A stretch of 27,032 nt of DNA from the IMG/VR virus record IMGVR_UViG_3300025646_000283, positions 1 through 27,032 of that record; one strand, written 5' to 3'. The translations under genes and the position numbers were made by a program. This DNA comes from a virus. The notes beneath the pieces are model-generated. The model ran no database searches. It had not been told where the DNA came from and worked only from the letters and a program-made list of their open reading frames with translations. Below, piece by piece: positions 1 through 27,032 of the stretch (its first letter is position 1; each line of letters begins with the position of its first letter).

Positions 1-66
1 CTGCGTGTACCGATCTCTTTTAGAGAAATGCACGATTTTTTTTCAAAAATATTGGAGACTACATGA
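1..66 (+). CDS. C-terminal end of an upstream unknown gene (partial)
   Basis: Frame 1 is open from the first base to a TGA at 64-66 and encodes 21 residues ending in FFSKILETT. The stop overlaps the next gene's start as ATGA, which is the coupling seen repeatedly in this genome (for example at 1905, 2575, 6151 and 21002). That is the main reason to believe this frame over the other two. The remnant is too short to assign a function. Confidence 0.4.
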   Translation: MRVPISFREMHDFFSKILETT

Positions 67-722
67 GCCAAAAAATGAAAAGTGCACAAAAAGCAATATG
101 CAAAGCACTGAGAGCAGGAGCAACGATGCAAATCGCTGCAGACATTGCAGGAGTCGGACGCTCGACAATTTACAAATGGATCGCCAAAGGCGAGGAGCCG
201 AGAGCACAAAAAGCTTTTAAGGAGTTCGCTGAGCAGGTCAGGGCAGCAGACGCAGCAGCAGCGATGCAAGCTCTGGACACAATCAACGCGAGCATTAAGG
301 AGGGAGATGTCAAGTCGGCAATGTGGCTCCTGAGTCGTAGGCATGGATTCAAGAATGACGCACAGCACACAATCCCAAATGCAGAGGAGACGAAGACAGC
401 TCCTGCAGAGACGGATTATCGGAGCATGCTCAATACTCAAGTCTCCGAGCTGCAGATCAGCATGAGCAAAGCAAAGGACTCAGGCTCATGGCAGGCATAC
501 GCAGCACTACAAAGACAGCTCGTAGTCATCATGCAAGAGATCCGAGCAGTCGACGCCCAGGAAGGACAGATCGACGCATACGACAGGATGACAGATGAGC
601 AGATCATGAGCGAGATTGTCAACTCAATCATTGCTCTGCCTCCTATCTTGAGACAGAGAGTGCAAGCTGATCTCCATAGTCTCGTAGGCTCCAATGTCGT
701 AGCACTCAAAAAAGGCTCCTGA
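63..722 (+). CDS. Putative terminase small subunit (HTH DNA-binding protein)
   Basis: A 219-residue protein with an N-terminal helix-turn-helix at about residues 8-45, containing the segment IAADIAGVGRSTIYKWIAKG. The rest is helical and charged. Small terminase subunits recognise phage DNA with such an HTH and recruit the large subunit; the large terminase gene lies 1.9 kb downstream, and position at the head of the packaging and head genes supports the role. The start is preceded by GGAGACTACATG, a strong ribosome binding site. The function rests on the HTH plus position; a phage transcription regulator is the alternative. Confidence 0.6.
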   Translation: MSQKMKSAQKAICKALRAGATMQIAADIAGVGRSTIYKWIAKGEEPRAQKAFKEFAEQVRAADAAAAMQALDTINASIKEGDVKSAMWLLSRRHGFKNDAQHTIPNAEETKTAPAETDYRSMLNTQVSELQISMSKAKDSGSWQAYAALQRQLVVIMQEIRAVDAQEGQIDAYDRMTDEQIMSEIVNSIIALPPILRQRVQADLHSLVGSNVVALKKGS

Positions 723-723
723 C

Positions 724-1908
724 ATGTGGGAGCATTTGAGAGACTACAAAATCATAGAAGGGGATTGCATCCAAAAAATGAGAGAGATGCCGGACTGCAG
801 CATAGATGCGATTGTCACCGATCCTCCGTACGGTATCGGATTCATGGGGAAGAGCTGGGACTGCTCTGTCCCTGGACTCGAATGGGCTCACGAATGTCTG
901 CGAGTCCTCAAACCAGGAGGACACATGATTGCATTCTCCTCTACTCGGACATGTCACAGATTAGGAGTAGCGATTGAGGACGCAGGATTTGAGATCAGAG
1001 ACACGATCCATTGGGTCTATACATCTGGATTTCCGAAAAATCACGACATAAGCAAAGCGATCGACAGAGAGGCCGGAGCCGAGAGAGAAGTGATCGGCAT
1101 AAAAGAGAGATGCAACAAACAAGCCCATACAAACTTTGGTCAATTGGATGCTGAAAGATTTGTATACTCAAATCCTGCGACAGAGGAGGCTCAGGAGTGG
1201 GAGGGATTCGGGACGGCTCTCAAGCCGTCAGTGGAGCCTGCAATCCTAGCTCGCAAACCATTAGAGGCAGGATTGACGATTGCTCAGAATGTCCTGAAAT
1301 ATGGAACAGGAGCGTTAAATATAGATGCGTGTCGATATGCGTATGGTGATCCTTGCTGGATAGGTAACACTGAAAAACACAAAGGCTATCCAAATGGAGC
1401 GGGAGGATGGGCATACAAATTTGATCCTTCTTTTGGCTCAAATAGAAAGATAAATACAAACACAGATCCATATTTTCTTAGTGAAAAAGGCAGATGGCCG
1501 GCAAACTTGTATCACTGTCCTAAACCGAGCAGAGGAGAGAGAGAGGCAGGACTTGAGCATCTCAAGACACGTCCTGCTCGTAGCAATATGTGTCTCGGAG
1601 ACGGACAGGGAGAGAGATTTGACGGAAAAGAGTCGGCAGAGGTCGCGAATTTCCATCCTACTGTCAAGCCGATCAAGCTCATGAGATGGCTCTGCAGACT
1701 CATCGGAGGCAAAAAAGGCTCGGTGATCCTGGACACGTTTTGCGGATCGGGGACAACAGGATGCTCTGCAATACTCGAGGGTTATGATTTTATCGGCATT
1801 GAGATCACTCCGGACTATCTGCCTATTATCAGAGGCCGTCTTGATTGGGCTAAGGAGGAATACATGAGAGAGAATGCACAGCTATCTCTATTTGAGGATG
1901 CGATATGA
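724..1908 (+). CDS. Orphan DNA methyltransferase, beta class (probable N6-adenine)
   Basis: A 394-residue SAM-dependent DNA methyltransferase. The catalytic motif DPPY is at residues 33-36, and the SAM-binding motif DTFCGSGTTG is near the C-terminus at about 337-346. Catalytic motif first and SAM motif last is the beta arrangement of amino-methyltransferases. DPPY favours N6-adenine over N4-cytosine, although this motif alone does not settle it. The long middle part (about residues 120-310) should contain the target recognition region. No restriction endonuclease is adjacent, so it is an orphan enzyme, presumably protecting phage DNA from host restriction or marking DNA for packaging or regulation. 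It starts 1 nt after the preceding stop and its stop overlaps the next start. Confidence 0.9.
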   Translation: MWEHLRDYKIIEGDCIQKMREMPDCSIDAIVTDPPYGIGFMGKSWDCSVPGLEWAHECLRVLKPGGHMIAFSSTRTCHRLGVAIEDAGFEIRDTIHWVYTSGFPKNHDISKAIDREAGAEREVIGIKERCNKQAHTNFGQLDAERFVYSNPATEEAQEWEGFGTALKPSVEPAILARKPLEAGLTIAQNVLKYGTGALNIDACRYAYGDPCWIGNTEKHKGYPNGAGGWAYKFDPSFGSNRKINTNTDPYFLSEKGRWPANLYHCPKPSRGEREAGLEHLKTRPARSNMCLGDGQGERFDGKESAEVANFHPTVKPIKLMRWLCRLIGGKKGSVILDTFCGSGTTGCSAILEGYDFIGIEITPDYLPIIRGRLDWAKEEYMRENAQLSLFEDAI

Positions 1909-2216
1909 AACGCTGCGATTTAGACTTAGACAGCATCGAAGGACAGATCCTGTACAGTATGGACAGAGTACAGAGACAGAATGCCGAGGTTACTGCTCTC
2001 ATGATGACGCTAGATCGGGATAGAGTTACATTGCGAAATTACATAGCAATCTACAGACAAAGGATCTCAGAGGCTCAAATGGATGACTTGATCGCAGCAG
2101 TGATCAAAGATGACATCCTCCAGGAGGCAGACCTGAGATTTGTATTTGATCTCAGTGCACAGGAGCTCATAGAATGCACACACAGAATCAACGAGAGGAA
2201 CATATCAAAATGGTAG
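1905..2216 (+). CDS. Hypothetical protein, acidic helical
   Basis: A 103-residue protein that I do not recognise. It is mostly predicted helix and rich in Asp, Glu, Arg and Ile, with no cysteine cluster or membrane segment. It begins within the stop of the methyltransferase gene (ATGA) and its stop lies within the beginning of the next gene, so the genes are translationally coupled. Position between methyltransferase and terminase suggests an accessory packaging or DNA-modification role, but nothing in the sequence proves this. Confidence 0.7.
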   Translation: MKRCDLDLDSIEGQILYSMDRVQRQNAEVTALMMTLDRDRVTLRNYIAIYRQRISEAQMDDLIAAVIKDDILQEADLRFVFDLSAQELIECTHRINERNISKW

Positions 2217-2578
2217 AGATCATTTTAGCCGGGCTTGTCGGAGTCCTATTAGGTATCGGAGGCACAAAAGTATTAGACAGGCCTCCTCAGACAGAAGACA
2301 AAACGAGTCAGGGACAGCAGGAAGTCATTAAACAGCTCACAGACTTAGACGTAGTAAAAGAGTTGTGCACTCCGGAAAATACAGCGAATGAACAAGGGAT
2401 GCTTCTATGCAGAGAGATGACGTGCCTCGTCTATTCGAGAGGCATAGACTCTCAGACAGGAGGCAAACAGTGCGAGGAGATCAGCAACATCCAAAACACG
2501 ATTAGCATGATCGAATACTGCAAAGAGCAGGGAGACACAGGATCTCTATGTCATGAACTCTTTTGGAGACGCAAATGA
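2210..2578 (+). CDS. Small membrane-anchored cysteine-rich protein
   Basis: A 122-residue protein. I place the start at 2210 rather than the longer ATG at 2174 because GAGAGG lies at a normal distance upstream and the shorter protein begins directly with a hydrophobic segment (MVEIILAGLVGVLLGIGG). That segment looks like a single signal anchor. The remainder (about 95 residues) is hydrophilic and contains six cysteines (ELC, LLC, MTC, KQC, EYC, SLC), an even number suited to disulfides in an oxidising compartment. It could be an inner-membrane spanin-like lysis protein or an exclusion protein; neither is shown. It overlaps the preceding stop and couples to the terminase gene through ATGA. Confidence 0.7.
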   Translation: MVEIILAGLVGVLLGIGGTKVLDRPPQTEDKTSQGQQEVIKQLTDLDVVKELCTPENTANEQGMLLCREMTCLVYSRGIDSQTGGKQCEEISNIQNTISMIEYCKEQGDTGSLCHELFWRRK

Positions 2579-3993
2579 GTCTATGCGGCATGGCTCAGAG
2601 AATAGCATGGCTGAGGAAAAAAGCAGAGCTTGATCCTCTGCGATACTTCCGTCCTACTCCTCCCCAGGAGGCATACATCAAAGATCAAAGTCCGATAAAA
2701 GCACTCATTGGCGGCAATCAGTGCGGCAAGACCCTTGCCACATGTGCATTACTCCTCTATCATTGCCTCGGCAGACATCCTCATTACAAGACCGATCCTC
2801 CTCCGATAGAGGCATGGCTCATCACACACTCTCACGAGCAATCTCGGACGATACAGCAAAAACTTTACGACATGATCCCAAAAGACGAGCTTGATCCATC
2901 TTGCGAGTTTATCAGAGGCAAGGGATTTAGAGGACTCGCTCCTCTCGTCAAGTTTCGCAATGGCTCTATTATACGCATCAAAACAGCAGGACAGGGACTC
3001 GGACTCGCATCTGCAACGGCAAATCTCGTCTGCATAGATGAGCCTGTCGATCAGCAGACATTTAACGAGCTCGTAGCTCGTACGAGCAGAGGAGGAGCAG
3101 GAGGCAAGAGAGGCACAGTAGCGATCAGCTTGACTCCCGTCGGAGGAGTCGATGTGACATACATTAAGGAGATGATTGAGAGAGGATTGATCTCTGCTCA
3201 TCGGGCTCCTCTAACGGTAGAGGCTACAACTCCGATAGGACTGCCTCTCGGCTATCTCCTGAGCCAGGAGCAGATCGACAAAATCACAGAGGCATATCTC
3301 CCTTACGACAGAGAGGCACGTATCAATGGATCTTTTGACGTTGCTCCTATCGGAGCCGTTTTTGAGAACTTCTCTGAGGACATGATCTCGTCTCAGCCTG
3401 TCCCGAGAGGAGGAGACTATCGTTTTTGCGTAGGTATAGACCATGGATCAAATCCTGGATCTCAAGTCGCGATCCTCTCCTGCGTAGACATGAGAGATCA
3501 GCAAAATCCGAGGATCTTCGTACTCGGAGAGTATACGTCAGGACAGGCTCCTCCGGAGCATCATGCTCAGGCAATACTCGAGCTATTAAAACGCTACGGA
3601 GTCGATCCGAATCTCGCAATATGGACAGGAGACGGAGAGCACAGAGGACGCGATCAGTACAAGATGAGCAACATCCTCCTCATGAGAGCATTTGAGAACA
3701 TCCTCGGCTATCCTCCGAGAGGCCTCCCCTTTACGGTGAGACGAGCGAGAAAAGGACGGCACAGCGTCTATTTTGGTGCTAGTATATTACATGCGATCAT
3801 GAGCCGCAGACACTTTTGGATTAGACCCGAATGCACTCAGACTATCAAATCAATACAGTCCTGGACAATGAAACAGACTCAATCAGCGAGAAGCCGCGAT
3901 CAGTATGGCCATGCGGTTGATGCGCTCAGATACGGACTGCTTCCCATCCTCGATTATAGACCAAACATCCCACAAAAAATATTGGTGTACTAA
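2575..3993 (+). CDS. terL: Terminase large subunit (DNA-packaging ATPase/nuclease)
   Basis: A 472-residue packaging motor protein. Near the N-terminus an adenine-binding PTPPQ is followed by Walker A GGNQCGKT (residues 46-53) and Walker B with catalytic acid LVCIDEP (D155, E156). The C-terminal RNase H-like nuclease shows the VGIDHGS strand with its first acidic residue and a HAVDALRYG segment near the end that carries a late acidic residue. The ATPase drives DNA translocation through the portal and the nuclease cuts concatemers. I use ATG 2575, which overlaps the previous stop as ATGA and has GGAG 6 nt upstream; the frame also has a TTG at 2563. The portal gene starts on the last base of its stop. 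Confidence 0.95.
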   Translation: MSLCGMAQRIAWLRKKAELDPLRYFRPTPPQEAYIKDQSPIKALIGGNQCGKTLATCALLLYHCLGRHPHYKTDPPPIEAWLITHSHEQSRTIQQKLYDMIPKDELDPSCEFIRGKGFRGLAPLVKFRNGSIIRIKTAGQGLGLASATANLVCIDEPVDQQTFNELVARTSRGGAGGKRGTVAISLTPVGGVDVTYIKEMIERGLISAHRAPLTVEATTPIGLPLGYLLSQEQIDKITEAYLPYDREARINGSFDVAPIGAVFENFSEDMISSQPVPRGGDYRFCVGIDHGSNPGSQVAILSCVDMRDQQNPRIFVLGEYTSGQAPPEHHAQAILELLKRYGVDPNLAIWTGDGEHRGRDQYKMSNILLMRAFENILGYPPRGLPFTVRRARKGRHSVYFGASILHAIMSRRHFWIRPECTQTIKSIQSWTMKQTQSARSRDQYGHAVDALRYGLLPILDYRPNIPQKILVY

Positions 3994-5456
3994 TGATAAA
4001 TATGAATAATGTCCCTCCTAAACCGCAGGCTCCGAATACAATAGAGGAGCGTAGATGGGAACACTCTGCACTCAGACGCAGACTCCTGACAGGACTATGG
4101 GAGCAGGATCTTGAGGATGAGCTTCTCCGACATTTGCCAACGGACAGACGCGAAGCTCTCGGACCTTCTGATCTGTCATCCTGTGCTATTGAGCAAGTCA
4201 CGAGACAGCTCGCAATGCTATATCATTCTGAGCCCAATGTCACAGGAGACGGAGACATCTCTGCTCTCATTGGACGAGACGGATATGTCAGCAAAGCAGG
4301 CTTTTTTCAACTCATGCAAAAAGTACAGCAGATGACGCTCGGCATTAGAGAGATGTTTGTACGCGTCGACGTTGCTCCTCATGTACCAGGAGAGATCGCA
4401 CGAGTGCCTGGTCTATCATTCCGAGCAGTGACTCCTGATTTTGTTATTGCTGCTGCCTCCGAGGATGCTCCGGACATTCCTCTCTATTATCAGGAGCTCA
4501 GACTCAGGATGCATCCGGAGACAGGAGAGCCTATTTGGGTATGGGACATTCTCGATATACGCAATCCCAACGATCCTATTTTTGGGATGTTTGAGGCTAC
4601 TCCTACAGGAGACATCGGAGCCGATGTGTCAGAGATGTATATGGGACACGAGGCAATGAGAGGAGAGTACTATCCATATCGCAGTCGCGAAGGAGTCCCC
4701 TATCTTCCTGTTGTGCTATATCATGCCGAGAAGACAGGACAGCTATTTAACGCTTTTGACGCTGCACAGCTCGCATACGGATCTCTCACAGCTGCCGTCC
4801 TTTTTTCCTTCTATGTCCATTGCGTACGCGATAACTCATGGCCGCAAAAATATGTCGCAGGATTGCATCTCTCAGGACTCTCTCAGTTAGAAGGAGACTT
4901 GACAGGACGCAGATCAGCAATCAGCACAGATCCGAGTAGCATCCTCATGTTCCAGACAGAGCCCGATATGCAAGGTCAGCCTCTGATCGGCTCTTTTACG
5001 TATGCAGATCCTGCTCAGCTCCTGGACAGCATCTCAAAATATGAGTACAGAGTCGCAACTGCAGCAGGCATCTCGTCAGAGGTCTTGAGACAATCCGGAG
5101 ATCCAAGATCAGGATATGCACTCTCAATCTCAAGAGACGGACAAAGAGAAGCACAACGCAGATATGCTCCTGTGTTCCGACGAGCCGATGAGGAGATGCT
5201 CGCCAAATGTGCAATGCTATGTAATCGTTTTTTAGGTGCATCCCTTCCTGAGTCAGGATACAGAGTCGTATATACTCCTCTCGGACTCTCTCCGGAGGAG
5301 ATGCGAGCTCAGCGTGAGGACATAATCCAAAAGCTGACAGCAGGCCTCATCTCTCCTGTCGACGCTATGCAAATGCTCAATCCGGATCTTGATCCGATAG
5401 AGGCAAAGCAACAACTTGAGCGTATCCGACAAGAGAGAGCACAATACTCAATCTAA
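3993..5456 (+). CDS. Portal protein
   Basis: A 487-residue protein directly after the large terminase, where the portal gene of tailed phages normally sits. It is largely helical and acidic, with a helical C-terminal region (from about residue 370) containing long charged helices and the segment LRQSGDPRSGYALSIS. Portal proteins form the dodecameric ring through which DNA enters and leaves and to which the neck attaches. The assignment rests on size, position, and a middle region (about 250-400) that resembles portal stem and clip regions. The start overlaps the terminase stop as TAATG; an in-frame ATG nine bases on is an alternative. Confidence 0.85.
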   Translation: MINMNNVPPKPQAPNTIEERRWEHSALRRRLLTGLWEQDLEDELLRHLPTDRREALGPSDLSSCAIEQVTRQLAMLYHSEPNVTGDGDISALIGRDGYVSKAGFFQLMQKVQQMTLGIREMFVRVDVAPHVPGEIARVPGLSFRAVTPDFVIAAASEDAPDIPLYYQELRLRMHPETGEPIWVWDILDIRNPNDPIFGMFEATPTGDIGADVSEMYMGHEAMRGEYYPYRSREGVPYLPVVLYHAEKTGQLFNAFDAAQLAYGSLTAAVLFSFYVHCVRDNSWPQKYVAGLHLSGLSQLEGDLTGRRSAISTDPSSILMFQTEPDMQGQPLIGSFTYADPAQLLDSISKYEYRVATAAGISSEVLRQSGDPRSGYALSISRDGQREAQRRYAPVFRRADEEMLAKCAMLCNRFLGASLPESGYRVVYTPLGLSPEEMRAQREDIIQKLTAGLISPVDAMQMLNPDLDPIEAKQQLERIRQERAQYSI

Positions 5457-5470
5457 CCATAGGAGACAAT

Positions 5471-6154
5471 ATGACAGAGATAGAGCAAGACGGACGTACA
5501 TACGTCCTCAAATCAGAGATGGAAAACATCATCAAAGAGCGTATAGGCAAGGTAGCGAGCAGAGCGACATCGGCAGAGCAAGCACTTGAGGAGGCTCAGA
5601 GCAGACTCGCAAAAGCGGAGAAGGCTATGAGCTCCGTTGATATTCTCAATCAGCAGCTTGCAGAGATGCAGGCGAGACTACAACACTCCGAGCAGCGTTT
5701 TGATCGCTATCAGAGTATCTCAAAGCATGGATTGACAGATCCCGATTTGATTGAGGCTATCGAATGGAGTTTTGAGAGAGCTCAGAAGGGCAAAACAGAA
5801 GGAGACAGACAGACTCTCTCCGAATGGCTTGATCAACAAGTGACAAATCCGGAGAATGCCCCGATCACAATCCGTCCTCATTTGCAGGCTCTCAAAATGA
5901 TTGAGGAGGCAGACACACCACCACAACAAAAAGAAGCTCCTCAGGAGGCCTCTACGCTCTCGCAAATGCAGTCTCTCGGAGAGTATACTCAACAGCAGCA
6001 GCAGACTCCTCCTCCTCGTGCAAATGTCGGAGCAATCCCTGCTCCCGATTCTCCTGGCTTTTTGGAGAGAGCACTCAAAGATCCAGAGTTTTATGCAGCC
6101 AATAGAGACAAAGTGCGAGCAGCATGGCAAAATCGAAATCGGAGACAGTCATGA
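5471..6154 (+). CDS. Capsid scaffolding protein
   Basis: A 227-residue acidic, Gln- and Glu-rich protein. Residues about 25-85 have heptad-like coiled-coil character, a Pro/Gln-rich linker follows (about 150-190, including a QQQQQTPPP stretch), and the C-terminus is short and basic (RAAWQNRNRRQS), as expected for a scaffold that docks onto capsid subunits. The place between portal and capsid genes agrees. No prohead protease is visible, so the scaffold may leave without cleavage, or be degraded by another enzyme. GGAGACAATATG provides the ribosome binding site. Confidence 0.8.
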   Translation: MTEIEQDGRTYVLKSEMENIIKERIGKVASRATSAEQALEEAQSRLAKAEKAMSSVDILNQQLAEMQARLQHSEQRFDRYQSISKHGLTDPDLIEAIEWSFERAQKGKTEGDRQTLSEWLDQQVTNPENAPITIRPHLQALKMIEEADTPPQQKEAPQEASTLSQMQSLGEYTQQQQQTPPPRANVGAIPAPDSPGFLERALKDPEFYAANRDKVRAAWQNRNRRQS

Positions 6155-6462
6155 GCGAAGATCTACGCAGCTTAAATCAGTATCCTGCTTTTTATAATTT
6201 TACAGCAACGGACACAACAACGACAGAGATCCTCCTGCCATCGGCAGCAACTCAGATCTCTCTCGGAGCTCAGGGCAAAGAGCTCTATGTCTGTCGCAAC
6301 GGAGCCACAGACGGAGGAGCTGTGCCGAGCAACAAGATGACAGTGCCACAGAGCAATTATGTCGTGCTCAGACTCGGACGAGGCAAAAATAGACCGGAAT
6401 CTATTTTTGTTGCATCCAAAAGCGGTAACGCTGAGGTCTCTATCATTCTTGAGGAGCTGTAA
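6151..6462 (+). CDS. Small beta-rich head-module protein
   Basis: A 103-residue protein rich in Thr, Ser and Val, predicted mostly beta. The ATG at 6151 overlaps the scaffold stop as ATGA and has GGAG 6 nt upstream, so I prefer it to the longer start at 6124. Its size, composition and place between scaffold and fibre suggest a capsid decoration or fibre-associated protein, but I recognise no family. Confidence 0.7.
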   Translation: MSEDLRSLNQYPAFYNFTATDTTTTEILLPSAATQISLGAQGKELYVCRNGATDGGAVPSNKMTVPQSNYVVLRLGRGKNRPESIFVASKSGNAEVSIILEEL

Positions 6463-6524
6463 TGTCATGGCCTTTAGATTTGCTTTTTTTATCAATGAGT
6501 CAGGAGCAGGAGGAGGAGACATGA
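6462..6524 (+). CDS. Possible 20-codon coupling ORF
   Basis: A short frame, MSWPLDLLFLSMSQEQEEET, starts on the last base of the previous stop (TAATG) and ends overlapping the next start (ATGA). GAGGAG lies 5 nt upstream. It exactly bridges two genes, so it may be translated to carry ribosomes to the start at 6521. The competing reading is that the next gene begins at 6467 in its own frame and this ORF is incidental. Confidence 0.25.
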   Translation: MSWPLDLLFLSMSQEQEEET

Positions 6525-6739
6525 AGCAAGCCGATCTCACGTCTCAGATTGACGGCTCAAATGTCTCCTTTACTGTGCCCGAAGAATACCAAGCAGGATC
6601 TCTCAGGGTATACTATAATGGTATCCGACAAGTCGAGGGCGAGACATTTGACGAGTACAACAGCACGACATTCACGACAAATTTCACTCCTGCAGTCGGA
6701 GACTATGTGACAGTCGACTATATCGCTCAGGCATCATAA
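6521..6739 (+). CDS. Small fibre-tip-like beta protein
   Basis: A 72-residue beta-rich domain. The pattern LRVYYNGIRQ, then an acidic/Tyr turn, a Thr/Phe-rich strand and a final GDYVTVDYIAQAS resembles C-terminal domains of phage fibres. It also resembles the C-terminal end of the fibre encoded just downstream (VLVFKNGLSLR ... GLIIWYWY). I chose ATG 6521 because AGGAGGAGAC lies immediately upstream; an in-frame ATG at 6467 would add 18 residues. The likely role is a capsid- or fibre-associated accessory protein. Confidence 0.65.
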   Translation: MKQADLTSQIDGSNVSFTVPEEYQAGSLRVYYNGIRQVEGETFDEYNSTTFTTNFTPAVGDYVTVDYIAQAS

Positions 6740-6804
6740 CGAGACTATATCCGGAGACTACAAAAATGCATTTTTCATCCAAAAACTATATAGGAGTCTA
6801 ACCC

Positions 6805-8535
6805 ATGGGTTCAGTACAAATCAAAAGCGGTCAGTTAGTCGATTCGGCTATCATCGCAGTTAAAATCGCTACCGGAGCAGTCGAATCTGACAAAATCGCG
6901 TCCGGTGCTGTCACATCCGCAAAAATCGGTGCTGCAGCAGTCGGAGAGACTGCGATTGCATCCGGTGCAATCACATCTACAAAACTCGGATCCGGTGCTG
7001 TCGATAGCTCTGCTCTTGCCTCCGGTGCTGTTACATCTGCAAAGCTCGCATCTGCAGCAGTAGACGAGGTAGCTATTGCCTCAGGTGCTGTCACTAGTTC
7101 CAAAATCGGATCTGGAGCCGTAGGATCTACAGCTCTTGCATCAGGAGCCGTCACATCTGCCAAGCTCGCATCTGGAGCCGTAGACAGTGCAGCTCTTGCC
7201 GCATCTGCTGTCACTGCTGCAAAAATGGATCTGACAGATACATTTGACTTTTCCTCCGGTGTTTTGCAAGTAGGCACTCCGAGCAACTCCTCAGACGCAG
7301 CAAATAAAAGCTACGTTGACAGTGTTGCCGCAGGACTCAGCATCAAGCAAAATGTCCGAGTCGCTGCTCCTGGCAACGTAGACATCAGCTCTGCTCCTGC
7401 CGCAATCGACGGAGTGACTCTCTCTGCAGATGATCGCGTTTTGCTCTTCAACCAAACCGATAAAAAGCAAAATGGTGTATACGAGTTCGCAGGCTCAGGA
7501 TCCGCAATGTCTCGCACTCAAGACATGGATGCAGGCTCAGATTTCCCAGGTGCGTTTTTGTTTGCTCTCGAAGGTAATACCTACGACAATCAGGGATTTG
7601 TATGTATCAATGATGCCCCTCCATCTCTCGGTACTGATAACATTGAGTTTCAACGCTTTTCCGGCCTCGGATCCGTTACTGCGTCCGGAGGATTGACAAT
7701 CAGCGGAGACGAGATCAGCATCGCAAACGGAGGAGTTAGTACAGCCAAAATCGCAGACGATGCTGTCACAAATGACAAAATGGCTAACAATGCCGTAGAT
7801 ACTGCTCAACTCGCTGATCTTGCTGTCACTAGTGGCAAAATCGCTAACGCTGCCGTAGGATCTACTCAGCTCGCAGACAGCTCTGTATCTACAGCCAAGA
7901 TCGCAGATGCTGCTGTCACTAGTGCCAAAATCGGATCCGGAGCCGTAGACACTGCAGCTCTCGCATCTGCTGCCGTCACAAATGCAAAAATCGGATCTGC
8001 TGCCGTAGACACTGCTCAAATCGCTGATCTTGCCGTCACATCTGCAAAAATCGGAAATGGAGCCGTAGACACTACTCAGCTCGCAGATCTTGCTGTTACT
8101 AGTGGCAAAATCGGCACAGGAGCCGTAGGATCTACTCAGCTCGCAAACGCTGCTGTGTCCTCTGCAAAGATCGCCTCCGGTGCAGTCGGTACTACTGCTC
8201 TCGCAAGTACATCCGTAACATCTGACAAGCTTGCGTCCTCCTCTGTGACTGCCGCAAAACTCGGCATCACTTTTGCTCAGGAAGGAGCTCAGATCTCCGG
8301 TAGCTCTACAAGCACTATCGATCTCGCTCAGACTCTGCCAAGCAACAGCATCAACTCCGTACTCGTATTCAAGAACGGTTTGAGCCTCCGCAATATGACA
8401 GCACTCGGAGACACTCCTGCAGACAATGACGAGTTTTCAGTATCTGCTAACGGAGGAGCTGCCGGTGTTGCTCGTCTGACATTCGGAGCTAATCTGACAG
8501 ACGCTGACGGCCTTATCATTTGGTACTGGTACTAG
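6805..8535 (+). CDS. Repetitive fibre protein encoded in the head module
   Basis: A 576-residue fibre. Residues 24-143 hold about 12 ten-residue repeats (consensus GAVTSAKLAS), residues 144-308 form a distinct domain, residues 309-488 hold about 18 more repeats, and the C-terminal ~85 residues form a beta-rich tip. Successive repeats tend to alternate Lys and Gln/Ala at one position, giving a 20-residue period. The middle domain (NKSYVDSVAAGLSIKQNVRV, later NGVYEF) is the kind found in many phage fibre proteins. Position between scaffold and major capsid suggests a head fibre more than a tail fibre, but this is inference. A terminator follows the gene. AGGAG lies 8 nt before the start. Confidence 0.8.
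   Translation: MGSVQIKSGQLVDSAIIAVKIATGAVESDKIASGAVTSAKIGAAAVGETAIASGAITSTKLGSGAVDSSALASGAVTSAKLASAAVDEVAIASGAVTSSKIGSGAVGSTALASGAVTSAKLASGAVDSAALAASAVTAAKMDLTDTFDFSSGVLQVGTPSNSSDAANKSYVDSVAAGLSIKQNVRVAAPGNVDISSAPAAIDGVTLSADDRVLLFNQTDKKQNGVYEFAGSGSAMSRTQDMDAGSDFPGAFLFALEGNTYDNQGFVCINDAPPSLGTDNIEFQRFSGLGSVTASGGLTISGDEISIANGGVSTAKIADDAVTNDKMANNAVDTAQLADLAVTSGKIANAAVGSTQLADSSVSTAKIADAAVTSAKIGSGAVDTAALASAAVTNAKIGSAAVDTAQIADLAVTSAKIGNGAVDTTQLADLAVTSGKIGTGAVGSTQLANAAVSSAKIASGAVGTTALASTSVTSDKLASSSVTAAKLGITFAQEGAQISGSSTSTIDLAQTLPSNSINSVLVFKNGLSLRNMTALGDTPADNDEFSVSANGGAAGVARLTFGANLTDADGLIIWYWY
6874..7233 (+). repeat. Tandem 30-nt coding repeats, first block of the fibre gene
   Basis: About 12 imperfect 30-nt units, each encoding a ten-residue repeat of the GAVTSAKLAS type. 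Codons vary among units (GCT/GCA, TCC/TCT), so the protein repeat is better conserved than the DNA. Confidence 0.85.
7729..8268 (+). repeat. Tandem 30-nt coding repeats, second block of the fibre gene
   Basis: About 18 imperfect 30-nt units encoding decapeptides such as AVDTAQLADL and AVTSGKIGTG. This block is richer in Asp and Gln than the first block. The two blocks flank the non-repetitive domain encoded at 7234-7728. Confidence 0.85.
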
Positions 8536-8722
8536 TACTCTCTCGCTCTGTGCACTCAGCCCGATCGGACTTGCTCTGATCGGGCTTTTTTACGTCCTGA
8601 TCTTCGTTGAGCTCCTGACAGGCATATAGAGCTCGCAGATACTCTCCCTTGCTCATTCCTCGTCTTTTTTTGGGCTCGCATACGAGCTTGCCATCAACCC
8701 AACGAGCAAAAATATCGATCAT
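8516..8722 (-). CDS. Small leftward gene between fibre and capsid genes
   Basis: A 68-residue protein starting MIDIFARWVDGKLVCEP, basic in the middle (PKKRRGMSKGEY) and ending in a Ser/Thr-rich tail. The start has CAGGAG with a 7-nt spacing on the minus strand, and codon use resembles the rest of the phage (GAG, CTC, AGC). The reading frame can be extended upstream to 8827 without this ribosome site. Its 3' end reads through the terminator hairpin and overlaps the fibre stop by 20 nt, and its start overlaps the capsid promoter. I recognise no family. It could be a small regulator; the chance that it is not expressed is real. Confidence 0.45.
   Translation of the reverse strand: MIDIFARWVDGKLVCEPKKRRGMSKGEYLRALYACQELNEDQDVKKPDQSKSDRAECTERESTSTSTK
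8558..8591 (+). terminator. Intrinsic terminator after the fibre gene
   Basis: AGCCCGATC (8558-8566) pairs perfectly with GATCGGGCT (8578-8586) around an 11-nt loop, and the second arm runs into six Ts. It lies 23 nt after the fibre stop and should end the upstream late transcript before the capsid promoter. Confidence 0.85.
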
Positions 8723-8751
8723 TGTTGCACTCCTGTTTTTTATGCTATAAT
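8722..8751 (+). promoter_or_regulatory. Extended -10 promoter for the major capsid gene
   Basis: TGCTATAAT (8743-8751 including the extended TGn) is a perfect sigma-70 -10 with the extended element. A weak -35 (TTGTTG at 8722-8727, 18-nt spacing) lies upstream. Transcription would give a leader of about 85 nt ending in TAGGAGCCTAAAATG. It sits just downstream of the fibre terminator, so the capsid gene would be transcribed on its own. Confidence 0.6.
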
Positions 8752-8842
8752 AGACTAGAATATAGCAGGGTACGGTCGCACCGGAAAAAGCTGAAAAGCC
8801 CATAGAGCAAAAAAACCTAACCCCCAACTATAGGAGCCTAAA

Positions 8843-9811
8843 ATGGCTACATCTAATCCGATTACATTTGACAATGTATCCTCCTCAGGCGGTCTCGTTG
8901 GCAACTTGAGACTTGCTGCAATGATCTCTCAAGAGATCAATCTCCTCCTTAAAGACAATGCTAACCTTCGCAATACTGCTCTTTTGAGCTATCAAGGCAG
9001 CATAAACGGCCTCGGCAGTGATACCGTACGCGTTCGCCTTGCCGGCCTTGACGGATACGACAGCATGGCTGCAGCTACTTCCGAGATCTCCGATGAGTCT
9101 GCTAATGCTACTGCATTGACAGTACAGACTGCTGATCTTGTTGCTGCTCGTCAGTACATCATCTATCATATAGACGATCTCGCATCCATGACCGGATACG
9201 GCTCTATGGACGTCGATCCATTCCGTATCGCTCAAAGCATTGCAGGAAGCTACGAGACTCGTTTTGCCGAGCTCACAGGACTCGCTGCTGCAAACTTCTC
9301 AGCTACAGCAGGATCTAACTCTACATCTCTCAGCGTAGACGACTTTTTTGACGGTATCTTTGCTCTCGAGCAAGCTGGCTCCGGAGCCGGAGCTCCTGGA
9401 CCTTATGCTGCAGTACTCGCTCCTAAAGCATTGACCGAGTTGCAAGACTCTCTCCGCAATGAGACAGGCAATGCAGTGAGCCGTATGCAGTCCTCTATGG
9501 ACATGCTCGCAGCTAAAGGCGAAAACTACGCAGGCAATCTGTTTGGCGTAGACGTATATCGCTCTAAGCACGTAAACGAAAACGGATCTGCAGGTTATGA
9601 TAACTTCATGATCAGCCCAATGGCTCTCGGCTATGTGGACGGAATCCCTGCAGCTCTCCAAGGCTCTAAGGACTTTATGTCTATGGGCAAGATCGTCGTA
9701 GAATTCGATCGCAAGCCTATGTCTGCAAGTACCTACATCGTAGGTCATGCGTATCTTGGTCTTGGTGTTATCGAAGACGCTCGCGGAGTAAAACTGCTCT
9801 CAGTACGTTAG
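8843..9811 (+). CDS. Major capsid protein (HK97-fold)
   Basis: A 322-residue protein matching phage major capsid proteins in size, composition and place. An N-terminal helical arm is followed by mixed alpha/beta structure, with the features expected of an HK97 fold: the helix DVDPFRIAQSIAGSYETRFA (spine-like), the segment AAVLAPKALTELQD, and the late strands NLFGVDVYRS and GKIVVEFDRKPM. No obvious propeptide or protease site is seen. Twelve of thirteen arginines use CGY codons, unlike neighbouring genes, which signals high expression. It has its own promoter upstream and a terminator downstream. Confidence 0.85.
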   Translation: MATSNPITFDNVSSSGGLVGNLRLAAMISQEINLLLKDNANLRNTALLSYQGSINGLGSDTVRVRLAGLDGYDSMAAATSEISDESANATALTVQTADLVAARQYIIYHIDDLASMTGYGSMDVDPFRIAQSIAGSYETRFAELTGLAAANFSATAGSNSTSLSVDDFFDGIFALEQAGSGAGAPGPYAAVLAPKALTELQDSLRNETGNAVSRMQSSMDMLAAKGENYAGNLFGVDVYRSKHVNENGSAGYDNFMISPMALGYVDGIPAALQGSKDFMSMGKIVVEFDRKPMSASTYIVGHAYLGLGVIEDARGVKLLSVR

Positions 9812-9822
9812 TAGATCGCTTT

Positions 9823-9889
9823 GTCAGGAGTCTGCAGGATCTATCATCTCTGTAGTCTCCGGATTTTGCGGTCTCCTGACTCTTTTTTT
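9823..9889 (+). terminator. Probable terminator after the capsid gene
   Basis: GTCAGGAG (9823-9830) pairs with CTCCTGAC (9873-9880), closing a branched loop of about 42 nt, followed by TCTTTTTTT. The long loop makes it weaker than the terminator before the promoter, so some readthrough to the connector genes is plausible; no separate promoter is seen for them. Confidence 0.6.
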
Positions 9890-9904
9890 CAATAGGAGAC
9901 TACA

Positions 9905-10567
9905 ATGACAGACTACAGCAAATTTGCTCAGCCTTGGGAGCAAAAATCCGAAGTACAGACTCGGATACCCAAGGCATCTAATGCTCGCTTTTTCTTCGCT
10001 CATAATCCGGAGAATTGGGAGCTCAAAGTATTCGAGGGATACACTATGACAGAGGACGGAAAAAAGAAAAAGAGCAGCATCCCGATGCTCCTCCCTGTTT
10101 TGTCCTCAATCGGTGAGACTCCAGGAGTCAACGGCACGAGAGCTATCGGCAATCGTATCGACTCCTCAATCATGAGAACGAATCTCCAGGACAAAGGATG
10201 GACAATACTTGATCCTGCTCGTCATGATTATCTCAGAGTATATCCTGCTCACAAAGGCAATTATCACACATCAAAATGGATTCGACTTGAGCAGATCGGC
10301 AGACGCATGATCGAGCATTTTGATCAGGAGTCCTACGACGAATGGAGACGCGAGCTCGTTGCATCCGGAGCTCTCAATCCTCCTCATCCTCAAATCGCAT
10401 CTCTGCGTCTGATCTCAATGAATAGAGCGATGAGCAGACTAGAGAGAGATCAGCATATTCCTGAAGTAGCGACGAGACTCAAGTCAAAGCAAGAGGAGCT
10501 CAACCTGACAAAAAAGGCCATTGAGCGAGTCGACAAATTAGGAGGAGCTGCGTATGAGCTCAGATAA
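9905..10567 (+). CDS. Structural-module protein of unknown function
   Basis: A 220-residue basic protein. The first half is mixed beta (NARFFFAHNPENWELKVFEG), with a lysine-rich turn KKKKS, and the last 60 residues form charged helices. I do not recognise a family. It directly follows the capsid gene, starts with TAGGAGACTACAATG and is followed by a small coupled gene, so a head-completion or capsid-associated role is likely. It shows no catalytic motif. Confidence 0.75.
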   Translation: MTDYSKFAQPWEQKSEVQTRIPKASNARFFFAHNPENWELKVFEGYTMTEDGKKKKSSIPMLLPVLSSIGETPGVNGTRAIGNRIDSSIMRTNLQDKGWTILDPARHDYLRVYPAHKGNYHTSKWIRLEQIGRRMIEHFDQESYDEWRRELVASGALNPPHPQIASLRLISMNRAMSRLERDQHIPEVATRLKSKQEELNLTKKAIERVDKLGGAAYELR

Positions 10568-10691
10568 CAAAAGAGCCGCGATTGACAGAATCGCTCAGAG
10601 AGTCGCTCAGCAATCCAACATCTCACATCAACAAGCTCGCGATATGGTAGTCAAGCATATCACGAGAGCCGAAAACAAAAAAAATCAATAG
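10554..10691 (+). CDS. Small basic protein (45 aa)
   Basis: ATG 10554 opens a 45-residue frame, MSSDNKRAAIDRIAQRVAQQ onward, that overlaps the end of the preceding gene by 14 nt. GGAGGAG lies 6 nt upstream, one of the strongest ribosome sites in the window. The product is helical, Gln- and Arg-rich, and fills the otherwise empty gap before the next gene. No function can be assigned. Confidence 0.6.
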   Translation: MSSDNKRAAIDRIAQRVAQQSNISHQQARDMVVKHITRAENKKNQ

Positions 10692-10700
10692 GAGTCAGTC

Positions 10701-11012
10701 ATGGCATTTACAGACAAAGCAGAATACAAAATCGCTCGTCACATCGTACAACCTGGAGGGGTAAATATACAGCAGATATCTGCTAATCATACTCTTACCT
10801 ATAAAGATGCACAGTATCAACGTCTTGACGCTCAATCTGGCGGTCTTGTCGTGACTTTGCCTGAAGAAAAGGACGGAGCTATGTTTGTCATCAACTGTCA
10901 AGGCAACTCCTTCACAGTAAAAGACGCAGCAGCAAACACTATCAAGGTTCTCTCTCTCGGAGAGGGCTGCATGGTATGCTGTGACGGCTCTGCTTGGAAA
11001 CTCTTTTTGTAG
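10701..11012 (+). CDS. Small beta-structured protein, decoration/fibre-like
   Basis: A 103-residue protein. The pattern LVVTLPEEKDGAMFVINCQG, SFTVKDAAANTIKVLSLGEG, CCDGSAWKLF is the small beta domain common in phage capsid decoration and fibre proteins, where TLP, the ITVKD-like strand and a final G(S/T)xW recur. Codons resemble those of the capsid gene (CGT, GCT), so it is probably abundant in the virion. TAGGAGTCAGTCATG provides the start. Confidence 0.65.
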   Translation: MAFTDKAEYKIARHIVQPGGVNIQQISANHTLTYKDAQYQRLDAQSGGLVVTLPEEKDGAMFVINCQGNSFTVKDAAANTIKVLSLGEGCMVCCDGSAWKLFL

Positions 11013-11020
11013 GCTGACAG

Positions 11021-11788
11021 ATGTCCTCATCTACTCCATACGCAGCACAAATCCGAGCTATTGAGCTACTCGAGAGAGGCAGGTCTCAGACTACTGAGAT
11101 CAAGGTCTATCGCGATGGCTCTCAGCTCGTGCCAACGTCAGCGACGTATACGATCACCAAACCAACCGGAGCAGATCTCATCTCAGGAGCATCGGCAACA
11201 ATCGCGGTTAGTGGGACAGTATCATATACGCACACGGCAGAGCAGCTCGCTGCGACTTTGGATCTAGGTGAGGGATATGTCCAGGAGTGGACACTTGAGA
11301 TCGACGGAGAGGAGTATCTATTCCGTAGGATGGCAGCTCTTGTCCGTCGCAGACTCTATCCCGTAGTCTCAGACATTGATCTCACAGCAACATACTCCGA
11401 TCTCGAGAATCTCAGGCCGTCCTCATTGACTAGCTATCAGCAGTACATAGATGACGCATGGTTCCAACTCCTGAGACGCATACGCAATAGAGGGATGGGA
11501 TACGAGTATCTCATGATGACTCCTGAGAGCTTTTTTGAGTCTCATCGTCATCTCAGCCTCTATCTCATATTCCGCGATTTTCACAGCTCTCTCGGACAGA
11601 GTAATGGACGCTATCTTGATCTCGCAAATGAGCACTATCGTCTCTATCGCGATGAATTCGACTCTCTAAATTTTGTGTATGATGAGGATCATAACGGAGA
11701 GGCAGACGATCCAAACAAGAGAACAAGAGGACAGCCGACTATTTTCCTCAATCGTCCTGGGCAATACTATCGGAGACGGAGATACTAA
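11021..11788 (+). CDS. Probable head-tail connector (neck) protein
   Basis: A 255-residue protein. Residues 20-110 look like a beta-sandwich (IKVYRDGSQLVPTSATYTIT onward), followed by a helical part with YQQYIDDAWFQLLRRIRNRG and a basic C-terminus. This position, between capsid and tail-tube genes, is where adaptor and head-completion proteins are encoded. The ribosome site is weak. The assignment is by order and general features. Confidence 0.6.
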   Translation: MSSSTPYAAQIRAIELLERGRSQTTEIKVYRDGSQLVPTSATYTITKPTGADLISGASATIAVSGTVSYTHTAEQLAATLDLGEGYVQEWTLEIDGEEYLFRRMAALVRRRLYPVVSDIDLTATYSDLENLRPSSLTSYQQYIDDAWFQLLRRIRNRGMGYEYLMMTPESFFESHRHLSLYLIFRDFHSSLGQSNGRYLDLANEHYRLYRDEFDSLNFVYDEDHNGEADDPNKRTRGQPTIFLNRPGQYYRRRRY

Positions 11789-12219
11789 TGAGCGTATCGG
11801 TCAAAGAGGTACAGAGAGCACTCGCGAACAAAATCGGAGCATTGTCAGGATTCAACGAGGTCAGACAACTACCGGAGCTATTCGGACGCACTCAGAATAC
11901 GCTCGCCCATCTCGGATATGCCGTTGAGGTTGCATCCTCTCAGCAGGCCAATGAGAGACAGAGGAGAGCCGTCGGTCTTTACGTTGAGACTATGGTACGC
12001 GTCAAAATAGCATACAGACTCCGTCCTCATGATTTGATCCTGGACTATGGCAATGCACTCGACAAAGAGCAGGAAGTGATTGAGGCTCTCATGAATCCTA
12101 ACTTTGGCAAGGGCATAGAGATCCGATTTGAGAGAGCAACAAGACGCACTCCGGATTCTCAGGAGTATCTAATCTCAGAGATAGAGCTGTCAGCTCTGCA
12201 TACAATACAACTAACCTAA
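11788..12219 (+). CDS. Probable tail terminator or tail-completion protein
   Basis: A 143-residue alpha/beta protein immediately upstream of the tail-tube gene, the usual place for the tail terminator that caps the tube and joins it to the neck. It begins with a helix (KEVQRALANKIGAL), then has strands VETMVRVKIAYRL and IEIRFERATRR. Its start overlaps the previous stop as TAATG. The family is not certain from sequence. Confidence 0.6.
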   Translation: MSVSVKEVQRALANKIGALSGFNEVRQLPELFGRTQNTLAHLGYAVEVASSQQANERQRRAVGLYVETMVRVKIAYRLRPHDLILDYGNALDKEQEVIEALMNPNFGKGIEIRFERATRRTPDSQEYLISEIELSALHTIQLT

Positions 12220-12232
12220 TAAGGAGCATTTT

Positions 12233-12733
12233 ATGGCCTATTCATCTATTCCCAAGACACGACGCGATGGTGTCATCACATTAAAGGACGGCACAGGGAC
12301 TCCTGTCACTCTTGCAATCAGCTACGAGGAGGGCAATCTCAGCATTGACACTCCAAAAGCAGCTCAGACTGTGATCAGAGACAGAGGAGTGATCACAACA
12401 GTACGCAAAGGCGACGACGAGCCTGCTGCATCTGGATCTTTTGCTGCTTATTTCAGACAATTTACTGACGCATCCGAAGCAGGCTCAATCCTCGACTTCA
12501 TCAACAAGACCGGACAATATGCAAGTAACGTCAGCACAGGATCAGCAGGCTCTCCATTTGTAGAGTTCTATTGCGTAGATCTTGAGTATACAGTCGACGC
12601 TACTGCTCTCGGAGACGATGACGCTCATACTGCTACTCTTAGCAAATGCGTCTGCGTTGCATCCTTCTCAGAAGGCGATCCAAGCAGCTTCACAATCAAT
12701 TTCACATGTTATGGTGGTGTTGTTTATAGCTAG
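12233..12733 (+). CDS. Major tail protein (tail tube)
   Basis: A 166-residue, beta-rich protein with the features of siphovirus tube subunits: N-terminal strand GVITLKDGTGTPVTLAISYE, a Gly/Asp-rich middle, and a last strand FTINFTCYGGVVYS. It sits directly before the frameshifted chaperone pair and the tape measure. Codon choices are biased toward GCT/ATC, which agrees with high expression. AAGGAGCATTTTATG gives the start. Confidence 0.8.
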   Translation: MAYSSIPKTRRDGVITLKDGTGTPVTLAISYEEGNLSIDTPKAAQTVIRDRGVITTVRKGDDEPAASGSFAAYFRQFTDASEAGSILDFINKTGQYASNVSTGSAGSPFVEFYCVDLEYTVDATALGDDDAHTATLSKCVCVASFSEGDPSSFTINFTCYGGVVYS

Positions 12734-12753
12734 ACAACAACAGGAGACTACAG

Positions 12754-13122
12754 ATGCAAATAACTATCAAAAAGCTCGGAGGGGAGATTGAGATCTCCTC
12801 TCCTTCCCTTGCGACTTGCTTTGAATTCGTGTCTTTATGGAGTGCAGAGACAGACAATGCTCAGCTTGCTCGTCTATGTGCCGGATCTATCGGAGTCTGC
12901 ATTGATCATACTGCCAAACTGCCCAAATATCGACCTGTTAAGCATCGGGCTAGTGATTACGGTCATCTGTGCCTTGATCGCTTGCTCGAGATGGGAGTGA
13001 CGGCATCGGCAATCTATGAGCAGGGAGTCAAGTGCCTGTCCTTTATGTCTCAGAGAATCCCAACAGAGGCAGAGGTCGACGAAAGAGCAAATTTTTCCTC
13101 TTCTCAGGAGCCGGACATTTAG
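12754..13122 (+). CDS. Tail assembly chaperone, short form (G-like)
   Basis: A 122-residue helical protein between tail tube and tape measure. Near its 3' end the codons A AAT TTT (13089-13095) form a -1 slippery heptamer, allowing a fraction of ribosomes to enter the overlapping frame that ends at 13319. This matches the lambda G/GT arrangement, in which the two chaperone forms hold the tape measure during tube assembly. The unshifted product ends at the TAG at 13120-13122. GGAGACTACAGATG provides the start. Confidence 0.8.
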   Translation: MQITIKKLGGEIEISSPSLATCFEFVSLWSAETDNAQLARLCAGSIGVCIDHTAKLPKYRPVKHRASDYGHLCLDRLLEMGVTASAIYEQGVKCLSFMSQRIPTEAEVDERANFSSSQEPDI

Positions 13123-13319
13123 ACAGACTTGCTCTCAAGATCTCGCGTCATTGGCATAAAGATCCAGGATGGTTTTTGACTCTCTCCTCCGAGCTGCAGA
13201 TAGACTTGATTGCTGATTATATTTTGGATCAAGATACACAAAAGCAACGAGATGAGCGAAAAAAGCGATATAATGTACAACAAGCGAGACGCATGAGAGA
13301 GAGGCTCAAAGATGGCTAA
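13032..13319 (+). CDS. Tail assembly chaperone extension (T part, reached by -1 frameshift)
   Basis: The -1 frame relative to the upstream gene is open from 13032 (a GTG) to TAA 13317-13319. Entry through the slippery site at 13089-13095 gives a fusion of 114 residues of the short form plus 74 residues beginning FLFSGAGHLDRLALK and ending with a very basic helix (KRYNVQQARRMRERLKDG). A GGGAG 4 nt before the GTG at 13032 leaves independent initiation as a minor alternative. The fusion protein would contact the tape measure, whose gene lies one gene downstream. Confidence 0.75.
   Translation: MPVLYVSENPNRGRGRRKSKFFLFSGAGHLDRLALKISRHWHKDPGWFLTLSSELQIDLIADYILDQDTQKQRDERKKRYNVQQARRMRERLKDG
13071..13095 (+). 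promoter_or_regulatory. Programmed -1 frameshift site with upstream SD-like stimulator
   Basis: The heptamer AAATTTT (13089-13095) fits X XXY YYZ in the frame of the upstream gene. AGAGGT at 13071-13076 lies about 13 nt before it, the distance at which internal Shine-Dalgarno elements stimulate -1 slippage in bacteria. I see no strong downstream hairpin. Confidence 0.75.
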
Positions 13320-13881
13320 GGTCTTTTATAAACAGGGTAATGCAGCAGTATCTGTCTCTGACGAGTTAGAGAGGCTCGTCAATCAGCTACTTGACGCAAA
13401 TCCTATTATCAAAAGAGCTTTGCAGGATGAGGTCGAGCAGGTATACAGAGACGCATATCGTCAATGGCCTGTCAGAGTCGATCCTCCAAGATCGGCAAAA
13501 GCGAAGATGATCCAGGAGATGACGAGACTCAAAGACTCCGGATCATCTCCTGCTCAGGCCTATGCAATCGCAAAAAATATGCAAGACAGAGGCAAATTCT
13601 CTGCGGAGGATGCAAGTCAAGCGAAGGTCTCAGACAAGAGTCAGGACTCCAAAAACAAACTTGAGAGAGGAGTCATGATTGACGGAGAGGACATTGTCGG
13701 ATTTGTCCGCAATCTGGCTCCCTACTCATGGGCAATCAAGACCGGACAATATACACTCAACGATCTCGCATACGGCACTCAGACGAGCAATGAGCTACTA
13801 TGGTCTCCGATGCGTAAAGCAGGGGACAAGCTCGTGCAAATGCTCGCTGACGATCTCATACAACAGGCAAAAAAGAGGTAA
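13312..13881 (+). CDS. HK97 gp10-like minor structural (neck) protein
   Basis: A 189-residue protein with an N-terminal helix (DELERLVNQLLDANPIIKRA), a basic linker, a helix rich in Lys and Gln, and a C-terminal segment FVRNLAPYSWAIKTGQ resembling the APYA...E/KxG signature of HK97 gp10-type proteins. These contribute to the neck. Here the gene lies between chaperone and tape measure, not upstream of the tail-tube gene where such proteins are usually encoded. The start overlaps the previous stop by 8 nt. Confidence 0.5.
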   Translation: MAKVFYKQGNAAVSVSDELERLVNQLLDANPIIKRALQDEVEQVYRDAYRQWPVRVDPPRSAKAKMIQEMTRLKDSGSSPAQAYAIAKNMQDRGKFSAEDASQAKVSDKSQDSKNKLERGVMIDGEDIVGFVRNLAPYSWAIKTGQYTLNDLAYGTQTSNELLWSPMRKAGDKLVQMLADDLIQQAKKR

Positions 13882-13883
13882 CT

Positions 13884-15965
13884 ATGGCAGACGTTAACAA
13901 GAGCGTAGAGATAACGCTGAGAGCCAATATAAAGCAATTGCAGGACAGTCTTGAGTCAATCCCAAATATGACAAAAGCAGAAGCCCAGGCAATGACGAGA
14001 GCTCTATCTGCAGAGTTTAACAAGGCACAAAAGGCCGCAAAGAAGGCCGCAGAGGAGAGTAGAAAAGCAGCAAAAGCAACGTCAGCGGCATATAGTGCAA
14101 CGAGCAAAGATGTCGGAGCCTCATTTGACAGGATGGCTCAGGACGCATCATCATCGGCTCAGGAGATCAAGATCTCATTTGCAGACGCAGCAGGAGAGAC
14201 AAATGCACTCTCCGAAGGAGCGGAGACTCTCGGCACAAGTATGGGAGCTGCGACTCTCGCAGTCGACAAGCTCATCCCTGGACTCGATGACAGTGCAAAA
14301 AAGGCTCTTGAGATGGCAGACGGACTCGCAACGGCAGCAGAGCAGGCAATAAAAGGAGGTCCGGTGACAATGGCTCTCACTGCTGCAGTCGTGGCAATGG
14401 CCGCAGGCTATCATTTAGCGACAAAAGCAGAAAAAGAGAATCTCGTAGTGATTAAAGAGCAGCTCACTGCATATCAAGGACTACAGGCTGAGATCAGGAT
14501 GGCAACAGACGCAGCAAGAGCATTCTCGTCTGCTGAGAATGAATCGCTGAAGGCACAGCGAAAGCAAGCTGTCAATGACGAATATGATGCAATGCTAGAG
14601 ATCGAATTAGTACAGGGACGTATCACTCAAAAACAATACGAGCTGCAAAAAATTAGGAACCAAGAACAGAGAGAATTACAGGACATCGGATTGCAGCATT
14701 ATCGAGCAAATGAGAGACGTAAAGAGGAGATCAGTGCTCTTGAGGAAAAACTCAAAATGCTAGATAAAGAGAAGAGACTCAATAATGATTTAATCATGAA
14801 TAGTCAGGCAACGACAGAGGAAAAAAAGGAGGCAAACAAACGATCAGATGAAATAACAGAGGAGACTCAACGCACAAATGATGCGATAAAAAGAATCAAT
14901 ACAGACCTCAGAGAATCGAATACTTTGCATTATCAGGCAGAGGAGGCACTAAAAGCACAATTTGCACAGGAGAAAAAACTCGTACAGGCAAAAGACGCAC
15001 AAAATAAAAGATTAGAGGAGCAAAAGAAGATCCAGGAGGAGCTGCAAAAACAAAGAGATTTTATTATGTCCTTAGAGGAGCAGGCAACAGAATCTCAAAA
15101 AGTATCTCGTGACATCATGGTCTCCGTTTTGCCTATGGAGGATCAGATTACAGCACGAGCACAGGAGAGATCGGCAGAATTAGCAAAACAAATTAAGTCC
15201 ATTGAGTCTCAGGTCGCACTCATGCAGGCAACAGCAGACACAGAGGACAAAAGACTGCAATTATCGGTAGCGGAGGAGCAAGCTATTGAGACAATTGCCG
15301 CATTAAAAGAGGAGCAGAGTCTTGTCGAGCAGGATGCTCTCATCAAGCTCCAAGAGCTGAGAGACGCAAATAGCGACAAGACAAAACAGAACATAGCAGA
15401 CGAGAATGAGCTACGCAAACAAGCGATTCAAGAACAAATAGAGCATCTCAATCTCTCTCAAGAGGCTACTATCGGCACATTCCGAAATATGACAGACGCA
15501 ATCGGAGCCATCACAAAAGCAACAGGGCAGGAGAATGCAGGTCTTGTCAGGGCTCTTTTTGAGATGAACAAAATAGCCTCTCTCGGAGAAGTGGCTTTTA
15601 ACACAGCAAAGGCCATTACTGCTGCTCAGGTCTATCCTCCTCCTCTCAATGGTATCATGATAGCCTCCGCGATTGCCTCCGGAGCCGCACAGACTGCAGT
15701 CGTGATGTCTCAGCAAGCTCCGAAGTTCCACATGGGCGGTATGACTCCAGATGAGAGCATTGCAGTCGTCAAATCAGGAGAGGCAGTGCTAGACAGAGCA
15801 ACGGTCAACAGACTCGGAGGAGAGCCAGGAGTCAATCGTCTGCAGAATGGCGGCTCCTCGGCTCCTCAGGTTATAGTTACAAATCCCTATAAACATTTTG
15901 ATCGGTACATGACAGACAGACAGAGAGCTGGACTGTCAATGAGATCAGCAAAGAGAGGTTATTGA
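13884..15965 (+). CDS. Tape measure protein
   Basis: A 693-residue protein with the classic build. There is an Ala/Lys-rich helical N-terminus, a hydrophobic stretch at about 157-179, a long coiled coil (about 190-550) rich in Glu, Lys and Gln, a second hydrophobic segment at about 585-609 (LNGIMIASAIASGAAQTAVV), and a C-terminal FHMGGMTPDE...VKSGEAVLD region frequent in tape measures. The protein sets tail length; at about 0.15 nm per residue it implies a tail near 100 nm. AGAGG precedes the start. Confidence 0.9.
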   Translation: MADVNKSVEITLRANIKQLQDSLESIPNMTKAEAQAMTRALSAEFNKAQKAAKKAAEESRKAAKATSAAYSATSKDVGASFDRMAQDASSSAQEIKISFADAAGETNALSEGAETLGTSMGAATLAVDKLIPGLDDSAKKALEMADGLATAAEQAIKGGPVTMALTAAVVAMAAGYHLATKAEKENLVVIKEQLTAYQGLQAEIRMATDAARAFSSAENESLKAQRKQAVNDEYDAMLEIELVQGRITQKQYELQKIRNQEQRELQDIGLQHYRANERRKEEISALEEKLKMLDKEKRLNNDLIMNSQATTEEKKEANKRSDEITEETQRTNDAIKRINTDLRESNTLHYQAEEALKAQFAQEKKLVQAKDAQNKRLEEQKKIQEELQKQRDFIMSLEEQATESQKVSRDIMVSVLPMEDQITARAQERSAELAKQIKSIESQVALMQATADTEDKRLQLSVAEEQAIETIAALKEEQSLVEQDALIKLQELRDANSDKTKQNIADENELRKQAIQEQIEHLNLSQEATIGTFRNMTDAIGAITKATGQENAGLVRALFEMNKIASLGEVAFNTAKAITAAQVYPPPLNGIMIASAIASGAAQTAVVMSQQAPKFHMGGMTPDESIAVVKSGEAVLDRATVNRLGGEPGVNRLQNGGSSAPQVIVTNPYKHFDRYMTDRQRAGLSMRSAKRGY

Positions 15966-15966
15966 T

Positions 15967-18900
15967 ATGGGCTCAAATGTTACTCCGCAATATATGAGAG
16001 GTTTTCTTGTGCCTCTCGACGTAGGCACAAATAACGTATGGGATGCTCAGAGCACATTTTCAACGGCTCAGGAGAGAGCAGGAGATCCTGTTAGTCAGCA
16101 AAATACTCCGATGCAGCTCATCGCAAAAGGACAGCAGGAGTCTCCTTCTGATCTCACGATTGAGACGAAAAAGGCCGGCTTTGCAGGATATGGAGCAGGC
16201 TTTGTCTTTACGGACAATCAGACGAGCACGACATACGGACGCGATCCTCAAAATACTATATCCAGGTATCAAAACATAAAATTTAGCATAACATCCTCAA
16301 ATCAATATAGGCACGTCACAGGACTAGATATGCAGGATGGCTCTCTCATAGTGTCGTTTTATCATCTGCAGACTGTGCTGAGATCTGTCAAAGTCGGAGT
16401 ATTGCTGCAGGATGACACATACACAGAGGCAACAGTGTACACAGAGGTTCCGTCAATCACAGCATATGATCTCCATAGTGCGACATGTCGACTCCCTGAC
16501 GGCAATATATTGCTCGTGCATATCGCAGGAGACAATAGCTCAGTCAATCTCAAGAGCTACGTCTCAGAGGATGGCTCTTCGTGGGATCTCCGAAGTGCTC
16601 AGGCATTTGACGAGCAGATTGAGATCGGCACTGCGACAGGCTCCGGAGCTGCATACGAGAATCACAATATACAACGACTCAGGATGGCTCAGGCAGGAGG
16701 CACAATCTTGCTCATGATTGAGACGATATACAATGATACGAGTGCAACAAAACGCAATCGCCTCCTACAATATGCCTCTACAGATCTCGGAGCTACTTTT
16801 AAGCTCATCACGACACAGACAGAGATTGAGCTGCACTCATTCCACAGCATCGCACTCTACGCAGACAAAGGTCTCTTCCGTTTTGGATTTTATGCGGACA
16901 AAGTTCCTGCTTATATGACGATGCCGTCTGCTTTTACCTCAGCACACACTCTCCGATCAGCAGGAGCGTATGTGCCTGTTACTATCGCAACGACATCGGG
17001 CAGTAATGATTTTATGACAGACGGAGATCTTTGCATCTGGACGGATGAGGGAAGCTCTCATATTATGGTCGCAAAAACGTCTCTATTTGCCGAGTATCGC
17101 ATATCGTACTCTGTCGACGGCCTGACATGGACGAGTATGGGACAGGACATCAACGGAGCCGGACGCGTCCTGAGAACAGGAGACGCAAACTCACTGATTG
17201 AGCGTAGTTTTGGCCTCTCCTGGATCGGCAAGTCTATCATTCTGACGGAGCCAAAAAGCACGAGTACAAATCACAGTATCGCAATGCTCTCTCTCGGAGG
17301 ATATAGCACTGTCACTCTGCCTCCTGCGTACTATGCCAACAAGGGAGACCTTGAGTGGAATAGGACAGGATACTCCTTCTCATATCCTGCTGTCGATCGC
17401 TTCTCAAACTTTACAGGAGTCACAAAAACAGCAATAGCAGGAGGAGAGAATCTCAATGTAGGAGGGGTCTATATACAAAATCTTGAGTATTTCACGACAG
17501 ATCCAACTACTACAGGGATGCTCGCAGCAGACATTTGCGGCAAGGGGCTCCTCGTGCATGCTCGGATTCATAGCATGGTAGGAGGTAACAATGTCACCAA
17601 TAACAGAGGGATCTATCTCAAAATAGACGATACGACTCAGGACTATGAGATTGAGCTGAGAGTCACACAGACTCAGATTGTAGTCCGAGATGTCAATGCG
17701 TCCTCAAATGTCATCACAGTGAGCTCTCTATCTCTCGATACCGTAGAGTTTATTATCGCACTGTCTACGAGCACAGTTACAGCGTACTACAGAGACGCGA
17801 GTCCTGAGAGCAATCGCAAAAACTGGATCTTGCTCGGCAGAGTCGGCACTCTCAGCAACGGAGGAGGAGGAGCGAGCAATCTGCATCGCGTGAGATGGGG
17901 CAATCTTGCATATTCGTCAGCGACTCTCACGACAGTATGGACGAGCATCTCATTTGCTCAAGGATTCCAAATGTCCGAGAATATACATAGCTTTGTCAAT
18001 CCTGACGATCTCATGTACAGAGCATATCCAACAATCGACAGATTTGCGTATGTCGCAGACAATGTCCTGATCAGCACAGGAGACGGACAGACTTTTGCAG
18101 GAGATCAGTACAACATCACTCCCGATTCAGACTACAGCATCAATAATATATTCTACGCAAATAGTCCGAGCCCGAGGATACAATGGCGATCAGAGGCAGT
18201 CATATCGGGGACAGTCCCTGAGGAGTTTATCGCGATCAAACTTGATCCGGATACGACAGTGCATGAGGACGAGAATCTGCCGAATGACATCATCGGACTA
18301 CATCTGAGCAATTACAACTTTAGGACGGCAAGACTTGAGTATTACAGCTCCGGATCTTGGAATGTGCTCGATATATTTGACACTTCGATCAACTCGTCAG
18401 CAATCGTCTCAGGACGCACTCTCAAAGGCTCCTCTACGACTCCGATTTATCTCAAATATAACGAGTGTGCAGGATGGCGGATCAGAGTACAAATATCAGG
18501 AGGGAATTACGCATGGAGGACAATCGTCAGCAATAGCGAGGGATCATTCGGAGGCACTGCCACAAATAAAAAAGCTATCTTGACACTAGACGAGGCAGTT
18601 AACGTCTCTGTGCCGAGCAGCAATATAATGATGATCCCTAATAGCATGACTCTACTGGTCAATCTTGACAGGTTAAAAGCGGAGGCATTCGGGCTCCGAA
18701 TCACGACACAGGACACTCTTGAGAAGGATTTTAGGATCGGACTCTTGCATCTTGGATCTGTGCTCATACCAGGCAAGCAATACCAACGAGGCCGGACGAT
18801 CAGCATAGACTCAGGGACAGAGCTCAGCGAGACTCAATCTGGAATAGTCTATGCTCGCAACTATCGTCCGAGTCGTAGGACGTTCAGACTCGCATGGACA

Positions 18901-19233
18901 GAAGGGATCGACATCACAGAGCTGCAAGGGGACAATCCTGATCCGGACTATTGGATTGCAGATGCTGTCTCAGGCGATCCTATTGCTACTGCAAACGATG
19001 TCCCCGATCTCCTCCAGGGACTCCTCAAATACTTGCAGGGAGCCAAGACTCCGATAGTGTATTTGCCTCTCATCACTACGACAGCAGTCAGAGAGCTGCA
19101 CAGAGACGCAGAGCAAGCTCTCGTCATGCTGACAGGAGAGATTCAGGTTGAGAACATCCTCGGAGACGAGCTTGTCAATGAGTCCGGAGAGCTCGTTAGG
19201 ATCGCGACAATCACGCTGCAGGAGGTGATATGA
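15967..19233 (+). CDS. Large tail protein with sialidase-like Asp-box propeller
   Basis: A 1088-residue protein, the largest in the window, directly after the tape measure. Residues about 95-460 contain three Asp-box-like motifs, SEDGSSW (about 200), STDLGATF (about 271) and SVDGLTW (about 382), spaced among beta-blade sequences such as LPDGNILLVHI and IALYADKGLFRFGFY. This is the signature of sialidase-type beta-propellers. Residues about 470-700 are beta-rich and lectin-like, and the C-terminal 140 residues end in RIATITLQEV. The position implies a distal tail protein; the propeller may bind or cleave a surface glycan. Its stop overlaps the next start. Confidence 0.75.
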   Translation: MGSNVTPQYMRGFLVPLDVGTNNVWDAQSTFSTAQERAGDPVSQQNTPMQLIAKGQQESPSDLTIETKKAGFAGYGAGFVFTDNQTSTTYGRDPQNTISRYQNIKFSITSSNQYRHVTGLDMQDGSLIVSFYHLQTVLRSVKVGVLLQDDTYTEATVYTEVPSITAYDLHSATCRLPDGNILLVHIAGDNSSVNLKSYVSEDGSSWDLRSAQAFDEQIEIGTATGSGAAYENHNIQRLRMAQAGGTILLMIETIYNDTSATKRNRLLQYASTDLGATFKLITTQTEIELHSFHSIALYADKGLFRFGFYADKVPAYMTMPSAFTSAHTLRSAGAYVPVTIATTSGSNDFMTDGDLCIWTDEGSSHIMVAKTSLFAEYRISYSVDGLTWTSMGQDINGAGRVLRTGDANSLIERSFGLSWIGKSIILTEPKSTSTNHSIAMLSLGGYSTVTLPPAYYANKGDLEWNRTGYSFSYPAVDRFSNFTGVTKTAIAGGENLNVGGVYIQNLEYFTTDPTTTGMLAADICGKGLLVHARIHSMVGGNNVTNNRGIYLKIDDTTQDYEIELRVTQTQIVVRDVNASSNVITVSSLSLDTVEFIIALSTSTVTAYYRDASPESNRKNWILLGRVGTLSNGGGGASNLHRVRWGNLAYSSATLTTVWTSISFAQGFQMSENIHSFVNPDDLMYRAYPTIDRFAYVADNVLISTGDGQTFAGDQYNITPDSDYSINNIFYANSPSPRIQWRSEAVISGTVPEEFIAIKLDPDTTVHEDENLPNDIIGLHLSNYNFRTARLEYYSSGSWNVLDIFDTSINSSAIVSGRTLKGSSTTPIYLKYNECAGWRIRVQISGGNYAWRTIVSNSEGSFGGTATNKKAILTLDEAVNVSVPSSNIMMIPNSMTLLVNLDRLKAEAFGLRITTQDTLEKDFRIGLLHLGSVLIPGKQYQRGRTISIDSGTELSETQSGIVYARNYRPSRRTFRLAWTEGIDITELQGDNPDPDYWIADAVSGDPIATANDVPDLLQGLLKYLQGAKTPIVYLPLITTTAVRELHRDAEQALVMLTGEIQVENILGDELVNESGELVRIATITLQEVI

Positions 19234-21005
19234 GAGTCTACAATGCTCAGGACTATCTCGCAGCAGAGATCTGCTTTTTATGTGAGGTAGACATACGAGG
19301 CACGATATATAGGTTCTCATCCTTCCCTATCGATCTGGACACAGGAGACGGATTTGTCTTTTACGGAGGCAATCTCGAGGATCCAATACTCGCACAGAGT
19401 CTGACTCAGGTAGGAGATGTCAAGCTGTCAGCAAATAGCATCTCTCTTGCTCTTGTATTTCCCTTCAACGTAGCAAAACGACAGATCAACGGCATCGGGA
19501 TAGACAATGCTCTTGTTACTCTGTATTTTGTCACAGTCAAAAACGGAATAGTGCAGCAGACGTATGATGAGCGCATTCCCTACTTTACCGGAGTGATCAA
19601 TGAGCCGATATATGGACATCCGGACAGAGACGAGGGATTTGTAGAGTTTAGCGTTGAGAATGAGATTGTATTTGCTGACTCTGCGATACTGAGAGCTCTC
19701 AATAAGGATGCTGTGATTTTTGATAATGTCGTATTCTCTCGCGAAGTATTTGCGTCAGGATCCGGACAATTGGAAAACATCATTCTCGACGGTATCCTCC
19801 CATTCAATGATATACATTTGGGCAAGGGAGTCCCTGCTGTCATTGGATCTCCTGGAGAGTCAATCAATCAGGACGGCTCCGCAATAGAGTATCCTGCGAC
19901 TCCTGCCTATATCATCGGAACAGATTTATTTTCTACTCCCGTCCTAACTTTTCTCTTGCTCGCAGGACATGCCACAAATGCAACAAGCGTCACGCTGCGA
20001 GACAACAAAGGCAACACAGTAACGAGCAGGCCGGTCTACAATGGAGTATCTGCGAAGGGACAGCCATTTGCGTATACACACTTTGAAACAGGACAGCTAG
20101 ACTATGACGGAGCTCAATTCTCCATTGAGTATTTTGCAACATGGACAGACGGAGGAGGGGCAATCTCTCCGTATACAGGCAACGATCTCCAATATGGAGG
20201 AGACTTGATTGCATGGGCTCTCTCAGCTCTCAATATAGAGTATGATAGAGAGGCATTTGAGTCAGTGCGTCCTGTCCTCAATCAGTACATTTTTGCAGGC
20301 TATATCAACGATCCGAGCATCAAAACGTATGAATTTTTGCAGAAGTATATCATTCCCTTTTTGCCTGTCTCACTCGCAGCAGGAGCACGAGGCATCTATC
20401 CGATCATAGATCATCGCAATACGGATCTATTCTACAATCCGAGAGCATCGATCACAGCAGGAGACTCTTTTGAGCGAGTCTCAGCAATCGAACCACAGCA
20501 GGCAGACGTAGTCAATGATTTGATTGTGCAGTATGCTCCTGGATTTGAGCAGACTCTAAAATTTAGCTTCTCCGGACTCGGAGGAGGCCTGTCTCAGAGT
20601 ATAGGAGGCTCCGAGTACAAAGGACAGGTCTACATTCGAGCAGAGCGATTGTCAGGCATTGAGAGTCCGTATGAGATCGTCTCTCCGTATTGCATCATAT
20701 CTCAGCAGAGATATGGAGTGCAGAGTCAGACTCTTGAGCTCGACTATGTACATGATCGCAATACAGCGATCAAGATCGGTCTTGACTACATCCGACGCAA
20801 ATCCCTTCCTGAAAAAAAGATCAGGTATCAAGCTCCCTTTGCTCTTGGATACTACAACATCGGAGACGTCATCATCTTGACAGATGAGGACATCGGATTT
20901 GTAGAAACTACTGTGCAGATCGTCGGCAAGGAGTACTCCGGTGCGTTTTGGTATTATGATGTTATGTATCAAGAGAATCCTGTAGACAACGAGAGGACAG
21001 TATGA
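19230..21005 (+). CDS. Tail hub/baseplate-type protein
   Basis: A 591-residue, beta-rich protein downstream of the large tail protein. The N-terminal third (YLAAEICFLCEVDIRGTIYR, then YFTGVINEPIY) resembles hub proteins that close the tip of the tail tube, and the middle (SIKTYEFLQKYIIPFLPV) and last third (TALELDYVHDR-like strands and IGDVIILTDEDIGF) fit gp27-like hub folds. This is based on order and general fold features; I see no catalytic motif. GGAGGTGATATG is a near-perfect ribosome site, and the stop overlaps the endolysin start. Confidence 0.65.
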   Translation: MRVYNAQDYLAAEICFLCEVDIRGTIYRFSSFPIDLDTGDGFVFYGGNLEDPILAQSLTQVGDVKLSANSISLALVFPFNVAKRQINGIGIDNALVTLYFVTVKNGIVQQTYDERIPYFTGVINEPIYGHPDRDEGFVEFSVENEIVFADSAILRALNKDAVIFDNVVFSREVFASGSGQLENIILDGILPFNDIHLGKGVPAVIGSPGESINQDGSAIEYPATPAYIIGTDLFSTPVLTFLLLAGHATNATSVTLRDNKGNTVTSRPVYNGVSAKGQPFAYTHFETGQLDYDGAQFSIEYFATWTDGGGAISPYTGNDLQYGGDLIAWALSALNIEYDREAFESVRPVLNQYIFAGYINDPSIKTYEFLQKYIIPFLPVSLAAGARGIYPIIDHRNTDLFYNPRASITAGDSFERVSAIEPQQADVVNDLIVQYAPGFEQTLKFSFSGLGGGLSQSIGGSEYKGQVYIRAERLSGIESPYEIVSPYCIISQQRYGVQSQTLELDYVHDRNTAIKIGLDYIRRKSLPEKKIRYQAPFALGYYNIGDVIILTDEDIGFVETTVQIVGKEYSGAFWYYDVMYQENPVDNERTV

Positions 21006-21613
21006 TTTTAGTTAATTGGGGACTCAATGAACCTCCTATCATTCGCAGACTTGACGCGATGGGATACAAGACTTTTAAGAGCGTAGAATGGGATCTCAAT
21101 CTCATCGGCATCCGCAATCCAAACAGAAGGCCAGGCATATTTGACGATCTTTTTGTCGTAGTCTACAAAAATGGCTTTGATTGGATAGAGGAGAGGTACA
21201 AATGCACGACAGAGGCAGGACTTGATCAGCATCTGGCTCCGAGCAATCCTCTCGGAGTCGCGATTCTCAAACCTGGACAGTATCGCGGAGTATGGTCTCT
21301 CGATATGCACAATAGTAAATATGAGGCTCTCTGTCAGCGTAATGGCAAAGTGACGGTATACAGAGACAATAACAGAGACGCAAAATCAGACTATACGAAT
21401 GAGCAATCCGGATACTTTGGAATCAATATACACAGAGCTCACAGCAGCAAGATTGTGCAGTCTACAAATGTATACTCCGCAGGCTGTCAGGTCATCCAAA
21501 ATCCCGCAGACTTCTCTCGTCTGATGGGACTTTGTCACCTACAAATAGGAGCAGGATACGACAAATTTAGCTATACTCTCATCGAGGGGACTGCAGTTGA
21601 ATTTGAGGAATAA
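21002..21613 (+). CDS. Putative endolysin with L,D-transpeptidase-like catalytic motif
   Basis: A 203-residue protein. GINIHRA (H144) and, 18 residues on, YSAGCQVI (C162) reproduce the His ... SxGC pattern of YkuD-type L,D-transpeptidase folds. The N-terminal half carries LIGIRNPN, FDD (47-49) and PGQYRG elements, which I recall in phage proteins of this type. In phages such proteins sit next to holins and are presumed to act on peptidoglycan. There is no signal peptide, so export would need the holin next door. Its start overlaps the hub stop (ATGA). Chemistry could be peptide cleavage or transpeptidation; not proven. Confidence 0.65.
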   Translation: MILVNWGLNEPPIIRRLDAMGYKTFKSVEWDLNLIGIRNPNRRPGIFDDLFVVVYKNGFDWIEERYKCTTEAGLDQHLAPSNPLGVAILKPGQYRGVWSLDMHNSKYEALCQRNGKVTVYRDNNRDAKSDYTNEQSGYFGINIHRAHSSKIVQSTNVYSAGCQVIQNPADFSRLMGLCHLQIGAGYDKFSYTLIEGTAVEFEE

Positions 21614-21619
21614 TCAAAA

Positions 21620-22015
21620 ATGGATCCTAATACATATCACGACGTATTTATAAACCTGGCAACAAACTCCCCTTTTTTGGCATGGATGATTTATAGCTAT
21701 CTGCAGACGAATAAACAGCTAGATTTGACACGCAACGAAAACAAGACAGAACGACAAGAGATGCAAGCTCAGCACAGAGCAGACGAGGAGATGATCCGGA
21801 CACGATATGACAAAGTGATCTCCGATCTCAATCATGACCGAAAAGGTTTTTTAGACAACATCTCAGGACGGATCGACACACTCGAGAGAGGGCAAGAGAA
21901 AATCTATCAACTCCTGGAGCCTCTGAAGGATCAGATACAGGAGATCAAAATCAAAGAGCAGTTAAAAAAAGAATTTGCGAGTAATGGCAACGGCTCTGCG
22001 AAAAATCGGGCGTAG
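21620..22015 (+). CDS. Holin-like membrane protein (BhlA/UviB type)
   Basis: A 131-residue protein with one N-terminal hydrophobic segment (about residues 8-27, SPFLAWMIYSYL) followed by TNKQLDLTRNENKTERQEMQ and a long charged coiled coil. This build, one short membrane helix plus an amphipathic coiled coil, is that of BhlA/UviB-type holins. It follows the endolysin by 6 nt, so it should be the membrane-permeabilising partner. Its last 54 nt overlap the leftward exonuclease gene. GAGGAATAATC precedes the start. Confidence 0.65.
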   Translation: MDPNTYHDVFINLATNSPFLAWMIYSYLQTNKQLDLTRNENKTERQEMQAQHRADEEMIRTRYDKVISDLNHDRKGFLDNISGRIDTLERGQEKIYQLLEPLKDQIQEIKIKEQLKKEFASNGNGSAKNRA

Positions 22016-22564
22016 ATGATACGCAGCTCTCCAGGAGAGACGAGAGATGACAGATGCTCTGCATAGCTTACGATACAGACGCATACAATCAAGAGCATCC
22101 TTTTCAGCTCTGTGTCCTCCTGAGAGACTCCATCCAAAATAGCGACGGATTGAGTCCAGACTCAAAAACGGCAAATGATAGAGATGCTCATGAGCGAGAG
22201 TGATCGTATCGATGATACGACGATCATATCTCGCTCTGAGTCCGTTGCGATGCAGAGACTCTGCGATAAACTCCTCATCAAATCGGACATTGTGAGCGAT
22301 GAGGACGCAGTCTGTCAGCATCTCAGCGATCCGAGGCATGACGAGATCAGCAGACGGAGCTGCGTGCCATTCCTCCTCATTGTATCCATTGATCTCTAAT
22401 GCCGTAGGCTCTGCATATTCGATTCTCTCAGGACGGATTTTTGTTGTGTATATGTCCTCTCTTCCGTCAGGATAGACTCGGACGATTGAGATCTCTATGA
22501 TCTCATGTAGACAGGCATTGAGTCCGGTAGTCTCTACGTCGACAAAGGCAAGCGTTTTTTTCAT
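21962..22564 (-). CDS. DEDDh 3'-5' exonuclease (DnaQ-like)
   Basis: A 200-residue leftward gene with all exonuclease motifs: ExoI FVDVETTG (D9, E11), ExoII HNVRFDEEF (D96) and ExoIII HRAEKDAL (H151, D156). This is the proofreading-type domain of DnaQ/epsilon and of many phage exonucleases, degrading DNA or RNA from the 3' end with two metal ions. The C-terminus is basic (RRAVAITRKFFF). GGAGG lies 5 nt before the start on the minus strand. It reads opposite to all neighbours and is divergent from the HTH gene at 22655, ending inside the holin gene. Confidence 0.9.
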   Translation of the reverse strand: MKKTLAFVDVETTGLNACLHEIIEISIVRVYPDGREDIYTTKIRPERIEYAEPTALEINGYNEEEWHAAPSADLVMPRIAEMLTDCVLIAHNVRFDEEFIAESLHRNGLRARYDRRIIDTITLAHEHLYHLPFLSLDSIRRYFGWSLSGGHRAEKDALDCMRLYRKLCRASVISRLSWRAAYHLRPIFRRAVAITRKFFF

Positions 22565-22598
22565 GATTCCTCCAATTGTAATTATTTTGTTGTCAGTC

Positions 22599-22617
22599 TG
22601 TTAACAGTATGATAACA
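22599..22617. promoter_or_regulatory. Operator-like inverted repeat between exonuclease and HTH gene
   Basis: TGTTAACAGTATGATAACA is an imperfect 19-bp inverted repeat (arms TGTTAACA and TGATAACA, 7 of 8 matching), and it contains the perfect 10-bp palindrome CTGTTAACAG (22598-22607). It lies in the 90-bp divergent region. A -35-like TTGTCA at 22590-22595 points right, so a repressor bound here could control both directions. The HTH protein at 22655 is the natural candidate to bind it. Confidence 0.45.
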
Positions 22618-22654
22618 CATTAGAGCCTATAAAAAAAGGACAACAGGAGACAAC

Positions 22655-22936
22655 ATGACAGATTATGTCGATACAGACGAGCAGGATTTTGCATCTTGGC
22701 TCAATCAAATACTAGATGATAACAACATATCAGCGTCTGATCTCGCAAGAGATATAGATGTCAATCGTAGCACGATCTCTCTATGGAGATCAGGACAGAG
22801 ACTGCCGGTCTGTCATCTCAGAGTCAAGCTAGCAGAGCATCTCAGCAATCTCGAGATCGACGGATTTAACGCAATCGTGAGAGAGATCCTATGGAGAGTG
22901 CACGTCTCAGAATGGAGAGCTGAAAATCATGCGTAG
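22655..22936 (+). CDS. HTH regulator, XRE/Cro-like
   Basis: A 93-residue protein. Residues about 25-70 (ISASDLARDIDVNRSTISLW, then RSGQRLP) form a typical XRE helix-turn-helix. The product is too small for a cooperative CI-type repressor, so a Cro-like switch is more likely. It is the first rightward gene of the early cluster, follows the operator-like repeat, and has CAGGAGACAACATG as ribosome site. Its end overlaps the next start by 8 nt. Confidence 0.75.
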   Translation: MTDYVDTDEQDFASWLNQILDDNNISASDLARDIDVNRSTISLWRSGQRLPVCHLRVKLAEHLSNLEIDGFNAIVREILWRVHVSEWRAENHA

Positions 22937-23270
22937 ACAGTTCAATCCGGCTCTCTTGCCAACAAAGATCCCTGAAAAATACACAGCGATGCGTCCGAGG
23001 ATCCCGAATAACATCAAATGTAAAGAAGTGATGAATCTATTCCTTGCTTTGATTGCTGAGTGCAATGGACACTATGATGAGGAGCAATTCGCAGACTTTG
23101 TTGGACTCGCTCCGATGACAGTCAAGCACTACAAATATGGCCGGCCTCCTGGCAGAGATAGACACATTGCCATTAGTCGCTATTTTGCAGCTCTCACGTC
23201 TCGCAAATATGCAGACATACTGCAAGATCTCAGGAGAGTATACGACATTGCACACAAGAGGACAAAATGA
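22929..23270 (+). CDS. Small HTH-like protein
   Basis: A 113-residue basic protein. Residues about 50-80 (EEQFADFVGLAPMTVKHYKY) look like a helix-turn-helix, followed by GRPPGRDRHIAI. It overlaps the HTH gene before it and the SWIM gene after it, so all are co-transcribed. It is probably a second DNA-binding regulator. I do not recognise a more specific family. Confidence 0.6.
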   Translation: MRRQFNPALLPTKIPEKYTAMRPRIPNNIKCKEVMNLFLALIAECNGHYDEEQFADFVGLAPMTVKHYKYGRPPGRDRHIAISRYFAALTSRKYADILQDLRRVYDIAHKRTK

Positions 23271-23554
23271 TCAGAGAGCCAAGCGAGCACATAGCAAAAC
23301 AGGCCGAAAAGGTCAAGATTTTGAGAATGCAGACGGAGCATCATGAGATTATCGGTATCCCCTACCGAATCACGAGAGCAGACGTACTCAACACCAAAGG
23401 CACAGGATACTATCGCACGATACTGTATGAGGAGCCAGGGAAAACACGCTCATTCAGTACTTGTCTCTGCGACGGATTCCAATTTACAGGCAACTGCAAG
23501 CATATTGCTGCTGTTTTTGCTGCGTCAAGACCGACAGAGGAGGATAAATCATGA
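23267..23554 (+). CDS. Small SWIM-type zinc-binding protein
   Basis: A 95-residue protein. C66-x-C68 and, eight residues on, C77-x-H79 (CLCDGFQFTGNCKHI) match the CxCx(n)CxH motif of SWIM domains, which bind zinc and mediate DNA or protein contacts. The protein is nearly only this domain plus a basic helix. It lies in an operon just before a Holliday junction resolvase; SWIM proteins are known to work with recombination factors in other organisms, so a recombination helper is possible. It overlaps both neighbours. Confidence 0.7.
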   Translation: MIREPSEHIAKQAEKVKILRMQTEHHEIIGIPYRITRADVLNTKGTGYYRTILYEEPGKTRSFSTCLCDGFQFTGNCKHIAAVFAASRPTEEDKS

Positions 23555-23937
23555 TAGTATCTATCGAGCCGATAGCCTGTCCTCGTCCGAGAGTCACGCG
23601 TCAAGGGAGCACATATTATCCTATGCGTTATAAGATTTGGATTAAGGAGATGCGAGAGAGACTGCAAGATATGCCGATACCGGAGGGATCTTTGCACGTC
23701 GATCTCCTGTTTATCGTCAAGCGTCCGAAGGCGATGAGGACTCCTCCTGAGAGAGTTTTGCACAGCAAAAGACCGGATCTGGACAATATGGTCAAGGCAG
23801 TGCTTGACGCTCTGCCGATAGAGGATGACGCAAGGATCGTCTCATTGTCTGCTCGCAAATACTACGCAGCAGCAGGAGAGGATCCACAAATAGAGCTGCA
23901 TGTAATGTCATGCGACGAAAAAAAGAGCCTCCGATAG
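23551..23937 (+). CDS. rusA: RusA-type Holliday junction resolvase
   Basis: A 128-residue protein with KRPDLDNMVKAVLDAL (D76, D78, K82) and IEDDARIV (D93), matching the catalytic acids and lysine of RusA. The N-terminus PRPRVTRQG fits the family's basic entry segment. RusA cuts four-way junctions, resolving branched phage DNA before packaging. GGAGGATAAATC is the ribosome site and its ATG overlaps the SWIM gene's stop. Its own 3' end carries a hairpin. Confidence 0.9.
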   Translation: MIVSIEPIACPRPRVTRQGSTYYPMRYKIWIKEMRERLQDMPIPEGSLHVDLLFIVKRPKAMRTPPERVLHSKRPDLDNMVKAVLDALPIEDDARIVSLSARKYYAAAGEDPQIELHVMSCDEKKSLR

Positions 23938-23953
23938 TTCAGATCGAAGGCTC
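23918..23953 (-). terminator. Leftward intrinsic terminator at the 3' end of rusA
   Basis: GAGCCTCCGAT (23925-23935) pairs with ATCGAAGGCTC (23943-23953) with one mismatch. On the minus strand the hairpin is followed by seven Ts (23924-23918), a full intrinsic terminator. On the plus strand the Ts are absent, so it should not stop the rightward operon. No leftward gene is seen to its right. Confidence 0.55.
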
Positions 23954-24000
23954 CCAAAACAACACACAGTAACAACACAAAAACAACCATAGGATTATCA

Positions 24001-24900
24001 ATGCGTACATATACAATAACAGCATTTAGAAATATTTACAACAAAAACGATCAAACTCGTCTCTGCTACTCATGGGACACTCTCTGCAAGTTCATCGGCA
24101 AAAAGAGAGAGCCGATCGACAAGCTCAAACAAGCCTCCTGGAGTCCTGCGATTTTTGAGGGAGAGAGAAGTAACCAAAACGCACAAAAACTCTCTTGTCT
24201 CGTTGTCGACGTAGATGATCACGTCCTGCTCTATACTTGTGCAGTATGGATGCAGCTCTCACAGACTCAATGCTATATCCATACGTCAGTCTCTCACACT
24301 ATCGAGCAAAACAAATACAGAGTCATCTTGCCTCTCGCAGAGGATGCTCCCGCAGAGGAATGGAGACACTATCATGCAGCTCTAAAAACATGGTGGCAGT
24401 CAATGTTTAAGGACGCACCATTTGATCTCAGTACAAAGGATGCAGCAAGACTCTATTTTGTCGCGTACCATACAGAGCACTATCAAGAGCAAAAGCATAA
24501 CGGCAAGATCCTAGATTGGAAAAACAGAGCTCAGGATGAGAAAGTGAAATATGAGGAGGAGCTGAGACGCAGACAACAAGAGCAGCAGGAGAGACTGAGA
24601 CGAGCCGAGGAGCACAAAAGACAGTATGACAAAGGTCAATCACATAGCGATAAAAGGAGATACATGTATACTCTTCTCCGCAATAGCGAGGCAGAGAGAC
24701 TCAAATTTGCGAGATTCCTCGGATGCTCAGACACAGGAGACCGAGCAGTCAAATGGAGATGTCCAGGATGCGGACAGGACGATGCAACATTTTTTTATTA
24801 TGATCCGACTCGCTATCCGTCAGCGTACTGTAACCATAGAAACTCTTGTGGTTGGAAAGAGTCAGTCGGATACCTTGCAGAATTAAACGGCTATTTTTAG
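24001..24900 (+). CDS. PrimPol-like primase with C-terminal zinc ribbon
   Basis: A 299-residue protein. LVVDVDD (D70, D72) gives the first metal-binding pair of archaeo-eukaryotic primases, TSVSH (H99) fits their (s)xH motif, and KYRVILPL and DAARLYFVAYH follow. A charged coiled coil spans about 178-220. The C-terminus holds C254, C257, C277 and C283, a zinc ribbon like those of phage primases. The enzyme would make primers for phage replication. The downstream helicase gene starts 8 nt after it, forming a priming-unwinding pair. No DNA polymerase is in the window. Confidence 0.75.
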   Translation: MRTYTITAFRNIYNKNDQTRLCYSWDTLCKFIGKKREPIDKLKQASWSPAIFEGERSNQNAQKLSCLVVDVDDHVLLYTCAVWMQLSQTQCYIHTSVSHTIEQNKYRVILPLAEDAPAEEWRHYHAALKTWWQSMFKDAPFDLSTKDAARLYFVAYHTEHYQEQKHNGKILDWKNRAQDEKVKYEEELRRRQQEQQERLRRAEEHKRQYDKGQSHSDKRRYMYTLLRNSEAERLKFARFLGCSDTGDRAVKWRCPGCGQDDATFFYYDPTRYPSAYCNHRNSCGWKESVGYLAELNGYF

Positions 24901-24908
24901 GAGACAAC

Positions 24909-26207
24909 ATGAGCAACACACAACAATTACACACATCAACAGACGCAAGGATCCAAGTACTTCGCAATATGGGATTTGAGCTGAGAATCCGGAGATCAGA
25001 GTCCGGAGACAAGCTGCTGAGCAATCTTTTCAACCTGACGCAGCTCCTTAGACACCATCCTATATTCCGAGGACGAGCCAGATATGACGATTTTGCGGAG
25101 TCTATGACATGGGAGGCAGACGGAGGAGATCCTGAGAGAGTCACTGACTATCACATCGATCTCATCCGGTACGAGTGCGAGGACAGATGGGGAGTAGCAT
25201 TCAGTCAAGACAAAGCATGGTCAGCTTTTGAGATTGTCGCGAAGGAAAATCGCAGCAATCCTCTCCTGTCTCATCTCAATAGTCTGAGAGGTCAATGGGA
25301 CGGAAAAGAGAGAGCTCATCTCTTGCTCAGCAGCTATCTCGGAGCAGAGGACACGAACATAAACAGGTCTTATTCTGTCCGGTGGCTCCTCTCAATCATT
25401 GCACGAGCTCACGCGACAATCAGCAATCCGGTCAAAGTAGATACGACGCTCGTCTTGTACGGAGGACAGGGCATCGGCAAAAGTACAGCACTAGAGGCGA
25501 TCTGCTTTGCGTATGTATTCGGTGCTATCTATTTTGGAGACTCCGAGATCAATATGGACAACTACAAGGAGGCAGTGCAGAGCATACAAGGCAAACTCCT
25601 CTATGAGATCCAGGAGCTCGCCAAGAGATCAAAGTCTCAGGAGACGGAAAAAGCATTCCTGACTCGCAAAATAGATGACGTGCGGCTCCCCTATCGACGC
25701 AGCAATGAGCAGTTTGCGAGACGTACGGTCTTCTGTGCAACCACGAACAAAAAGAACGTCTTGCACGATGCAACAGGGTCGCGTCGTTTTTGGTGTGTGG
25801 ATCTCGGCAACAAGAAGATCGACATCGACAGACTGAGAGGAGATCTGCCTCAGATATGGGCTGAGATACTGCACTACTACGACACAGGAGAGCAGCATCA
25901 TCTCACAGACGCAGAGGAGGCTCTCCGGATTGAGTCGGCTCAAGATTTTACGGATCCTCATCCTCTCACTGACGCAGTCATCGACATCGCGGAGAGGCTG
26001 CAGTCTCCTTGCACAGTCGCTCAGATCATTGAGAGGCTGTATGAGTCAAGCGATCCAACTAAGGACAGCACTCGACATCTTGACAAGAGCACACGACAAA
26101 ATCAAGCGATCATCTCAGACATACTGCAGAGCAACGGATTTGTCTATGGCCGACGTGCAGCTCCGTACAATCCTCAGGTCAGACTTCGCGGATGGTGGAA
26201 GGGTTGA
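24909..26207 (+). CDS. VirE-type replicative helicase/ATPase
   Basis: A 432-residue protein starting at 24909, where GGAGACAACATG gives the ribosome site; an upstream start at 24846 lies inside the primase gene. Walker A GGQGIGKST is at residues 185-193, Walker B-like LLYEIQEL at about 231-238, and CATTNKK...GSRRFWCVDLG near 275-300 carries the arginines typical of the virulence-associated E family. Members are replicative-type helicases of phages and mobile elements, usually paired with a primase, as here. The origin-like region follows at once. Confidence 0.85.
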   Translation: MSNTQQLHTSTDARIQVLRNMGFELRIRRSESGDKLLSNLFNLTQLLRHHPIFRGRARYDDFAESMTWEADGGDPERVTDYHIDLIRYECEDRWGVAFSQDKAWSAFEIVAKENRSNPLLSHLNSLRGQWDGKERAHLLLSSYLGAEDTNINRSYSVRWLLSIIARAHATISNPVKVDTTLVLYGGQGIGKSTALEAICFAYVFGAIYFGDSEINMDNYKEAVQSIQGKLLYEIQELAKRSKSQETEKAFLTRKIDDVRLPYRRSNEQFARRTVFCATTNKKNVLHDATGSRRFWCVDLGNKKIDIDRLRGDLPQIWAEILHYYDTGEQHHLTDAEEALRIESAQDFTDPHPLTDAVIDIAERLQSPCTVAQIIERLYESSDPTKDSTRHLDKSTRQNQAIISDILQSNGFVYGRRAAPYNPQVRLRGWWKG

Positions 26208-26261
26208 AAAGTGGACGCGTCCAGCTAAGCCCACCTTAAGCCCACCATCTGAATCGTCAAT

Positions 26262-26287
26262 AACCTCGGTATATCCGAGGTTTTTTT
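26262..26287 (+). terminator. Intrinsic terminator after the helicase gene
   Basis: AACCTCGG (26262-26269) pairs with CCGAGGTT (26275-26282) over a 5-nt loop, followed by a run of Ts to 26287. It ends the rightward early transcript 55 nt after the helicase stop. Confidence 0.85.
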
Positions 26288-26361
26288 GTTGTGTCCACGA
26301 TGTCCAAGGTTTTTCTAAACATAATTACAATAATTATATTTTTTATAAAGTTTACAAATAA

Positions 26362-26379
26362 TTAGTGGACTTAGTGGAC
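26362..26379 (+). repeat. Tandem TTAGTGGAC repeats
   Basis: Two adjacent 9-bp copies (26362-26370 and 26371-26379) sit at the right edge of the AT-rich core. They share GTGGAC with other copies in the region, so they may be protein-binding iterons. Confidence 0.6.
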
Positions 26380-26511
26380 ATGGATATAAAATAGGCTCTC
26401 TATGTATCTATATCAGTGTTTTTGCGTCCAATAATTGCTGGCCAGATGGTGGGCTTAGGTGGGCTTTTTTGGACGCAGGAGGAAAAAATGCAAAAAAGTT
26501 AGATTATTTTG

Positions 26512-26540
26512 TTGACGTACTGAAAACAATAGAGCATATT
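26512..26540 (+). promoter_or_regulatory. Sigma-70-like promoter for the right-end early genes
   Basis: TTGACG (26512-26517) and CATATT (26535-26540) are separated by 17 nt. This is 5 of 6 and 4 of 6 to consensus with ideal spacing, about 40 nt before the start of the next gene. Confidence 0.5.
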
Positions 26541-26579
26541 GTTTACATGATGACAACACAACAACAAGGAGAAAACATC

Positions 26580-26804
26580 ATGACACAACAACAAAGACTC
26601 ATCGCAATCTCTACAGCAATGATCAGACTTTATGAAGCTAATCCACAATCTGAGATTGCAGCTCAATTTGTAAAAGCGTACTTTGCTCAAGACGTAAATA
26701 TGATCTCTCAGATCGTCGCAAAGTTTGAGGAGCAAATCTCTCATCTGTCAGTACAAGAGCAAGAAGCTATCTTGACATATCATGTACAACAGTTTGATAA
26801 ATAA
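26580..26804 (+). CDS. Small early protein, unknown
   Basis: A 74-residue helical, Gln- and Ala-rich protein beginning MTQQQRLIAISTAMIRLYEA. I use ATG 26580, which has AGGAG upstream and lies after the promoter; a longer frame from 26469 would read through the promoter region. The function is unknown. It is probably an early regulator or host-modifying protein, by position only. Confidence 0.65.
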   Translation: MTQQQRLIAISTAMIRLYEANPQSEIAAQFVKAYFAQDVNMISQIVAKFEEQISHLSVQEQEAILTYHVQQFDK

Positions 26805-26821
26805 TAGTAGGAGACACAGAC

Positions 26822-27032
26822 ATGCAAGAGATCAGAGACCATTTAGAGATGCTACAGAGACAACTTGAGAGAGCATGCCGAGACAACAATGGACGAGCCA
26901 TGCACATCGCACATATGCAGATCCACATTACACACAAAATACTACAACGAATCGAACAACAACAACAAACAACAACACCAGGAGACACAGACATGATCGA
27001 CGTAAAAGATCTAACCAAAAAAGCATTAGCCG
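26822..27032 (+). CDS. Early protein, partial at the right end
   Basis: The frame from ATG 26822 is open to the window end (70 codons). The first 45 residues are helical, rich in His, Arg and Gln. A low-complexity EQQQQTTTPGDTD linker follows, and MIDVKDLTKKALA begins what looks like a new domain. TAGGAGACACAGACATG gives the start. A second in-frame start with the same ribosome site lies at 26993, so either one protein or two nested products are made. Confidence 0.55.
   Translation, partial: MQEIRDHLEMLQRQLERACRDNNGRAMHIAHMQIHITHKILQRIEQQQQTTTPGDTDMIDVKDLTKKALA
26981..26995 (+). promoter_or_regulatory. Internal in-frame ribosome site and start
   Basis: GGAGACACAGACATG here is identical over 15 nt to the site at 26810-26824 that starts the enclosing frame. 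There is no stop between the two starts, so the downstream part may be translated separately. Confidence 0.5.

Follow-up and report, generated by a model that had tools for sequence, protein, structure and literature searches.

The closest described systems are the PICI/SaPI rep-ori modules (SaPI1, SaPIbov1, EcCICFT073), in which the origin lies just 3' of rep and consists of facing iteron sets around an AT-rich region (PMC6092414). SaPI Rep and Cch2 recognise, through their C-terminal domains, iterons located downstream of their own genes (PMC7581432). Autonomous plasmid replication of PICI rep-ori modules has been shown in the literature, and a 2018 paper called the layout unique to phage-parasite islands and present in 'no other known bacterial replicon'. 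Here, we describe the same arrangement in a tailed phage; the layout, its conservation, the homology of the helicase and the association of repeats with helicase genes were all established by computation.

Replication genes and layout of the noncoding stretch

The window, i.e., the whole stretch of DNA analysed, comprises the 27,032 bases of an IMG/VR virus record and comes from a tailed phage that has TerS, TerL, portal and tape measure genes. A RusA-like resolvase gene (23551-23937) is followed by genes for a primase-like protein and a VapE-like helicase, the two that the initial annotation had rightly placed just upstream of the repeats. The primase-like protein has no Pfam match. The helicase is homologous to PDB 7PDS over residues 12-368 (phmmer E 3.8e-34; Foldseek E 6e-19); this entry was deposited as 'PriRep1 with dsDNA', and we take it to be Rep (Rep1) of SaPI1. 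For the C-terminal 90 residues of the phage helicase a winged helix is predicted; with this piece alone, winged helices led the Foldseek matches without reaching significance (E 0.2). A DNA search of the phage database gave no match, a scan of genome contigs confirmed no relatives, and Rfam and tRNA searches found nothing. Other genes observed were a small protein with a SWIM zinc finger, within the replication operon (23267-23554), an N6/N4 DNA methyltransferase adjoining the terminase (724-1908), and a DnaQ-like exonuclease on the minus strand (21962-22564) of a genome otherwise coded on the plus strand.

Features of the replication genes and of the noncoding stretch are as follows; L numbers designate loci from the IMG/VR comparisons described below.

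24001-24900, + strand: primase-like protein, probably the partner primase (matches to PHROGs DNA primase families, best E 8e-15)
24906-26207 (start at 24906 or 24846), + strand: VapE-like helicase, proposed initiator (PF05272, E 1.6e-57)
25938-26207, + strand: C-terminal winged-helix domain of the helicase, proposed iteron binder (AF2 model H-H-H-strand-strand, pLDDT 79.5)
26211-26223, no strand: palindrome GTGGACGCGTCCA, outermost on the left, two TGGAC iterons face to face (seen in the sequence; TGGACGCGTCCA also in L004-L006, right end in L008)
26217-26251, - strand: outer-left iteron array (left arm), two GGTGGGCTTA plus TGGACGC in 10-11 bp steps
26262-26290, + strand: intrinsic terminator of the replication operon, within the proposed origin (8-bp stem and T run)
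26293-26305, - strand: inner-left iteron pair GTCCACgatGTCC, 9-bp step
26306-26364, no strand: AT-rich tract, proposed DNA-unwinding element (88% AT; AT-richest 56-mer of the window)
26365-26379, + strand: inner-right iteron pair GTGGACttaGTGGAC, 9-bp step
26425-26430, - strand: single reverse iteron between the inner and outer right arrays (also in L026, L053, L048 and L059)
26443-26476, + strand: outer-right iteron array (right arm)
26509-26558, + strand: promoter of the following operon, carrying two operator-like palindromes, at the border of the proposed origin and probably outside it

Short TGG(A/G)C-based repeats, nested and inverted, thus lie in the interval from the helicase stop at 26207 to the gene that follows, in the order, from the outside inwards, outer array, terminator hairpin, inner pair GTCCACgatGTCC, AT tract, mirror pair GTGGACttaGTGGAC and outer array. 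The first iterons lie 4 nt past the stop and the inner pair at +86; steps are 10-11 bp in the outer arrays and 9 bp in the inner pairs, which gives two tiers with the terminator between them. Aligned as an inverted repeat, the arms, 26217-26251 and 26443-26476, share 89% identity (BLAST E = 1.4e-6 for the 27-kb record, uncorrected for choice of region). The left arm carries two exact copies of TAAGCCCACC; the right arm carries GGTGGGCTTA exactly at 26448 and GGTGGGCTTT with one change at 26458. The initial annotation had described a 35-bp inverted repeat with two copies per arm, enclosing an AT-rich tract of about 55 bp: the arms are real, with the second right-hand copy one change off, and from the order of the elements they are two facing iteron arrays. 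The tract is real as well (59 nt, 88% AT), flanked directly on both sides by the inner GTGGAC pairs, the arms having 191 nt between them, more than the tract alone. The GTGGAC/GTCC motifs noted on both sides do occur, including the tandem pair TTAGTGGAC (26362-26379) and the palindrome GGACGCGTCC (26213).

Of all 56-mers in the window, the one beginning at 26309 has the least G+C (6/56, with 14/56 at the next separate spot), so that the AT-richest point sits exactly between the inner pairs. All three genome copies of GGTGGGCTTA, all four of GTGGGC and four of six of GTGGAC fall in the region 3' of the helicase; taken together, 8 of 10 copies of GTGGAC and GTGGGC lie within 314 nt. Single-word statistics were weak because the iterons are split between these two spellings: the best single 6-mer was matched in 15% of shuffles for a 450-nt region and in 11 of 2000 for the 314-nt gap (both uncorrected for choice of region). 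An ungapped inverted-repeat scan gave no score above the best of 100 shuffles. Cumulative GC skew, expected from the initial annotation to change sign here, showed no clear change at the site; where the genome is small and nearly all genes are on one strand, this is weak evidence. Tests on the single stretch are weak, and the case rests on comparison.

Conservation in relatives and in other VapE phages

L004, with a helicase gene 94.9% identical to that of the window, is identical in DNA over 26252-26566 (315/315); its left arm differs and keeps TGGnC at 10-11 bp steps. In L005, L006 and L008 (helicases 62-68% identical) and in L011 the layout is kept and the arm words differ, e.g., TTTGACCAGC facing GCTGGTCAAA in L005, and GGTGGCCCAAA-GGTGGTCCAAA-GGTGGAC in L008; L005 has no clear right inner pair. 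Hairpins with a T run like that of the terminator are found in L004-L006 and L011. Conservation of the arms, proposed earlier as a check, holds for the layout and fails for the sequence: the exact arm pattern had no match in IMG/VR, since the arms are lineage-specific. Turnover of sequence within a constant arrangement is the pattern expected of protein-binding repeats.

Two further observations concern these relatives. In L011 (IMGVR 3300032073_000146) the VapE gene is in two frames around 4532-4541, by sequencing error or frameshift. The first gene past the repeats in the window (26580-26801) looks unrelated to its counterpart in L004 (from 7735), the preceding proposed origin being identical, which marks a recombination border at its end.

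The inner pairs were searched blindly, with the pattern GTCCACNNNGTCC-N(45-75)-GTGGACNNNGTGGAC and no protein information, in 2.9 million virus contigs of IMG/VR. The pattern matched 52 loci, against a chance expectation of about 0.15 (random bases, assumed mean contig of 15 kb). In 20 of the 52 a VapE/D5-type helicase gene ends at the motif, and some of these helicases, whole families, are only 25-29% identical to that of the window. For most of the families measured, the inner pair starts 69-97 nt past the helicase stop (window 86; L044 about 210). A podovirus group accounts for 29 loci, with DNA polymerase A, a nearby DUF5906 helicase and terminase, the motif lying between helicase and terminase wherever the contig is long enough. 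The remaining matches are one locus without a helicase on its contig (L016) and two in neither helicase group (L027 and L035). A pattern of equal composition, run as a control, matched 4 loci, none with VapE. In the podovirus group, clusters of GTGGACAAT iterons were seen in the helicase-terminase interval (L024, 7908-7982; L029, 9564-9638; L041, 7669-7743; and similar loci); they are probably the origin of that group.

Other VapE phages have repeated words of their own in the same place 3' of the VapE gene: TGTCAACAATGTCAACA in C. difficile phage phiCDKH02; GTTGCA in Staphylococcus SA2P and P. larvae Bob; GGTTGTC in Yersinia YeP5; GGATAC in Enterococcus AE4_2; GGTAAC in S. thermophilus CHPC1282; and GTTGTTACG in APSE-7. 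A predicted pattern built from other phages' iterons, GTCAAC/GTTGAC, was likewise searched blindly and found 24 loci, with a VapE 3' end 72-173 nt away in 14 and at 564 nt in one. Significant iterons were present in 24 of 54 non-redundant VapE 3' regions versus 3 of the 108 stretches taken from these loci as controls (control threshold slightly looser, 0/60 shuffles), and in 12 of 21 named phages (450 nt tested). Within the 450 nt tested, about 30 of the 54 surveyed regions and 9 of the 21 named VapE phages had no clear iterons; in Pseudomonas U5 iterons were seen by eye further downstream. Tandem spacing peaked at 9 bp in the smaller set (74 vs. 7.0 expected, s.d. 3.6); for the survey of 54 regions the peak was at 8-9 bp. 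Iterons beside VapE are common, not universal.

Proposed origin and alternative readings

We hold it highly probable that 26211-26476 is the origin of this phage, of the SaPI/PICI kind and theta-type, with the C-terminal winged helix of the helicase binding the TGG(A/G)C iterons. An iteron-type origin, as the initial annotation had suggested, is much the best-supported reading, because of the position, the AT-rich centre, the layout conserved despite the change of words, and the homology of the helicase to SaPI Rep. Binding by the helicase, melting and initiation of replication are what we infer. The VapE-type helicase would bind the iterons through its winged helix, and helicase rings would assemble on the facing arrays, one on each side of the AT tract since the arrays point in opposite ways; the inner pairs would position the rings at the tract, the DNA between them would melt, and the helicases would load themselves. 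The neighbouring primase may then prime theta-type replication in both directions, while the terminator within the origin would halt transcription of the helicase operon ahead of the melting site.

It is unlikely that the region is an origin at which the primase-like protein or a host protein binds the iterons and the helicase is loaded in a second step; the primase-like gene is adjacent as well, and the role of the helicase as binder is predicted, but SaPI Rep and Cch2 bind iterons through the C-terminal domain of the helicase (PMC7581432), and the association with repeats holds for very divergent VapE helicases of other phages.

We consider it very unlikely that the repeats are instead operators of a phage transcription regulator for the downstream early operon and no origin. 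They do precede a promoter (26512-26540), and HTH genes are nearby (22655 and 22929), but a separate operator motif, TTGTTNACNNNNTGNNAACA, already stands at this promoter and at the one in front of the HTH gene itself; the GTGGACnnnGTGGAC pair occurs nowhere else in the window; and across phages the helicase gene is the constant neighbour while downstream genes vary. The palindromic TTGTTNACNNNNTGNNAACA lies at 26509-26528 and 26539-26558, and the HTH promoter has it with a single mismatch (22587-22617; 0.03 matches expected). These sites are probably the phage's regulator/operator set, the HTH regulators using an operator other than the iterons.

A packaging (pac/cos) or recombination site is more improbable still: the motif does lie between helicase and terminase genes in the podovirus group, and the genes just downstream differ between the window and L004, but the terminase is not adjacent in the window (TerL at 2563, TerS at 63-719) or at the VapE loci, and the location of the repeats tracks the helicase. 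That the inverted arms form an RNA structure, terminator or attenuator can hardly be entertained, for, while a true terminator hairpin lies inside and the arms could pair once transcribed, they are 191 nt apart and carry tandem iterons at fixed steps that an RNA stem does not need, and Rfam gave no match.

Comparison with described replicons

The initial annotation did not recognise the layout, which is already known from PICI/SaPI origins. Every structural feature of the PICI rep-ori module is found in the window: a 7PDS-homologous initiator helicase of the Rep family, an origin immediately 3' of its gene, and facing iterons around an AT tract. The element is not a PICI. PICI satellites use a helper phage's virion proteins, whereas the window belongs to a tailed phage that encodes its own TerS, TerL, portal and tape measure; it also differs in iteron words, in having two iteron tiers, and in the terminator between them. 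SCCmec Cch2 likewise has repeats downstream of its helicase gene, bound by the C-terminal domain in Cch2 (PMC7581432) and predicted to be so here; Cch2 belongs to the D5_N/Primase_Cterm branch and its origin is putative.

Outside this group, the window has one site, beside the helicase gene, unlike satellite phage P4, which has two separate sites, ori and crr. No second site of the P4 type was found: the region holds every GTGGGC copy and the sole GTGGACnnnGTGGAC pair (the record may be incomplete). P4 alpha is presumably alike in being a helicase initiator that binds short iterons. Iteron plasmids (RepA/RepE) and lambda O origins share direct repeats adjoining an AT-rich tract; their initiator is a protein other than the helicase and their repeats lie on one side, whereas in the window the tract has repeats on both sides, pointing towards each other, and the adjacent gene encodes the VapE-like helicase, in the place of a RepA/RepE initiator.

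The published claim of 'no other known bacterial replicon' appears to be mistaken. In the literature searched, with most subscription journals outside it, no description of the layout as general in VapE phages was found; what is new is that helper-independent phages have this layout, that the array is two-tiered with a terminator inside, and that iteron words can be used for prediction. On balance, we favour the view that in tailed phages facing iterons around an AT tract 3' of a VapE/D5 helicase make up a widespread replicon type of which PICI origins are one offshoot. The words would be lineage-specific, often GTnnnC, and read by a fast-evolving C-terminal winged helix; of the two tiers seen here, the inner 9-bp pairs would serve melting, and the outer arrays would be alike within a phage and unlike between phages.

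The window and the survey indicate that the layout is common in ordinary tailed phages, which shifts the argument on PICI origins. The arrangement also offers a rule for sequence-based prediction of origins in many VapE-type phages, and an initiator/iteron pair whose specificity could be probed by exchanging C-terminal domains.
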